A DNA stretch of 64,000 nucleotides from Propionivibrio dicarboxylicus (GTDB lineage Bacteria; Pseudomonadota; Gammaproteobacteria; Burkholderiales; Rhodocyclaceae), in NCBI RefSeq assembly GCF_900099695.1, contig NZ_FNCY01000002.1, forward strand, positions 1 to 64,000, in the 5' to 3' direction. The position numbers and the translations under genes are program-made. Under the pieces are notes generated by a model, which was not told where the DNA came from, did no database searches, and saw only the letters and a program-made list of their open reading frames with translations. Within the stretch, counting starts at the first letter, position 1, and each line of letters begins with the position of its first letter. Below, one piece after another: positions 1-64,000 of the stretch.

Positions 1-383
1 AGTTCGTGCCGAAACCTCCCGGCATTCTCCAGCGCATCATCGTCCAGGCCCGCTGGTACGCCATCGGCATCTTCCGCGACGAGCCCCATCCACACGAGCC
101 CTCTCCCGCCGAGCACTTCAATGCCCTCCAGGCCATCACCTACTGGAAGGTCATGTACCTGCTCATGCCGCTCATCCTCATCACCGGACTCATCTATCTC
201 TATCCCGAGTTCGCCCCGGACAGCCTCTTCGGCTTCGACGGCCTTCTCCCCGTCGCCATGCTCCATTACCTCGCCGCCGTCGCTATCCTCCTCTTCATGC
301 TTTCCCACATCTATCTCGGCACCACCGGCAAAACCGTCGGCCAGATGTTCAAGATGATGTTCACCGGTTGGCACGAACACTAG
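1..383 (+). CDS. Cytochrome b561-type membrane subunit, C-terminal part (partial)
   Basis: The frame is open from base 3 and enters from outside the window, so only about the last 126 codons are present. Two hydrophobic helices are visible (about residues 48-68 and 82-104 of the fragment). The last one carries two histidines 14 residues apart (HYLAAV...LSHIYLG). This is the spacing of the heme-b ligands in the formate dehydrogenase gamma, thiosulfate reductase and Ni-hydrogenase cytochrome b family. It probably passes electrons between the quinone pool and a periplasmic partner. The next gene is a small cytochrome c, a likely functional partner. The GTG at base 6 is internal rather than a start. 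The family is fairly secure; the enzyme complex it belongs to lies outside the window. Confidence 0.7.
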   Translation, partial: FVPKPPGILQRIIVQARWYAIGIFRDEPHPHEPSPAEHFNALQAITYWKVMYLLMPLILITGLIYLYPEFAPDSLFGFDGLLPVAMLHYLAAVAILLFMLSHIYLGTTGKTVGQMFKMMFTGWHEH

Positions 384-430
384 TCCTTGCCGCCTTCCTT
401 CAACCCCTCATCGATCCCCGGAGTCCTCCC

Positions 431-772
431 ATGAAAACCTCCCTCATCATCTCCTCCCTCGGCTTCGCCGCCGCCATCGCCTTCTCGCCCCTCTCCCATG
501 CCGCCGACGCCGCCGCAGGCGAAGCCCTGGCCAAGAAGGAAGGCTGTCTCAAGTGCCATGCCATCGACAAGAAAAAAGATGCCGAATCCCTCAAGGGCAT
601 CGCCAAAAAATTCGCCGGCAAGCCCGACGCCGAAGCCAAAATCATGACCCAGATCACCTCCGGCGCTAAAGTCAAACTCGAGGACGGCTCCGAAGACGAA
701 CACAAAATCGTCAAAACCAAGGACAAGGCCGAACTCTCCAACATGATCCAGTGGATCCTCTCCCTCAAATAA
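431..772 (+). CDS. Small periplasmic class I c-type cytochrome
   Basis: A 113-residue protein with a clear Sec signal peptide (MKTSLIISSLGFAAA, cleavage after SHA near residue 23) and one heme-binding site, CLKCH, at about residue 39. It is rich in Lys and Glu and ends in MIQWILSLK, the usual C-terminal helix of class I monoheme cytochromes. It should carry electrons in the periplasm. The start at 431 was chosen over an upstream in-frame ATG because the signal peptide begins here. It lies 47 bp behind the cytochrome b gene and is probably co-transcribed with it. Confidence 0.8.
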   Translation: MKTSLIISSLGFAAAIAFSPLSHAADAAAGEALAKKEGCLKCHAIDKKKDAESLKGIAKKFAGKPDAEAKIMTQITSGAKVKLEDGSEDEHKIVKTKDKAELSNMIQWILSLK

Positions 773-863
773 ACCCCGCAACAACACCTCTGCGTGCCTA
801 GGGCGCGTCTCAATCCAGCAGTTAGTTGAGAACACACCCTAACAGCACGCAGAGCCTGCGGTC

Positions 864-1795
864 ATGACACACAACATCATTTCCATTAGCGGCCTTTCCA
901 AGACCTACCCCAAGGGCTTCGAGGCGCTGCGCAATATCCATCTCGACATCCGCCAGGGCGAACTCTTCGCCTTGCTCGGCCCCAACGGCGCAGGAAAGAC
1001 GACGCTGATCAACCTGATCTGCGGCATCGTGCGCCCCACCGTGGGCAGCGTCAGCGTCGGCGGTTTCGACATCATCACCCGCTACAAGCAGGCGCGCGCG
1101 ATGATCGGCCTGGTGCCGCAGGAACTTACCACGGACGCTTTCGAGACGGTCTGGGCGACCGTCTGCTACACGCGCGGGCTGTTCGGCAAACGCCCCGACC
1201 CGGCCTATCTTGAAAAACTGTTGCGCGACCTGTCGCTCTGGGAAAAGAAGGACAGCCAGATCGTCACGCTTTCGGGCGGCATGAAACGGCGTGTGCTGAT
1301 CGCCAAGGCGCTCTCGCACCAACCGCACGTCCTGTTTCTCGACGAACCGACCGCCGGCGTGGACGTCGCCCTGCGGCGCGACATGTGGCAACTCGTGCGC
1401 GATTTGCGCAATGCCGGTGTCACGATCATCCTGACGACGCATTACATCGAGGAAGCCGAGGAGATGGCCGATCGCATCGGCGTCATCCGCAAGGGCGAAC
1501 TGATCCTCGTCGAAGACAAGGTCGAGTTGATGCGCAAACTCGGCATGAAGCGACTGTCATTGCAACTGGCCGAGCCGATGACAGCGATTCCGCCGAGCTT
1601 GGCCGGCTATGGACTCGAACTCTCGCCGGACGGCAACGTATTGACCTACACCTACGACAGTCAAAGCGAACGCGGCATGATCGCCGCGCTGCTCGACACC
1701 CTGAACCGGCTCGGCATCGCCTTTCACGACCTCAACACTTCGCAACGCTCGCTCGAAGACATCTTCGTCAGCCTCGTGCACGAGGATGCTGCGCC

Positions 1796-1799
<4 letters not shown>
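864..1799 (+). CDS. ABC-2 type exporter, ATP-binding protein (YadG-like)
   Basis: A 311-residue ATPase subunit. Walker A is GPNGAGKTT (about residues 38-46), the signature is LSGGMKRR (about 138-145), and Walker B is [12 protein letters not shown] (about 157-168). The [11 protein letters not shown] switch region follows. Throughout, including the FETV stretch and the [12 protein letters not shown] tail, it resembles E. coli YadG. The stop codon overlaps the start of the permease gene (ATGA), so the two are translationally coupled and form one exporter. The substrate cannot be read from sequence. Confidence 0.88.
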
Positions 1800-2557
<758 letters not shown>

Positions 2558-2594
2558 GACTGGCGATAGCCGGCAGGCCCGCCTTTATGGGAGA

Positions 2595-3506
2595 ATGCCA
2601 GACATTCGCTCTTACTTCGGAGTCTTGGAGATGCTTGACCAGCCACTGCCGGATCTCGATGCCTGGATCGCTTTTTTCAGCGAAGCCGAATTGCCGATTC
2701 TTCGGCAGACTGGACGTCGCCTCGAAGAAGCGCAAGTCGATATCGACAAGCTCAATGGACGCGACATCGCAACCATCGTCTTGCAAGACCCCTTGATGGC
2801 CGTCCGCGTCCTCTCCTACATTCAGCCTTTGAGCAGCAAGCGACTGCATTCCGACATCACCAACATCGGTAATGCCATCATGATGCAGGGCGTTTATCCG
2901 TTTTTCGCCAACATCGGTACGCCACCGACGATCGAAACCATGCTGCGTGCCGAACCGCAAGCGCTGCTCGGCGTTCTCCAGGTCATCCGGCGCGCCCAGC
3001 GCGCATCACGCTACGCGCACGACTGGGCTTTCGACCGTCATGACATGAACATTGACGAGGTCACACTCGCAGCCCTCCTGCACGACCTGCCGGAAACCCT
3101 GCTGTGGTGTTTCGCGCCAAAACTGGCGATGGCCATCCGTGACCAGCAGCAAGCCGATCCCAAGTTGCGCAGCGCCATGGCACAAGAAAAAGTGCTCGGC
3201 ATCCGCCTCGTCGACATGCTGCTCGCGCTCTGCGACGTCTGGCATCTGCCAAATCTGCTCAGGACGCTGATGGACGACAACAACGCGCACATCCCGCGCG
3301 TTCAGAACGTCACTTTGGCCGTCAATCTGGCGCGCCACTCGGTCAACGGCTGGGAAAACCAGGGACTTCACGAAGACTTTGCCGGCATCGAAAAACTCAT
3401 GCGGCTCGACCGCGAGACGCTGCTCAAGCGACTGGACGTCCCCGAAGACTTCCGCCCGCGTTTCATGACGCCAGCCGAGACCGGCGGCGAAACGCCACCG
3501 GTCTGA
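2595..3506 (+). CDS. HDOD domain protein
   Basis: A 303-residue soluble protein. The first ~110 residues carry an HDOD-like pattern: DIATIVLQDPLMAVRVLSYIQ, then SDITNIGNAIMMQGV. The middle holds a degenerate HD-type core (DEVTLAALLHDLPETLLW). HDOD proteins are non-catalytic HD-fold modules often linked to signalling, but the output here is unknown. The start is uncertain: ATG 2595 and ATG 2631 both have a purine stretch too close for an ideal ribosome-binding site. It follows the YadGH pair by 37 bp and could be read through from it. Confidence 0.72.
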   Translation: MPDIRSYFGVLEMLDQPLPDLDAWIAFFSEAELPILRQTGRRLEEAQVDIDKLNGRDIATIVLQDPLMAVRVLSYIQPLSSKRLHSDITNIGNAIMMQGVYPFFANIGTPPTIETMLRAEPQALLGVLQVIRRAQRASRYAHDWAFDRHDMNIDEVTLAALLHDLPETLLWCFAPKLAMAIRDQQQADPKLRSAMAQEKVLGIRLVDMLLALCDVWHLPNLLRTLMDDNNAHIPRVQNVTLAVNLARHSVNGWENQGLHEDFAGIEKLMRLDRETLLKRLDVPEDFRPRFMTPAETGGETPPV

Positions 3507-3519
3507 ATTCGCGTTTCGT

Positions 3520-4308
3520 TTAGCCGCCGAACGCCGGTTTACGCTTCTCGACGAAGGCTTTCACGCCTTCCAACCCGTCCGCCGAACGACTCAACTCGGC
3601 GATCTGCCGCGTTTCCCGCTCCATCTGGGACTCCAGCGAGTCGTTTGCCGACAGCAGCAGCAATTTTTTGACGCCGCCCATGGCGCGCGTCGCGCCGCGC
3701 GCCAACTGCATGGCCAGGGCATCCACCGATTCGCTCAATTCAGCCGCCGGAACGACCCGATTGACCAAACCCCACTCGAGCGCTTCTGGCGCCTTCAGCA
3801 CACGGTTGGTCAGGAACAATTCCATCGCCCGGCGACGTCCGATCAGGCGCGGCAAATAGTAAGTGGCGCTGCCGTCAGGAGTCAGCCCGATCTGCGTGTA
3901 GGCGCTGGTAAAGACCGCCGTATCGGCAGCGATGGCGAGATCGCAGGCGGCGGCAAGGCTCAGCCCCGCACCGGCGGCCACCCCATTCACTGCGGCGATG
4001 ACCGGCGCATCCATCCACGCCAGCCGTGAAATCGCCTGATGCAGATAACCGGTGATTTCCTTGATCAGCAGATCGACTGTTTCCGGCTGTGCGGCGAACG
4101 AGGCCACGTCGCCGCCGGCGCAGAAAGCCTTGCTACCGGCACCGGTGATGATCACCGCACGCACGGAACGATCGGAACCGCAACGATTGACGATATCGCA
4201 CAGTTCCCGGGCGCTCTCCAGGTCGATCGAATTGAAGGCTTTCTCTCGGGAAATCGTGATGCGGGCAATCTGTGCGTCGACGCAATAATCGAAATTTTGG
4301 TAATTCAC
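3520..4308 (-). CDS. Enoyl-CoA hydratase/isomerase family protein (PaaG-like)
   Basis: A 262-residue crotonase-fold protein. It has the CoA and oxyanion-hole segments AFCAGGDV (about 60-67) and NGVAAGAGLSLAAACDLAIA (about 107-126). The active-site loop reads IGLTPDGSATYYLPRLIG, with an Asp where the PaaG-type isomerases have Asp. The likely activity is therefore isomerisation or hydration of an acyl-CoA with PaaG-like chemistry, but the substrate is unknown and no paa gene lies nearby. A good ribosome-binding site (GGAGAG) precedes the ATG. It lies 66 bp after recN on the same strand. Confidence 0.82.
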   Translation of the reverse strand: MNYQNFDYCVDAQIARITISREKAFNSIDLESARELCDIVNRCGSDRSVRAVIITGAGSKAFCAGGDVASFAAQPETVDLLIKEITGYLHQAISRLAWMDAPVIAAVNGVAAGAGLSLAAACDLAIAADTAVFTSAYTQIGLTPDGSATYYLPRLIGRRRAMELFLTNRVLKAPEALEWGLVNRVVPAAELSESVDALAMQLARGATRAMGGVKKLLLLSANDSLESQMERETRQIAELSRSADGLEGVKAFVEKRKPAFGG

Positions 4309-4374
4309 GGAACACTCTCCTCAATAGCCTGGGTTGATCGCAGTAAGGCGCCAGCGGGCAATGGGTCGGCAGCC

Positions 4375-6036
4375 TTATTCGCCGCCGCCGAGCATTTCTC
4401 GTGCGTGCCGGCGCGTGATCTCGGTAATTTCAACGCCGCCCAGCATGCGGGCGATTTCCTCGACCCGTGCCGACGCTTCCAGCGTTTCGACACGGCTGCG
4501 AATGACACCATCCTGAGCCGACTTCGCCACTTGCCATTGCCAGTTCGCCCGCGCTGCCACCTGCGGCAAATGCGTCACGCACAACACCTGTCGCTCCTGC
4601 CCCAATTCACGCAGCAGCCGACCGACGACCTCGGCGACGCCGCCGCCGATACCGACATCGACCTCGTCGAACACCAGGGTCGGAACGCTCGCCGCCTTGG
4701 CCGTCACCACCTGTATCGCCAGACTGATACGCGACAACTCGCCGCCCGAGGCCACTTTTGCCAAGGGCCGCGCTTCACTGCCGGCAAGACCGGCGATCCG
4801 GAATTCGACCTGCTCGAGTCCGCTCGACGCGCCCCCCTCGACCGGTACCAGCCCGACCTCAAACCGGCCTCCGCCGAGTGCCAATTGCTGCATGACACGA
4901 CTGACCGCGTCGCCGAGTTCCTTTGCCGCTTTTAGACGCGACTTAGACAAGCGCGTCGCAACCGCGTCGTACTGCTTGTGCGCAGAGGCGACACGTGCGG
5001 CGAGCAACTCCACATCGGCCGCCTCGCCGAGTGCCGACAGGCGCGCCTGCCAACGATCGAGCAAGGCCGGCAAAGCCTCTGGCGCGACGCGAAACTTGCG
5101 CGCGCAGGAGAGCACCGCTTCGATCCGGCGTTCGACCTCGCCCAAGCGCTGCGGGTCCAGATCCATCCGGTCGGCATAGCGACGCAAGGCCGACACCGCT
5201 TCAGCAAGTTCTGTCTGCGCCGAGGCCACCTGCGCAGCGATCTCTCCAAGACCGGCGTCGTAGGCAAGTAGATCGTCGAGGCGACGAACGACCGCGTCGA
5301 TTTGTCCTTCGCAGGCGCCTTCCTCCTCGGACAGGATTCCCAACGCGAAGCGCGCCCCGTCGGCCAGGCTGGCCGCATGTGCGAGCCGTTTGTGCTCGAC
5401 GTTCAATCCATCCCATTCATCTGCCGAAACGCCGAGGGCCGACAATTCCCGGCATTGCCACTCAAGCTGCTCGCGCTCCTGGATGATCGCGTCCGCCCCG
5501 GCCGATGCCGCGTCGAGCTGGCTCTGCGCTTCCCGCCACTGACGCCATGCCGTAGCGACCTCCTCCGCCAGCGGCATCAAGCCGGCATGCTCATCGAGCA
5601 GGCTGCGCTGCACCTCCCGGCGCAATAACGACTGGTGCGCATGCTGTCCATGAATATCGACCAGCGCCTCGGCAACCTCGCGCAACTGCTGGACCGTCAC
5701 CGGCGAACCACAGAGATAGGCGCGCGAACGCCCGTTCGTATCGACAACCCGACGCAGGATCAGGACGCCGTCGTCGCATTCGAGGTCAAGCTCACGCAAC
5801 CAGGCAATGACCGCCGAGGAATCGGCCACCTCGAACTCGGCACTGACCTCGGCACGCTCTGCCCCGGCCCGAATCCAGCCGGTGTCGGCGCGTTCGCCGA
5901 GGACGAAGGCCAGCGCATCGACGAGAATCGACTTGCCCGCCCCGGTTTCCCCGGTCAGGGCGCCGAAACCCCGCTGAAAATCCAGTTCAAGCCGATCGAC
6001 AAGGACAAAATCGCGGATCGTCAGGCGCAGCAACAT
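4375..6036 (-). CDS. recN: DNA repair protein RecN
   Basis: A 553-residue SMC-like ATPase, the same size as E. coli RecN. Walker A is GETGAGKS near residue 29. The centre is a long coiled coil rich in Glu, Ala and Arg. The C-terminal ATPase half has VASGGELSRISLAIQ (signature) and VFDEVDVGIGGGVAE (Walker B region). It acts in double-strand break repair. The open frame extends upstream to 6312, but the family start is MLLRLTIRDFVL at 6036, 2 nt after the nadK stop, so the two genes form one transcript. Confidence 0.95.
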   Translation of the reverse strand: MLLRLTIRDFVLVDRLELDFQRGFGALTGETGAGKSILVDALAFVLGERADTGWIRAGAERAEVSAEFEVADSSAVIAWLRELDLECDDGVLILRRVVDTNGRSRAYLCGSPVTVQQLREVAEALVDIHGQHAHQSLLRREVQRSLLDEHAGLMPLAEEVATAWRQWREAQSQLDAASAGADAIIQEREQLEWQCRELSALGVSADEWDGLNVEHKRLAHAASLADGARFALGILSEEEGACEGQIDAVVRRLDDLLAYDAGLGEIAAQVASAQTELAEAVSALRRYADRMDLDPQRLGEVERRIEAVLSCARKFRVAPEALPALLDRWQARLSALGEAADVELLAARVASAHKQYDAVATRLSKSRLKAAKELGDAVSRVMQQLALGGGRFEVGLVPVEGGASSGLEQVEFRIAGLAGSEARPLAKVASGGELSRISLAIQVVTAKAASVPTLVFDEVDVGIGGGVAEVVGRLLRELGQERQVLCVTHLPQVAARANWQWQVAKSAQDGVIRSRVETLEASARVEEIARMLGGVEITEITRRHAREMLGGGE

Positions 6037-6038
6037 CG

Positions 6039-6977
6039 TCAGTCGTCCCCTTGGTCGCCGTGCTTGAGAATCTGCGGCAATTCGCTCCAGTGGAGTTTTT
6101 CGCGAAGCATCGCGAAATAACTGTAGCCCGGCGGATGCAGCAGGCAGATCGAAAATTTGGAACGACGAATGCGGACCACGTCCTCGGTACGCAGATCGAA
6201 GGTCACCTGCCCATCGAAGTGGGCACGGGAATCGATCGCCTGGCGGATGCGGATCTCGATTTCGTTGCGGTCGCTGACGAGAATCGGACGATTGGTCAGC
6301 GAATGCGGACACAAGGGCACCAGCGCGATGCCGGACACCTGCGGATGCTGAATCGGACCGTTCGCCGACAGGGCATAGGCGGTCGAGCCGGTCGGTGTCG
6401 AGACGATCAGACCGTCGGATCGCAGGGTGAAGACGAATTCATTGTCAATGTACAACTGGAACTCGATCAGACGGCCGATCGGCCCCTTGTCGACGACGAC
6501 CTCATTGAGCGCCAGGCTGGACGCGACTTTCTCGCCGCCGCGGAAGACCTCGGCTTCGAGCAAGAGACGCGTTTCCGGTTTGAATTTTCCGGCCAGCAGA
6601 TCATCCATGGCGGCGAGCATGTCGCTGCGCGCGATGTCGGTCATGAAGCCGAGCCGACCCTGGTTAACGCCGACCAGCGGCACGCAATAATGTGCCAACT
6701 GCCGTGCCGCATTCAGCATGGTGCCGTCGCCGCCGAGCACGATGGCCACATCGGCACGCTGACCGATCCCGGCGAAATCACAACGCTCCCAGCGGTCAAA
6801 TTCGGGCGACGACGCGCTGTCCGCAGTCGACTTCTCGACGATCACCGTCAGACCGCGACGTTCCAACTCGCGGGCCAGCAAGGACAGGGATTCGGAAATC
6901 TCGCGGCTTTGGTATTTTCCGATCAGAGCAACCGTTTTCGGGTCGAATCGGTAGTGTGTCGGGTGAGCTTCTTCCAT
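6039..6977 (-). CDS. nadK: NAD kinase
   Basis: A 312-residue cytoplasmic enzyme that phosphorylates NAD to NADP. The GGDGTML nucleotide motif is at about residues 80-86. The LNEVVVDKG segment and the glycine-rich [16 protein letters not shown] loop are all present. The start [20 protein letters not shown] matches the beta-/gammaproteobacterial N-terminus. It is read divergently from hrcA across a 102-bp spacer and is followed by recN, a common arrangement in Betaproteobacteria. Confidence 0.96.
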
Positions 6978-7079
6978 GGACGGAATTAAACCACAAACGC
7001 CGGTATTGCGTCCTCATCACGGAAATGCCAATGCTTTTTTATCCGTCATTTCCACCGATTTTTTTGTAGAATCCCTCCC

Positions 7080-8108
7080 ATGCTCGACGACCGCGCCCAA
7101 ACCCTGCTCAAGACCCTGATCGAACGTTACATCGCCGACGGACAGCCGGTCGGATCGCGCGTACTCTCGAAGTACTCCGGACTCGACCTGTCGGCGGCGA
7201 CCGTCCGCAATGTCATGGCAGACCTCGAGGACCTGGGCTTCATCGCCAGTCCGCATACTTCAGCCGGGCGTGTGCCGACGCCTCGAGGCTACCGTTTCTT
7301 CGTCGACCGCCTGCTGACGATGCAACCGCTCGACTCCGACAAGATCCACGCGATCGAAGACCAGTTGCATCCTTCCCAGCCGCAACAACTCATCAGTAGC
7401 GCCTCGAATCTCATCTCGGAACTGACCCATTTCGCCGGTGTGGTGCTGACGCAACGCCGCAAGGCTCCGAAAATACGGCAGATCGAATTCGTCAGCCTGT
7501 CGGAAAAGCGGATTCTGCTGATTCTCGTCACCACCGACGGCGACGTCCAGAACCGGATTCTCTTCGCCGAACGCCCTTATTCGCCGGCCGAACTCGTCAC
7601 CGCCACGAACTATCTCAACCAGTATTTCGCTGGACAAGACTTCGACCACATCCGTCAACGCGTCAAGGAAGACCTGCTCAAACTGCGCGGCGACCTACAG
7701 GCCCTGATGGCGGCCGCGCTCGCGGCCGGCGACGATGCATTGCATCAGGCAGACAGCCAGTACGTCATTTCCGGGGAGCGCAACCTGCTCGAGATCGAGG
7801 AGTTGTCGTCGAACATGAAGCGGCTGCGCGAACTTTTCGATCTTTTCGAGCAGCGCACGGCCATGATGCAACTGCTCGACATGTCACACCGCGCCGACGG
7901 CATCCAGATCTTCATCGGCGGCGAATCGGGACTGGCGCCACTCGACGAGTGCAGTGTCATCGCCGCCCCCTACGCAGTCGACGGACAGATCGTCGGTTCT
8001 GTCGGCGTCATCGGCCCAACCCGCATGGCCTATGAGCGCGTCATTCCGATCGTCGACATCACCGCCAAGCTGCTGTCTTCGGCGCTCACATTCCAGTCGA
8101 ATTCCTGA
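7080..8108 (+). CDS. hrcA: Heat-inducible transcription repressor HrcA
   Basis: A 342-residue repressor. The N-terminal winged helix holds [20 protein letters not shown] and [30 protein letters not shown], the strongly conserved HrcA DNA-binding stretch. A GAF-like middle and the C-terminal [20 protein letters not shown] motif follow. HrcA normally binds CIRCE inverted repeats. I saw no CIRCE in the spacers of this window, so its targets (typically groESL) are probably elsewhere. A TAGAAT -10-like box lies at 7067-7072. No Shine-Dalgarno is evident before the ATG. The stop overlaps the hemH start by one base. Confidence 0.96.
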
Positions 8109-9157
8109 TGCCGCGCTATCTTCCCGAACCGAAAGTACGGCCCGACGTTCCGGGCGGCACCGCCTGCCTGCTGATCAATCTGGGTACGCCCGACGCGCCG
8201 ACGGCGCCGGCAGTACGCCGTTATCTCAAGGAATTCCTCGGTGATCCGCGCGTCGTCGAACTTCCGCGCGCGCTCTGGTGGCTGATTCTCAACGGCATCA
8301 TCCTCAACGTCCGACCGAAGCAATCGGCCAAGAAATACGCGTCGATCTGGACGCCGGAAGGCTCGCCGCTAAGAGTCAATACGGAACGCCAGGCAGAGCA
8401 ACTCCAGATCGCCATGAACGACGCCGGTCTGAACGTCCGGATCGACGTCGCAATGCGGTACGGACAACCGTCGATCGCATCGGTCCTTTCACGACTGAAA
8501 GCCGATGGCTACCAGCGCATCCTGTTGCTTCCGCTCTATCCCCAATATGCCGGCAGCACAACGGCAACGGTGTTCGATGCGGCTTTTGCCTGGGCGACGG
8601 AAACGCGCAACCAACCGGAATTCCGAACGATCCGCAGCTTCGCCGACGACCCCGGCTACATCGCCGCCTTGGCGGCACGCGTCCGCGCCCACTGGACCAA
8701 AGTCGGCCCACCCGGCGACTCGTACCGACTGCTGATGAGCTTTCACGGCATCCCGCGCGCGACGGTCGACCAGGGCGACCCGTATGCTCAGGAATGCTTG
8801 CAGACCGGCGCCAAGCTCGCCGCCGCGCTCGGCCTGACGCCGGATCAGATGCAGGTCACATTCCAATCCCGTTTTGGGCGCGCGCAATGGCTTCAGCCCT
8901 ACACCGCGGAAACACTCGCGACATTCGGCAAGTCGGGGCTGCAGCGCGTTGACGTCATCTGCCCCGGATTCACATCCGACTGCCTGGAAACGCTCGAAGA
9001 AATCGCCATCGAAGGAAAAGCGACCTTCCTAGAATCCGGAGGAAAAGCGTTCCATTACATTCCCTGTCTCAACGACAGCCAGGAATGGATCCAGGCGCTT
9101 GCCGACATTGCCATCCGCCACCTGCAGGGATGGCCGCTCGTCTCCGACAAAACCTGA
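8108..9157 (+). CDS. hemH: Ferrochelatase
   Basis: A 349-residue enzyme inserting Fe(II) into protoporphyrin IX, the last step of heme synthesis. Conserved segments are [19 protein letters not shown] near the N-terminus, the SFHGIP active-site histidine region (about residue 214), the [12 protein letters not shown] segment, and [15 protein letters not shown] near the C-terminus with the conserved glutamates. It starts on the hrcA stop (TGATG), so translation is coupled. The hrcA-hemH pairing is typical of Betaproteobacteria. Confidence 0.96.
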
Positions 9158-9425
9158 AGAAGGCGGCAAGGGGACTTCTGCGAAATCGCGGCGTTACATT
9201 TCAACGCCTCAGCACGTCGAGAAAATCGCCTCGTTTTCAGCACGCACCCCCTTTTCGAGATTAGGTAGAACTACTCAGTCGCAAATCGGCACTATGCCTG
9301 ACGTGGCCTGACAACCTGACCTAAAACCCATTGACGGACAAGTCTCCCAAGCATAGAGTTCAAGGCAGTGCCTGCCGCTCTGAACGCGCACTGCACACCA
9401 ATAACATTCACATAAACGAGGAGTC

Positions 9426-10391
9426 ATGAACATGAAACGCAGAACCCTGCTCGCGTCCGCTTTGGTTTTGACTGCCGGCCTCTTTGCCGCTCCGGCCTTT
9501 GCCGCCTTCCCCGAAAAGCCGGTCACCGTCATCTGCCCGTGGACAGCCGGCGGCGGCACTGACGTGCTCTTGCGCGCGCTGTCGAAGGAAGCCGAGAAGT
9601 TCCTCGGCCAGACGATCAACGTCGTCAACCAGACCGGTGGCGCCGGCGCCATCGGCCACAATGCCATTCGCACCGCGCGTCCGGACGGCTACACCGTCGG
9701 CATGATCACCTTCGAGCTCAACTCGCTGCCGCCGCAAGGTCTCGTTCCGTTCACCTGGAAGGACTTCGACCCGCTGATGCGGATCAACTCCGACCCGGCC
9801 GCGCTGACCGTCAAGGCCGACGCGCCCTACAGCACCGTTCGCGGCTTCATGGACTACGCCAAGGCACATCCGGGCGAAATCACCATCGGCAACTCGGCGC
9901 CGGGATCGGTCTGGCACATCGCCGCCGGCCTCGCCGCCGAAAAGACCGGCGTCACGGTCAAGCACGTTCCCTTCGACGGCGCGCAACCCGCAGTCACCGC
10001 GCTCGTCGGCGGTCACATCAAGGCAGTCGCGGTATCGGTCGCCGAAGTGCGCAGCCAGGTTCAGGCGAAGAACCTGAAGATCCTCGGCGTCATGTCGTCC
10101 GAGCGCGACAAGATCTTCCCCGATGTGCCGACCTTCAAGGAACAGGGTGTCGACGTCCAGTTCTACACCTGGCGCGGCCTTGCCCTGCCGAAGGGCGTCC
10201 CGGCCGCCAACAAGGCAAAGATCCTCGACGCCTACAAGAAGGCTTTCGAAACGAAGGACTTCCAGGAATTCGCCGCCAAGGCCTCGCTCAACCTGTCGTA
10301 TCAGGATAGCGCCGAGTTCGCCAAGTTCCTCGACCAGAACTTCAAGGATGTCTCGGCCGTCATGAAGAACCTCGGCCTCGCCAAGAAGTAG
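9426..10391 (+). CDS. TctC-family (Bug) periplasmic solute-binding protein, first TTT system
   Basis: A 321-residue protein with an N-terminal signal peptide (MNMKRRTLLASALVL..., cleavage about AFA-AF near residue 27). The TctC/Bug family start is FPEKPVTVICPWTAGGGTD. The ligand-loop segments TGGAGAIGHNAI and PDGYTVG follow, and GVMSSERDKIFPDVPT lies near the end. It binds a carboxylate-type solute in the periplasm and feeds the TctB/TctA permease encoded next. The substrate cannot be told from sequence. A hairpin terminator directly downstream probably raises its transcript over the permease genes. Confidence 0.92.
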   Translation: MNMKRRTLLASALVLTAGLFAAPAFAAFPEKPVTVICPWTAGGGTDVLLRALSKEAEKFLGQTINVVNQTGGAGAIGHNAIRTARPDGYTVGMITFELNSLPPQGLVPFTWKDFDPLMRINSDPAALTVKADAPYSTVRGFMDYAKAHPGEITIGNSAPGSVWHIAAGLAAEKTGVTVKHVPFDGAQPAVTALVGGHIKAVAVSVAEVRSQVQAKNLKILGVMSSERDKIFPDVPTFKEQGVDVQFYTWRGLALPKGVPAANKAKILDAYKKAFETKDFQEFAAKASLNLSYQDSAEFAKFLDQNFKDVSAVMKNLGLAKK

Positions 10392-10408
10392 AACATCGCA
10401 CCAAACAG

Positions 10409-10435
10409 GGCGGCCGATGTCTGGCCGCCTTTTTT
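10409..10435 (+). terminator. Intra-operon terminator after the binding-protein gene
   Basis: A perfect 7-bp GC stem (GGCGGCC/GGCCGCC, 7-nt loop) is followed by six T. It lies between the binding-protein and permease genes. Partial termination here would make excess binding protein, as is common in ABC and TTT operons. Confidence 0.8.
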
Positions 10436-10471
10436 GTATCGCTTGCAGGCGCTCAAGGAAGTACTCCTGAC

Positions 10472-10936
10472 ATGAAAAAAGCAGACATCATTGGCGGTCT
10501 GATCGGTATTCTGATCGGTCTCTACGCCATCTGGGAAGGCAGCAACATGCCTGAAGACGTGGTCATGAAAATCGGCCCGAGCTTCTTCCCGACCATCCTC
10601 GCCTCGCTCCTGATCATTTTCAGCCTCGTGCTGATCGTCAATGCTCTGCGCGGCAAGAGCAAGGGCGAAGTCACGCCGCTCAAGCTTTCGGACAAAGGCG
10701 TGCAGCGCGGACTGATCACGCTGGTTGCCGCGATCGTCTTCTGCATCGCGCTCGACCCGATCGGTTTCATTCCGACCGCCATCGTCTTTCTTGCCTGCAT
10801 GATGTGGGTGATGGGCAACCGCAAGCCCATGCTGATGATCGTCGTTCCGCCGCTGATAACGCTGTCGATCTGGCTGATCTTCGAAAAAGTGCTCAACCTG
10901 TCGATGCCGGCGGGTTTGCTCATCGATATCCTGTAA
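10472..10936 (+). CDS. TctB-family small permease subunit, first TTT system
   Basis: A 154-residue membrane protein with four hydrophobic segments (starting IIGGLIGILIGLYAI), the normal TctB topology. The KIGPSFFPTILASLLI motif before helix 2 and the conserved GFIPTAIVFLACMMWVMG stretch fit DUF1468/TctB. An AAGGAAG ribosome-binding site precedes the ATG. It lies between the binding protein and the large TctA subunit, 11 nt before the latter. Confidence 0.88.
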   Translation: MKKADIIGGLIGILIGLYAIWEGSNMPEDVVMKIGPSFFPTILASLLIIFSLVLIVNALRGKSKGEVTPLKLSDKGVQRGLITLVAAIVFCIALDPIGFIPTAIVFLACMMWVMGNRKPMLMIVVPPLITLSIWLIFEKVLNLSMPAGLLIDIL

Positions 10937-10947
10937 CAGGAAATATT

Positions 10948-12477
10948 ATGGAATTCAACTGGGAATTGATGTTCACCAGCTACGCGGCGGTCTTCACGCC
11001 GAGTATCCTGTTCATGATCTGCGTCGGCACAGTTGCTGGCATCGTCATCGGCGCACTGCCGGGACTTACCGCCACCATGGGCGTTGCGCTTCTGGTGCCG
11101 CTGACTTTTGGCCGGGCGCCGCTCGAAAGCCTGTCGATGCTGATGGGCATTTATTGCGGCGCCATGTACGGCGGCGCCATTTCGGCGATCCTGATCCGCA
11201 CACCGGGCACGCCCGCCGCGGCTGCCACCGTGCTCGAAGGCTATCCGATGGCAAAGCGCGGCGAAGCCGGCCGGGCCATGGCGATGGCGCTCTTCGCCTC
11301 GTTCTTCGGCGGCGTCGTCGGCGCGCTGATCATGACCTTCGCCTCGCCATTCATTTCGAGCGTGGCCCTTGAGTTCGGCCCCGTCGAGTATTTCGGCCTC
11401 GCCATCTTCGGCCTCTCGGTCATCATCTCGATCTCGGGACGCTCGCTGATCAAGGGCATGATGTCGGCGTTCTTCGGACTCCTCATCTGCACCACCGGGT
11501 TCGACCCCATCTCCGGCTATCCACGCTATACCTTCGGCATCGTCGAGATGATGGAAGGCCCGCCTTTTATCCCGACGCTGATCGGCCTCTTTGCGGTCTC
11601 GGAAGTCTTCAACGAAGTGCAGAAGATCGGTGGCGCCCAGCAGATCATGGCAAAGCTCGACCAGTACCTGCCGAGCTGGGCCGACATCAAGTACTGCTTC
11701 AAGGAGTTGTGCCGGTCGAGCATCATCGGCACAGTCATCGGCGCGATTCCGGGCGCCGGCGGCGACATCGCAGCTTTCATTTCCTATGGCGAAGCCAAGC
11801 GTGCCTCGAAAAACCCGGAACGTTACGGCCACGGGGAAATCGAGGGATTGGCAGCCTCCGAATGCGCGAACAACTCCTGTTCGGGCGGGGCGATGATTCC
11901 ATTGCTATCGCTCGGCGTTCCTGGCGACGCCGTTACGGCCGTCCTGCTCGGCGCCTTCGTCATCCAGGGCTTGCAGCCGGGACCGATGCTGTACAAGGAG
12001 CATATCGATCTCGTCTACCAGATCTTTGCCTCGATGATGCTCGCGCAGTTCGCCATGCAGTTCATCGGCATGGCCGGCATCCAGCTCTTTGCCCGCGTCA
12101 TCATGGTCGACCGCGCCATCCTGACACCGGCGATCTTCGTGCTCTCCTGCGTCGGCGCGTTCGCCATGCGTGCCAATGTCTTCGACGTCTATTGCACGCT
12201 GTTCTTCGGCATCCTCGGCTATGTCATGATGCGTTATGACTATCCGCTGTCGCCGATTTTGCTGGCGTTGATCCTGGGCCCAATGGCTGAGTCGAACTTG
12301 AGGCGCGCGCTGGTCATTTCCGGCGGCGACTTCAGCATTCTATTCAGTCGACCGATCGCGGTCACGCTGATGGTCCTGGCCGTCATCTCGCTCGTCATGG
12401 CCATCCGCGGCCACCAAAAGGTCGAAGCCAAGCTTGCCGAACAGGAAAAACTGTTCAACGAAGTCACCCAAGAGTAA
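10948..12477 (+). CDS. TctA-family large permease subunit, first TTT system
   Basis: A 509-residue integral membrane protein with about 12 hydrophobic segments. The family hallmark GIVIGALPGLTATMGVALLVPLTF is near residues 30-53. YGGAISAILIRTPGTPAAAATVLEGYPM follows, and the second inverted copy is VIGAIPGAGGDIAAFISYGEAKR. The longer open frame begins at 10804, but ATG 10948 with AGGAAA before it gives the standard N-terminus. It forms the sodium- or proton-coupled transport channel with TctB. Confidence 0.93.
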   Translation: MEFNWELMFTSYAAVFTPSILFMICVGTVAGIVIGALPGLTATMGVALLVPLTFGRAPLESLSMLMGIYCGAMYGGAISAILIRTPGTPAAAATVLEGYPMAKRGEAGRAMAMALFASFFGGVVGALIMTFASPFISSVALEFGPVEYFGLAIFGLSVIISISGRSLIKGMMSAFFGLLICTTGFDPISGYPRYTFGIVEMMEGPPFIPTLIGLFAVSEVFNEVQKIGGAQQIMAKLDQYLPSWADIKYCFKELCRSSIIGTVIGAIPGAGGDIAAFISYGEAKRASKNPERYGHGEIEGLAASECANNSCSGGAMIPLLSLGVPGDAVTAVLLGAFVIQGLQPGPMLYKEHIDLVYQIFASMMLAQFAMQFIGMAGIQLFARVIMVDRAILTPAIFVLSCVGAFAMRANVFDVYCTLFFGILGYVMMRYDYPLSPILLALILGPMAESNLRRALVISGGDFSILFSRPIAVTLMVLAVISLVMAIRGHQKVEAKLAEQEKLFNEVTQE

Positions 12478-12485
12478 GCCGAACA

Positions 12486-12516
12486 GCTGGCCGGAAACCG
12501 CTTCCGGCCAGCGTTT
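12486..12516 (+). terminator. Rho-independent terminator after the first TTT operon
   Basis: An 11-bp perfect stem (GCTGGCCGGAA with its complement, loop ACCGC) is followed by GTTTC, starting 8 nt after the tctA stop. The T run is short, but the stem is strong. Confidence 0.75.
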
Positions 12517-12605
12517 CATCCCCTTCGCACAGAACCGCCTCAAGTCTCCGGCATCTTCGCCCGTTAATCCGTGTAAAGCCCCTTACGGAAAACGAGGAGA
12601 CGGCC

Positions 12606-13676
12606 ATGAGAATCGCCAGCGGATCGCTGTCGCTTGACGCGCAACACGCGTCGCAACAAAGCTGGGCGCTACAGGAGAACCTGGACATCCGGGTGAGCCA
12701 GAACACGGGGGCGACGGCAAACACCGCCGGAACTTCGGCAGCGCCACTCACCTCTTCGTTGGTCGCCATCTCCAGCGCCGGCAGCGCAAGACAATCGAGC
12801 GAAACGAATGCCGTCAGGCAAGGTCTCGATGCGGCCGAGCGCGACCCGATGCTGCAGTTGTTACGGGCAATCATCGCGCTGCTGACGGGCCATGAAGCCA
12901 AGGTCTTCGATGCCAGTTCGCTCGCTCAAGGCTCCGCCGCTTCCAGCACCGACACAACGACGCCGACAACAAGCCAGGTGAGTTCGCCATCGCCATCTGC
13001 ACCGGCGATCAGCCTGGACTACACGCGCACCGAATCCTATACCGAGGTCGAACAGACGAGTTTCAATGCCAGCGGCAGTATTCGCACCGCCGACGGGCAG
13101 ACACTCCAGTTCTCCCTCTCGCTCGACATGTCGCGGGTTTACCACGAAGAATCGAGTACGCATATTCAGATCGGCAATGCCGCCCGCACACAGGACCCGC
13201 TCGTCCTCAATTTCGCCGGTACCGCCGCCCAGTTGAGCAGCCAGCGCTTCCAGTTCGACCTCAACGCCGACGGCCAGAACGAAAGCATCAATTTTGCCGG
13301 GCCCGGAAGCGGCTTCCTCGCCATCGATCGCAACGGCGACGGCGTCATCAACAATGGTAGCGAACTGTTTGGCGCGCAATCAGGCAAGGGGTTTGCCGAT
13401 CTGGCGATCCTCGACGCCGACCATAACGGCTGGATTGACGAAAATGACCCGGCCTACGAACAACTGCGCGTATGGACAAAGGACGCGAACGGCAACGACC
13501 AGTTGGGCACACTCAAGCAGGCAGGGGTCGGCGCCTTGAACCTGGCCAACACCGCGACACCGTTTGCGTTGAAGGACGCCAACAACGAACTCCTCGGTCA
13601 GATCGTGTCGTCCGGCGTTTTCCTCAATGAGAACGGAAGCGTCGGAACGATCCAGCAGGTCGATCTGACGGTCTGA
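12606..13676 (+). CDS. EF-hand-like calcium-binding protein of unknown role
   Basis: A 356-residue protein with no obvious signal peptide or membrane segment. Residues 1-135 are low-complexity, rich in Ser, Ala and Thr. The middle (about 135-195) is beta-rich. From about 210 onward come DLNADGQNE, LAIDRNGDGVINNGSELFG and ILDADHNGWIDENDP, three Asp-rich loops of the DxNxDG type, the last two close to EF-hand/dockerin calcium loops. The GSELFG phrase also occurs in large RTX-like and VCBS proteins. The role is not known; a secreted or surface calcium-binding protein is possible. The ribosome-binding site is GAGGAG. The Ser/Ala/Thr-rich start is unlike the neighbouring housekeeping genes. Confidence 0.6.
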   Translation: MRIASGSLSLDAQHASQQSWALQENLDIRVSQNTGATANTAGTSAAPLTSSLVAISSAGSARQSSETNAVRQGLDAAERDPMLQLLRAIIALLTGHEAKVFDASSLAQGSAASSTDTTTPTTSQVSSPSPSAPAISLDYTRTESYTEVEQTSFNASGSIRTADGQTLQFSLSLDMSRVYHEESSTHIQIGNAARTQDPLVLNFAGTAAQLSSQRFQFDLNADGQNESINFAGPGSGFLAIDRNGDGVINNGSELFGAQSGKGFADLAILDADHNGWIDENDPAYEQLRVWTKDANGNDQLGTLKQAGVGALNLANTATPFALKDANNELLGQIVSSGVFLNENGSVGTIQQVDLTV

Positions 13677-13715
13677 AGCCGACGCTGCGCAACCCGTAAT
13701 TTTTTCGCTTGCGCT

Positions 13716-13743
13716 CTTGAAACCCGGAAAGCCGCCCTCATAT
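13716..13743 (+). promoter_or_regulatory. Sigma-32 heat-shock promoter of grpE
   Basis: The -35 element CTTGAAA (13716-13722), a 13-nt spacer, and the -10 element CCTCATAT (13736-13743) match the sigma-32 consensus CTTGAAA-N(11-16)-CCCCATNT with one -10 mismatch. The predicted start of transcription, near 13750, lies downstream of ATG 13742, which supports ATG 13772 as the real grpE start. Confidence 0.85.
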
Positions 13744-13771
13744 GAGTGCGGTTTTCTGGAGATCAGACACT

Positions 13772-14344
13772 ATGCAAGCGCACGACACCCCCAACAACGA
13801 AGCGACCCCGGAAGCTCTTTCCGTCAAACCCGACACGGCTTCGACCGAAGCACCTCAGACCGAGGCAACTGCGACCGAATCGACGCCCAGCCTTGAGGAA
13901 ATGATTCGCAAGGCCGAACTGCAAGCTGCCGAGCATCACGATGCCTGGCTGCGTGCCAAAGCCGAGACCGAGAACGTCCGCCGGCGCGCCGCCGAGGACA
14001 TCGCCAAGGCCTCGAAATTCGCCGTCGAGAAGTTCTCCAAGGAACTGCTGGCGGTCAAGGACAGCCTTGAAGCCGGCCTCGCCACCGAAAATCCGAGCGT
14101 GGACAGCCTCAAGTCGGGCACCGAACTGACGCTCAAGCAGCTCGTCGCCGCCTTTGAAAAGGCCAGCATCAAGGAAATCAATCCGACCGGCGAGAAATTC
14201 GACCCGCATTTCCACCAGGCCATCAGCATGATCGAGGCAGACCAGGAGCCGAACACCGTCGTCACGGTGCTGCAAAAAGGCTACCTGCTGGCGGAACGCG
14301 TCCTGCGCCCGGCGCTCGTCGTCGTCGCCAAAGCGAAGGCTTGA
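13772..14344 (+). CDS. grpE: Nucleotide exchange factor GrpE
   Basis: A 190-residue cofactor of DnaK that releases ADP. An acidic, Thr/Glu-rich tail (1-45) is followed by a long helix ([19 protein letters not shown], then [21 protein letters not shown]) and a small beta domain with [15 protein letters not shown] and [21 protein letters not shown], the GrpE signature. The ATG at 13742 is in frame but overlaps the -10 of the sigma-32 promoter. ATG 13772, with GGAG 10 nt before it, is preferred. Confidence 0.95.
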
Positions 14345-14367
14345 AAAGTATCCCCTTATCCCCAAAT
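14340..14367 (+). promoter_or_regulatory. Second sigma-32 promoter, in front of dnaK
   Basis: The -35 CTTGAAA (14340-14346) overlaps the grpE TGA stop. A 13-nt spacer and the -10 CCCCAAAT (14360-14367) follow. This again matches sigma-32 with one mismatch and the same 13-nt spacer as the grpE promoter. It would let dnaK be induced independently of grpE. Confidence 0.8.
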
Positions 14368-14462
14368 AGGCACTAGCAATCGATTAACTGCGGGGCGCGT
14401 GGCGTGGAAGGAAAGCACCACCCACTCTTCCACCCGTGACCACCCAACTGAAAGGAATTGAC

Positions 14463-16406
14463 ATGGGCAAGATTATTGGCATCGACCTCGGCACGACGAA
14501 CTCCTGCGTCGCCGTCATGGAAAGCGGCAAACCGAAAGTCATCGAAAACTCCGAAGGCGCGCGCACGACGCCGTCGATCGTCGCTTACGCCGACGAAGGC
14601 GAGATCCTTTGCGGCGCCCCGGCCAAGCGCCAGGCCGTCACCAACCCGCACAACACGCTGTTCGCGGTGAAGCGCCTGATCGGCCGCCGTTTCGAGGAAA
14701 AGGAAGTACAGAAGGACATCGGCCTGATGCCCTACAAGATCCTCAAGGCCGACAATGGCGACGCCTGGGTTGAAGCGCGCGGGAGCAAAATCGCGCCGCC
14801 GCAGGTTTCGGCTGAAGTGCTGCGCAAGATGAAAAAGACTGCCGAAGACTATCTCGGCGAAGAAGTCACCGAAGCCGTCATCACCGTGCCGGCTTACTTC
14901 AACGACAGCCAGCGCCAAGCAACCAAGGATGCAGGCCGCATTGCCGGCCTCGAAGTCAAGCGCATCATCAACGAGCCGACCGCGGCCGCGCTTGCCTTTG
15001 GCATGGACAAGAAACAGGGCGACAAGAAAATCGCCGTCTATGACCTCGGCGGCGGCACCTTCGACATCTCGATCATCGAGATCGCGGAAATCGACGGCGA
15101 GCACCAGTTCGAAGTGTTGTCGACGAACGGCGACACCTTCCTCGGCGGCGAAGACTTCGACCAGCGCCTGATCGACTACATCATCGACGAATTCAAGAAG
15201 GAATCCGGCGTCAACCTGAAGTCCGACGTGCTCGCCCTGCAGCGCCTCAAGGATGCGGCAGAAAAGGCCAAGATCGAGCTGTCGTCGAGCCAGCAGACCG
15301 AGATCAACCTGCCCTACATCACCGCCGACGCCAGCGGCCCGAAGCACCTGACGCTCAAGTTGACGCGTGCCAAGTTCGAAGCGCTGGTCGAGGAACTCAT
15401 CGAGCGCACCATCGAGCCGTGCCGTATCGCCATGAAGGACGCCGGCTGCAAGCTGTCGGACATCGACGACGTCATCCTCGTCGGCGGCATGACGCGCATG
15501 CCGAAGGTGCAGGACAAGGTCAAGGAATACTTCGGCCAGGAACCGCGCCGTGACGTCAACCCGGACGAAGCCGTTGCCGTTGGCGCTGCGATTCAGGGCG
15601 GCGTGCTTCAAGGCGAAGTCAAGGACGTGCTGCTGCTCGACGTCACGCCGCTGTCGCTCGGCATCGAAACGCTGGGCGGTGTCATGACCAAGCTGATCAA
15701 GAAGAACACGACGATCCCGACCAAGGCCTCGCAAGTCTTCTCGACCGCCGATGACAACCAGTCGGCCGTGACGATCCATGTCCTCCAAGGCGAACGCGAA
15801 ATGGCCGGCGGCAACAAGAGCCTCGGCCAGTTCAACCTGACCGACATCCCGCCGGCACCGCGTGGCATGCCGCAGATCGAAGTCACTTTCGACATCGATG
15901 CGAACGGCATCCTGCACGTCTCGGCGAAGGACAAGGCGACCGGCAAGGAAAACAAGATCAAGATCCAGGCTTCCAGCGGTCTTTCCGAGGAAGAAGTCCA
16001 GCGCATGGTGCAGGACGCCGAGTTGCACGCCGAAGAAGACAAGAAGGCGCACGAACTGGCCGAAGCGCGGAATCAGTGCGACACGATGATCCACATGGTC
16101 AAGAAGTCGCTTGCCGAGCACGGCAGCGAACTGACCGAAGAGGAAAAGGCAGCGATCGAGAAGGCCATGAAGGACGCCGAGGAAGCCCATCGCGGCAACG
16201 ACCTCGATGACATCAAGGCCAAGAGCGAAGCGCTCGGCACCGCAGCCCAGAAGCTCGGCGAAAAGGTGTACGCCAAGCAGCAAGCTGAAGCCGGTGCGGC
16301 CCAGGGTGCTGCCGGCGGCGCTGGCGCGGCGCCTGGCGGCGAAGCCAAGAAGGACGACGGCGACGTGGTCGATGCCGAATACACCGAGGTGAAAGACAAG
16401 AAGTAA
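14463..16406 (+). CDS. dnaK: Chaperone protein DnaK (Hsp70)
   Basis: A 647-residue Hsp70. The ATPase domain (1-385) shows [15 protein letters not shown], the [13 protein letters not shown] phosphate loop and [14 protein letters not shown]. The linker [16 protein letters not shown] leads into the peptide-binding domain, and the C-terminus ends in [16 protein letters not shown], the usual DnaK tail that docks co-chaperones. The start at [10 protein letters not shown] is set by AAGGA 6 nt upstream. It works with GrpE and DnaJ, encoded on either side. Confidence 0.98.
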
Positions 16407-16420
16407 GGCTGCAACAACGA

Positions 16421-16449
16421 GGGAGCCGGAAGACACGCCGGCTCCCTTT
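16421..16449 (+). terminator. Terminator between dnaK and dnaJ
   Basis: A perfect 9-bp stem (GGGAGCCGG/CCGGCTCCC, 8-nt loop) followed by TTTCT, 14 nt after the dnaK stop. Probably partial, letting DnaJ be made at a lower level than DnaK. No sigma-32 box was seen in the remaining spacer before dnaJ. Confidence 0.72.
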
Positions 16450-16496
16450 CTGCCGTACACTGGCGACACTGATCACCCATTCCCCACGGTTTCCCC

Positions 16497-17633
16497 ATGT
16501 CCAAACGCGATTTATATGACATTCTCGGCGTCAACCGCGACGCCAACGAGGATGAAATCAAGAAGGCCTACCGCAAGCTGGCCATGAAGTACCATCCGGA
16601 CCGTAATCCGGACAATCCCAAGGCGGAAGAGCACTTCAAGGAAGCGAAGGAAGCCTACGAAATCCTCTCCGATGCGCAAAAACGCGCTGCCTACGACCAG
16701 TACGGCCACGCCGGGATCGACCCGCAGGCGGGCATGGGCGGCGGCTTCGGCGGTTTTGGCGGCGCGGGCGGATTCTCCGACGCTTTTGGCGGAATCTTCG
16801 ACGAAATCTTCGGCGGTGGCGCCCGCGGCGGACGTTCGAACGTCTATCGTGGCGCCGACCTGCGCTACAACATCGAGGTCACGCTCGAACAGGCCGCCTT
16901 CGGCACCGAGACCAAGATCCGCATCCCGACGATGGAAGCCTGCGAATCCTGCAAAGGAACGGGCGCCAAATCGGGTACCCAGCCGAAGACCTGCCCCACC
17001 TGTCAGGGCAGCGGCCAGGTTCGCCTGCAACAGGGTTTCTTCTCGATCCAGCAAAGCTGTCCGAAGTGCCACGGCACCGGCAAGTTCGTCGCCGACCCGT
17101 GCAACGCCTGCCATGGCGCCGGTCGCATCAAGCAGCACAAGACGCTGGCCGTCAAGATCCCGGCGGGGGTCGACGAAGGCGATCGCATCCGGCTCTCGGG
17201 CGAAGGCGAACACGGCATTAACGGTGGTCCGTCGGGCGACCTCTACGTTCAGATCCACCTCAAGCCGCACGCCGTCTTCCAGCGCGAAGGCAACGATCTC
17301 CACTGCGAAATGCCGATCAGTTTTGCGACGGCGGCACTCGGCGGCGAAATCGAGATCCCGACGCTGGACACCGTTGCCAAGATCAAGATCCCGCCGGAAA
17401 CACAGTCGGGCAAGATCTTCCGCCTGCGTAGCAAAGGTATCAAGGGCGTCCGCAGCAACACGCACGGCGACCTGCTCTGCCATGTCGTCGTCGAGACGCC
17501 GGTCAATCTGACCGAACGGCAGAAGGAACTGCTGCGCGAACTGGAAGCCACCAGCCGCGAACAGGACGGGCGGCACAACCCGCGCGCCAAGTCGTGGATG
17601 GACCGCGTCAAGGAATTCTTCGCCGCCAGCTGA
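16497..17633 (+). CDS. dnaJ: Chaperone protein DnaJ (Hsp40)
   Basis: A 378-residue class A Hsp40. The J domain (1-70) has the HPD tripeptide in [13 protein letters not shown] Gly/Phe-rich linker follows ([15 protein letters not shown]). The zinc centre contains four CxxCxGxG repeats ([32 protein letters not shown]; about residues 143-207). Two C-terminal beta domains follow. It delivers substrates to DnaK and triggers its ATPase. No clear Shine-Dalgarno precedes the ATG. Confidence 0.97.
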
Positions 17634-17680
17634 TCTTGCCGCAGAGCCGGGAGACACCACCGGATCGATGCATCAAAGCA

Positions 17681-17706
17681 CGAAAGCCCCGCATGCGGGG
17701 CTTTCG
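17681..17706. terminator. Bidirectional terminator between dnaJ and the oxidoreductase gene
   Basis: A perfect 26-bp palindrome (CGAAAGCCCCGCA and its complement) lies between two convergent genes. The arms carry AAAG on one side and CTTT on the other, so it can stop transcription from both directions. Confidence 0.8.
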
Positions 17707-17748
17707 TTCATTCCGGGGACCGCAGACTTCAGCGCGGCCAATGGCGAA

Positions 17749-18732
17749 TTACGGCAGGATCAGCGTCGAGCCCTCGGTGGCGCGCGCTTCGGCGGCCCGG
17801 TGCGCCGCAACGATATCGGCGAGCGCAAAGCGTGCACCGATACTGGACTTGACCGAACCCGCGGCGATCGCCGCGAAAAGTTCGGCGGCATTCTCGCGGA
17901 ACACGCGCGAATCGGCGTTATGCGGGAACACCGACGGGCGCGTCAGGAACAGGCAGCCCTTCTTGTTGAGCAGTTCCGGCTCGATCGCCGGCGCCGGCCC
18001 GGAAGCCGCGCCGTAGAGCACCACGAGTCCGAAGGGCGCGGCACACTCGAGCGACTTGAGAAAGGTATCCTTGCCGACCGAGTCGTAAACCACGTTCGCC
18101 TTGCGACCGCCGGTCGCCTCCAGCAGGGTCTTCGTCCAGTCCTCGCGCGAATAATCGATCGCCACGTCGGCCCCCGCTGCGCGGGCGGTCTCGCACTTGG
18201 CCGGGGAGCCCGCCGTGCCGATGACAAAGGCACCCAAGGCCTTGGCCCAGCGGCAGAGAATCTGTCCGACACCGCCCGCCGCCGCATGCACAAGCACCAC
18301 TTCGCCGGCCTTGACGGCATGCGTCTTGCGCAGCAGATATTGGGCCGTCAATCCCTTGAAGATCAGCGACGCCGCCTGCTCGTCGGTAACGTCGTCGGGA
18401 ATGCGCACCAGACGGTCGGCGGCGACGTTGCGGACATCGGTATAGGCACCAAGTCCGGCGTGCATGTACGCGACCCGGTCGCCCACGGCAAAATCGCTCA
18501 CCTCGGCGCCCACCGCCTCGACCACGCCGGCCGCCTCATGCCCCAGGCCCGTCGGCAGCGGCAGCGGGTAAACTCCCTTGCGCTGATAAACGTCAATGAA
18601 GTTGAAGCCCATCGCGGTTTGCCGAATGCGGACCTGATTCGGCTGCGGATCCGGCAGTTCGACCTGCGTCAGTTGCAAGACTTCCGGACCGCCGAATTGT
18701 GTGATGATGACTTGGCGAGCTGTTGTTGTCAC
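17749..18732 (-). CDS. NADPH:quinone oxidoreductase (zeta-crystallin type)
   Basis: A 327-residue zinc-free medium-chain dehydrogenase/reductase. It has the quinone oxidoreductase start (ITQFGGPEVLQL), GLGHEAAGVVEAVG, and the NADPH fold VHAAAGGVGQILCRWAKALG (about residues 143-162), with GTAGSPAKCETARAAGAD after it. It reduces quinones by one or two electrons with NADPH. The start is set by the ribosome-binding site: GGAG lies 7 nt before GTG 18732, whereas the upstream TTG at 18738 is only 1 nt away from it. Confidence 0.9.
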   Translation of the reverse strand: MTTTARQVIITQFGGPEVLQLTQVELPDPQPNQVRIRQTAMGFNFIDVYQRKGVYPLPLPTGLGHEAAGVVEAVGAEVSDFAVGDRVAYMHAGLGAYTDVRNVAADRLVRIPDDVTDEQAASLIFKGLTAQYLLRKTHAVKAGEVVLVHAAAGGVGQILCRWAKALGAFVIGTAGSPAKCETARAAGADVAIDYSREDWTKTLLEATGGRKANVVYDSVGKDTFLKSLECAAPFGLVVLYGAASGPAPAIEPELLNKKGCLFLTRPSVFPHNADSRVFRENAAELFAAIAAGSVKSSIGARFALADIVAAHRAAEARATEGSTLILP

Positions 18733-18872
18733 TTTCAATCTCCGTTATGCCAATCAAAAGATCAGTCTAGGGCGCGGCATGCAGGCTTGCCAGCCGCAAT
18801 AAAACAAAAAGAATCACATCGCCGGCGCATGCACCACGACTGCCAGCTACGACCGCACGAAGGCGCGATAAT

Positions 18873-19589
18873 TCAGTTTCCGTGCGCGATGCGTTCAAGG
18901 CCGACGATATCGGCCGCAAAAAACCGCCCGCCCGATTCACGGCGCACGATCAAGCGCTCGCGCTGGAACGCCGCGGCGATACGGCTGGCCGTTTCGATGG
19001 TCACTCCCAGCATCAAGCCGAGCTCTTCGCGCGAAAAATTGTAGATGCGCGTACTTTCGCCATCACGCAGGCGCAAGAGCAAACGCGCCATGCGCGTCCG
19101 CGCACTTGCGCCGGGACTGGCCAGATCGACCAGCCATTGCTCGGTCTCACGCAAGGCGGCTTGCATCCGTTGCATCAGATTCCATTGGAATCCGGGATGT
19201 TCGAAACAGAGTTGCCGAACCGCCGCCAGCGGCACGCGACAGGCATGCACATCGCCGAACAGCACGGCCGTATGGGAAAACCGCCCCGCCAACAAGGCTT
19301 CGAGCCCTGCCACGTCACCCGCCTTGAGCACCCGGACGATACGCTGCGAGCCATCCCATGCCGTCGCCAGCAATTTAACGGCCCCCGTACGCAACACCCA
19401 GACGTATTCCGCGTCGGACTGCGGCGTATAGAGCGTCATGCCCTCGGGCAGCGCTGTGTTATCCACATCGACATGCATGCCGGCCACCACGTCCGGGGCC
19501 AGTCCGGCAAAAAACGCATTCTCGCGACCATCGCAGGCAAGGCATTCGCCCTGCCCGCGCCAGGCCGTACAAATGCGCAGGGGCTCCAT
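18873..19589 (-). CDS. Crp/Fnr-family transcription regulator, FNR-like
   Basis: A 238-residue regulator. The N-terminus has three cysteines, C7, C16 and C19 (ICTAWRGQGECLACDGR), and C115 aligns with FNR C122 in the HACRVPLAAV segment, so an oxygen-sensitive [4Fe-4S] cluster is plausible. A cyclic-nucleotide-binding-like beta roll (35-130) and dimer helix precede a C-terminal winged helix. Its recognition stretch VTIETASRIAAAFQ keeps the E..SR residues that in FNR read TTGAT-N4-ATCAA. The Cys spacing (C-x8-C-x2-C) differs from E. coli FNR (C-x2-C-x5-C). The start at 19589, 1 nt after the cysS stop, has GGAGG upstream. Confidence 0.8.
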   Translation of the reverse strand: MEPLRICTAWRGQGECLACDGRENAFFAGLAPDVVAGMHVDVDNTALPEGMTLYTPQSDAEYVWVLRTGAVKLLATAWDGSQRIVRVLKAGDVAGLEALLAGRFSHTAVLFGDVHACRVPLAAVRQLCFEHPGFQWNLMQRMQAALRETEQWLVDLASPGASARTRMARLLLRLRDGESTRIYNFSREELGLMLGVTIETASRIAAAFQRERLIVRRESGGRFFAADIVGLERIAHGN

Positions 19590-19590
19590 C

Positions 19591-20976
19591 TCAGGCGCGC
19601 CTCCAGGTCGTCCCCTGTGCCGTATCCTCGAGAACGATGCCCGCTGCCAGCAACGCGCCGCGAATGCGGTCGGCCTCGGCAAAATTCTTCGCCTTCTTGG
19701 CCGCCACACGTTCGGCGATCAACGCATCGATCTGTGCCGGTTCCATTCCGCCAGCATCGGCGCCTTCACCGGCCGGCGTGGCCTGCAGGAAAACCTGCGG
19801 ATCGCGCTTCAGCAAACCCATGAGTCCGCCCAGGGCGCGCAACTGGCCCGCCAGCGCCGCCGACTTGCTGCGATTGACTTCGGTGGCCAGATCGAAGAGC
19901 ACGGCACAGGCTTCCGGCGTATTGAAATCGTCATCCATCGCCGCCTTGAAACGGAGCGCGTGCGCCTCGTTCCAGTCAACGCTCACCTCGGCCGACTGGA
20001 CGGCCTTGAGCGCCGTGTAAAGCCGCGCCAGCGCCTGCCGCGCATCGTCGAGATGCTTGTCCGAATAATTGAGCGGACTCCGGTAATGCGCGCGCAGGAT
20101 GAAGAAACGGACGACTTCGGCGTCATACTTCTTGAGCACTTCGCGGATCGTGAAGAAATTGCCCAGGGACTTCGACATTTTCTCGTCATCGACGCGCACG
20201 AAGCCGTTATGCATCCAGTAGTTAACGAATTGGCATTGATGCGCACCTTCCGACTGGGCAATCTCGTTTTCGTGGTGCGGGAACTGCAGATCCTGTCCAC
20301 CGCCGTGAATGTCGAAACGCTGCCCGAGCAGATGCGAACTCATCGCCGAGCACTCGATGTGCCAACCCGGACGCCCCTTGCCCCAGGGGGAATCCCAATG
20401 CGGCTCGCCTTCCTTGGCGTGTTTCCAGAGAACGAAATCGAGCGGGTCGTGCTTGGCTTGATCGACATCGACACGCTCGCCAGCGCGCAGATCGTCGAGC
20501 GACTTGCCGGAAAGCTTGCCGTAACCGGGAAACTTGCGCACGGCAAAATTGACGTCGCCGTCAGGCGCCTGATAGGCCAAGCCATTGGTTTCGAGCGAAT
20601 CGATCAGCGACAGCATCTGCGGCACATATTCGGTCGCGCGCGGCTCGTGGTCCGGACGCTGGACGCCGAGCGCATCGGAATCCTCGTTCATGAAGGCAAT
20701 GAAGCGATTGGTCAGTTGCCCGATTGTTTCGCCGTTCTCGTTCGCCCGCTTGATGATTTTGTCATCGATGTCGGTGATGTTGCGCACATAAGTCAGCTCG
20801 AAACCGCTCGCCCGCAGCCAGCGCTGGACCATGTCGAATACCACGAGGACGCGCGCATGACCGAGGTGACAATAGTCATAAACGGTCATCCCGCACACAT
20901 ACATGCGAACCTTTCCCGGCTCGATGGGAACAAAATCCTGCTTTTCCCTGGACAGGGTATTATAGATTTTCAGCAT
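19591..20976 (-). CDS. cysS: Cysteinyl-tRNA synthetase
   Basis: A 461-residue class I synthetase. The [18 protein letters not shown] segment holds the zinc cysteine and the HIGH-type motif (HLGH, about residues 37-40). KMSKSLGN is at about 268-275. [14 protein letters not shown] and [19 protein letters not shown] are the other zinc and adenylate segments. It charges tRNA-Cys. The FNR-like gene follows 1 nt later on the same strand, so the two are probably co-transcribed. Confidence 0.97.
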
Positions 20977-21109
20977 TTTTGGGCTCGATCAACGGCGCCC
21001 TCAGGGCGCTGGAAAGAAGAACGAAGCGACGTGAAGATTTTGGTTTCGCCGCGCTTCTTGATAGAATTCGTCGGTTAAATACCAACCTTCCGCGAAGTAT
21101 ACCATACCG

Positions 21110-22243
21110 ATGTTTCTATTCTCCGAGACGCCTTCGCTGGCACGCCTTACCGCAGTTCTCGCCGGCCTCGTGCTGTGCTTCTCCGCCTCGTGCATCAACG
21201 CTCAGCAAAACACCCAGGCGGCCCCGGCCAACACCCAGGCGGTTGCTGAAATCCAGCGCCTGATGAAACAGGGACAACTCTCCCAGGCGCTCGAAAAGAC
21301 AGAGCAGCTGATCGCTTCAAAGCCGCGCGACGCCCAGGGCCGCTTCCTCAAAGGTCTGATCCTGACCGAAAGCGGGCGTCAGCAGGATGCCATCGCAATT
21401 TTTACCCGACTGACCGAGGATTTCCCGGAACTCCCCGAGCCATACAACAACCTGGCCGTGCTCTACGCCCAGCAAAAGCAGTATGACAAGGCGCGCACCG
21501 CGCTCGAGATGGCGATCCGCACGCATCCGAGCTATGCCATCGCCCACGAGAACCTCGGCGACGTCTATGCCAAGCTCGCCAGCCAGGCCTATGACAAGGC
21601 ACTGCAGCTCGATTCGTCGAACAAGTCGACGCAATCGAAGCTGTCGATGATCAAGGATCTGATCACGACCAAGCCCGGCGCCAAACCGACAACACCGACC
21701 GAGGCAGCCGTGCCCACCCCGACCAAGGTAGCCACGGCGGAACCGGCCAAACCGGCACCAGTGGTGACGCCACCGGCTGCCCCGGCAGCGAGCAAGCCGA
21801 CCGAGAAACCGGCTGAAAAACCGGCCGAAGCCGCCGCCGACGCCAAGAAAGCCGAACCGAAGCCGAGTCCCGAACCCAAGCTTGAAAAAGCCCCGGTCGC
21901 AAGCGGCGTCGAAGCGGACATCACCAAGGCCCTGCAAAGCTGGGCCAGCGCCTGGTCGAACAAGGACGTCAAGGGCTACCTCAGCCATTACGCGGGTGAC
22001 TTCCAGACCCCCAACGGCATGCCGCGCAAAGCCTGGGAAAGCGAGCGCGCCCAGCGCATCGACAAGCCGGGCAAGATCCAGGTCAGCGTCGACAACTTCA
22101 AGATCTCGATCGCCGGCGACAAGGCAACCGTCAAATTCCGCCAGCATTACACGTCGGCAACGCTGAAGACCTCGGCCGCCAAGACCATCGTGCTGGTGAA
22201 ATCGGGTAGCCGCTGGCTGATCCAGCAGGAGCGTGTCGGCTGA
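21110..22243 (+). CDS. TPR-repeat protein with C-terminal NTF2-like (Cds6-type) domain
   Basis: A 377-residue exported protein: an N-terminal signal or anchor (VLAGLVLCFSASC; the Cys could be a lipoprotein site but lacks an ideal lipobox), TPR repeats (about 45-180, e.g. EPYNNLAVLYAQQKQYDKAR), and a long Pro/Ala/Lys linker (185-265). The C-terminal domain ITKALQSWASAWSNKDVKGY...F resembles the NTF2-like domain fused to some L,D-transpeptidases. The next gene, overlapping by one base, is an L,D-transpeptidase with a related C-terminal domain, so a shared role in cell-wall cross-linking is likely. Confidence 0.75.
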   Translation: MFLFSETPSLARLTAVLAGLVLCFSASCINAQQNTQAAPANTQAVAEIQRLMKQGQLSQALEKTEQLIASKPRDAQGRFLKGLILTESGRQQDAIAIFTRLTEDFPELPEPYNNLAVLYAQQKQYDKARTALEMAIRTHPSYAIAHENLGDVYAKLASQAYDKALQLDSSNKSTQSKLSMIKDLITTKPGAKPTTPTEAAVPTPTKVATAEPAKPAPVVTPPAAPAASKPTEKPAEKPAEAAADAKKAEPKPSPEPKLEKAPVASGVEADITKALQSWASAWSNKDVKGYLSHYAGDFQTPNGMPRKAWESERAQRIDKPGKIQVSVDNFKISIAGDKATVKFRQHYTSATLKTSAAKTIVLVKSGSRWLIQQERVG

Positions 22244-23451
22244 TGCGTCGTACCCTCATCGGCCTGCTGCTCGTCGCCTGCGGCATTGCCGGATCGCTGG
22301 TCGTCATCGGATCACCGAGCCGAAACACCCCAGTCGCGACGTTTTCGGACTCCGGGCCTGAACCGCAGCTCGCGCGCATCTTCGGCGAAATCGAGAACAA
22401 CCGGCTCGACCAGGCGCTGACGCAAACCGAAGCCCTGCTCCAGCAATATCCGAAATTCCGTCTCGCGCACCTGATCAAGGGCGACCTGTTGCTGGCACGC
22501 AGCCGTCCAATCTCGACGCTCGGCAACGCCGGCGGCGCGCCCGAGGAAAAACTCAGCGACCTGCGCGAGGAAGCGATCGCCCGGCTCAAGGCCTACCGCG
22601 AACGCGGCGCCGTCGCCCACAACGTACCGCGCTACCTGCTGCAGTTGCAGCCCGACCAGAAATACGCCATCGTCATCGACACGCAAAAGGCGCGGCTGTA
22701 CCTCTACCAGAACGACAACGGACGCCCGCGATTCGTCGCCGACTACTACGTCTCGCATGGCAAGCTCGGCGCCGGCAAGATGCTGGAAGGCGACAAGAAG
22801 ACGCCGACCGGCGTCTATCACGTCACGTCCAGCCTGCCGGCACAGAAGCTCGGCGATCTCTATGGCGTCGGCGCCTACCCGCTCAACTATCCGAACGAGT
22901 GGGACAAGCGGCAGGGGCGCAAGGGACACGGCATCTGGCTGCACGGCACGCCGTCAGACACCTATTCGCGCCCGCCGAAAGCCTCGGACGGCTGCGTGGT
23001 GCTGACCAATACCGATCTCGATGCCGTCGCCAAGAACCTGCAGATCGGCCTGACCCCCGTGATCATCAGCAACTCGGTCGAATTCCTCTCGCTCGACGAC
23101 TGGCAAAAGGAGCGGAGCTCGCTCAACAAGAAGATCGACGAGTGGCGCAACGACTGGGAAAGCCGCGACGTCGAACGCTTCCTCAAGCACTACTCGAAGA
23201 ACTTCCAGACGCGCGACACGAATTTCGCCCAGTTCGCCGAGCAGAAGCGCAAGGTCGGTTCGGGCAAGGAGTGGATCAAGGTCAAGATTTCCAACACGTC
23301 GGTCTTCCGCAATCCCGGCAAGGAAGAACTCGTCGTCGTGACCTTCGAACAGGATTACCAAAGCAACAACCTCAGCAACCAGATGAAGAAACGTCAATAC
23401 TGGATTCGCGAAGACGGCCAGTGGAAGATCGTTTATGAAGGAGCCGCCTGA
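22243..23451 (+). CDS. L,D-transpeptidase (YkuD) with C-terminal NTF2-like domain
   Basis: A 402-residue protein with an N-terminal membrane or signal segment ([19 protein letters not shown]). The catalytic YkuD domain spans about 140-285. It contains [10 protein letters not shown] preceded by HGIWLH, and SDGCVVLTN, where the Cys is the nucleophile. The C-terminal part (about 295-402, [21 protein letters not shown]) is an NTF2-like domain also seen in the preceding TPR protein. It should form 3-3 or lipoprotein cross-links in periplasmic peptidoglycan. It overlaps both neighbours by one base (TGATG), which makes a tight operon with the TPR gene and the cyclophilin gene. Confidence 0.85.
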
Positions 23452-24020
23452 TGCATCGCACGATTCGTTTCCTGTCGGCCGCTTGTGGCCTGATCGCCGC
23501 CGTCGCCTTTGCCGCGCCGAGCGTCGAAATGCAGACGAGCGCCGGCAAGATCGTCCTTGAACTCGACGCCGCCAAGGCTCCCAAGAGCGTCGATAATTTT
23601 CTGCAATACGTCCGCAGCGGTCAGTATGACGGTACCGTATTTCACCGCGTCATCGACGGCTTCATGATCCAGGGCGGCGGCTTCAACAAGGACATGGGCG
23701 AAAAGCAGACCCGCGCACCAATCCAGAACGAGGCCACAAACGGACTCAAGAACCAGCGCGGCACGATCGCCATGGCGCGTACCGGCGACCCGCACTCGGC
23801 GACGGCGCAGTTCTTCATCAATCTCAACGACAACGGCTTCCTCAACCACACAGCCCCCTCGGGCAACGGCTGGGGCTATGCCGTCTTCGGCAAGGTCACG
23901 CAAGGCATGGAGGTCGTCGACCGGATCGCCAAGGTCGCCACAGGCAACCGCGGATTCCACCAGAACGTGCCGATCGAGCCTGTCGTCATTCAAACCGTCA
24001 AAGTTCTCTCCGACAAATAG
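23451..24020 (+). CDS. ppiA: Periplasmic peptidyl-prolyl cis-trans isomerase (cyclophilin)
   Basis: A 189-residue cyclophilin with a signal peptide ([16 protein letters not shown]). Active-site segments are [33 protein letters not shown] and [16 protein letters not shown]. It speeds prolyl isomerisation of exported proteins. Its start overlaps the L,D-transpeptidase stop, and a cytoplasmic paralogue follows 12 nt later. Confidence 0.92.
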
Positions 24021-24032
24021 CAAGGAAACTTT

Positions 24033-24524
24033 ATGATCAAGCTGCACACCAATTTCGGCGTCATCGCACTCGAACTCGACGCCGAAAAGGCCCCCGAAAC
24101 GACGAAGAACTTCATCGCCTACGTCGAGGCCGGCCACTATGACAACACCATCTTCCACCGCGTCATTGCCAAGTTCATGATTCAGGGCGGCGGTTTCGAA
24201 CCGGGCATGAAGCAGAAGCCGACACTGGCAGCGATCAAGAACGAAGCCAACAACGGCCTCAAGAACGACCGTTACACGATCGCCATGGCGCGCACCAACG
24301 ACCCGCATTCGGCGACGGCCCAGTTCTTCATCAACGTCAAGAACAACGACTTCCTCAACCACACGGCGCCGACTTCGAACGGCTGGGGCTACTGCGTTTT
24401 CGGCAAGGTCGTCGAAGGCACCGAGATCGTCGACAAGATCGAGGGCGTCGCCACGGGCAATGCCGGCTTCCATCAGGACGTCCCGAAAGAAGACGTGATC
24501 ATCGAACGTGCCGAGGTCTGCTGA
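24033..24524 (+). CDS. ppiB: Cytoplasmic peptidyl-prolyl cis-trans isomerase B
   Basis: A 163-residue cyclophilin without signal peptide (starts [16 protein letters not shown]). [37 protein letters not shown] and [18 protein letters not shown] are the active-site segments. It closely resembles the preceding periplasmic copy, pointing to tandem duplication with later divergence of location. An AAGGAAA ribosome-binding site lies just upstream. Confidence 0.95.
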
Positions 24525-24545
24525 CCGCTACTCCAAGAGAGTCCC

Positions 24546-25295
24546 GTGATCCACTTCATATCGGACCTTCATCTTTCCTCAGATACGCCGGGCATCGCCC
24601 GGCGTTTTCTTCATTACCTCGAACACGACGCGCGGAGCGCCGAGCAGCTGTTCATCCTCGGCGACCTGTTTGAAGCCTGGCCGGGCGATGACTGCCTCGA
24701 CGAACCGGAAGATCATCTCGAGCGCGATATCGCTGCCGCCTTGCGCCGAACCGGCGATGCCGGCGTCAAGATCTCCGTCATGCACGGCAATCGCGATTTC
24801 ATGCTTGGCGAGGACTTCGCCAGGCGCTGCGGCGCCCGGCTACTGCCCGACCCCTTCCTGCTTCCGATCGACGGAGGAGCGATAGTGCTTTCGCATGGCG
24901 ATGCCTTATGCACCGACGATATCGAATACCAGGCGTTCCGCGCCAAGGTGCGCCATCCCGCCTTCCGCGCCGCAGTCCTGTCGCGGCCGCTGAGCGAGCG
25001 CAAAGCAACAGCGGCCGCCCTCCGGCAGCAGAGCGAACAGGCCAAGCAGGAAAAGAACGCACAGGGCCGCTATTCGAGCGACCTCAATCGTGAGGCGACC
25101 GACGCCTTCCTGCGCGAGCACGGATGCATCGTTTTCATCCACGGCCACACCCACCAGCCGGCAACGCACACGCATCAGATCGAGGCACGCACGGTCGAGC
25201 GCTGGGTGCTCGCCGACTGGACCGAAATCCGCGGAGAATACCTTGCCTTCGACGGCCGGGATTTTCGCCGTTGCCCCATTCAACTCCCCCTTTAA
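24546..25295 (+). CDS. lpxH: UDP-2,3-diacylglucosamine hydrolase
   Basis: A 249-residue metallophosphoesterase of lipid A synthesis, making lipid X. All metal-binding blocks are present: FISDLHLS (7-12), [12 protein letters not shown] (~40), GNRDFM (~82), SHGD (~117) and HGHTHQPA (~198). The start codon is GTG, preceded by AGAGAG. It follows ppiB by 21 bp, and nadC follows 26 bp later. Confidence 0.94.
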
Positions 25296-25321
25296 TCATC
25301 CAGCGAGAGCGAGCACAGATC

Positions 25322-26191
25322 ATGACTGATACCTCCGCCGTTCCGACCCTTCTCCTTGACGCCGAAATCGAACGCAATGTCGCGGCCGCGCTGGCCGAAG
25401 ACGTCGGCGGCGGCGACCTCACCGCGCAACTCGTTCCGGCCGGCACCATCGCCCATGCCACAGTCATCGCCAGGGAAAACGCGGTACTCTGCGGCACGGC
25501 CTGGTTTGAGCGCTGCTTCCGCACTCTTGACACAAGCATTCAGGTGCGCTGGAAGGCAAGCGATGGCGACCGGGTCGTTCCCAACCAGTTGATTTGCGAA
25601 ATCGATGGACCGGCGCGCGCGCTGCTGACGGGCGAGCGCACCGGGCTCAATTTCCTCCAGATGCTGTCGGGCGTCGCCACCAAGGCCCGGCAATACGCCG
25701 ACCTTGTCGCCGGCACATCAGCCGAAATCGTCGATACGCGCAAGACCTTGCCGGGGCTGCGCCTGGCGCAGAAATTCGCGGTCAAGTGCGGTGGCGGCGG
25801 CAACCACCGCCTCGGTCTCTATGACGCCATCCTGATCAAGGAAAACCACATTCATGCGGCCGGCAGCATTGCGGCAGCCGTCGCCGAAGCCCAACGCATC
25901 GCTGCGGCCAATGGCGACCGTTGCAAGTTCATTCAGGTCGAAGTGGAAAATCTCGACGAACTCGAACAGGCCCTCGTCGCGGGCGCCAAGATGATCCTGC
26001 TCGACAACATGAACAACGAGCAGATGCGCCAGGCGGTGGCGCAGACGAACGGCCGCGCGATCCTGGAAGCTTCAGGCAACGTCAGCCTCGACACGGTGCG
26101 CGGCATTGCCGAAACCGGTGTTAACCGCATCTCGATCGGCAGCCTGACGAAAGACGTGCGCGCGCTCGATCTGTCGATGCGCTTTCAATAG
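25322..26191 (+). CDS. nadC: Nicotinate-nucleotide pyrophosphorylase (quinolinate phosphoribosyltransferase)
   Basis: A 289-residue enzyme turning quinolinate and PRPP into nicotinate mononucleotide in NAD synthesis. Hallmarks are [15 protein letters not shown] near the start, [39 protein letters not shown] with the [15 protein letters not shown] block, and [19 protein letters not shown]. The frame is open further upstream through lpxH, but MTDTSAVP at 25322 matches the family length. Confidence 0.96.
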
Positions 26192-26198
26192 AACCAAA

Positions 26199-26372
26199 AG
26201 CCTATTTCGGCGGGGCTCGCGGGCCGCGTTGTCGATAGGGGCGGAGGGATGCAAGGCGCGAGGCGCAGCGCATGGTTGTTCCATGCGCAAGCGGAGCAAC
26301 GCCGCAGACACCGTCCCTATCGGCAAACTGAAGGGCCGCCGGCGCGGCCCACGATCCCTATCGAAATAGGCT
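26199..26372. repeat. Nested palindromic intergenic element (REP/MITE-like)
   Basis: Three or four concentric inverted repeats fill the gap after nadC: an outer 11-bp pair AGCCTATTTCG/CGAAATAGGCT (26199-26209, 26362-26372), GGGCCGCG/CGCGGCCC (26221-26228, 26343-26350), CGATAGGG/CCCTATCG (26233-26240, 26315-26322), and an inner hairpin GCGCATGG-TTGTT-CCATGCGC (26268-26288). No coding frame is credible inside. The design fits a mobile palindromic element copied around the genome, but only one copy lies in this window. Confidence 0.65.
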
Positions 26373-26383
26373 CTAAGGAATAT

Positions 26384-26408
26384 CGGCCGGCGCAAGGATC
26401 GCCGGCCG
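26384..26408 (-). terminator. Hairpin downstream of thrC
   Basis: A 9-bp perfect GC stem (CGGCCGGCG/CGCCGGCCG, 7-nt loop) lies 9 nt past the thrC stop on the minus strand. There is no clear U tract, so termination by this hairpin alone is uncertain. Confidence 0.45.
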
Positions 26409-26417
26409 TAGCAACGC

Positions 26418-27857
26418 TCAGTTGCAGTGGCGCTCGATGTAGCGCTTCACCGCATCGACATCGACGTCCATGACCTCGACGCGTTGCGGCAGATTCTCGA
26501 TGCCGACCATCGACGCCGGCCGTGCTGGCGTCATGCCCAGCGCTTCGACGATCGTTTCTTCGAACTTGGCCGGCAAGGCCGTCTCGAGCGCCAAAGTGGA
26601 AATCCCCGGCAGACGATGTTCGGCGGCAACCTTGAGACCGTCGGCCGTATGCGTATCGACCATGATCCCGTATTGCTCATGAATGCGCCGGATCGTCGCC
26701 AGGCGATCGGCATGGCAACTCTTGCCGGAGGCAAAACCAAACGTCGGCAGCCTGGCGAAATGCGGCGTCCCGGTCAGATCGAAACTGCCGCCGGCATCGA
26801 CGCTCGCCCACAAGGCACGGACAACGTTGGGATCGCGCCCGACGAGATCGAAGACGAAACGCTCGAAGTTCGATGCCTTTGAAATATCCATCGACGGACT
26901 CGATGTCACCATCGTTTCCGCCGTGCCGCGCGGACGATAGATACCGGTACGGAAAAACTCGTCGAGCACGTCGTTTTCATTGGTCGCCAGCACCAGGCGG
27001 GCAATCGGCACCCCCATCATGCGGGCGATGTGTCCGGCGCAGATGTTGCCGAAATTGCCCGACGGCACCGACAGGACGATCTGCTCGTCATTGGAGCGGG
27101 TCCCCGCCAGATAAGCCCGCACGTAATAGACGGTCTGCGCCAGCACACGCGCCCAGTTGATCGAATTGACCGCGCCGATCTTGTAGCGCGACTTGAATTC
27201 GTGGTCGTTCGACACCGCCTTGACGATGTCCTGCGCGTCATCGAACATGCCGCGCACGGCGATGTTGAAGATATTGGCATCCTGCAGCGAGAACATCTGC
27301 GCCCGCTGGAAAGCGCTCATCCGGTTGTGCGGAGAAAGCATGAAGACGCGGATGCCGCGCTTGCCGCGCATGGCATACTCGGCCGCGGAACCGGTATCGC
27401 CCGAGGTCGCGCCGAGGATATTGATGGTCTCGCCCCGCTTTTCCAGCACATACTCGAACAAATTGCCAAGCAGCTGCATCGCCATGTCCTTGAAGGCCAG
27501 CGTCGGACCGTTGGACAGCTCAAGTAGCCCAAGCCCCGGCTCCAGCCAGCGCACCGGCGTGATCTCGGCAGCCAGCTCGGGATTGCGGCCATTGCAATAC
27601 ACCGACGCCGTGTAAGTCTTGTCGATCAGCGCCTTGAGATCGTCGGCGGGAATATCGTCGACGAATTTCGAAATCACGGCGAATGCCAGTTCGGCATACG
27701 ACAGACCCCGCCAGGCATCGAGTTCGGCGCGCGTAATCTGCGGATATGATTCCGGCAGATACAAGCCGCCATCCGGCGCCAATCCGCCCAGCAGAATATC
27801 GGTGAAAGTTTTACGGGCGGGCGTCGACGAATCGTCGCGAGTCGAGATATAACGCAT
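26418..27857 (-). CDS. thrC: Threonine synthase
   Basis: A 479-residue PLP enzyme converting O-phosphohomoserine to threonine, of the long bacterial type. It starts MRYISTRDDSS. LSNGPTLAFKDMAMQLLGN holds the PLP lysine (~110). ATSGDTGSAAEYAM is the phosphate-binding loop, and VPSGNFGNICAGHIARMMG follows. The open frame begins 33 nt earlier, but MRYIST is the family N-terminus. hom lies upstream on the same strand, separated by a lipoprotein gene and a diguanylate cyclase gene. Confidence 0.95.
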   Translation of the reverse strand: MRYISTRDDSSTPARKTFTDILLGGLAPDGGLYLPESYPQITRAELDAWRGLSYAELAFAVISKFVDDIPADDLKALIDKTYTASVYCNGRNPELAAEITPVRWLEPGLGLLELSNGPTLAFKDMAMQLLGNLFEYVLEKRGETINILGATSGDTGSAAEYAMRGKRGIRVFMLSPHNRMSAFQRAQMFSLQDANIFNIAVRGMFDDAQDIVKAVSNDHEFKSRYKIGAVNSINWARVLAQTVYYVRAYLAGTRSNDEQIVLSVPSGNFGNICAGHIARMMGVPIARLVLATNENDVLDEFFRTGIYRPRGTAETMVTSSPSMDISKASNFERFVFDLVGRDPNVVRALWASVDAGGSFDLTGTPHFARLPTFGFASGKSCHADRLATIRRIHEQYGIMVDTHTADGLKVAAEHRLPGISTLALETALPAKFEETIVEALGMTPARPASMVGIENLPQRVEVMDVDVDAVKRYIERHCN

Positions 27858-27975
27858 GGTGATCGAGGGTCGGCTTGGTTTTCTGAACAAGCAAGTCTAC
27901 CATGCCCGCCCGGCAAGCCGCTATTTGGCGGCTACTTCGGCCACAACTTGCGAACCGCCCGAGGAAGATCGCCGC

Positions 27976-28701
27976 TCAGGCGGCAACGACGCAACGCTTT
28001 CCCTGCCGTTTGGCGACGTACATCGCCCGGTCCGCGCGTTGGATCACGTCGTCGAGATCTTCAGCACCACAGTACATCGCCACGCCGGCGCTGAAACTCA
28101 TGCCCTGCGTCGTGCCGGGAATGTTCGACGACGAGAACTCCTGCAAGAATCGACGGACGACACCAAGCGCTGCATCGATCGCCGTATCCGGCAACATGAC
28201 GACGAATTCCTCTCCGCCGAAACGTGCGACAACGTCCGATGGCCGCAAGGAACGCCGGAGACGGCTGACGAGGTATTTCAGCGCACGATCGCCGACCGCA
28301 TGACCGAATGAGTCGTTTAGCCGTTTGAAATCGTCGAGATCGATCTGCACCAGACAAAACCGTGTCCCAAAGCGTGCAACCCGTGCCATTTCGCGCTCGC
28401 ACACCTGCTCGAACCCGCGTCGATTCAGCGCACCGGTGAGCGGATCGACGAGAGCCGCTTCGCGAGCCTCTGCCAACGCCTTTTCCAACTCGGCAATCCG
28501 CATTTCCGCCGCCAACAACTCGAGCATGCCCGCATCGCGAACGACATTTTCCGGCAAGCCCGCAAGAATGCGCGGCGCACTTTGGGGAAACTGCGCAACC
28601 GCCGGCGGCAAATACGACGACGTCAAGCGCACCGGACGACGGTGCAGACGGCGCGAGGCCAATCGATTTGACAAGACGATTTGCGGCGTACTGCGATTCA
28701 T
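27976..28701 (-). CDS. GGDEF-domain diguanylate cyclase
   Basis: A 241-residue protein: about 75 N-terminal residues without a recognised sensor, then a GGDEF domain (from ~80: DPLTGALNRRGFEQV). The active site reads FGGEEFVVML, and RPSD, five residues before GGEEF, is a canonical product-inhibition I-site. It should make cyclic di-GMP. There is no membrane segment, so it is probably cytosolic. ATG 28701 has GGAG 8 nt upstream and is preferred to GTG 28710. It lies between hom and thrC without an obvious link to threonine synthesis. Confidence 0.88.
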   Translation of the reverse strand: MNRSTPQIVLSNRLASRRLHRRPVRLTSSYLPPAVAQFPQSAPRILAGLPENVVRDAGMLELLAAEMRIAELEKALAEAREAALVDPLTGALNRRGFEQVCEREMARVARFGTRFCLVQIDLDDFKRLNDSFGHAVGDRALKYLVSRLRRSLRPSDVVARFGGEEFVVMLPDTAIDAALGVVRRFLQEFSSSNIPGTTQGMSFSAGVAMYCGAEDLDDVIQRADRAMYVAKRQGKRCVVAA

Positions 28702-28814
28702 GCTTCTCACTCCGTGGTCGGCGCTTCGGGTATGGCACCCGAACTCTTGTCAACGGAGCAAAAAAGAGAAACTTGAATCGATTTTCAGGAAGGAATTACA
28801 AGAACTTGTTTTTA

Positions 28815-29330
28815 TTATTTTCTTACCCACTCACCCTTACTGCCGATCCGCCACCATCCAGCCGGAGACTTCGCCTGCCAGGCCTTGCCGAAAGTCGTAC
28901 GCACGAAGGACAACCAGGACGAAAGAGAATCATCGCCATGCCCGACGGCAATGCACATACCATAGTAGAACACGTCCCGATCGTCATTTTCGTCGCGTAC
29001 AAGCTGAAACAATTCCGGCGAAACGCGCTCCACCTCACGAACGGCAAGCTTGCCGTCGTCCGTCAGGCCAATCTCGCCACGCTCGAGATGTTGTTGCAAC
29101 TGCGGGAAACGCGCCTGCATGCGCGCCAGCGGCTCGGCAATATTGATCGCCCCCTGCCGTCCCTGATAGGGCAAGGGCCAGACATCCTCACCGAACATCT
29201 GGCCAACCAGGCGTTCCGCCTGGATCTCCGTCCCGGCGGCGGCGTAGGTCAGCAGGCGGTTCGGCGTACTCTCGCACGCCGCCAAGGACAATACCGCGAC
29301 GATACCAGCCACGCGAATCAGCGTTCTCAT
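28815..29330 (-). CDS. Lipoprotein with YdbL/DUF1318-like C-terminus
   Basis: A 171-residue protein with a lipoprotein signal (MRTLIRVAGIVAVLSLAAC, lipobox LAAC at about residue 19). The end, KSPAGWWRIGSKGEWVRK, resembles the tail of YdbL/DUF1318 proteins. The middle holds EPLARMQARFPQLQQHLERGEIGLTDDG and a RDENDDRDVFYYGMCIAVG stretch. The function is unknown. ATG 29330 has AAGGA 9 nt upstream; the longer GTG start at 29348 would put the ribosome-binding site inside the gene. It lies 48 bp after hom. Confidence 0.6.
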   Translation of the reverse strand: MRTLIRVAGIVAVLSLAACESTPNRLLTYAAAGTEIQAERLVGQMFGEDVWPLPYQGRQGAINIAEPLARMQARFPQLQQHLERGEIGLTDDGKLAVREVERVSPELFQLVRDENDDRDVFYYGMCIAVGHGDDSLSSWLSFVRTTFGKAWQAKSPAGWWRIGSKGEWVRK

Positions 29331-29378
29331 ATCCCAATGTCCTTTCACCGCCGCGCCGAACAGGCTTTCAACGCTCGA

Positions 29379-30689
29379 TTAGAGCAGCGACTCCATGCGC
29401 AAGCGGATCGTCTTGCCGGTAACGACGGACAAGGCATTGATGCTGGCGATCGCCGCATCGATGTTCTTTTCCTTCGTCTGATGGGTCAGCATGATGATAT
29501 CGGCCTGATCCTCGCCCTCTGCCGGTTCCCGCTGGAACATCGCGTCGATCGAAATCTGGTGATCGGCGAGGATGCGAGTGATGTCGGCCAGCACACCCGG
29601 CTTGTCTTCGACGCGCAAGCGCAGGTAATAGCTGGTGACGACTTCAGCCAGGGGCAGAATCGGCAGATCGACCACGGCATCCGGTTGGAATGCCAGGTGC
29701 GGAACCCGGTTTTCCGGATCGGAGGTATGCATGCGCGTGACATCGACGAGATCGGCAATGACCGCCGAGGCCGTCGGCTCGGCACCGGCACCCTTGCCGT
29801 AATAGAGCGTCGCGCCCACCGCATCGCCCTTGGCGAGCACGGCATTCATCGCGCCCTCGACATTGGCGATCAAGCGTTTCGACGGAATCAGCGTCGGATG
29901 GACGCGCAACTCCACCCCTTCCGGCATCCGTTTGGTGATCCCGAGCAGTTTGATCCGGTAGCCCAGTTGTTCGGCATACTTGATGTCGACCGCTTCAAGC
30001 TTGGTAATGCCCTCGACCGAGGCCTGATCAAAGCTGACCCGATTGCCGAAGGCGATGGCGCTCATGATCGACAGCTTGTGTGCCGCATCGATGCCCTCGA
30101 CGTCGAAGGTCGGATCGGCCTCGGCATAACCGAGTCGCTGCGCTTCCTTGAGCACGACGTCGAACGGCAGGCCCTTTTCACGCATCTCGGTCAGGATGAA
30201 GTTGGTCGTCCCGTTGATGATGCCGGCGATCCATTCGATGCGGTTGGCCGTCAGCCCTTCGCGCAAGGCCTTGATGATCGGAATGCCGCCAGCGACGGCA
30301 GCTTCGAACGCGACCATCACGCCCTTTTTCTGGGCCGCGTCGAAAATCTCGTTGCCATGCTTGGCGAGCAGCGCCTTGTTCGCGGTGACCACATGCTTGC
30401 CGTTTTCGATGGCCTTGAGCACGAGTTCGCGGGCAATGCCGTAGCCGCCAATCAATTCAATGACGATATCGACGTCGGGATCCGTCACCACCGAAAAGGC
30501 ATCGTCGGTCAGACGGCATGCCCCGCCCGTCACCTTTCGCGCCAACTCGAGATTCTTGTCGGCAACCACCGTAATCTCGATCGGCCGACCGGCCCGCCGG
30601 GTAATTTCCTCGCTATTGCGCTTGAGAACGGAAAAGGTGCCGCCACCGACGGTACCAATGCCCAACAGACCGACGTTCATTGCCTTCAT
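29379..30689 (-). CDS. hom: Homoserine dehydrogenase
   Basis: A 436-residue enzyme reducing aspartate semialdehyde to homoserine. The N-terminal nucleotide fold has VGLLGIGTVGGGTF. The catalytic region has GIINGTTNFILTEM and AYAEADPTFDVEGIDAAHK (approx.). A C-terminal ACT domain (RLRVEDKPGVLADITRILAD, ~355 on) suggests threonine feedback control. A GGAAGG ribosome-binding site lies before the ATG. Its start overlaps the GNAT gene stop by 4 nt. Confidence 0.96.
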   Translation of the reverse strand: MKAMNVGLLGIGTVGGGTFSVLKRNSEEITRRAGRPIEITVVADKNLELARKVTGGACRLTDDAFSVVTDPDVDIVIELIGGYGIARELVLKAIENGKHVVTANKALLAKHGNEIFDAAQKKGVMVAFEAAVAGGIPIIKALREGLTANRIEWIAGIINGTTNFILTEMREKGLPFDVVLKEAQRLGYAEADPTFDVEGIDAAHKLSIMSAIAFGNRVSFDQASVEGITKLEAVDIKYAEQLGYRIKLLGITKRMPEGVELRVHPTLIPSKRLIANVEGAMNAVLAKGDAVGATLYYGKGAGAEPTASAVIADLVDVTRMHTSDPENRVPHLAFQPDAVVDLPILPLAEVVTSYYLRLRVEDKPGVLADITRILADHQISIDAMFQREPAEGEDQADIIMLTHQTKEKNIDAAIASINALSVVTGKTIRLRMESLL

Positions 30690-31126
30690 TTCAAAGCCTT
30701 CCTAAAACAAAATGCGGGAATATGCATTCCCTCGCGAAAATAAAATCGATGGGCGCCCGCCCGTTGCACGCCGGAATCCAGCGCCAAGGCATCGCACCCC
30801 AAAGACACCGCCTTCTGTTCCAACCACCCGAGCAAACATTTGCCGACGCCTTGTGAGCGATGCAAATCGTCGCTGACGAGGTCGTCGACATACAGTCGCC
30901 GTCCCTCGCTGGTGTTTTCGATCACCCGCCAGATCGCCACAGCGAGTAATGCCTCGCCATCGACGACCACCGCCATGCGCCCGCCATTGGCGAAAATCAT
31001 CGCCATCCGAGCGCAATAATCTGCCGGAAGACACGGCCGCAACTGGCGATGTACCGCCTCCGCCTTTGCCAGCCATCCGGTCGACAGGACCGCGCCCGCA
31101 TCATCGGTCACGGCCAATGCCTGCAT
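30686..31126 (-). CDS. GNAT-family N-acetyltransferase
   Basis: A 146-residue acetyltransferase. LYVDDLVSDDLHRSQGVGKCLLGWLEQKA contains the acetyl-CoA loop (Q/R-x-x-G-x-G/A, as SQGVGK, ~95-100), followed by CDALALDSGVQRAGAHRFYFREGM, the typical GNAT end. The substrate is unknown. It lies between alaA (2-nt gap) and hom (4-nt overlap), so it is certainly in the same transcript. This position may point to an amino-acid or aminoacyl substrate, but that is speculation. Confidence 0.82.
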   Translation of the reverse strand: MQALAVTDDAGAVLSTGWLAKAEAVHRQLRPCLPADYCARMAMIFANGGRMAVVVDGEALLAVAIWRVIENTSEGRRLYVDDLVSDDLHRSQGVGKCLLGWLEQKAVSLGCDALALDSGVQRAGAHRFYFREGMHIPAFCFRKALK

Positions 31127-31128
31127 CG

Positions 31129-32361
31129 TTACACCCCCGCCCCGTGCCGCTTGCGATAGTTCTCCAGGAAGCGGGCGATGCGCGCGATCGCCTCGCGCAG
31201 GTCATCCTCATAGGGCAGGAAAACCAGGCGGAAGTGATCGGGCTGCGGCCAGTTGAAGCCAGTACCCTGCACCAGAAGAACACGCTCCTGCTGCAAAAGT
31301 TCCTTGATGAACAATTGATCGTCGGCGATCGGATAGATCTTGGGATCAAGGCGCGGGAACATGTACAGCGTCGCTTTCGGCTTGACGCAGGAAACGCCGG
31401 GAATCGACGTGATCAAATCATGCGCAACCTCACGCTGACGATACAGACGCCCGCCCGGCATCACCAGGTCATTGATGCTCTGATAGCCGCCGAGCGCCGT
31501 CTGGATGCCGTACTGTCCCGGCACGTTGGCGCACAAGCGCATCGAGGCGAGCATGTCGAGCCCTTCGATATAGTCGCGCGCCGAACGCTTGTCGCCGGAA
31601 ACCACCATCCAGCCGGCACGATAGCCGCACGACCGGTAATTTTTCGACAAACCATTGAAGCTGATCGTCAGCACATCTTCCGAAAGCGAGGCGAGCGCCG
31701 TGTGCTGCACGCCGTCGTACAGCACTTTGTCATAAACCTCATCGGCATAGATAATGAGCCCGAACTCGCGCGCGACGGCAACGATCTCGCGCAGCAGGTC
31801 GTCCGGGTACACCGCCCCGGTCGGATTATTCGGATTGATGACGACGATGGCGCGCGTATTCGGCGTGATCTTCGCGCGGATATCGTCGATATCCGGCAAC
31901 CAGCCATTGCTCTCGTCGCAAAGGTAGTGACGCGGCGTGCCGCCCGACAGGCTCACTGCGGCGGTCCACAGCGGATAGTCTGGCGCCGGCACCAAGACTT
32001 CGTCGCCGGCGTTGAGCAACGCGTTCATCGACATGACGATCAATTCGGAAACACCGTTGCCGATGTAGATATCCTCGAGCGTCACGCCCTTGATCTGCTT
32101 CTGCTGCGTGTAGTGCATCACGGCCTTGCGCGCCGCGAAAATCCCCTTCGAATCCGAATAGCCTGCCGCGTTCGGCAGATTGCGGATCATGTCGAGCTGT
32201 ATCTCTTCCGGCGAGTCGAAGCCAAAGGCTCCCAGATTGCCGATGTTGAGCTTGATGATCTTGTGGCCTTCGTCCTCCATTCGTTTGGCTTCCTGGAGCA
32301 CGGGTCCGCGAATGTCATAACAGACATTGGCCAGCTTGTGCGATTTCAATACCGGTTTCAT
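31129..32361 (-). CDS. alaA: Glutamate-pyruvate aminotransferase AlaA
   Basis: A 410-residue class I/II PLP aminotransferase, close to E. coli AlaA over its length: SHKLANVCYDIRGPVLQEAK, IYIGNGVSELIV, VPAPDYPLWTAAVSLS, VVINPNNPTGAVY, and the PLP lysine in SFNGLSKNYR (~240). It makes alanine from pyruvate and glutamate. An AGGGA site 7 nt upstream selects ATG 32361 over the in-frame ATG 32367. It heads the alaA-GNAT-hom series. Confidence 0.9.
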   Translation of the reverse strand: MKPVLKSHKLANVCYDIRGPVLQEAKRMEDEGHKIIKLNIGNLGAFGFDSPEEIQLDMIRNLPNAAGYSDSKGIFAARKAVMHYTQQKQIKGVTLEDIYIGNGVSELIVMSMNALLNAGDEVLVPAPDYPLWTAAVSLSGGTPRHYLCDESNGWLPDIDDIRAKITPNTRAIVVINPNNPTGAVYPDDLLREIVAVAREFGLIIYADEVYDKVLYDGVQHTALASLSEDVLTISFNGLSKNYRSCGYRAGWMVVSGDKRSARDYIEGLDMLASMRLCANVPGQYGIQTALGGYQSINDLVMPGGRLYRQREVAHDLITSIPGVSCVKPKATLYMFPRLDPKIYPIADDQLFIKELLQQERVLLVQGTGFNWPQPDHFRLVFLPYEDDLREAIARIARFLENYRKRHGAGV

Positions 32362-32493
32362 ACACATTCCCTTCGCAGCGCGCGCGCCGGGCACGCCGCC
32401 GTTTCAAGCCCGCCATGCCCCGGAGATGCAATCCCGGAAGACGGGCGTCGATAAGATCCGCCGAAAAGTTATAATCCTACTTCTAATGACCGC

Positions 32494-32877
32494 ATGCCGC
32501 AATTTATGACGCTCCCGCCCGACGGCAACAGCCCGCCCTACACGTTCACGGCATATGGGGATGCCCACGTTTGCGTTAACACGATCCGTCACGACAATAA
32601 TATCATTGTCATGAAGGACCGCCTGATTCCGGCGTGGACACAGAACAAATTCGCATCGTTGACGATCGAGGACATGGAGATCGTGGCCCCGCTTGATGCT
32701 GAGATCATTCTCTTCGGCACTGGCCGGCAGATTCGTTTCCCGAGACCCGAACTGATGCGGCCGCTCGTGCATGCGCGCAAAGTGCTGGACGTCATGGACA
32801 TCCATGCTGCCTGTCGTACCTACAACCTGCTGAGCAGCGAGGGCCGCAGCGTTGCGGCCGTGCTGCTCTTCGACTGA
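32494..32877 (+). CDS. Mth938-like domain protein (DUF498/NDUFAF3 family)
   Basis: A 127-residue soluble protein with the DUF498 pattern: VMKDRLIPAWTQNKFASLTIEDMEIV, then IILFGTGRQIRFPRPELMRPL, and AACRTYNLLSSEGRSVAAVLLF. Relatives include mitochondrial NDUFAF3; the bacterial role is not settled. It is divergent from alaA over 132 bp. A perfect TATAAT (32470-32475) lies upstream with only a weak -35. Confidence 0.85.
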   Translation: MPQFMTLPPDGNSPPYTFTAYGDAHVCVNTIRHDNNIIVMKDRLIPAWTQNKFASLTIEDMEIVAPLDAEIILFGTGRQIRFPRPELMRPLVHARKVLDVMDIHAACRTYNLLSSEGRSVAAVLLFD

Positions 32878-32907
32878 ACTGCCAGAGCCTCATCCCAAAA
32901 TCACGCA

Positions 32908-33789
32908 ATGAAACGCATCGCACTGAAAATCGACGTCGACACCCTGGCCGGAACGCGCATCGGCGCCCCGGCGCTCGCCCAATTGCTCGATCGCCAGCAA
33001 GTCAAGGGCACCTTCTTTTTCTCCCTCGGTCCGGATCGCGCCGGCTGCCAGAAATCGGGCGAATCGCTCAAGCGCTTCTATCCACTCGCCACGCGACTGC
33101 GCGGGCGCCTGTTGCCATCAGCCGACATCAGCCGGCGGACGCTCGACATTCTGCGACGGATTCATTCCGAAGGCCATGAGGTCGCCCTGCACGCCCACGA
33201 CCGCGTCGCCTGGGAAGCAGGCATCGACAAAGCGACCACGGCATGGATCGACGCCGAGATGTCTCGCGCCGAAAAGCGCTTCACCGAAATATTCGCAGAA
33301 AAGCCCGCCGCCTTCGCCGCTCCCGGCTGGAAAAGCCAACGTCATGCGCTGCGCCTGACCCAGCGCCTTGGATACAGCTACGCCAGCGACACCCGCGGCA
33401 GCCACCCGTTCATTCCCGTCATCGACGGCGAAATCGTCGCTTGCCCGCAGCTCCCGACGACTTTACCCACGGTCGACGAAGTACTGGCGCTCGACCCGGC
33501 GCTAACCACTGCCGGCGCCTACGAACGCATCCTGAAACTGTCGCTGGCCATCCCGGGCGATCACGTATTCACGCTGCGCGCCGAAATCGAAGGCATGCGT
33601 TTTCTCACCGAATTCGAAAAGCAGATCGCCGACTGGAAAGAAGCCGGCACCGCGCTCGTGCCACTGCGCGAACTCCGAGCCGACTCGGCCGTTGCGCTAC
33701 TGCCGCGGCACGTCGTCGAATGGGCCGAAATTCCCGGTCGCCGCGGCTTGCGCATGACTCAAGGCCCGGCCTACCCGCTCGGCGAATGA
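32908..33789 (+). CDS. Polysaccharide deacetylase family protein, ArnD-like
   Basis: A 293-residue NodB-fold hydrolase. Metal and catalytic segments are LKIDVDTLAGTR (5-16), HEVALHAHDRVAWEA (~90-104) and APGWKSQRHALRL (~136-148), followed by YASDTRGSHPFIPV and TLPTVDEVL. The order and wording follow ArnD, which deformylates undecaprenyl-phosphate-4-deoxy-4-formamido-arabinose in polymyxin resistance. No other arn gene lies here, so a related sugar-lipid deformylase or deacetylase is also possible. It lies 30 bp after the Mth938-like gene. Confidence 0.75.
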   Translation: MKRIALKIDVDTLAGTRIGAPALAQLLDRQQVKGTFFFSLGPDRAGCQKSGESLKRFYPLATRLRGRLLPSADISRRTLDILRRIHSEGHEVALHAHDRVAWEAGIDKATTAWIDAEMSRAEKRFTEIFAEKPAAFAAPGWKSQRHALRLTQRLGYSYASDTRGSHPFIPVIDGEIVACPQLPTTLPTVDEVLALDPALTTAGAYERILKLSLAIPGDHVFTLRAEIEGMRFLTEFEKQIADWKEAGTALVPLRELRADSAVALLPRHVVEWAEIPGRRGLRMTQGPAYPLGE

Positions 33790-33791
33790 CA

Positions 33792-33816
33792 ACAAAAAGG
33801 GCGGCCGCAGCCGCCC
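33792..33816 (-). terminator. Terminator for the Bax-inhibitor-1 gene
   Basis: A 7-bp stem (GGGCGGC/GCCGCCC, CGCA loop) with an A tract on the plus side gives a T run after the hairpin on the minus strand, 25 nt past that gene's stop. A second small hairpin (GGAGAA-TTAC-TTCTCC) sits at 33822-33837. Confidence 0.75.
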
Positions 33817-33840
33817 TCGCAGGAGAATTACTTCTCCGAC

Positions 33841-34533
33841 TCAGTCGCGATCGCCGCTGAAAGCCATGAGCAGATTGAGCAGGCTGACGAAGACGTTGTA
33901 GATGTCGAGATACACCGCCAACGTCGCCGTGATGTAGTTATCCTCGCCACCATTCACGATCCGGCTGATGTCGAACAGGATGTAGGCGGAGAAGATCATC
34001 ACGACCAGCGCCGAGATCGTCAGCGACAGGGCCGGAATCATGAAGAAGATATTCGCCAGCGACGCCAGCAGAACAACGATCATGCCGATGAAAAGGAACT
34101 TGCCCATGAAGCTGAAGTCCTTCTTCGTCACCGTCGCAACCCCGGCCAGGGCAAAGAAGATCGCCCCGGTACCGCCTGCCGCCGTCGCGATCAGGCTGCC
34201 GCCGTTGGAGAAGCCCAGCGCCACCTGCAGGATGCGCGACAACATCAGGCCCATGAAGAAGGTGAAGCCGAGCAGCAAAACGACCCCGGTCGCGCTGTTC
34301 TTGGTCCGCTCGATGCCCCACATGAAGGCAAAGGCGATGCCGAGGAACACGAAGAAGGAGATCAGCGGACTGCCGGCGAAGAACGAGAAGCGCATCTGCA
34401 CGCCGATCAACGCCCCCAGAACCGTTGGCACCATCGACAGCGCAAGGAGCAGATAGGTATTACGCAGCACTCGGTTCTGCTGCAGCGTATCGACCTGAGT
34501 GCCTTGTTGTGTCAAATGATAGGGCTGTTGCAT
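33841..34533 (-). CDS. Bax inhibitor-1/YccA family membrane protein
   Basis: A 230-residue protein with seven hydrophobic segments. The family motifs are LLLALSMVPTVLGALIGV near the N-terminus, the YILFDISRIVNGGEDNYI loop and the LAVYLDIYNVFVSLLNLL last helix, ending in a charged SGDRD tail. BI-1/YccA proteins are pH-dependent calcium leak channels or FtsH modulators; the function here is inferred from family only. It is transcribed alone, away from tRNA-Ser. Confidence 0.93.
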   Translation of the reverse strand: MQQPYHLTQQGTQVDTLQQNRVLRNTYLLLALSMVPTVLGALIGVQMRFSFFAGSPLISFFVFLGIAFAFMWGIERTKNSATGVVLLLGFTFFMGLMLSRILQVALGFSNGGSLIATAAGGTGAIFFALAGVATVTKKDFSFMGKFLFIGMIVVLLASLANIFFMIPALSLTISALVVMIFSAYILFDISRIVNGGEDNYITATLAVYLDIYNVFVSLLNLLMAFSGDRD

Positions 34534-34669
34534 CGATTCATCCTCCGTGGAAAAAACGTTGTGGAACTAGGACTCTACCAGACTATCAATAGTTTCAAAA
34601 CATCGGGTAACCGCGTGTAACGTGGTATGATGCGCGCCTCGCCCAAACAGGGCGCGCACGGACCGCATC

Positions 34670-34759
34670 GGAAGCGTGGCAGAGCGGTTAAATGCACCGG
34701 TCTTGAAAACCGGCAGGGGTTTACGCCCCTCGTGAGTTCGAATCTCACCGCTTCCGCCA
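34670..34759 (+). tRNA. tRNA-Ser (anticodon TGA)
   Basis: The 90-nt gene has acceptor arms GGAAGCG/CGCTTCC, an encoded CCA end, a long variable arm (AGGGGTTTACGCCCCT) as in class II tRNAs, the T-arm GTGAG-TTCGAAT-CTCAC, and the anticodon stem CCGGT/ACCGG around loop CTTGAAA (anticodon TGA, Ser). TATGAT at 34626-34631 is a likely -10 box; the -35 is weak. Decayed phage sequence lies just downstream. Confidence 0.97.
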
Positions 34760-34896
34760 ACAATCATTAAGAATCAAACGCTTAGGTGATTTTTTCGTTT
34801 CAACCATCAAACCAAGCATCAAACAAGTCGAGCTTTGCACGTTGATTGCTTGCTTGATGAGTGACGCTGTGACCCACGCCCGGCCATCGGTGACGC

Positions 34897-35166
34897 TTAT
34901 AGGTCAACCCGATCACCATAAACCTGACGACACACCGTCGACGCGATCCACTTGCGCGTATCAAAACGCACGTGCTTGTTTTGCACCCAAGCGGACCAAC
35001 TCGCAGGATCACGCCCCTCGGGGATGGGTTCGTCGGCCAACGCGATCAACTCCTCGGCTAGAAACGCGGCACGGTCTTGCACCGCAAGGTCGTAAGCATC
35101 GCGAAGTGCGGGGTCGGATCGGGTGTGGATTTTTGCAAGAGCATATTCGACTCCTGTTCTTTTCCT
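34897..35166 (-). pseudogene. Remnant of a phage terminase small subunit
   Basis: An open stretch of about 89 codons between stops reads, on the minus strand, EYALAKIHTRSDPALRDAYD, then LAEELIALADEPIPEG and VRFDTRKWIASTVCRQVYGDRVDL. The VRFDTRKW...YGDRVDL end is typical of phage terminase small subunits. The N-terminal DNA-binding half and a proper start are missing: the only in-frame starts are internal, and a stop at 35167-35169 closes the frame upstream. It lies 137 bp beyond tRNA-Ser, a usual phage integration site. Family call from memory of the motif, not a search. Confidence 0.55.
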
Positions 35167-35169
35167 TTA

Positions 35170-35518
35170 GCCAGGCTTCGACGTTGATGCCGAACACGCT
35201 TTTCTGTCTTTGCTGAAATCCTTTCAGCACATCATCTGCCTGGCAACAAACAATCCCCTCCCTGTTGCCCGCTTGTCGAGGGCAAGCGCACTCGCCCGCA
35301 ACATCGCCAACCAACGCTAAGGTCATGTTCTAGCCGCCCGAGTATGAGAGAATGTCGCATTGCGCTACCAGGCCTGGTACAAAAAACCGGTACAGACGAC
35401 GAAGCACAAAATTACCAAGAAATTGTTTATTAAGATTTTTCAGAACGGTGTCGAATCTCGCCGTTTCGACAAAAACACCATCGCATACCCCTGCCACAAC
35501 GCCTTGTGATACGCACGC
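35170..35518. other. Gene-poor spacer, probable edge of the phage remnant
   Basis: I see no convincing gene. A minus-strand frame (35009-35326) has no recognisable motif. At 35451-35468 the sequence TCGAATCTCGCCGTTTCG matches 15 of 18 bases of the tRNA-Ser 3' end (34738-34755), a possible decayed attachment-site copy. The ABC transporter gene starts at 35519. Confidence 0.4.
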
Positions 35519-37069
35519 ATGAGCACCTCCGTCCCTCGCCTGGAACTGCTGAACATTACTAAGCGCTATCCGACGATCGTCGCCAACGCAGACGTCAGCC
35601 TGTCGGTCATGCCCGGTGAAATCCACGCCATCCTTGGCGAGAACGGCGCCGGCAAGAGCACCTTGATGAAGATCATCTACGGCGCCGTCAAGGCCGACGC
35701 CGGCACGATCCGGATGAACGGCGAGGACATCGCCATCACCAATCCGGCGCAGGCCCGACGCCTCGGCATCGGCATGGTCTTCCAGCACTTTTCGCTGTTC
35801 GAGACGCTGACAGTCGCCGAGAACATCGCGCTGGTACTCGACGAACCTTTCGACCTGGCAGCGCTGTCGCAGCGCGTCAAACAGATCTCCGAACGCTATG
35901 GACTGCCGCTCGATCCGGATCGACGCGTGCACAGCCTGTCGGTCGGCGAACGCCAACGCGTCGAAATCGTCCGCTGCCTGCTGCAAAACCCGACGCTGCT
36001 GATTCTCGACGAACCGACCTCGGTGCTGACGCCGCAAGCCGTCGAAAAGCTTTTCGACACGCTGCGCCAGCTGGCCGCCGAAGGCGTCTCCATCCTCTAC
36101 ATCAGCCACAAGCTGCACGAGATCCAGGCGCTCTGCGATCGCGCCACGATCCTGCGCAACGGTCGTGTCACCGGCACCGCCAATCCGCGGGAGGAATCAC
36201 CGGCCAGCCTGGCGCGCATGATGATCGGACGCGAACTGCCAGTCTGCGAAGCGCCGCCTTATCTCGGCGAACGCCGCCCGATGCTGACGGTGCAACATCT
36301 GAACCTGACGTCTGCGGGACCGTTCGGCACCTCGCTGCATGAGGTCTCACTGACTGTGCACAGCGGCGAGATCCTCGGCATTGCAGGCATCTCCGGCAAC
36401 GGACAATCCGAACTGATGGCCGCGCTTTCCGGCGAACACCCGGTCCACAAGGACGCGGTTCGCCTCGACAGCAAGCCGATCGGCCATCTCAACGCCGGCA
36501 CCCGCCGCGCCAAGGGCCTCGTCTACGTCCCCGAAGAACGCCTCGGCCGCGGCACCGTGCCGCCGCTGAGCCTGAGTCGCAACGCCCTGCTCACCGCGCA
36601 CCGCCACGGCATGAAACACTGGGGGCTCGTCCGTTACGGCAAGGCGCGCGACTATGCCGAGGAATGCGTCGCGCGCTTCGACGTCCGCGGCGGCGGCGCC
36701 GGCACCAATGCCCGCGCGCTCTCGGGCGGTAACCTGCAAAAATTCATCGTCGGCCGGGAGATCATGCTCAAACCCAAGGTCATGATCGTCGCCCAGCCCA
36801 CCTGGGGCGTCGATGTCGGCGCCGCCGCGGTCCTTCGCCAGGCACTGCTCGACCTCTCGCGTACCGGCGTCGCGATCCTCGTCGTTTCGGAAGAGCTCGA
36901 AGAGCTTTTCGAAATCTGCGACAGCATTGCCGTCCTCGCCCAGGGACGGCTCTCGCCGGCCCAACCGAAGACGAGCCTCAACGCCGAATCGGTCGGCCTG
37001 CAAATGGCCGGACTTTTTCCCAAAACACCTCTGACCGTGCACGCCGAATTCGATCATGCATCTGCTTGA
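35519..37069 (+). CDS. Nucleoside-type ABC transporter, double ATP-binding protein
   Basis: A 516-residue protein with two ATPase halves, as in sugar and BMP-type nucleoside importers. Half 1 has GENGAGKST (~40-48), LSVGERQRVEIVRCL and ILDEPTSVLTP. Half 2 has the degenerate Walker A GISGNGQSE (~290), YVPEERLGRG and LSGGNLQKFIVGRE. It powers uptake through the two permeases that follow. The BMP-family binding protein at 41.1-42.2 kb and the purine enzymes nearby suggest a purine or nucleoside substrate. It overlaps the first permease by 14 nt. Confidence 0.92.
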   Translation: MSTSVPRLELLNITKRYPTIVANADVSLSVMPGEIHAILGENGAGKSTLMKIIYGAVKADAGTIRMNGEDIAITNPAQARRLGIGMVFQHFSLFETLTVAENIALVLDEPFDLAALSQRVKQISERYGLPLDPDRRVHSLSVGERQRVEIVRCLLQNPTLLILDEPTSVLTPQAVEKLFDTLRQLAAEGVSILYISHKLHEIQALCDRATILRNGRVTGTANPREESPASLARMMIGRELPVCEAPPYLGERRPMLTVQHLNLTSAGPFGTSLHEVSLTVHSGEILGIAGISGNGQSELMAALSGEHPVHKDAVRLDSKPIGHLNAGTRRAKGLVYVPEERLGRGTVPPLSLSRNALLTAHRHGMKHWGLVRYGKARDYAEECVARFDVRGGGAGTNARALSGGNLQKFIVGREIMLKPKVMIVAQPTWGVDVGAAAVLRQALLDLSRTGVAILVVSEELEELFEICDSIAVLAQGRLSPAQPKTSLNAESVGLQMAGLFPKTPLTVHAEFDHASA

Positions 37070-38114
37070 ACCCCGTCCTTATCCCTCGCGCGTCATGCGC
37101 TGGACGGCGCCGCTGATCGCCGTCGCCGCCACGCTGATCGTCGGTTCGATGCTTTTCCTTGCGCTTGGCAAGGATCCGCTCGAATCCTTCCATGTCTTCT
37201 TCGTCCAGCCGCTGGAAAGCAGCTACGGCTGGAGCGAACTGCTGATCAAGGCCTGTCCGCTGATCCTTATTGCCCAAGGCCTCGCACTCGGCTTCAAGGC
37301 TCGCATCTACAACATCGGCGCCGAAGGTCAGCTGATCGTCGGCGCACTGGCCGGCGGCGGTGTCGCGATCGCCATGGAAGGCAGCGACGCAAGCTGGATC
37401 GTCCCGGCGATGGTCGTCGCCGGCGCCATCGGCGGCGCGCTCTGGGGCGCTATCCCGGCGCTGCTCAAGACGCGCTTCAACGCCGAGGAAACGCTGACGA
37501 CGTTGATGCTCTCCTATGTCGCCAACCATCTGCTTTCCTACATGGTCAACGGCCCCTGGCGCGACCCGGAAGGCATGAATTTCCCGCAATCGATCATGTT
37601 CAGCGACAGCGCGCTGTTCCGCATTCTGCTCGAAGGATCGCGCGTCAACACCTCGGTTTTCATCACCCTGTTCGCCATCGTCGCCTTCTGGATCTTCAAC
37701 GCGCGTAGCTTCCTGCATTTTCAGATCGAAGTCGGCGGCCACGCGCCGGCCGCGTCACTGTATGCAGGCTTTTCGTCAAAACGCGCCGTCTGGCTGACGC
37801 TCGTCCTCTCCGGCATGACCGCCGGCATCGCCGGCGTCGGCGAGATCGCCGGCCCGGTCGGGCAACTCAACCTGAATATTTCACCGGGCTACGGCTTCGC
37901 CGCCATCATCGTCGCCTATCTCGGCCGCCTCCATGCACTTGGCATTGTCCTCGCCGGTTTCCTGATGGCGCTCATCTATCTTGGTGGCGAGGCCGCCCAG
38001 GTCGCGCTGCAACTGCCGGCGGCGATCACCGGCATCTTCCAGGGCATGCTGCTGTTCTTCCTGCTCGGTTCCGACGTTTTCATCGACAACCGCCTGCGTC
38101 GCCGGCTCGCCTGA
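37056..38114 (+). CDS. Nucleoside-type ABC transporter permease 1
   Basis: A 352-residue membrane protein of the BPD_transp_2 family with about nine hydrophobic segments. FKARIYNIGAEGQLIVGALAGG (~80-100) is the family motif, and FNAEETLTTLMLSYVANHLLSY is the cytoplasmic coupling region. The start overlaps the ATPase gene, so the two are translationally coupled. Confidence 0.92.
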   Translation: MHLLEPRPYPSRVMRWTAPLIAVAATLIVGSMLFLALGKDPLESFHVFFVQPLESSYGWSELLIKACPLILIAQGLALGFKARIYNIGAEGQLIVGALAGGGVAIAMEGSDASWIVPAMVVAGAIGGALWGAIPALLKTRFNAEETLTTLMLSYVANHLLSYMVNGPWRDPEGMNFPQSIMFSDSALFRILLEGSRVNTSVFITLFAIVAFWIFNARSFLHFQIEVGGHAPAASLYAGFSSKRAVWLTLVLSGMTAGIAGVGEIAGPVGQLNLNISPGYGFAAIIVAYLGRLHALGIVLAGFLMALIYLGGEAAQVALQLPAAITGIFQGMLLFFLLGSDVFIDNRLRRRLA

Positions 38115-38130
38115 TTTCCTTTCACTGGCC

Positions 38131-39051
38131 ATGATCGAACATCTCATCCCCATTCTCGCCGGCACCTTCGGCGCCGCCGTTCCGCTGATCTTCGCGGGGC
38201 TCGGCGAACTCGTCACCGAACGCACGGGCGTCATCAACCTCGGCGTCGAAGGCATGATGCTGATCGGCGCCATCGCCGGTTTCGCCGCTGCCGCGGAGAC
38301 CGGTTCCGGCGCCGCCGTCGGCATCCCCGCCGGCGCGCTCGCCGGTGCCGGCATCGCGCTGGTCTTCGGCTTCTTCGCGCTGTCGCTGGCCGCCAACCAG
38401 GCCGCCTGCGGGCTGGCACTGACGATTTTCGGTATCGGCCTCTCGGCCTTCATCGGCCAGCACTACATCAGCTACAGCCTGCCCGGGCTCAAGCCGATCA
38501 TCATCCCCTTGCTCTCGGACATCCCGGTGCTCGGCCCGATCGTTTTCAAGCAGGATGCCGTCGTCTACCTGTCGCTGCTGGCGTTTGCCGCGATCGCCTG
38601 GACGCTCGCCAAAACCCGCCTCGGCCTGCTGCTCAAGGCGATCGGCGAATCGCCCGAAGCCGCCCATGCGATCGGCTATCCGGTCATCAGCATCCGCTTC
38701 GGCGCCGTTGCTTTCGGCGGCGCCATGGCGGGGATCGCCGGCGCGTATCTCTCCACAGTCTATACGCCGCTGTGGGTGCAGAACATGAGTGCCGGACGCG
38801 GCTGGATCGCTGTCGCGCTGGTGGTTTTCGCGTCCTGGAAACCGGCACGACTGATGCTCGGCGCCTACCTGTTCGGCGCCGTCACGATCCTGCAATTCCA
38901 TGCCCAGGGACTAGGCATCATCGTTCCGGTGCAATTCCTCGCGTCGCTTCCTTATGTCGCAACGATCATCGTGCTGGTAATCATCTCGCGCGATCGCCGC
39001 GTTCTCCAGAACAACCTGCCAGCCTCGCTCGGCAAACCTTTCCTGCCCTGA
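38131..39051 (+). CDS. Nucleoside-type ABC transporter permease 2
   Basis: A 306-residue membrane protein of the same family. LVTERTGVINLGVEGMMLIGAIAGF (~28-52) is the paired form of the motif in permease 1. GESPEAAHAIGYPVISIR and SAGRGWIAVALVVFASWKP are the coupling and late-helix segments. The frame is open upstream inside permease 1, but ATG 38131, 16 nt after its stop, gives the standard N-terminus. It forms the channel as a heterodimer with permease 1. Confidence 0.92.
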   Translation: MIEHLIPILAGTFGAAVPLIFAGLGELVTERTGVINLGVEGMMLIGAIAGFAAAAETGSGAAVGIPAGALAGAGIALVFGFFALSLAANQAACGLALTIFGIGLSAFIGQHYISYSLPGLKPIIIPLLSDIPVLGPIVFKQDAVVYLSLLAFAAIAWTLAKTRLGLLLKAIGESPEAAHAIGYPVISIRFGAVAFGGAMAGIAGAYLSTVYTPLWVQNMSAGRGWIAVALVVFASWKPARLMLGAYLFGAVTILQFHAQGLGIIVPVQFLASLPYVATIIVLVIISRDRRVLQNNLPASLGKPFLP

Positions 39052-39064
39052 CCGCCCAACGCCC

Positions 39065-40423
39065 ATGACCACGCTCCTGCTCAACCATGCCGATGTTCTT
39101 GTCACCATGGATGCCGAACGTCATGAAATCCGTGACGGTGGCGTATTCATCCGCGATGGCGTGATCGAGGCCGTCGGACCGAGCGACAGCCTGCCAGCCT
39201 ACGCCGACGAAGTCGTTTCCCTCGCCGGCTGCGTTGCCATGCCCGGGCTCGTCAACACGCACCACCACATGTATCAGAGCCTGACGCGGGCGATTCCCGG
39301 CGCGCAGGACGCGGAACTCTTCGCCTGGTTGCGCCGCCTCTATCCGATCTGGGCCGGCATCACCCCGGAAATGATCCGGGTATCGACGCAAACCGCGATG
39401 GCCGAACTGATCCTGTCGGGATGCACGACCAGCAGCGATCACCTCTATCTCTATCCGAACGGCGCCCGACTCGACGACTCGATCGAAGCTGCCGCCGAAA
39501 TCGGCATGCGTTTCCACGCCGCGCGCGGCAGCATGAGCGTCGGCGAGAGTGCCGGCGGTTTGCCGCCCGACCGGCTCGTCGAGGACGAGGCGGCGATTCT
39601 CAAGGACACGCAACGCCTGATCGAAACCTGGCACAACCCCGCCCGCCATGCCATGCAGCGCATCGTCGTGGCGCCCTGCTCGCCCTTCTCGGTCAGCCGC
39701 GACCTCATGCGCGAAGCGGCGAATCTGGCCCGCTCCTTCGGCGTTTCGCTGCACACGCATCTTGCCGAAAACGACAACGACATCGCCTACAGCCGCGAAA
39801 AATTCGCCATGACACCGGCGCAATATGCCGAGTCGCTGGGCTGGGTCGGCCCCGACGTCTGGCATGCGCACTGCGTCAAGCTCGATGCCGAAGGGATCGC
39901 CCTCTTCGCCCGCACCGGCACCGGCGTCGCCCACTGCCCGTGTTCGAACATGCGACTGGCCTCGGGCATCGCGCCGATTCCGGCGATGCGTGCTGCCGGC
40001 GTACCGGTCGGCATCGCCGTCGACGGCAGCGCCTCGAACGATTCCGGCCACCTGTTGGCCGAGACCCGGCAGGCCATGCTGCTTGCCCGCGTCGGTTTCG
40101 GCCCGGCGGCGATGAGTGCGCGACAGGCGCTCGAAATCGCGACATTGGGTGGCGCCAAGGTGCTCGGCCGTGACGACATCGGCGCGCTGGCGCCGGGCAT
40201 GAGCGCCGACATCGTCGCCTTCGGCCTCGACAGTCTCGACCTGACCGGCGCAGCCGTACACGACCCCGTCGCCGCCCTGCTCTTCTGCACGCCGCCAAGC
40301 GTAAGGCACTCGATCATCAACGGCCGGCGCATCGTCAGCGACGGCACCCTGGTGCCGATCGACCTGCCGGTGCTGATCGAACGGCACAACCGCTTGGCCG
40401 TCGAACTTCTCAACGCCAGATAA
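39065..40423 (+). CDS. Amidohydrolase, 8-oxoguanine deaminase-like
   Basis: A 452-residue metal-dependent deaminase. The metal site GLVNTHHHMYQSLTRA (~64-79), VSLHTHLAEND (~228), VWHAHCVKLD (~266) and VGIAVDGSASNDS (~316-328) mark the cytosine/guanine deaminase group. The HHHMYQSLTRA and SASNDSGHLLAE wording and the length match 8-oxoguanine deaminase of Pseudomonas; s-triazine hydrolases are the nearest alternative. It would turn 8-oxoguanine into urate plus ammonia. It follows the purine-type importer by 13 nt, which supports a purine substrate. Confidence 0.8.
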   Translation: MTTLLLNHADVLVTMDAERHEIRDGGVFIRDGVIEAVGPSDSLPAYADEVVSLAGCVAMPGLVNTHHHMYQSLTRAIPGAQDAELFAWLRRLYPIWAGITPEMIRVSTQTAMAELILSGCTTSSDHLYLYPNGARLDDSIEAAAEIGMRFHAARGSMSVGESAGGLPPDRLVEDEAAILKDTQRLIETWHNPARHAMQRIVVAPCSPFSVSRDLMREAANLARSFGVSLHTHLAENDNDIAYSREKFAMTPAQYAESLGWVGPDVWHAHCVKLDAEGIALFARTGTGVAHCPCSNMRLASGIAPIPAMRAAGVPVGIAVDGSASNDSGHLLAETRQAMLLARVGFGPAAMSARQALEIATLGGAKVLGRDDIGALAPGMSADIVAFGLDSLDLTGAAVHDPVAALLFCTPPSVRHSIINGRRIVSDGTLVPIDLPVLIERHNRLAVELLNAR

Positions 40424-40426
40424 AAG

Positions 40427-40450
40427 AAAACCGGTCGCATGACCGGTTTT
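40427..40450. terminator. Bidirectional terminator between the deaminase and gpt
   Basis: A 10-bp perfect stem with A and T tracts at both ends (AAAACCGGTC-GCAT-GACCGGTTTT) starts 3 nt after the deaminase stop, between convergent genes. A second stem (CCCGGC-ATCC-GCCGGG) follows at 40461-40476. Confidence 0.85.
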
Positions 40451-40489
40451 CCCCTTGCTGCCCGGCATCCGCCGGGTGAGTTCGCACGT

Positions 40490-41002
40490 CTACTTGTTCT
40501 TCTTGAGCGGCGGCACGAATTTGTAGTCGATATCCCAGGGGAAATATATCCACTTGTCCTGGTTGAATTCCTTGACACAGAGATCGACGATCTCGCGGCC
40601 CATCGGTTTGGCATAGAGCGTGGCGAAATACGCCTTGGGCAGCAATTTGCGGATGACGCGTGCGGTGTTGCCGGTATCGACGAGGTCGTCGATCAGCAAA
40701 TAGCCCTCGCCGTCGTGCTCGATACCTTTGAGGATCTTTACGTCCGAGCGCTTGATTTGCGCGCCTTCGCTGTCTTCCGCGCTTTCCTCGTAACTCGACG
40801 CGCAGATCGTGTCGATCAGGCGGATCTCCAGTTCGCGCGCCACCAGCGCCGCCGGAATCAGGCCGCCACGGGCGATGGCGATGATGCCCTTGAATGGGCC
40901 CTTGTCCATCAACGCATGGCACAAGACTCGGGTGTCGCGATGCAGTTCCGGCCAGGAAATGACGATATCGTCCCGATACGGGCTGACGAACGAAGCTTCC
41001 AT
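40490..41002 (-). CDS. gpt: Xanthine-guanine phosphoribosyltransferase
   Basis: A 170-residue type I phosphoribosyltransferase. IAIARGGLIPAALVARELEIR (~36-56) precedes the PRPP loop LLIDDLVDTGNTARVI (~95-110), and the C-terminus WIYFPWDIDYKFVPPLKK follows the XGPRT pattern. It salvages guanine, xanthine or hypoxanthine. The frame extends upstream to 41086, but ATG 41002 has GAGG 6 nt before it and gives the family length. It is convergent with the deaminase gene. Confidence 0.87.
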   Translation of the reverse strand: MEASFVSPYRDDIVISWPELHRDTRVLCHALMDKGPFKGIIAIARGGLIPAALVARELEIRLIDTICASSYEESAEDSEGAQIKRSDVKILKGIEHDGEGYLLIDDLVDTGNTARVIRKLLPKAYFATLYAKPMGREIVDLCVKEFNQDKWIYFPWDIDYKFVPPLKKNK

Positions 41003-41086
41003 GAAGATCCTCAGAGGCAGAGATGAAAGGTGCGAATTATATGCCGGTCCACGCCGGAAGGGAGCGTTGAGATGCTGTAAACGCAA

Positions 41087-41109
41087 GACGCGGCCCTGAA
41101 GGCCGCGTC
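41087..41109 (-). terminator. Terminator after the BMP-family gene
   Basis: A 9-bp perfect stem (GACGCGGCC/GGCCGCGTC, 5-nt loop) lies 13 nt past the stop on the minus strand. It is followed by only a weak T run (TTGCGTTT). Confidence 0.6.
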
Positions 41110-41122
41110 GCTTCGAAACGAC

Positions 41123-42199
41123 TTACTTCGGAATGCTGCCTTCGACGCCTTCGACGTAGAAATTCATCTTCTTCAACTCTGCGTCGGAATAGACCTTGCC
41201 AGCCGCCAGGAATTCCTTGCCCGACTGATCCTTGAGCGGCCCGGTGAACGGATGCAGTTTGCCGGCCTTGATGCCATCGCGGCGCTCTTCAGCCACCTTC
41301 TTCACGTCAGCGGGAACGGCTGTGCCGAAGTTGTCGATATTGACCGCGCCATCCTTGACGCCCCACCACAGGTCGCCGGTCTTCCACGTTCCGGCCTGGA
41401 CTTCTGCCGCCGTTTTCTTGTAGATCACGCCCCAGTTGAGGATCGATGCGGCCAGATGCGCCTTGCCACCGAACTTGGTCATGTCCGAATCCCAGCCGAA
41501 GGCCATGACGCCTTTTTCCTGGGCGGTCTGGACAACTGCCGGCGAATCGGTGTTCTGCATCAGCACGTCGCAGCCCTGCGAAATCAGCGCCAATGCCGCT
41601 TCACGCTCCTTGCCCGGATCGAACCATGCGTTCACCCAGATGACGCGGGTCGTCACCGCCGGATTGACGCTGCGCGCGCCGAGCGTGAAGGCGTTGATGT
41701 TGCGGATGACTTCAGGAATCGGAATCGACGCGACGATGCCGAGCTTGTTGCCCTTGCTCATCTTGCCGGCGACGACGCCGAGCATGTACGAGCCTTCATA
41801 GGTGCGGACGTCATAGACGCCGAGGTTCGGTGCCGTCTTGTAGCCGGTGGCGTGCATGAAGACGGTATTGGGGAAGGCCTTGGCGACCTTGACCATCTGG
41901 TTCATGTAACCGAAGGACGTGCCGAACACGACCTTGTGGCCCTTCTGAGCAAGATCGCGGAAGACGCGTTCGGCATCGGCCGTCTCCGGCACGTTCTCGA
42001 CGAAGGTGGTCTTGACCTTGCCGGCCGACTCGGTTTCGAGCATCTTCCGGCCGACGTCGTGCGAATACGTCCAGCCATGATCGCCGGTCGGGCCGATATA
42101 GACGAAGCCCGCCTTCAAGGGCTCGGCGGCATGAGCCAGGGTAAAGCAGGAAACGGCGGCAAACGCCGTCATCAGCGTTTTTAGACGAGATAGCGCCAT
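41123..42199 (-). CDS. BMP-family (Med-type) periplasmic nucleoside-binding protein
   Basis: A 358-residue binding protein with a signal peptide (LMTAFAAVSCFTLAHA, cleavage near residue 25). The BMP pattern is KAGFVYIGPTGDHGWTYSHD (~28-47), VVFGTSFGYMNQMVKVAKAFPN, GSYMLGVVAGKMSKGNKLGIV and VMAFGWDSDMTKFGG. BMP proteins bind nucleosides or purines and serve importers such as the one at 35.5-39.1 kb. Here the gene stands apart from it and on the opposite strand. AAGGAG lies before the ATG. Confidence 0.92.
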   Translation of the reverse strand: MALSRLKTLMTAFAAVSCFTLAHAAEPLKAGFVYIGPTGDHGWTYSHDVGRKMLETESAGKVKTTFVENVPETADAERVFRDLAQKGHKVVFGTSFGYMNQMVKVAKAFPNTVFMHATGYKTAPNLGVYDVRTYEGSYMLGVVAGKMSKGNKLGIVASIPIPEVIRNINAFTLGARSVNPAVTTRVIWVNAWFDPGKEREAALALISQGCDVLMQNTDSPAVVQTAQEKGVMAFGWDSDMTKFGGKAHLAASILNWGVIYKKTAAEVQAGTWKTGDLWWGVKDGAVNIDNFGTAVPADVKKVAEERRDGIKAGKLHPFTGPLKDQSGKEFLAAGKVYSDAELKKMNFYVEGVEGSIPK

Positions 42200-42319
42200 G
42201 CTGGAAACTCCTTGTATGCGGAAAACAGAGGGGGAAAAACCAAAACCGCATTGTCCGGAAGTTTGATGCGCTTGTACACCTCGGTTTACTTCATTCGCCG
42301 CGTACGGGAAAAGATCGGG

Positions 42320-43600
42320 TCATCGGGCGCAAAGAGCGCCGAACACAGCCTCGCCGGCAGCCAGCAGACGCTCGTCTTCACCGTGGCGCGCCACCAGTTG
42401 CACACCCAGAGGCAGGCCGCGCGGACCGACGCCGAACGGCAGGTGCAGACAGGGTACGCCGAGCAGGGTCCACAACCGGCCGCAGAGCGGATCGCCGGTT
42501 GCTGCGAGACCCTCGGGCGCCTCACCAAGCGCCGACAGGGTCATCAGCACGTCGGCATCACCGAGGAAGGTGTCAAACTGCGCGCGGCAACGCTGGGCGA
42601 GTTGCTGGTCGGCGACATAGCGATCGGGTGTCACCGACTCCGCCGACGCGATCAACTGCCGGAGCGGCGTGCTCAGCTGTGTCGCATGGCAGGCCACCTC
42701 ATGGCTCAAGGCTTCCGCGGCTTCGACCGCCATGATCTCGGTCTGGGCGGCATACAAGCCCTCGAACACGCCGGGAAGGTCGTGCTCGACAACGGTCGCG
42801 CCCTTTTGTGCCAAGCGTGCGGCGGCCGCCTCGAGCGTCGCCAACGCCGCCGGTTCGGCCCGCTCGGCCGCCGGAGTGCGGCACAGGACGATGCGCGGCA
42901 ATCCCGCCGCGGCCGGAATGCGCCCGGCACGCCCCGACAAGACACCGGCAAACAGCGCGGCATCGGCAACATCGCGGGCGAACACACCGATCGTATCGAG
43001 CGATTCCGACAAGGGTTTCACCCCGGCCCGGCAGATCCGCCCGAAACTCGGCTTGAAACCGACGACACCGCAATAGGCGGCGGGCCGGATCACCGACGCG
43101 GCCGTCTGCGTTCCATAGGCAAGCGGCACCATGCCATCGGCCACTGCCGCCGCCGAACCGCTCGACGACCCGCCCGGCGTCGCGCGGGGATCATGCGGAT
43201 TCGCCGTTTTCCCGGGGCAGTACGTGGCAAATTCCGTCGTCACCGTCTTGCCGAGCACCAACGCCCCCGCCGCACGCGCACGCGCGACACAGGCGGCATC
43301 CCAGGCCGGACGATGGCCTGCATAGATCGACGAACCATAGGCGGTCGGATACTGGACCGTGTCGATCAGATCCTTGACGCCCAGAGGCACGCCGGCCAAG
43401 GCCCCCCTAACACCGGCGGCATCGAGCCGACGCGCCTCGGCAAGCGCGTCGTCGACGTTGAGCCAAGTCCAGGCGCCCACCGTCGGCTCGCGCTCGGCAA
43501 TGCGCTCAAGACACGCACGTACCACGGCCTCGACCGTCGTCGTCCGCTGGGCGATGCGCTCGACAATCTGCCGGGCGCTCATTGGCATGAACGTCGTCAT
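42320..43600 (-). CDS. Amidase signature family protein
   Basis: A 426-residue Ser-cisSer-Lys amidase. GVPLGVKDLIDT holds the catalytic Lys (~73). TPGGSSSGSAAAVADG (~140-155) is the amidase signature. YGTQTAASVIRPAAYCGVVGFKPSFG holds the nucleophile Ser (~164). It hydrolyses an amide or carbamoyl bond of unknown substrate. The open frame reaches 43852, but ATG 43600 with GGAG and AAGG upstream is the likely start. It lies 40 bp after hydE on the same strand, so it may be the last gene of the hydrogenase operon or may serve the purine cluster. Confidence 0.88.
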   Translation of the reverse strand: MTTFMPMSARQIVERIAQRTTTVEAVVRACLERIAEREPTVGAWTWLNVDDALAEARRLDAAGVRGALAGVPLGVKDLIDTVQYPTAYGSSIYAGHRPAWDAACVARARAAGALVLGKTVTTEFATYCPGKTANPHDPRATPGGSSSGSAAAVADGMVPLAYGTQTAASVIRPAAYCGVVGFKPSFGRICRAGVKPLSESLDTIGVFARDVADAALFAGVLSGRAGRIPAAAGLPRIVLCRTPAAERAEPAALATLEAAAARLAQKGATVVEHDLPGVFEGLYAAQTEIMAVEAAEALSHEVACHATQLSTPLRQLIASAESVTPDRYVADQQLAQRCRAQFDTFLGDADVLMTLSALGEAPEGLAATGDPLCGRLWTLLGVPCLHLPFGVGPRGLPLGVQLVARHGEDERLLAAGEAVFGALCAR

Positions 43601-43640
43601 TGCCTTGTCTCCGTATTCGTCTCGCTCAGAAGGGAAATAC

Positions 43641-44777
43641 TCAAACACGCCGCGTGGCGTCGCCCCACTGATCGCGCAGGATACGCCGCCCGACCGAAGT
43701 AATCCGCCCTTCCAGACAGGCGGCACATTGTCCGGCACTGTCGTCGAGACAGGGTTTTCCGTCGTAGAGCGTGTATTCGCGCCGCACATGCAACGGCGTC
43801 GCCTGCGGCATGATGACATTGGCACCATAGCGCAAGCCCTGCTCGCGTCCATCGGGCGCCAGCGTCTGCAAGGCCGTCGTCGCGGCGATGTTGATCGACG
43901 GCAACAGCAGGCGGGTTGCAGCGATCATGCGCAAGGCGAGCGTCATGCGCGCTGGCACGTCGCGCACCGACGCCGAGTGCATCGGCGTCTGCTCGTGCGG
44001 GATGTACGGTCCCATGCCGATCATGTCGGCGCCGATGTCGCGAAAGAAGAACAGATCGTCGACAAGATCGTCGACCGTTTGTCCCGGCAAGCCGATCATG
44101 ACGCCCGTCCCGACGCGGTAACCGATCGCCTTCAGCGTTTTCAGGCAGTCGACGCGCGACGCGTAACGCTGTTCGGCCGGATGCAGCGCTGCGAACAATC
44201 GCGGCGACGAGGTCTCCATGCGCAGGAGATAACGATGCGCACCGGCCTCGTACCATTCGGCATAGGTTTCCGGCGATTGCTCGCCGACGCACAGCGTGAT
44301 GCCGACGCCTTCGCGCAGCGCGTCCGAACGCGTCGCCGCCTTGATCGCGCGCACAGCCTCGGTAACGAAAGCCGCGAACTTCTCGTCGCGCCGTTCGCCC
44401 GACTGAAGCACGACCGAACCATAACCCTGTTCGCCGCACCAGCGCGCCGTCTCGACAATCTCATCAAGCGCGAGCGTGTAGCGCGTCGGCGCCCGGTTGC
44501 TGCGGCGGATGCCACAGTAATAGCAGTCGAGCGTGCAGCGATTGGAGAACTCGATCAACCCACGCAGCCGCACCGTATCGCCGCAGTGCGTGAGCAAGGC
44601 CTGTTCGGCCGCCTGCCGGATGACCTCGACCTCATCGGCGAGATCCGTCGCCAGGATGCGCCGCAAGGTCTCGCGATCGGGCACACCCGATTGCAACCGG
44701 GCCACCATCGCCTGCGCCTCGACGCCGGGCGCGGTCACCGCCGTCTTGCGCACGAACTGGACCGTCGCCGTCGTCAT
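43641..44777 (-). CDS. hydE: [FeFe]-hydrogenase H-cluster radical SAM maturase HydE
   Basis: A 378-residue radical SAM protein that acts on the HydG-made iron-cyanide-carbonyl unit in building the [2Fe] subcluster. FSNRCTLDCYYCGIRR holds the CxxxCxxC cluster site (C81, C85, C88). GYGSVVLQSGERR and GVMIGLPGQTVDDLVDDLFFF are barrel segments typical of HydE. The C-terminal CLDDSAGQCAAC (C343, C351, C354) matches the optional second-cluster pattern C-x7-C-x2-C. MTTATVQF at 44777 overlaps the hydF stop by 4 nt (ATGA); the longer frame upstream is not used. Confidence 0.93.
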   Translation of the reverse strand: MTTATVQFVRKTAVTAPGVEAQAMVARLQSGVPDRETLRRILATDLADEVEVIRQAAEQALLTHCGDTVRLRGLIEFSNRCTLDCYYCGIRRSNRAPTRYTLALDEIVETARWCGEQGYGSVVLQSGERRDEKFAAFVTEAVRAIKAATRSDALREGVGITLCVGEQSPETYAEWYEAGAHRYLLRMETSSPRLFAALHPAEQRYASRVDCLKTLKAIGYRVGTGVMIGLPGQTVDDLVDDLFFFRDIGADMIGMGPYIPHEQTPMHSASVRDVPARMTLALRMIAATRLLLPSINIAATTALQTLAPDGREQGLRYGANVIMPQATPLHVRREYTLYDGKPCLDDSAGQCAACLEGRITSVGRRILRDQWGDATRRV

Positions 44778-46015
44778 CGGGCGCTCCCGGCCATGCCACG
44801 CCGATACGCATCGAGGGCAGCGGGGAAACATTCGAGCGCACGCTCGATGACGCCCTGCGAGACCGAAATGGCCATTCCGTAATTGGTCATCGGCACGCCC
44901 TGTTGCGCCGCGCGATATTGCCGCACGAGGATCTGCTTGCGCGTCACTGTACAGCCGCCGCACTGCACGATCAGCGCGTACGAACTCAGGTCCTCGGGAA
45001 AGTCCTTGCCAGAACGCACTTCGATGTCGAGATTGCCGCCAGCATACTGACGCAACCAGCGCGGAATCTTTACGCGGCCGATATCGTCGGCGAGCGCGTG
45101 GTGCGAACAGGCCTCGGCGATCAGCACCTTGTCGCCCGGTTTCAGGCGCGAGATGGCACCGGCGCCTTCGGCCAGGCCGATCATGTCGCCCTTGAAGCGC
45201 GCCATCAGGATCGAGAACGTCGTCATGCGGATGTCGGGCGGCGTATCGGCCGAAACCTTGTTCACCACCTGCGAATCGCAGACGACAAGCCGTGGCTTGT
45301 CGCTCATGCGAGCGAGCGCCGCGGCGAGTTCGCGCTCCTTGACCATCAGACCGACGGCATCGCTGTCGAGAATGTCGCGCATCGTCTGCACCTGCGGCAG
45401 GATCAGGCGACCTTTCGGCGCGCCGAGATCGATCGGCACGACAAGCACGACGAGATCGCCGGGGCCGATCAGATCGCCGACCAGGCGCGGATCTTCGATG
45501 CTGCTCTCCGGCGCCTGCCGGAACAGCGCTTCCTTGACCCGGTCGATGCCGCGCCCGGTAGCCGCCGAAATCGAAACGGTCTCGATCGCCTCGGCCGCGA
45601 GTTGCGCCAACTGCTCGGCCGGCGGCTCGCCAAGATCGCTCTTGTTGAAAACGATGGCAAACGGCGTATTGGCGGCGCGCAGCGTCGCCATCAAATCGCG
45701 TTCGGTCGCGGTCATTCCACCGGCATCGACAACGACGAGCGCGACATCGACGCGTTCCAGCACCTGGCGCGTCTTCTCGATACGCAGCGCGCCAAGATCG
45801 CCTTCGTCATCGAGACCGGCCGTATCGATGAAGACGACGGGGCCGAGCGGCGCCAGCTCGAAGGTCTTCTCGACCGGGTCGGTCGTCGTGCCGGGCTGGT
45901 CGGAAACGATGGACACCGACTGGCCGATCAGCGCATTCATCAGCGTCGACTTGCCGCTGTTACGACGGCCAAATATGCCGATGTGCAAGCGCAGGCCCTT
46001 GGGGGTTTCCAGCAT
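44774..46015 (-). CDS. hydF: [FeFe]-hydrogenase maturation GTPase HydF
   Basis: A 413-residue scaffold and GTPase that carries the [2Fe] precursor to HydA. The GTPase domain has GRRNSGKS (16-23), SDQPGTTTDP, FIDTAGLDDEG and FNKSD. A dimerisation domain and the C-terminal cluster domain follow. The latter has EACSHHALADD (CxH) and IVQCGGCTVTRKQI (CxxC). The His that often precedes CxxC is Gln here, leaving three Cys and the CxH His as ligands. MLETPKGLRLHIGIFG at 46015 follows the aspA stop by 2 nt. Confidence 0.93.
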   Translation of the reverse strand: MLETPKGLRLHIGIFGRRNSGKSTLMNALIGQSVSIVSDQPGTTTDPVEKTFELAPLGPVVFIDTAGLDDEGDLGALRIEKTRQVLERVDVALVVVDAGGMTATERDLMATLRAANTPFAIVFNKSDLGEPPAEQLAQLAAEAIETVSISAATGRGIDRVKEALFRQAPESSIEDPRLVGDLIGPGDLVVLVVPIDLGAPKGRLILPQVQTMRDILDSDAVGLMVKERELAAALARMSDKPRLVVCDSQVVNKVSADTPPDIRMTTFSILMARFKGDMIGLAEGAGAISRLKPGDKVLIAEACSHHALADDIGRVKIPRWLRQYAGGNLDIEVRSGKDFPEDLSSYALIVQCGGCTVTRKQILVRQYRAAQQGVPMTNYGMAISVSQGVIERALECFPAALDAYRRGMAGSAR

Positions 46016-46017
46016 GT

Positions 46018-47424
46018 TCAATCCTTCAGTCTCTGATTCGGCGGATAGCCCAGCGCCGTCATCGCATCGACCGAGAGCAGACGATCGAGCACCGGCTCGC
46101 CGAGCAGGCCGCGGGCAAGGACGACGGCGCGGATCGTCTGTCCGGTAGCTTGCGCTTCCTTGGCGACCTCGGCCGCGAGATCGTAACCCAGCGCCGGTAC
46201 CAGCGCCGTCACCTGCGCGTGCGAGTGTTCGAGTAGATCGACACAACGTGCCGCGTCGGCCGTCATGCCGGCGATACAACGCTCGCGGAAGAGCGTGTCG
46301 GCGCGTTCAAGCAGGCTCAGATTGCCGAGCAAGGCGTGCGCCACGAGTGGCAGGAACGCATTCAGTTCGAGTTGGCCGGACTGGGCCGCCGCAGTCACCG
46401 CCGCATCCTGCGCGATCACCTGCAGCGCCGCCTGTCCGACGGCCTCGCAAATAACCGGATTGACCTTGCCCGGCATGACACTCGACCCGACCTGCATCGC
46501 CGGCAGGCGCAGCTCGCCGAAACCGGCATGCGGCCCGGAGGCCAGCAGGCGCAGGTCGGAAGAAATCTTGAAGAGATTGACCGCATGCGCCTTCAGAATA
46601 CCGGACACCTCGACAAGCGCATCGGCATTCTGCGTCGCATCGACAAGATTTTCGGCGCGGGCGAGGTTCATCCGCGTCAGCTCGCGCAGCGTCTCGGTCG
46701 CCCGGAAAATATAATCGCGCGGCGCCGTCAGCCCGGTGCCAATCGCCGTGCCGCCAAGATTGACGACACGGATGCGCTCCTCGCACTTGAACACGCGCCA
46801 GCGGTCGCGCCCGAAGGCTTCGGCCCAGGCTGAACACTCGGCACCCAGCGTCATCGGACAGGCGTCCTGCAACTGCGTGCGGCCGACCTTGAGGATCGCC
46901 GCGAATTCGCTTTCCTTCGCCTGAAACGCTGTCTGCAAGGCCGCGATTGCCGGCTCCAGCCGCTTCAACCCTTCGATGACCGCAATCTTCAAGGCGGTCG
47001 GGAAGACATCGTTGGTCGACTGGTGCAGGTTCACATGATGCAGCGGATGCACGCGGACGTAGCGGCCGCGTCGCCCGCCGAGCAATTCTTCGGCACGATT
47101 GGCGATCACCTCGTTGACGTTCATGTTCAGCGACGTACCGGCGCCGCCCTGCAGTGCGTCGACGATCACCGCCTCGCGGTGTTGGCCATCGGCCAGTTCG
47201 TTCGCCGCCTGGGCGATCGCCTGCGCCACCTCGGCATCGAGATAGCCGAGCGCCGCATTGGTGCGGGCGCAGGCCAGTTTGACGAGCGCGACGGCGCGAA
47301 TCAGCCCTGAATGACAGGGCTGTCCGCTCAGGGAAAAGTTCTCGCGCGCCCGGGCCGTGTGAATGCCGTACAGCGCGTCCTGCGGCAACTCGAACGGCCC
47401 CAGCGAATCGGTTTCCGTCCGCAT
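46018..47424 (-). CDS. aspA: Aspartate ammonia-lyase
   Basis: A 468-residue fumarase/aspartase-fold enzyme. LPQDALYGIHTARARENF near the start, VHPLHHVNLHQSTNDVFPTA (~132) and the signature GSSVMPGKVNPV (~312) fit AspA rather than fumarase, which has GSSIMPGKVNPTQ. It splits aspartate to fumarate and ammonia. GGGAGG precedes the ATG at 47424. It lies between hydG (16-nt gap) and hydF (2-nt gap), so it is expressed with the hydrogenase maturases. Fumarate made here could feed anaerobic respiration. Confidence 0.92.
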   Translation of the reverse strand: MRTETDSLGPFELPQDALYGIHTARARENFSLSGQPCHSGLIRAVALVKLACARTNAALGYLDAEVAQAIAQAANELADGQHREAVIVDALQGGAGTSLNMNVNEVIANRAEELLGGRRGRYVRVHPLHHVNLHQSTNDVFPTALKIAVIEGLKRLEPAIAALQTAFQAKESEFAAILKVGRTQLQDACPMTLGAECSAWAEAFGRDRWRVFKCEERIRVVNLGGTAIGTGLTAPRDYIFRATETLRELTRMNLARAENLVDATQNADALVEVSGILKAHAVNLFKISSDLRLLASGPHAGFGELRLPAMQVGSSVMPGKVNPVICEAVGQAALQVIAQDAAVTAAAQSGQLELNAFLPLVAHALLGNLSLLERADTLFRERCIAGMTADAARCVDLLEHSHAQVTALVPALGYDLAAEVAKEAQATGQTIRAVVLARGLLGEPVLDRLLSVDAMTALGYPPNQRLKD

Positions 47425-47440
47425 GCTCGCCTCCCTGTCC

Positions 47441-48850
47441 TCAGCAGAAAACGTCCCGCTTGCCGGCCTTGATGTGCGACAACATCTTTTCGGCATTGCG
47501 TCGCGCTTTGGTACCCATCTTGTCGAGTTCGCAATCGATCGCCGCCTCACCGGCGCACCGCGTCTCTTCCTTGGCGTAATCGATCAGATATTCCTGGAAG
47601 GTCGTCACGGCGTTCGGATCGCACTTGAGTTTGATGAGACCCGGCTTGGCCAGATCCATGAAATCCTGACCGGTTCGTCCGAGACGATAACAGGCGGTGC
47701 AGAACGACGGGATAAAGCCCGACTCGGCCAGGTCGGCGATGACCTCTTCGAGCGAACGATGGTCGCCAAGCTGGAACTGCCCGGCCGCATGCGCGTTCGC
47801 ATCCTCGCCCTCGCTGTAACCACCCGGATTGGTGCGGCTGCCGGCCGAAATCTGCGACACGCCAAGCGCATAGCACTCGCGCCGGATCGCCGTCGACTCG
47901 CGCGTCGACAGGATGATGCCGGTATAGGGAACGGCGAGCCGCAGAATGGCGATGATCTTCTTGAAGTCGGCATCGCTGACCGCGGCCGGCGGCGCCATCG
48001 AGAGATCGGAACCGTCCGCCGGCTCCATGCGCGGCACGCTGATCGTATGACAGCCGACACCGAACACATCTTCGAGATGCTGGATGTGCTGCATCATGCT
48101 GAGAATCTCGAACCGCCAGTCGTGCAGCCCGAACAGCACGCCCATGCCGACGTCGTCGATCCCGGCCTGCATGGCCCGGTCGAACGCAGTCACGCGCCAA
48201 TCGAAATCGCGTTTCTTGCCGGAAAGATGCACCGCCGCATAAGTCTCGCGGTGGTAGGTTTCCTGGAAAAGCTGGTAGGTGCCGATCGAGGCGTCCTTGA
48301 GCAACTTGAACTCGTCGACCGTCAAGGGCGCCAGATTGACGTTGAGTCGGCGGATATGGCCATGCTTCTCGGTCACGTCATAGACGGCACGAATGGCGTC
48401 GAGTACGTAGTTGAACCCGCCCTTCGCCGCCGAATAGCCCTCGCCAGCCACCATCAGCAGGCGCTTGTGCCCCTGCCGCACGAGTTCGAGCGTCTCGCGG
48501 CGGATGCCGTCCATGTCGAGCGCCGTCCGCACCAGTCCCTTGTTGGTCGACCGGAAAGCACAATAGGTGCAATCGTTACCGCAAACGTTGGAAATATACA
48601 GCGGCGCGAACAGGACCATGCGATGGCCATAAATCTGTTCCTTGACCGTTCGCGCCGTTTCGAACAAGGCCTCGGCCAGATCGGGAGAACCGATCTGGCA
48701 TAGCGCCGCCACGTCGGCAGCATCGAGCCCCTTGAGCTCGCGGGCCTTTGCCAGCACCTCGCGAATTTTTCCTTCGTCGCACTTGGCAGTTTGAAGCAGA
48801 TTCCCGACTTCACTTGCCACCAACCAATCCCGAGCCGGGAACTCCTTCAT
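47441..48850 (-). CDS. hydG: [FeFe]-hydrogenase H-cluster radical SAM maturase HydG
   Basis: A 469-residue tyrosine lyase that makes the CO and CN ligands of the H-cluster. ISNVCGNDCTYCAFR holds the radical SAM cluster (C90, C94, C97). The C-terminal CTACYR...KLKC (C384, C387, C410) keeps the exact C-x2-C-x22-C spacing of the HydG auxiliary cluster, which sets it apart from ThiH. The start MKEFPARDWL at 48850 is 1 nt after the hydA stop. Confidence 0.95.
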   Translation of the reverse strand: MKEFPARDWLVASEVGNLLQTAKCDEGKIREVLAKARELKGLDAADVAALCQIGSPDLAEALFETARTVKEQIYGHRMVLFAPLYISNVCGNDCTYCAFRSTNKGLVRTALDMDGIRRETLELVRQGHKRLLMVAGEGYSAAKGGFNYVLDAIRAVYDVTEKHGHIRRLNVNLAPLTVDEFKLLKDASIGTYQLFQETYHRETYAAVHLSGKKRDFDWRVTAFDRAMQAGIDDVGMGVLFGLHDWRFEILSMMQHIQHLEDVFGVGCHTISVPRMEPADGSDLSMAPPAAVSDADFKKIIAILRLAVPYTGIILSTRESTAIRRECYALGVSQISAGSRTNPGGYSEGEDANAHAAGQFQLGDHRSLEEVIADLAESGFIPSFCTACYRLGRTGQDFMDLAKPGLIKLKCDPNAVTTFQEYLIDYAKEETRCAGEAAIDCELDKMGTKARRNAEKMLSHIKAGKRDVFC

Positions 48851-48851
48851 A

Positions 48852-50651
48852 TCAACCCCTGCCTTGTTTGCTGAGTTCGCTCCAGGCGGCATCGATATCG
48901 GCATCGATTCCGCAGAGGCGAGCGGTGTACTTCGTGTGCAGCATGTGATGCGCTTTCTCCGAATGCGGCGCTTCAAGATACTCGGCATACAGCCGCTTGA
49001 CCTGGCTGTTGTTGTGCGACTGCCGTACCTTGGTCTTGCGATCGATGTTGAAGATCGTCTCGCGGCGCTTCATGGCATATGGAATATACGCCTTCTTCGA
49101 ACGCAAGGTACCGCCGCCATCGACGCAGCCACCCGGGCAAGCCATGATCTCGATGAAATCGAAATCGGCCCTGCCGCTCAGCACCGCCTCGACCAGCTCG
49201 CGCGTGCCCTTGAGACCGTGACACATCGCCACCTTGATCTCGCCGTACTGCCCGCCGAGATTGACGTTGGCCGAGCGGACGTTCTCGAAGCCGCGCAGCT
49301 GCGACACTTCGATATGCTCAAGCTCCTTGCCATTGACGACGTAATACATCGTCCGCACGGCGGCTTCCATGACACCGCCGGTGGTGCCGAAGATCGCCCC
49401 GGCACCCGAGTACTCGCTCATGAACGGATCGTCATAGAAGGACGGTTCCAGTTGCTTGAGATCGATCCCTTCGCGCCGCAGGAGCCGTGCGAATTCACGC
49501 ATGGTCAGCACGACATCGACATCGGGAACGCCGTGCGTCGCCAGTTCGCCGCGCGCCGCCTCGCCCTTCTTCGCCGTGCAGGGCATGATCGAGATCACGC
49601 GCATCTTGGCCGGATCGATGCCGCGCTTCTCGGCCAGATAGGTCTTGATCACCTTGCCCATCACCTGCTGCGGCGAACGCGTGCTCGACAGCAGCGGCAG
49701 GACATCGGGATAGTGCTTCTCGGCGAAATTGATCCACGCCGGACAGCAGGAGGTGAACACCGGGCGCTTCTTCTCGGCCAGTTTGCCGAGCAGTTCGGTG
49801 CCCTCTTCCATGATGACGACGTCGGCGGCGAAGTTGGTGTCGAGGATGATATCCGCGCCCATCTTGCGCATCGCGGCGATGATCTGCCCTTCGACGTTCG
49901 TCCCCGGCGGCAAGCCGAATTCCTCGCCGAAGCCGACACGAATAGCCGGCGCGGTCTGGAAGACGGTGACGATATCGGGATCGGCCAGGTAATCGAGCAC
50001 GTCCTGCGTCTGGTCGCGTTCGGCCAAGGCGCCGGTCGGACAGACCATCACGCACTGACCGCAATTGACACAGGGCGACACATCGACCGCGCCACCTTTC
50101 AGGCGTATGCCCGCGGTATTGCCCCAGCCGGTCAACTCAAGCGCGTCGACGTTCTGCACTTTGCGGCAGACGGCGACGCAGCGCTGGCAGCGGATGCAGC
50201 GACTGCGGTCATAGACGATCGGCTGCTTGCCGTGATCCGGTTCGAGATTCTCCCAACCCTCCGTGTAGTGGAAGCGCACCTGCTTCAAGCCAACTGCATT
50301 GGCCGTCGGCAACAACTCGCAGTTACCGGTGCGCGGACAGGAAGCGCAGTCCTGATGGTGATCGGCCATGATCATTTCCATCTGGAGTTGCCGCATTTCC
50401 TGCACCTTCGGCGTACGCGTCCGCACCTGCCAGCCTTCGACCATCGCCGTATCGCAGGCGGTCAGATGCTTGGGTTCCGTATCGTCGTCCGACTCGACCT
50501 CGACCAGGCAGACCCGGCAGGTCCCCGGTGCGTGGTCGATGTCATTCAGTTCGCACAGCGTCGGAATGTAAATGTCGTTGCGTCGCGCCACGTCGAGGAT
50601 GGTCTCATTGGCCTCGAAAGCGACTTCTCTTCCATTGATAAAGGCTTTCAT
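48852..50651 (-). CDS. hydA: [FeFe]-hydrogenase catalytic subunit, group A modular type
   Basis: A 599-residue cytosolic hydrogenase. The N-terminal relay has a [2Fe-2S] domain (C33, C45, C48, C66), a His-Cys3 cluster (H98, C102, C105, C111) and two [4Fe-4S] sites (C152/155/158/162 and C194/197/200/204). The H-domain has all three motifs: TSCCPAW (300-306; C302 proton-transfer, C303 ligand), MPCTAKKGE (357-365) and EIMACPGGCVDGGG (501-514; C505, C509). The small subunit-like tail includes HTKYTARL. No transmembrane or Tat signal is present. It follows the NuoF/GltD-like gene by 4 nt and precedes hydG by 1 nt. Confidence 0.96.
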   Translation of the reverse strand: MKAFINGREVAFEANETILDVARRNDIYIPTLCELNDIDHAPGTCRVCLVEVESDDDTEPKHLTACDTAMVEGWQVRTRTPKVQEMRQLQMEMIMADHHQDCASCPRTGNCELLPTANAVGLKQVRFHYTEGWENLEPDHGKQPIVYDRSRCIRCQRCVAVCRKVQNVDALELTGWGNTAGIRLKGGAVDVSPCVNCGQCVMVCPTGALAERDQTQDVLDYLADPDIVTVFQTAPAIRVGFGEEFGLPPGTNVEGQIIAAMRKMGADIILDTNFAADVVIMEEGTELLGKLAEKKRPVFTSCCPAWINFAEKHYPDVLPLLSSTRSPQQVMGKVIKTYLAEKRGIDPAKMRVISIMPCTAKKGEAARGELATHGVPDVDVVLTMREFARLLRREGIDLKQLEPSFYDDPFMSEYSGAGAIFGTTGGVMEAAVRTMYYVVNGKELEHIEVSQLRGFENVRSANVNLGGQYGEIKVAMCHGLKGTRELVEAVLSGRADFDFIEIMACPGGCVDGGGTLRSKKAYIPYAMKRRETIFNIDRKTKVRQSHNNSQVKRLYAEYLEAPHSEKAHHMLHTKYTARLCGIDADIDAAWSELSKQGRG

Positions 50652-50655
50652 TCGA

Positions 50656-52686
50656 TCACTCCGCGAGGACGGTTTCGTTATTGGAAATCAACGGTTCGCG
50701 TGGCAGATGTTTCTCGGTCACCACCGAATAGAGCCGGTAACAGCGCAGGCACCGGCTGGCTTCCTCATAGGCACTCTGTTTGGAAATGACCTGATCGACC
50801 TCGTCAAAGTTCTTGACGCGCTCGGCCGCATCGAGCTCCGGCATGACCGCACGGTCTTTGTGCGGCGGCGCAACCTCGAGACACTCGTCGGCCAGCAGCT
50901 TGTTTTTCGACAGCAGATTCTGGATTCTCCGCTCAGGCCGCACATAGACGTCGCCGCTGAGGAGGAAATCGCGAATGCTTGCCGCCGCCCGTTCGCCCTG
51001 GTCCAGCGCATGCACCAGGGTCAATGGCCCGAGCACGCAGTCGCCACCGGCGAACACACCCTTGCGCGTCGTCTCAAGCGTATCGGCATTGACGACGATA
51101 CAGTTCCAGCGATCGAGCTCGATGCCCTCGCCGGGCTTCACCACGTTGCGCTCGACCTGCTGGCCGATTGCCGCGACGACGAGATCGCAGGGCATCGTGT
51201 ACATCGAATCGGGCACCGGTTCGATATTCCAGCGGCCTTTTTCGTCGCGCCCCTTGGTCTGCATTTCGACCATTTCCAGCGCGGTGACGGTGTTGTTTTC
51301 GACCATCAAGCCGGTCGGCGTCGTCAGGAAGTGGAAGATGACGCCCTCATGCTGCGCGGCGATCACTTCCTCGCGCTCTGCCGGCATGTCTTCCTCGGTC
51401 CGACGATAGACGAGATGCACCGACTTGGCACCCAGTCGCAGCGCCGAACGTACGCAGTCCATGGCGACGTTGCCGCCGCCGACGACGACCACGTCGCCTT
51501 TGACCTCGAACGGAACGTCGTGCTCGACCCGCTGATGGACCTTGAGCAGGAAATCGACGCCGGTGATGTAGCGATTCAATCCCGGATACTCGTTCTTGAT
51601 GCCGAAGCGCGTGCCCTGGCTGGCGCCGTACGCGAGGAACACCGCGTCGTAGCCCTTGCCGAGCAGTTCATCGACGGTGAAATTCTCGCCGAGCACCTTG
51701 CTGTAGAAGAAGTTTCCGCCCAACTGGCGAATGATGTCCTCGCTCTCGGCCTTGAGCACGTCCTTGGGCAGGCGGTAGCTCGGAATACCGACCGAAGCCA
51801 TGCCGCCGGCGGCGCGCTGCGCGTCGAACACGTCGACCTTGATGCCGCCGAGCAGCAGTTTATAGGCGCAGGTAATGCCGGCAGGACCGGCGCCGATGAT
51901 GGCGACGCGCTTGTCATGTTGTACCGGACTCGGCTGGAAATGCAGGCGATTATTCAGAATCGCCTGATCCGCCGCATAGCGCTTCAGCATGCGGATTCCG
52001 ACCGGCCCTTCGGCCTCCTGGCGCCGACACGCCGATTCGCAGAAGCGCACGCAGACACGTCCGCAGGTCGCCGCCATCGGATACTTGTCGAGAATCACCC
52101 CGAGCGCATAGTCGAACTTGCCGCCCTTCACCCCGTCGATATACTTGGGCACATCGATCTTCGACGGACAGGCTTCGACGCAGGGTGCCGTCGTATAGAC
52201 GAAACTGTGTTGAAAGACGGCCTGGGCTGGCGTCAGTGGTTTGAATTCATCACGGAAATGTTCGAGTGCGTCGAGCAGGCTGCGCGCACAGGACTGGCCC
52301 ATACCGCAGAGCGACGTATCGGTGACCTGACGCGCCAGTTCGGCGATGTCGTCGAGCACGCCCGGATCGGCCTGATTGGCAGCGACTTCGCGCAGCAGGT
52401 CGCGCATCCGCTGGGTACCGACTCGACACGGCGTACAGCGTCCGCAGGACTCTTTTGCCGCTTGTGCCATATAAGCACGAAAAGCTTCGACCAAACTGGT
52501 TTCGCGATCGAAAACCATGAAGCCCCGGTCGGCGATGAACGCCTTGGTCGGGTTATGCGGCGCAAAATCTTCGAGACCTTCCAACACCGGGGGCGGCATG
52601 CCCTGCGGCGCGTTTCGGAAATCGTGCACCTTCCCATCCCAGATACCATATATAGAAGTACTCACCACGTCCCCCTGAGAACACAT
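50656..52686 (-). CDS. NuoF-4Fe4S/GltD-type flavoprotein fusion, hydrogenase electron partner
   Basis: A fusion of about 676 residues. Residues 78-150 are the NuoF cluster-N3 domain (ESCGRCTPCRVG with C81, C84, C87 and C127, spacing C-x2-C-x2-C-x39-C). Residues 165-240 are the GltD iron-sulfur domain (CVEACPSKIDV, CGRVCVRFCESACRR). Residues 260-600 are the GltD FAD/NADPH core (IIGAGPAG 263-270, VVVGGGNVAMDCV ~400, GVFAGGDC). The C-terminus adds CLRC (646-649). NuoF's own FMN/NADH domain is absent. It probably links NAD(P)H to HydA. The start is unsure: ATG 52686 was chosen, GTG 52668 or 52665 are alternatives, and the frame is open to 52824. Confidence 0.85.
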   Translation of the reverse strand: MCSQGDVVSTSIYGIWDGKVHDFRNAPQGMPPPVLEGLEDFAPHNPTKAFIADRGFMVFDRETSLVEAFRAYMAQAAKESCGRCTPCRVGTQRMRDLLREVAANQADPGVLDDIAELARQVTDTSLCGMGQSCARSLLDALEHFRDEFKPLTPAQAVFQHSFVYTTAPCVEACPSKIDVPKYIDGVKGGKFDYALGVILDKYPMAATCGRVCVRFCESACRRQEAEGPVGIRMLKRYAADQAILNNRLHFQPSPVQHDKRVAIIGAGPAGITCAYKLLLGGIKVDVFDAQRAAGGMASVGIPSYRLPKDVLKAESEDIIRQLGGNFFYSKVLGENFTVDELLGKGYDAVFLAYGASQGTRFGIKNEYPGLNRYITGVDFLLKVHQRVEHDVPFEVKGDVVVVGGGNVAMDCVRSALRLGAKSVHLVYRRTEEDMPAEREEVIAAQHEGVIFHFLTTPTGLMVENNTVTALEMVEMQTKGRDEKGRWNIEPVPDSMYTMPCDLVVAAIGQQVERNVVKPGEGIELDRWNCIVVNADTLETTRKGVFAGGDCVLGPLTLVHALDQGERAAASIRDFLLSGDVYVRPERRIQNLLSKNKLLADECLEVAPPHKDRAVMPELDAAERVKNFDEVDQVISKQSAYEEASRCLRCYRLYSVVTEKHLPREPLISNNETVLAE

Positions 52687-53122
52687 CGGCCTTAGCCTGA
52701 AAAACTGTCGAACGACCCTTTCCCTTGTGTACTGCCACTGCATCAGTCCGTGAAGCCCAACCATCCTGCCATCATAGACCCGAAATCGATTCTCGAAGCA
52801 AGATCGGCAAACCACAAACGACAATTTGGCAGATGTTTATTCCAAAAAAGAACTTATCCGCCAATATCGAAAATATCACGATACAAAACGAAAGAACTTA
52901 GCCGCTAATTAAACTCATTTTTTTCCAAAAAGAAAATCCTATTTTCATAATTTCAAAACTCAATATACGAAATCACATTGTGCAATGCTGGAACAAGCAC
53001 GCTTCTCACCCAAGCCAGCACCGCTTGTACACCCATCACCCGAACACGCCGTCCAGGCAATTGAGTTAGCGGCCAAGACAAACGCATTTCCGGAGGCAAA
53101 CACCAAAAATTCACAACAAGCG
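52687..53122. other. Spacer between the hydrogenase operon and tRNA-Val, AT-rich core
   Basis: There is no convincing gene. Bases about 52840-52990 are clearly AT-rich against the GC-rich window, with A and T runs and a TATCG-N9-CGATA inverted repeat (52865-52883). This is the expected promoter region of the hydrogenase operon on the minus strand. A TATGAT box can be read on the minus strand near 52770, but with a poor -35. No TTGAT-N4-ATCAA FNR box was seen. Confidence 0.5.
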
Positions 53123-53150
53123 TTGACACGCCGCCAAAGGCACGTATAAT
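53123..53150 (+). promoter_or_regulatory. Consensus sigma-70 promoter of tRNA-Val
   Basis: TTGACA (53123-53128) and TATAAT (53145-53150) are both perfect and separated by 16 nt. The tRNA begins 41 nt past the -10 box. Confidence 0.9.
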
Positions 53151-53190
53151 GCGCGCTTCTTCGACGTCGCAAGCAGCTCGGCGACACAGA

Positions 53191-53267
53191 AGGCGCGTAG
53201 CTCAGCTGGTTAGAGCACCACCTTGACATGGTGGGGGTCGTTGGTTCGAGTCCAATCGCGCCTACCA
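53191..53267 (+). tRNA. tRNA-Val (anticodon GAC)
   Basis: A 77-nt gene with acceptor arms AGGCGCG/CGCGCCT, encoded CCA, and anticodon stem CCACC/GGTGG around TTGACAT (anticodon GAC, Val). The T arm is TTGG-TTCGAGT-CCAA. A consensus promoter lies upstream and a terminator directly downstream. Confidence 0.97.
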
Positions 53268-53272
53268 ATTTT

Positions 53273-53302
53273 AAAAAGCCAGAGCCCGTCTCTGGCTTTT
53301 TT
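53273..53302 (+). terminator. Terminator after tRNA-Val
   Basis: An A-tract, the 7-bp stem GCCAGAG-CCCGT-CTCTGGC and a T-tract form a strong rho-independent terminator between tRNA-Val and thrS. Confidence 0.88.
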
Positions 53303-53320
53303 CATTTCTGGGGTTGAAAC

Positions 53321-55237
53321 ATGCCGGTCATTACACTGCCTGATGGTTCGCAACGGGAATACGCGCAATCGGTGACGATTGCCGAAATCGCACAAAGCAT
53401 CGGCACCGGCCTAGCCAAAGCCGCCCTTGCCGGCAAGATCGACGGAAAGCTCGTCGACACCTCCTACCGTATCGAAGCCGACGCACAGGTCGCGATCATT
53501 ACCGACAAAAGCGATGAAGGCATCGACATCATCCGTCACTCGACGGCGCACTTGCTGGCCTATGCGGTCAAGGAACTCTTCCCCGATGCACAGGTGACGA
53601 TCGGTCCTGTCGTCGAAAACGGCTTTTACTACGACTTCGCCTACAAGCGCCCATTCACGCCGGAAGACCTCCTGGCCATCGAAAAACGCATGGCGGAACT
53701 CGCCAAGCGCGATCTGCCAGTCACGCGCGAAGTCTGGAAACGCGATGACGCCACGGCATTCTTCAAATCGATCGGCGAACACTACAAAGCCGAACTGATT
53801 GCCGCGATCCCCGCGGGTGAAGACGTTTCGCTGTACCGCGAAGGCGATTTCGTCGATCTGTGCCGCGGCCCGCACGTCCCGTCGACCGGCAAGCTGAAGG
53901 TCTTCAAACTGATGAAGGTTGCTGGCGCCTACTGGCGCGGCGACCACCGCAACGAACAGCTGCAACGCATCTACGGTACCGCCTGGGCGAAGAAGGAAGA
54001 CCAGGAAGCCTACCTGACGATGCTTGAGGAAGCGGAAAAGCGCGACCACCGCAAGCTCGGACGCCATCTTGACCTCTTCCACCTGCAGGACGAAGCCCCG
54101 GGCATGGTGTTCTGGCACCCCAAAGGCTGGGCCATGTGGCAGCAGATCGAGCAGTACATGCGCCGCGTCTATCAGGACAATGGCTATCTTGAGGTGAAGT
54201 GCCCGCAGATCCTTGACCGCACGCTCTGGGAAAAATCCGGCCACTGGGCGAACTACAAGGACAACATGTTCACCACCGAATCGGAGAAGCGCGACTACGC
54301 GATCAAACCGATGAACTGTCCGGGCCACGTCCAGATCTTCAACACCGGCCTGCGCAGCTACCGCGACCTGCCGCTGCGCTATGGCGAATTCGGCTCCTGC
54401 CACCGCAACGAACCATCGGGTGCGCTGCACGGCATCATGCGGGTCCGCGGCTTCACGCAGGACGACGGTCACATTTTCTGTACCGAAGACCAGATCCAGT
54501 CGGAAGTCACCGCTTTCAACGCGCTGGTCCGCAAGGTTTACGCCGATTTCGGCTTCAACGACATCACGGTCAAGCTGGCGCTGCGCCCGGAAAAGCGCGT
54601 CGGTGCCGACGACGTCTGGGACAAGGCCGAAGACGGTCTGCGCGAAGCGCTGAAGTCCTCCGGCCTCGCCTGGGAAGAACTCCCTGGCGAAGGCGCATTC
54701 TACGGTCCGAAGATCGAATTCCACATCAAGGACGCGATCGGTCGCTCCTGGCAGTGCGGCACGATCCAGGTCGACTTCTCGATGCCGCAACGATTGGGCG
54801 CCGAGTACGTCGGCGAGGACAACGCCCGCCACACGCCCGTCATGCTGCACCGCGCGATTCTCGGCTCGCTTGAACGCTTCATCGGCATTCTCATCGAGAA
54901 CTGGTCCGGCGCGCTGCCGCTTTGGCTGGCGCCGGCGCAGGCGGTGGTTCTGAACATCTCCGAGAACCAGGCGCAATATGCTGAAAATGTTGCAAAAACG
55001 CTACGTGAAGCAGGTTTCCGGACCGAGGCGGATTTGCGCAACGAGAAAATTACCTATAAAATACGAGAACATAGCTTGAACAAGTTGCCGTATCAGCTTG
55101 TCGTGGGCGACAAGGAAATGGCAGCAAACATGGTTGCCGTGCGTACACGCGGCGGTCAGGATCTCGGGCAGATGACGCTTGAGACGCTGATCGGGCGACT
55201 TCAGAACGAAGTCGCCGCGCGAAGTGGCACGGCTTAA
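53321..55237 (+). CDS. thrS: Threonyl-tRNA synthetase
   Basis: A 638-residue class II synthetase. It has a TGS domain (1-62), an editing domain with [16 protein letters not shown] (~73-88), and a catalytic core with [12 protein letters not shown] (zinc Cys), [30 protein letters not shown] (motif 2 and loop) and [17 protein letters not shown] (motif 3). A C-terminal anticodon-binding domain ends it. It charges tRNA-Thr and heads the thrS-infC-rpmI-rplT-pheST series. GGGG 7 nt before the ATG is a weak ribosome-binding site. Confidence 0.98.
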
Positions 55238-55263
55238 TTTTTGTCAGATCAAGGAGCTTAGCC

Positions 55264-55785
55264 ATCGCACTGCAAAAGACGCAACGCATCAACGAGGAAA
55301 TCAACGCACCCGAGGTCCGTCTAGTCGGCGTCGAGGGTGAAGCGCTCGGAATCGTGAGCGTCCGGCAAGCGCTGTATCTGGCGGAAGAAGCTGGCGTTGA
55401 TCTGGTGGAAATTGCCCCGATGGCGCAACCGCCAGTTTGCCGAATCATGGATTTCGGCAAATTCAAATATCAGGAGCAAAAGCGCCAGCACGAGCAGAAG
55501 CTCAAGCAAAAACAGATACAGGTCAAGGAAGTCAAACTTCGGCCGGGCACGGACGAAAACGACTACCAGATCAAGCTGCGCAATATGACGCGTTTCTTGC
55601 AGGACGAAGACAAGGTAAAAGTGACGCTGCGTTTCCGCGGTCGCGAAATGGCGCACCAAGAAATCGGCATGCGGCAGATTGAACGCATCAAGATCGATTT
55701 GCAGGACTATGCGACGGTCGAGCAGATGCCCAAGATGGAAGGCCGCCAGATGGTGATGATTCTGGCGCCGACGAAGAAGAAGTAA
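55264..55785 (+). CDS. infC: Translation initiation factor IF-3 (AUC start codon)
   Basis: A 173-residue IF-3. The longest ATG frame begins only at 55354, inside the conserved N-domain (after [15 protein letters not shown]). Reading back in frame gives [20 protein letters not shown], the normal IF-3 start, beginning at ATC 55264. AAGGAG lies 7 nt upstream. E. coli infC uses AUU, a rare start that lets IF-3 limit its own synthesis, and AUC should act in the same way. The C-domain has [20 protein letters not shown] and [12 protein letters not shown]. It lies 26 nt after thrS. Confidence 0.93.
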
Positions 55786-55887
55786 GAGTAACGAGCAGTT
55801 TTGTAGTTGTAGTACCCAAGTGGCATCAGGTTAACAAGCATTCCCGCCGGGAAACACCTGCCGCCATGGATAAAAGAGGAGCATTCA

Positions 55888-56085
55888 ATGCCCAAGATGA
55901 AGACCAAGAGTGGCGCCAAAAAGCGCTTCAAGGTCAGTTCCAGCGGCCGCATCAAGCGCGGCCAGGCGTTCAAGCGCCACATCCTGACCAAGAAAACCAC
56001 CAAAGGCAAGCGCCAGTTGCGTGGTATGACCGGAGTGCATGACTCCGATAAGGCCATGGTTCACGCCATGCTGCCCTACGCGTAA
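55888..56085 (+). CDS. rpmI: 50S ribosomal protein L35
   Basis: A 65-residue, very basic protein ([20 protein letters not shown]) with the L35 pattern and an [16 protein letters not shown] middle. GAGGAGC is the ribosome-binding site. It sits between infC (102-bp spacer, which could carry the usual L20-sensitive leader, not resolved by eye) and rplT (12 nt). Confidence 0.97.
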
Positions 56086-56097
56086 GGAGGAAGAAAG

Positions 56098-57571
<1,474 letters not shown>

Positions 57572-57581
57572 TGGAACGCCC

Positions 57582-59957
57582 ATGAAATTCTCAGAATCCT
57601 GGCTTCGCACTTTCGTCAATCCGGCACTGACCGGAACCGAGTTCACGCACCTCCTCACCATGGCCGGCCTTGAGGTCGAGGAAGAGGAAAGCGTCGCCCC
57701 TCAATTTAACAACGTCATTGTTGCGCAGGTGCTCGAAGTCACCAAGCATCCCGATGCCGATCGACTCAACGTTTGCCGCGTGGATATCGGACGCGACACG
57801 CCGGCGCAAATCGTCTGCGGCGCTCCCAATGTCGCCGCCGGACTCAAGGTTCCGTGCGCGCTTCCCGGCGCCAATCTGCCGGGCGATTTCAAGATCAAGA
57901 TCGCCAAGGTGCGCGGCATCGAATCGTCGGGCATGCTCTGCTCGGCGAAGGAACTCGGCATTGCCGAAGACGCCTCCGGACTGCTCGTGCTGCCGTCCGA
58001 TGCGCCTGTCGGTCAGGACATTCGCCGCTATCTCGACCTCGACGATCGTCTGCTGACGCTCAAGCTCACCCCCAATCGCGCCGACTGCCTCTCGCTCACA
58101 GGCATTGCCCGCGAGGTTGCCGCGCTGACCGGCGCGCCGATGACGCTCCCGGTGATTGAGCCCGTAAGCGCCACGATCGACGCGCAACGTACGATTGTTC
58201 TCGATGCACCCGAGGCCTGCCCGCTGTATTGCGGTCGCGTCATCGCCGGCGTCAACGCCAAGTCACCGACGCCCGAATGGATGAAGCGCTGCCTCGAATG
58301 CTCGGGCATCCGCTCGATCTCGGCGCTGGTGGACATCACCAACTACGTGATGCTCGAACTCGGCCAACCGCTGCACGCGTTCGACAACGCCAAGCTCGAG
58401 GGCGCGATTCACGCCCGCATGGCCGCGCCGCAAGAAAAAATCCTGCTGCTCAACGAGCAGACGCTCGAACTTCAGGACGACGTCCTGCTCATCGCCGACG
58501 ACAAGCGTCCGCTCGCCATGGCCGGCATCATGGGCGGCGAAGACAGCGGCATCACGCTCGACACCACTGAAATGTTCCTCGAATCGGCATTCTTCGCCCC
58601 CAAGGCGATTGCCGGCAGAGCGCGGCGCTATGGCTTCGGTTCGGACGCATCGCACCGTTTCGAACGCGGCGTCGATTTCGGCACCGCGCGCGCGGCGCTC
58701 GAGCGCGCATCGCGGCTAATCGTCGACATCTGTGGCGGCCAGGCCGGCCCCGTCTGCGAGACAACAGCCACGTTGCCGGCACGTGCGCCAGTACGGCTAC
58801 GTCCGTCACGCGTTGCCAAGGTACTGGGCATCGCCTTCTCCGACGACGAGATCGCAGCGCTGTTCACGCGTCTTGGCCTGCCCTTCACGCGGGACAATGC
58901 CGACTTCGTCGTCACGCCGCCGTCCTATCGTTTCGACTTCGAAATCGAAGTCGACCTGATCGAGGAAATCGCCCGATTGCACGGCTATGACAACATCCCC
59001 GCCCCTGCCCCGCAGGCTGCGCTGGCAATGTTGCCGCAGACCGAGGACACCCGACCGCTCTTCCGCGTGCGCCAGATCCTGGCCGATCGCGGCTTCCAGG
59101 AGGTCGTCAATTACGCCTTCATCGAAGAGTCGTGGGAAGCCGATTTTGCCGCCAATGCGTCGCCTATCCGCCTCGCCAACCCGATCGCCAGCCAGATGAG
59201 CGTCATGCGCTCGACGCTGATCGGCGGGCTGGTCGCCAACGTGACGACCAACTTGAAGCGCAAGCAGAACCGTATCCGTGTTTTCGAAACCGGCCGCTGT
59301 TTCTATCGTGATGCAAACGGCGGCCCGGTGACGGGTTTCCGCCAACCGCTGAAGCTTGCGGGACTCGCCTACGGAACGGCGCAACCGGAACAATGGGGAA
59401 CACCGTCGCGCAATGTCGACTTCTTCGACATCAAGGGCGAAGTCGAACTGCTTCTCGCGCCGAAGACCGCCCGCTTTGAGAAGGCCACGCATCCGGCCAT
59501 GCACCCGGGCCGTTGCGCACAAATCATCGTCGAAGGCCGCGTCGTTGGCCACATCGGCGAACTGCACCCGCAGTGGCAGCAAAAATACGAGCTGCCGCTC
59601 GCCCCGGTCGTGTTCGAACTTGAACTCGACGTCCTGACGCAGTCGCGTCTGCCGAAATTCAGCGAAGTTTCGAAATTGCCGCCGGTCATCCGCGATTTGG
59701 CGATCGTCGTCGATCAGAAACTCGAATACCGGCAGATCATCGATGGTCTCGAAGGCAAATTGCCAACGCTCATTCAGGACATCCGACTCTTCGACGTTTA
59801 CACCGGAAAAGGTGTTGAACAGGGTAAAAAAAGTCTTGCTTTTCGTATAGTTATGCAAGATACTCAAAGGACTTTGCAAGACGCGGAAATCGATGTCGCC
59901 ATGCAGCAGCTGATCACCAGCCTGCAAAATAATTTTGCGGCACAGCTTCGCGTCTGA
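57582..59957 (+). CDS. pheT: Phenylalanyl-tRNA synthetase beta subunit
   Basis: A 791-residue subunit. It starts [14 protein letters not shown]. An OB-fold tRNA-binding domain ([12 protein letters not shown]...QIVCGAPNV) is followed by B3/B4 editing domains, the B5 domain, a synthetase-like core and a C-terminal anticodon-binding (FDX-ACB) domain ([22 protein letters not shown]). The open frame begins earlier, in pheS, but ATG 57582 gives the family start. It forms the alpha2-beta2 enzyme with PheS. Confidence 0.97.
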
Positions 59958-59971
59958 CAGGGATAACCAAA

Positions 59972-60277
59972 ATGACGCTCACCAAGGCAGAACTCGCAGA
60001 CTTGTTGTTTGAAAAAGTCGGCCTCAATAAACGTGAGGCCAAAGACATGGTAGAAGCCTTTTTCGAGGAAATCCGTAACGCGCTGGAGCGTGGTGACGGA
60101 GTAAAGCTCTCGGGATTCGGCAACTTCCAACTCCGTGACAAGCCACAGCGCCCTGGGCGCAATCCGAAGACCGGAGAAGAAATTCCGATTACGGCACGCC
60201 GCGTGGTCACCTTCCATGCCAGCCAAAAACTGAAGGGTGAAGTGGAGCAATCCTACGATGGAAGCCAGCAGTCCTAA
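59972..60277 (+). CDS. ihfA: Integration host factor alpha subunit
   Basis: A 101-residue DNA-bending protein: [28 protein letters not shown], then [27 protein letters not shown] with the beta-arm proline, and [14 protein letters not shown]. It pairs with IhfB (not in this window). Its position after pheT and before a MerR gene is the usual proteobacterial order. It overlaps that gene by 20 nt. Confidence 0.96.
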
Positions 60278-60620
60278 GGACATTGGCAAGGAACCGCTAC
60301 CTCCGATTCCTGCCAAGCGCTACTTCACCATTGGTGAAGTGAGCGAGCTATGCGGCGTCAAGCCGCATGTTCTGCGCTATTGGGAGCAGGAATTCACCCA
60401 ACTCAAGCCGGTAAAGCGCAGAGGTAATCGTCGCTATTACCAGCACCACGAAGTGCTGCTCGTTCGCCGCATCAGAGAACTTCTCTACAACCAGGGATTT
60501 ACGATCAGCGGCGCACGCAACCGGCTTGATGAAGGCAAGACTCATCAGCAGCCGGAGGTCTTCACACCGGAAAAAATCCGGGCCGAGTTGCTGAGCATTG
60601 CTGAAATGCTCCGAATATAA
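60258..60620 (+). CDS. MerR-family transcription regulator
   Basis: A 120-residue regulator with an N-terminal winged helix: [45 protein letters not shown] (~20-64). No metal-binding cysteine cluster or effector domain follows, so the ligand is unknown. This short MerR protein is widely found right after ihfA. ATG 60258 is inside the ihfA end (20-nt overlap); an upstream ATG at 60237 is less likely. Confidence 0.9.
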
Positions 60621-60657
60621 GCCACACACGCCGAAAATCAGTTATAATTGAAGGCTG

Positions 60658-60735
<78 letters not shown>

Positions 60736-60751
60736 ATAGTTTCAAGCACTT

Positions 60752-60777
60752 AGGCCAGTCTTCGGACTGGCCTTTTT
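60752..60777 (+). terminator. Terminator after tRNA-Pro
   Basis: A 9-bp perfect stem closed by a UUCG tetraloop (AGGCCAGTC-TTCG-GACTGGCCT), followed by four T. Confidence 0.9.
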
Positions 60778-61005
60778 GCTTTCTTTGAATTGAGCACCAC
60801 CGGAACGACCCCATCCGTATCGCCAGCACAGCAAAAGAATTTTCATTTCGTAAACCAGTAGATCATTAATGCAATCCACCGGACGGCTTTGCAAATTACG
60901 ATCCATGCCGAGATGAATTGAGTGCACATCGCACGCACGCGATCTATCCTGACAAAACCTGCACCGATACGTCGCCATCATGACTCGATGCACGGCAAGA
61001 ATCGC
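60778..61005. other. Non-coding spacer upstream of the second TTT operon
   Basis: I see no gene, RNA fold or repeat here. The promoter and operator for the next operon begin at 61006. Confidence 0.5.
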
Positions 61006-61057
61006 TTGCCGAAGCAAACTTTCTTGCGCTATTGTAGTGAACATGTAATCGATTACA
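61006..61057 (+). promoter_or_regulatory. Promoter with LacI-family operator
   Basis: A perfect 14-bp palindrome TGTAATCGATTACA (61044-61057) fits the LacI/GalR operator pattern TGnAAnCGnTTnCA. A possible promoter, TTGCCG (61006-61011), 18 nt, TATTGT (61030-61035), would start transcription near 61042, so the operator covers the start point and would repress. The regulator gene is not in the window. Confidence 0.7.
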
Positions 61058-61138
61058 CATTGCTTGTTTCTGTCCCTTGCCCGCATGTCCCCGCGCGGTC
61101 GGTTCGGCACCGCAACTATTGATTGGGAGGACGCAGAA

Positions 61139-61963
61139 GTGCGACTTGCCGTCTGCAATGAGTTGTTTGGACACATGCCGCTGCGCGATGCCGCGGCGAT
61201 GACTGCGCGATGCGGTTTTCATGGGCTGGAACTGGCGCCTTTCACCGTTTTCGGCGATTTCACGGCACCGGCGATCAAACGCGGTATCGCTGAAACGAAA
61301 GCGGCCCTGCAGGCATCCGGGCTGCGCTTCGCCGGCTTCCATTGGTTGCTGGCCAAGCCCGACGGGTTGCACATCACCACCGCCGACAAGGCGCTCCGGC
61401 AGAAATCCTGGGATCATCTGCGCCGCCTGCTTGACGCCGCCGCCGAACTGGGGGGCGGCAACATGATCCTCGGCTCGCCGAAGCAGCGCGGCACGCCGCC
61501 CGGGCAGACACACGCCGAAACGATCGACATCCTGACCGACGAACTCGCGGCGATCGCGCCCTACGCGGCCGAACGGCAGTCGGCGATCCTGCTCGAAGCC
61601 CTCTCGTCGGACCAAACCGATGTCGTCAATCTGATGAGCGAAGTCGACACCATCATCCGTCGCATCAACAACCCCGGCGTCTGCGGCATGTTCGATTTCC
61701 ACAACTGCGCCGACGAGTCTTCATCCTACGAAGCGCTGATCGATCGACACTTCGACATGATCCGCCACGTGCACCTCAATGATTCCAAGGGCAACGCCCC
61801 TGCCTGCGGTGACACGAGCTACCACCCTGCCTTCGCAACCTTGAAGCGGTTTAACTATGCTGCTTGGGTGTCGCTGGAAATTTTCTCGATACCCGAAGAC
61901 CCGTTGAAGATCCTGCAGCAAACAATGGCATATCTGAATGAAGTCGAAACGATGACGAAGTAA
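61139..61963 (+). CDS. Sugar phosphate isomerase/epimerase family protein (AP-endonuclease-2 TIM barrel)
   Basis: A 274-residue TIM-barrel protein. HGLELAPFTVFGDF near the start, FAGFHWLLAKPDGLHI, GGNMILGSPKQRGTPPG, ILLEALSSDQTDVVN and FDFHNCADES carry the metal-binding Glu, His and Asp of the xylose-isomerase-like AP2Ec family; MIRHVHLNDSKGNAPACGD follows. The substrate is unknown, probably a sugar or sugar acid. GGGAGG 8 nt before GTG 61139 fixes the start; the longer frame from 61064 is not used. The operator upstream and the transporter downstream suggest one catabolic unit. Confidence 0.82.
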   Translation: MRLAVCNELFGHMPLRDAAAMTARCGFHGLELAPFTVFGDFTAPAIKRGIAETKAALQASGLRFAGFHWLLAKPDGLHITTADKALRQKSWDHLRRLLDAAAELGGGNMILGSPKQRGTPPGQTHAETIDILTDELAAIAPYAAERQSAILLEALSSDQTDVVNLMSEVDTIIRRINNPGVCGMFDFHNCADESSSYEALIDRHFDMIRHVHLNDSKGNAPACGDTSYHPAFATLKRFNYAAWVSLEIFSIPEDPLKILQQTMAYLNEVETMTK

Positions 61964-62043
61964 TTTCTTGCCCTGTCCGGGGCTGGAGACTGAACCGGCG
62001 CAGTTCGGCCATCTGCAATCTTGATCAAGTGGAGGAGTTCGAC

Positions 62044-63054
62044 ATGAAAGGAAGACAGATTCTGCTGGCATCGGTTGTTGCAATTTCGGCCCTGAGCATC
62101 ATCCCGCTCACCAGCATCGCCCAGGAAAAATGGAAACCGACGAAGACCATCTCGGTCGTCGTACCCTGGCCCGCTGGGGGCGCTTCTGACACCGTCGCCC
62201 GGATGACCGCCGGCGTCATGGAACAGTCGCTCGGACAACGGATGGTCGTCGTCAATACGCCGGGCGGCGCCGGCGCCATCGGCACCAAGGAAGTCTGGGA
62301 CAAGCCGCACGACGGCTACACCCTCACCGCCAATGCCACCGTCAGCGTCGGCAGCTATCCGATCCTCGGCAAGCTCGAACAGACCCACCGCGACTGGATT
62401 TACTACCTGCCGATCTTCACGCCGAACGTCGTCTGCGTCAAAGCCGACTCGCCGATCAAGTCGATCGACGATCTCGTCGCCCTGATGAAGTCGAAGCCCA
62501 ATGCCACCGTTCTGGCATCGGCCGGCGTCGGCAGCTCGGGCTACTTCGCCGCGGAACTCTTCAAGGCCGCGGCCGGCGTCACCTACCGGCACGTTCCCTA
62601 TGCCGGTGGCGTACCTGCGGTGATGGCGGTCGCCTCCGGCGAGGCCGAAGTCGTTATGCAACTGTCGGTCGAAGTCGCAGAACTGCTGCGTAGCGGCAAG
62701 CTGCGCGCGCTGGCGGTGTCGTCGAAGCAGCCGCTGGCCATCGACGGCTACGGCGAGATTCCGTCCTTGCAGAAGTTCATTCCCAACTTCCCGGACTACG
62801 GCTCGTACTTCGGCATCATCGCCCCGGCCGATCTGCCCAAGGACGTCGTCGCCGCCTATGACGATGCCTTCGTCAAGGGCGCGGCGTCGCAAGCGGTGAA
62901 GGACTACGCGAAGACCAAGGGTGCCATGCCGATCGCCATCTACGGCAAGGACGCCAAGGAACTCACGGAACGGCTGGCCAGCAAGGAGGCCTGGATCCTG
63001 TTCGATTCCGGCACGGCCGCCAAGTCGCCGGCCGACTTCAAGATCGCACGCTGA
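62044..63054 (+). CDS. TctC-family (Bug) periplasmic solute-binding protein, second TTT system
   Basis: A 336-residue protein with a signal peptide (ILLASVVAISALSIIPLTSIAQ). KTISVVVPWPAGGASDTVARM is the family start, and GGAGAIGTKEVWDKPHDGYTL and VTYRHVPYAGGVPAVMAVASGE are binding-site segments. GGAGG 8 nt before ATG 62044 sets the start. It is clearly different from the first binding protein at 9.4 kb, so the two systems should take up different acids. Confidence 0.92.
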   Translation: MKGRQILLASVVAISALSIIPLTSIAQEKWKPTKTISVVVPWPAGGASDTVARMTAGVMEQSLGQRMVVVNTPGGAGAIGTKEVWDKPHDGYTLTANATVSVGSYPILGKLEQTHRDWIYYLPIFTPNVVCVKADSPIKSIDDLVALMKSKPNATVLASAGVGSSGYFAAELFKAAAGVTYRHVPYAGGVPAVMAVASGEAEVVMQLSVEVAELLRSGKLRALAVSSKQPLAIDGYGEIPSLQKFIPNFPDYGSYFGIIAPADLPKDVVAAYDDAFVKGAASQAVKDYAKTKGAMPIAIYGKDAKELTERLASKEAWILFDSGTAAKSPADFKIAR

Positions 63055-63060
63055 CCGGGC

Positions 63061-63603
63061 ATGACGGAAGAATCGATCAAGGCGGCAGAGGACCCGGTCC
63101 TCTTGCCGCCGGATGAAACGACGCGGCGGCCACGCCGGGAATTTCTCGGCGCCCTGCTGCTGATGGCCGTCGCCGCCGCTTTCATCTTCCAGGCGCTGAG
63201 AATGCCGTTCAAGGACCCGTCCTGGGAGTGGTACACGGCGCCGAACATCTTCCCGCTTGCGATGGCCGTCTGCCTCGGCCTGTGCGCACTCTTCGTCGCC
63301 GTTCGCGGCGTCCTCGAATGGCGCGCCAATCCCGCCGCCGTCGAACCGCTGAACGTGGTCGACAGCGCCCGCCGCTGGGGAATGGGACGCTTCATCGGCG
63401 GCGTCGCGATGATCGGCGTCCTGATATTCCTCCTCGGCAAGCTCAGTTTCTATGTGCTGGCACCGGGTTCGATCCTCGTCTTCGGCCTCATCTTCCGCAG
63501 CGATCCCTGGCCCAAGGCCATCCGCGCTTCGGTGATCGCGGCGGTTTTCATCGTCGTCTTCCTGTATTTGATCAGCAGGATCTTCGGCATCGTCTTTCCG
63601 TAA
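63061..63603 (+). CDS. TctB-family small permease subunit, second TTT system
   Basis: A 180-residue membrane protein with four hydrophobic segments (from LGALLLMAVAAAFIF) and a longer hydrophilic N-terminal tail (~33 residues) than the first TctB. WYTAPNIFPLAMAVCLGLCA is the family motif. It follows the binding-protein gene by 6 nt and precedes tctA by 10 nt. Confidence 0.85.
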   Translation: MTEESIKAAEDPVLLPPDETTRRPRREFLGALLLMAVAAAFIFQALRMPFKDPSWEWYTAPNIFPLAMAVCLGLCALFVAVRGVLEWRANPAAVEPLNVVDSARRWGMGRFIGGVAMIGVLIFLLGKLSFYVLAPGSILVFGLIFRSDPWPKAIRASVIAAVFIVVFLYLISRIFGIVFP

Positions 63604-63613
63604 TGAGAACAGC

Positions 63614-64000
63614 ATGGATATCCTGAGCATCCTGTCGGGCATGTGGAAACTGCTCCTCGATCCGGTGACGATCGCCTATATCTTCGTTGGCGCCCAGGCC
63701 GGCATCATCTTCGGCATGATGCCGGGCCTGACGACGACGACCGCGCTCAGCCTGCTCACCGGACTCACCTTCTCGCTCGCACCGGACAAGGCCATCGCCG
63801 TGATCCTCGGCGCCTATGTCGGATCGGTAACCGGTGGCAGCCGCTCGGCGATTCTCGTCAACATTCCCGGGACACCGGCGCAAGCTGCCGTCTGCCTCGA
63901 CGGCTATCCCCTGGCGAAACAGGGAAAGGCCGCACAGGCCATCGGAATGTCGGTCACCGCATCGACCATCGGCACCCTGCTCGGCTTCATCTGCCTCGCC
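63614..64000 (+). CDS. TctA-family large permease subunit, second TTT system (partial)
   Basis: The first 129 codons of a TctA protein; the gene runs off the window with the frame still open. Visible are MDILSILSGMWKLLLDP, the hallmark GIIFGMMPGLTTTTALSLLTGL (~30-51) and TGGSRSAILVNIPGTPAQAAVCLDGYPLAKQG, the same blocks as in the first TctA. It completes the second transporter with the two genes before it. Confidence 0.9.
   Translation, partial: MDILSILSGMWKLLLDPVTIAYIFVGAQAGIIFGMMPGLTTTTALSLLTGLTFSLAPDKAIAVILGAYVGSVTGGSRSAILVNIPGTPAQAAVCLDGYPLAKQGKAAQAIGMSVTASTIGTLLGFICLA

Follow-up and report, generated by a model that had tools for sequence, protein, structure and literature searches.

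Introduction

In the 2012 genome paper of Pelobacter carbinolicus, the SfrB-like protein Pcar_2503 was proposed to be the NADPH-oxidizing partner of the hydrogenase HndD1, and a route was proposed by which NADH and ferredoxin feed Nfn, Nfn forms NADPH, and NADPH serves the hydrogenases (PMC3543383; this and the other PMC papers are cited for the passages concerned). In Moorella, sfrB2 was reported to encode the 76-kDa beta subunit of a purified NADPH-dependent formate dehydrogenase (PMC13040438). In the HydDB classification, group A2 bears the label 'glutamate synthase-linked' and a tentative role that names NAD, and its criterion is a GltD-type but not a NuoF domain in the immediately downstream protein. 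A rumen survey described the function of the A2 [FeFe]-hydrogenases as unresolved (PMC6776011), and a gut survey counted them among those that need characterization (PMC12578642). No purified SfrB/GltD-HydA enzyme was found among the literature matches listed, in a search without most subscription papers.

Here, we analysed 64,000 nucleotides of Propionivibrio dicarboxylicus DNA (the window; positions 1 to 64,000 of contig NZ_FNCY01000002.1), which belong to a 4.5-Mb genome that is 98.6% complete. A fusion protein encoded in the window (FUS) is likely an SfrB-type NADPH diaphorase, a name taken from published usage. Together with HydA it probably makes up a two-subunit complex that catalyzes the non-bifurcating reaction H2 + NADP+ <-> NADPH + H+.

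Results and Discussion

Domain architecture of FUS

The FUS gene occupies 50656..52665 on the minus strand and encodes 669 aa (73.8 kDa). The reverse-strand reading frame is open over 50656-52686, and ATG 52686 is an alternative in-frame start that would give 676 aa. GTG 52665 is most likely the start, since the sequence 'AGGGGG' lies just 5' of it and three relatives (L009, L010, and L011) have an in-frame stop immediately 5' of the equivalent V. Residue numbers counted from GTG 52665 are 7 lower than those counted from ATG 52686; the latter are called the 676-aa numbering below.

In the Pfam scan, FUS displayed a NuoF-type N3 [4Fe-4S] domain at residues 61-142 (52240..52485, minus strand; PF10589 NADH_4Fe-4S, 1.3e-25, 68-149 in the 676-aa numbering), the main part of a GltD/DPD two-cluster domain at residues 159-236 (51958..52191, minus strand; PF14691 Fer4_20, 1e-23, 166-243), and the FAD and NAD(P)H Rossmann domains at residues 253-557 (50995..51909, minus strand; PF07992 Pyr_redox_2, 1.6e-30, 260-564), the last with the motifs GAGPAG, GGGNVAMD, and VYRR. 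The N3 cysteines C74, C77, C80, and C120 (C81, C84, C87, and C127 from the ATG) were invariant in 26/26 aligned rows, and so were all eight cysteines of the GltD module, six of which (C162, C166, C201, C205, C209, and C213) lie within 51958..52191. The alignment comprised the window, 24 loci with the FUS-HydA pair, and the longer relative L050, with row starts trimmed approximately by script; L051-L053 were left out, as a short HoxU/NuoG-like protein takes the place of a full HydA next to them. None of PF01512 (the NuoF FMN domain), SLBB, and PF01257 (the thioredoxin-like [2Fe-2S] domain) was detected in FUS by the Pfam scan, and the same kind of scan listed all three in L050 as a positive control. 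The sequence-only reading, in which a NuoF N3 domain had been kept without its FMN domain and fused to a GltD-type FAD/NADP(H) oxidoreductase with a Cys-rich domain, was thus borne out.

A further NuoF/HydB remnant of approximately 38 residues (30-67 in the 676-aa numbering) precedes N3. FUS residues 30-149 aligned to PDB chain 8oh5_B and residues 40-149 to HydB (7q4v_B), in the same numbering, and a partial NuoF match was recorded with TIGR01959 (8e-19). The N3 motif occurred once in the six-frame translation of the window. Selenocysteine was considered when stops were flagged inside the match in five relatives, and it was rejected when translation placed all of them just upstream of the start. 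An AlphaFold2 model of FUS made from a 4-row alignment was discarded (pLDDT 40, pTM 0.31).

The C-terminal CxxC motif and a permuted cluster domain

The main Fer4_20 match in FUS spans only profile positions 29-109 of 113. When the last 90 residues of FUS were isolated, they matched positions 1-31 of the same profile (E 1.3e-5) at residues 616-646 (50728..50820, minus strand), which include C639 and C642. Comparable C-terminal matches were obtained for L002 (E 6.2e-5, positions 1-32) and for the Collinsella relative (E 2.4e-4, positions 2-28). In NfnL (5jca_L), and in the GltD and the NfnB-like protein of the same genome, the two-cluster domain starts with an RCxxC segment. Since the C-terminal 90 residues match positions 1-31 while the main match covers 29-109, the two-cluster domain of FUS is, as judged from its profile matches, circularly permuted, with C639 and C642 replacing the usual N-terminal cysteine pair; these two residues would bind one of the two clusters. 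The permutation rests on the profile match of the isolated C terminus, the HMMER alignments to PDB chains being weak alone (FUS 603-643 to NfnL 5jca_L 6-46, i-E 0.082; 4ylf_B, i-E 18). Moreover, PDB chains 8oh5_C, 9bov_A, and 9n5u_A aligned without a break through to the same C-terminal motif as that of FUS. The CxxC, earlier described as an extra motif, is instead part of the opening segment of the GltD cluster domain, relocated to the C terminus as in the StnC-like PDB chains.

The operon, HydA, and the pyridine nucleotide

On the minus strand, the genes are arranged in the order FUS-hydA-hydG-aspA-hydF-hydE, with FUS first, gaps of 1 to 16 bases (4 nt between FUS and hydA), and an overlap between hydF and hydE; the six genes are presumably co-transcribed. 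As assigned from profiles and alignment, HydA (48852..50651, minus strand, 599 aa) is a group A [FeFe]-hydrogenase with NuoG-type N-terminal clusters, and it scored 498.3 against the cut-off of 405.95 in TIGR02512, the model for the group A catalytic subunit. The maturases HydG (47441..48850; TIGR03955, 510.8 vs cut-off 312.15), HydF (44774..46015; TIGR03918, 558.3 vs 325.55), and HydE (43641..44777; TIGR03956, 330.6 vs 254.6) follow on the same strand. Amid these maturation genes lies an aspA-type ammonia-lyase gene (46018..47424, minus strand), whose product exceeded the cut-off of NF008909 (623 vs 510) but fell short of the stricter aspA model TIGR00839 (501 vs 681).

The A2 context that had been suggested for this locus may hold in part. 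The partner of HydA is GltD-like; however, it is encoded upstream of hydA, not downstream, and has a partial NuoF match beside its GltD-like part, the immediately downstream protein is HydG, and a link to glutamate synthase did not emerge.

It is unlikely that NADH is the carrier and that FUS is an unusual diaphorase of an ordinary NADH hydrogenase. The tentative HydDB role of A2 does name NAD. Nevertheless, the YRR that follows the second Rossmann motif in FUS is shared with the NADPH enzymes 5jca_L (NfnL) and 8oh5_C, and SfrB-type subunits have been reported with NADPH (PMC3543383, PMC13040438). Furthermore, HydA did not reach the cut-off of 765 in NF040763 ('NADH-dependent, group A6'). That model was tested on three HydA proteins beside FMN-less partners, and all of them were below the cut-off: 698 for the window, 676 for L028, and 760, a near miss, for Collinsella. 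The HydA of L050, whose partner contains FMN, passed with 894. From the motif and from analogy, FUS probably prefers NADPH.

Pairing of FUS and HydA across relatives

FUS adjoined HydA in 24/24 fetched loci that carry FUS, in agreement with the earlier proposal that the two are partners. The pair was present in 15 of the 28 genomes within the genus. Across the order, 11 of the 399 genomes sampled, in families f1, f20, and f51, carried it at E <= 1e-120. At the same threshold, a phylum-wide sample returned only the source genome itself (1/398), which is not proof of absence, since the Collinsella protein (5e-83) and equally distant relatives would fail this threshold. No FUS relatives were found in viral contigs. 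The tree distances of FUS and HydA were correlated (Mantel r 0.955, 27 rows, 0/2000 permutations as high), and a second run without L050 and Collinsella gave r 0.956 with 25 rows. Such a tree correlation, together with adjacency, would also arise from simple co-inheritance.

A FUS relative also lies beside a group A HydA in Collinsella aerofaciens (Actinomycetota; L082), in a record labelled plasmid, and the pairing is thus not confined to Proteobacteria. Within the genus itself, G021 (locus L050) encodes a 1050-aa protein in which thioredoxin-like, FMN, SLBB, and N3 domains precede a FUS-like module, beside another HydA. At L051 and L052, a long FMN-containing form lies beside the short HoxU/NuoG-like protein, and L053 resembles these two by BLAST only. 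Most simply, FUS would be a headless version of the long FMN-containing fusion, with N3 kept as an adaptor.

We also considered ferredoxin, or an additional subunit, as the real partner that binds FUS-HydA, the pyridine-nucleotide site being a side exit. HydA retains the accessory clusters of ferredoxin-linked hydrogenases, CpI being an example, and a gene for a Fer4 protein precedes the Collinsella pair. However, there was no ferredoxin gene among the ORFs of the operon, and we regard a ferredoxin partner as quite unlikely.

Lysine 228 and electron bifurcation

The residue K228 (51982..51984, minus strand) was lysine in 26/26 rows, and the Collinsella protein has K there too. By counting along the alignment of 8oh5_C, which was taken as StnC from its length and GltD range, K228 corresponds to StnC K170. 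In StnC, K170 was reported to be a ligand of the FAD-proximal cluster in one state and the FAD was concluded to be non-bifurcating, whereas NfnB has Glu at this ligand position, which is thought to be important for the low potential (PMC10482914). The NfnB-like protein and the GltD of the source genome have Glu at this position as well. StnC was described to conserve 5 of the 8 module cysteines (PMC7483475). In FUS, the eight invariant cysteines would suffice for two all-Cys clusters, so that K228 would not be required as a ligand.

If the GltD-like FAD of FUS bifurcated as in NfnB, the enzyme would couple NADPH, ferredoxin, and H2. The module is NfnL-like, R298 (StnC R239, NfnB R201) is conserved, and the eight invariant cysteines could ligate both clusters without K228. 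R298, however, does not discriminate, since proteins of both kinds have it, the non-bifurcating StnC included (PMC10482914). Schut et al. described a BfuBC core that is invariant and, in the bifurcating members, contains six clusters and the FMN of BfuB, and they described homologues without B2-B5 as non-bifurcating (PMC9304861). In the operon studied here, none of the ORFs was a HydB, HydC, or NfnS gene. The replacement of the NfnB Glu by Lys in every row is the sharpest argument against bifurcation at the FUS FAD, and we consider bifurcation very unlikely. Of the earlier suggestion of a two-protein NADPH/ferredoxin/H2 enzyme that possibly bifurcates, the two-protein NADPH/H2 enzyme was retained, but bifurcation was given up in view of Lys for Glu and an operon with no FMN core, HydC, or NfnS. 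The distinction between Lys and Glu originates in the published work on StnC and NfnB (PMC10482914); the position, compared only with the proteins named here, may serve as a cheap sequence marker of non-bifurcating versus bifurcating GltD modules.

Other genes in the genome and the proposed electron path

On contig C15, a full-length gltB lies directly before its own gltD, and the glutamate-synthase label is thus not apt for FUS-HydA. A gltB near FUS, which the sequence-only reading had proposed to look for, was not encountered: PF01645 had no match on the contig of the window (C28), and its second match in the genome, on contig C33, was weak and partial (2.4e-6). It is highly improbable that FUS-HydA supplies reductant to glutamate synthase or that FUS is the GltD of a GltB, as its likeness to GltD and the A2 label might suggest, since gltB is directly followed by its own gltD and none lies beside FUS, and since that GltD has neither the N3 domain nor the permuted cluster domain of FUS.

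PF01512 had four matches in the genome (contigs C29, C25, C19, and C27). Another NuoF was rejected as a hidden partner of FUS-HydA, all four matches being on contigs other than C28. By eye only, the match on C19 looks like part of a complex I operon, and the one on C27 sits in a further cluster of genes. Contig C22 encodes an NfnB-like protein together with an NfnA-like one (PF10418); downstream of this pair, subunits like those of a 2-oxoacid:ferredoxin oxidoreductase were noticed by eye.

The non-bifurcating NADPH:H2 enzyme that we favour would take electrons from NADPH to the FAD of FUS and on to the two [4Fe-4S] clusters of the GltD-like module, which would be completed by the C-terminal CxxC and perhaps by K228 as a ligand. 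The N3 cluster would receive the electrons next and deliver them to the NuoG-type [2Fe-2S] and [4Fe-4S] clusters of HydA, and finally the H-cluster would be reached. N3 may have been retained because a NuoF-type subunit uses it to dock onto a NuoG-type subunit. At published in-cell potentials of -370 to -380 mV for NADPH, the computed equilibrium pH2 was 3.3-7.1 kPa, compared to about 3 Pa at the -280 mV published for NADH. Because cellular NADPH is near -370 mV, H2 could be made from NADPH without ferredoxin up to a few kPa. A separate NfnAB-like pair could supply the NADPH from NADH and ferredoxin. Domain and residue arguments thereby turn 'glutamate-synthase-linked' into a specific claim, that of an FMN-free, non-bifurcating NADPH:H2 enzyme. 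If it is true, H2 is formed or consumed at the level of NADPH in these bacteria, and the work that the bifurcating HydABC does in one step could be split into two, between Nfn and FUS-HydA.

Pairs without detected maturases

HydF was over the cut-off in 21/25 pair-bearing genomes, and HydE likewise in 21/25. HydG was over the cut-off in 13 of the 20 pair-bearing genomes searched (the search also included G018, which lacks the pair), and in five further pair-bearing genomes (L036, L042, L043, L044, and L045) it lies beside the pair. In G019, G024, and G011, which are sisters in both trees and 92-95% complete, FUS-HydA was present and none of HydE, HydF, and HydG was over the cut-off. All three were undetected in G010 (92% complete) as well. 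Its sister G014 (100%) had HydE and HydF and no HydG over the cut-off, and the same was observed for the sisters G281 and G369 (99%). Activation by HydE plus HydF in the absence of HydG was reported to be about 1% (PMC9431212).

The H-cluster motifs of HydA were intact in the genomes without detected maturases. The dN/dS of the H-domain was 0.04-0.08 in the G019/G024/G011 group, which indicates strong constraint and falls inside the 0-0.18 of the seven maturase-bearing pairs (the pair L029/L030 was saturated and gave no ratio). It is possible that the missing maturases reflect incomplete assemblies. That no maturase was detected in three sister genomes is not easily reconciled with an ordinary hydrogenase role there, and a published parallel is a Desulfitobacterium hafniense strain with a composite hydrogenase, which was reported to be without maturation enzymes (PMC9888536). 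It is rather unlikely that in some lineages SfrB and HydA function together without the standard maturases; if this were so, either the H-cluster would come from another source or HydA would have taken over a non-hydrogen NADPH-linked reaction.

Comparison with known systems

FUS-HydA shares with HydABC/Bfu (A3) a HydA with a NuoG-type N-terminus and an N3-type cluster as the link, but has no FMN core, no HydC, and none of the further HydB clusters. It differs from NfnB/NfnL in having Lys instead of Glu and in having no NfnS gene in the operon. The likeness to StnC is closer in the GltD-like module, which has a CxxC at its C-terminal end and Lys at the K170 position in both proteins; moreover, the FAD/NADPH entry of StnC passes electrons to a Nuo-type chain, as proposed for FUS. 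However, the GltD of StnC is a section of a NuoG-like polypeptide and passes electrons to a bifurcating StnAB core, whereas that of FUS is fused to N3 and lies beside HydA.

The D. hafniense protein ACL20074 likewise joins an SfrB-like module to HydA, with an FMN-type subunit described as absent from its surroundings, but it is one polypeptide in which the SfrB-like part is inserted after the first 110 residues of HydA (PMC9888536). In C. aerofaciens, the 610-aa NAD(P)-binding protein of L082 has the N3, Fer4_20, and Pyr_redox_2 domains and the C-terminal CxxC of FUS, is 36% identical to FUS over residues 59-642, and adjoins a HydA that is 39% identical to that of the window; no maturase was present among the 13 annotated features of that 17.7-kb stretch, whose gene table is incomplete.

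P. carbinolicus, as described in its genome paper, has the same arrangement of a HydA-type subunit (HndD1, Pcar_2502) beside an SfrB-like NADPH oxidoreductase (Pcar_2503), and its genome also has aspA between hydG and hydF; the likeness is by description, and its hydF and hydG sit in the hndD2 cluster, unlike in the window (PMC3543383). The SfrB type would be of about 76 kDa, with an FAD/NADPH module that feeds a NuoG-type chain; FUS has 73.8 kDa and the corresponding domains, and it may feed such a chain. FUS-HydA is likely a further case of the pairing of SfrB with HydA that was already proposed for a few other anaerobes.

Maturase genes and gene neighbourhood

HydG was not found over the cut-off in 7 of the 20 searched genomes encoding FUS, the N3-GltD fusion, together with HydA (G019, G024, G011, G010, G014, G281, and G369); the pair lies at loci L039, L040, and L041, respectively, in the first three. 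Among the pair-bearing genomes searched, HydE and HydF were also undetected in G019, G024, G011, and G010. The HydA motifs were intact in the genomes without HydG over the cut-off, and the H-domain of HydA was under purifying selection in G019, G024, and G011.

In the window operon, aspA lies between hydG and hydF. Published work ties ammonia-lyases adjoining hyd genes to the DTMA ligand's nitrogen (PMC11736057). Beyond hydE, the same (minus) strand carries genes for an amidase and for a BMP-family substrate-binding protein (window 41123-43852).

Additional fusion-like frames

In two genomes the fusion gene is immediately preceded by a second, distant FUS-like open frame: L045:2578-4236 (G003:C53; 34% over 385 residues) and L046:6369-8027 (G002:C69; 32% over 483 residues). 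A single open frame of 1099 codons in L026:1632-4928 (G299:C258) holds both HydE and the fusion, which are separate frames in its close relative L027. The single frame is either a real fusion or an assembly frameshift.

The own genome, G000, also encodes an 831-aa protein (L080:4081-6573, C34) in which a pyruvate:ferredoxin oxidoreductase domain (PF01558) is joined to a GltD-like module and Fer4 domains. The same genome has an NfnAB-like pair followed by apparent 2-oxoacid:ferredoxin oxidoreductase subunits, the latter judged by eye (L081:3121-8756, C22).

Long FMN-containing relatives

A short HoxU/NuoG-like protein adjoins a long FMN-plus-GltD fusion in L051 (G018), L052 (G002), and L053 (G012), as assigned by Pfam in the first two and by BLAST only in L053. 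[NiFe]-hydrogenase-like subunits were seen by eye near the L051 fusion. L050:3498-8966 (G021:C25) encodes a NuoE-like protein (by eye), a 1050-aa fusion with thioredoxin-like, FMN, SLBB, N3, and GltD domains, and a second HydA. HydB, the FMN-containing subunit of bifurcating HydABC, has been reported to have two further [4Fe-4S] sites; in the 1050-aa fusion the GltD-like module occupies their place. This arrangement suggests that the L050 enzyme combines an NAD(H) site with an NADP(H) site.
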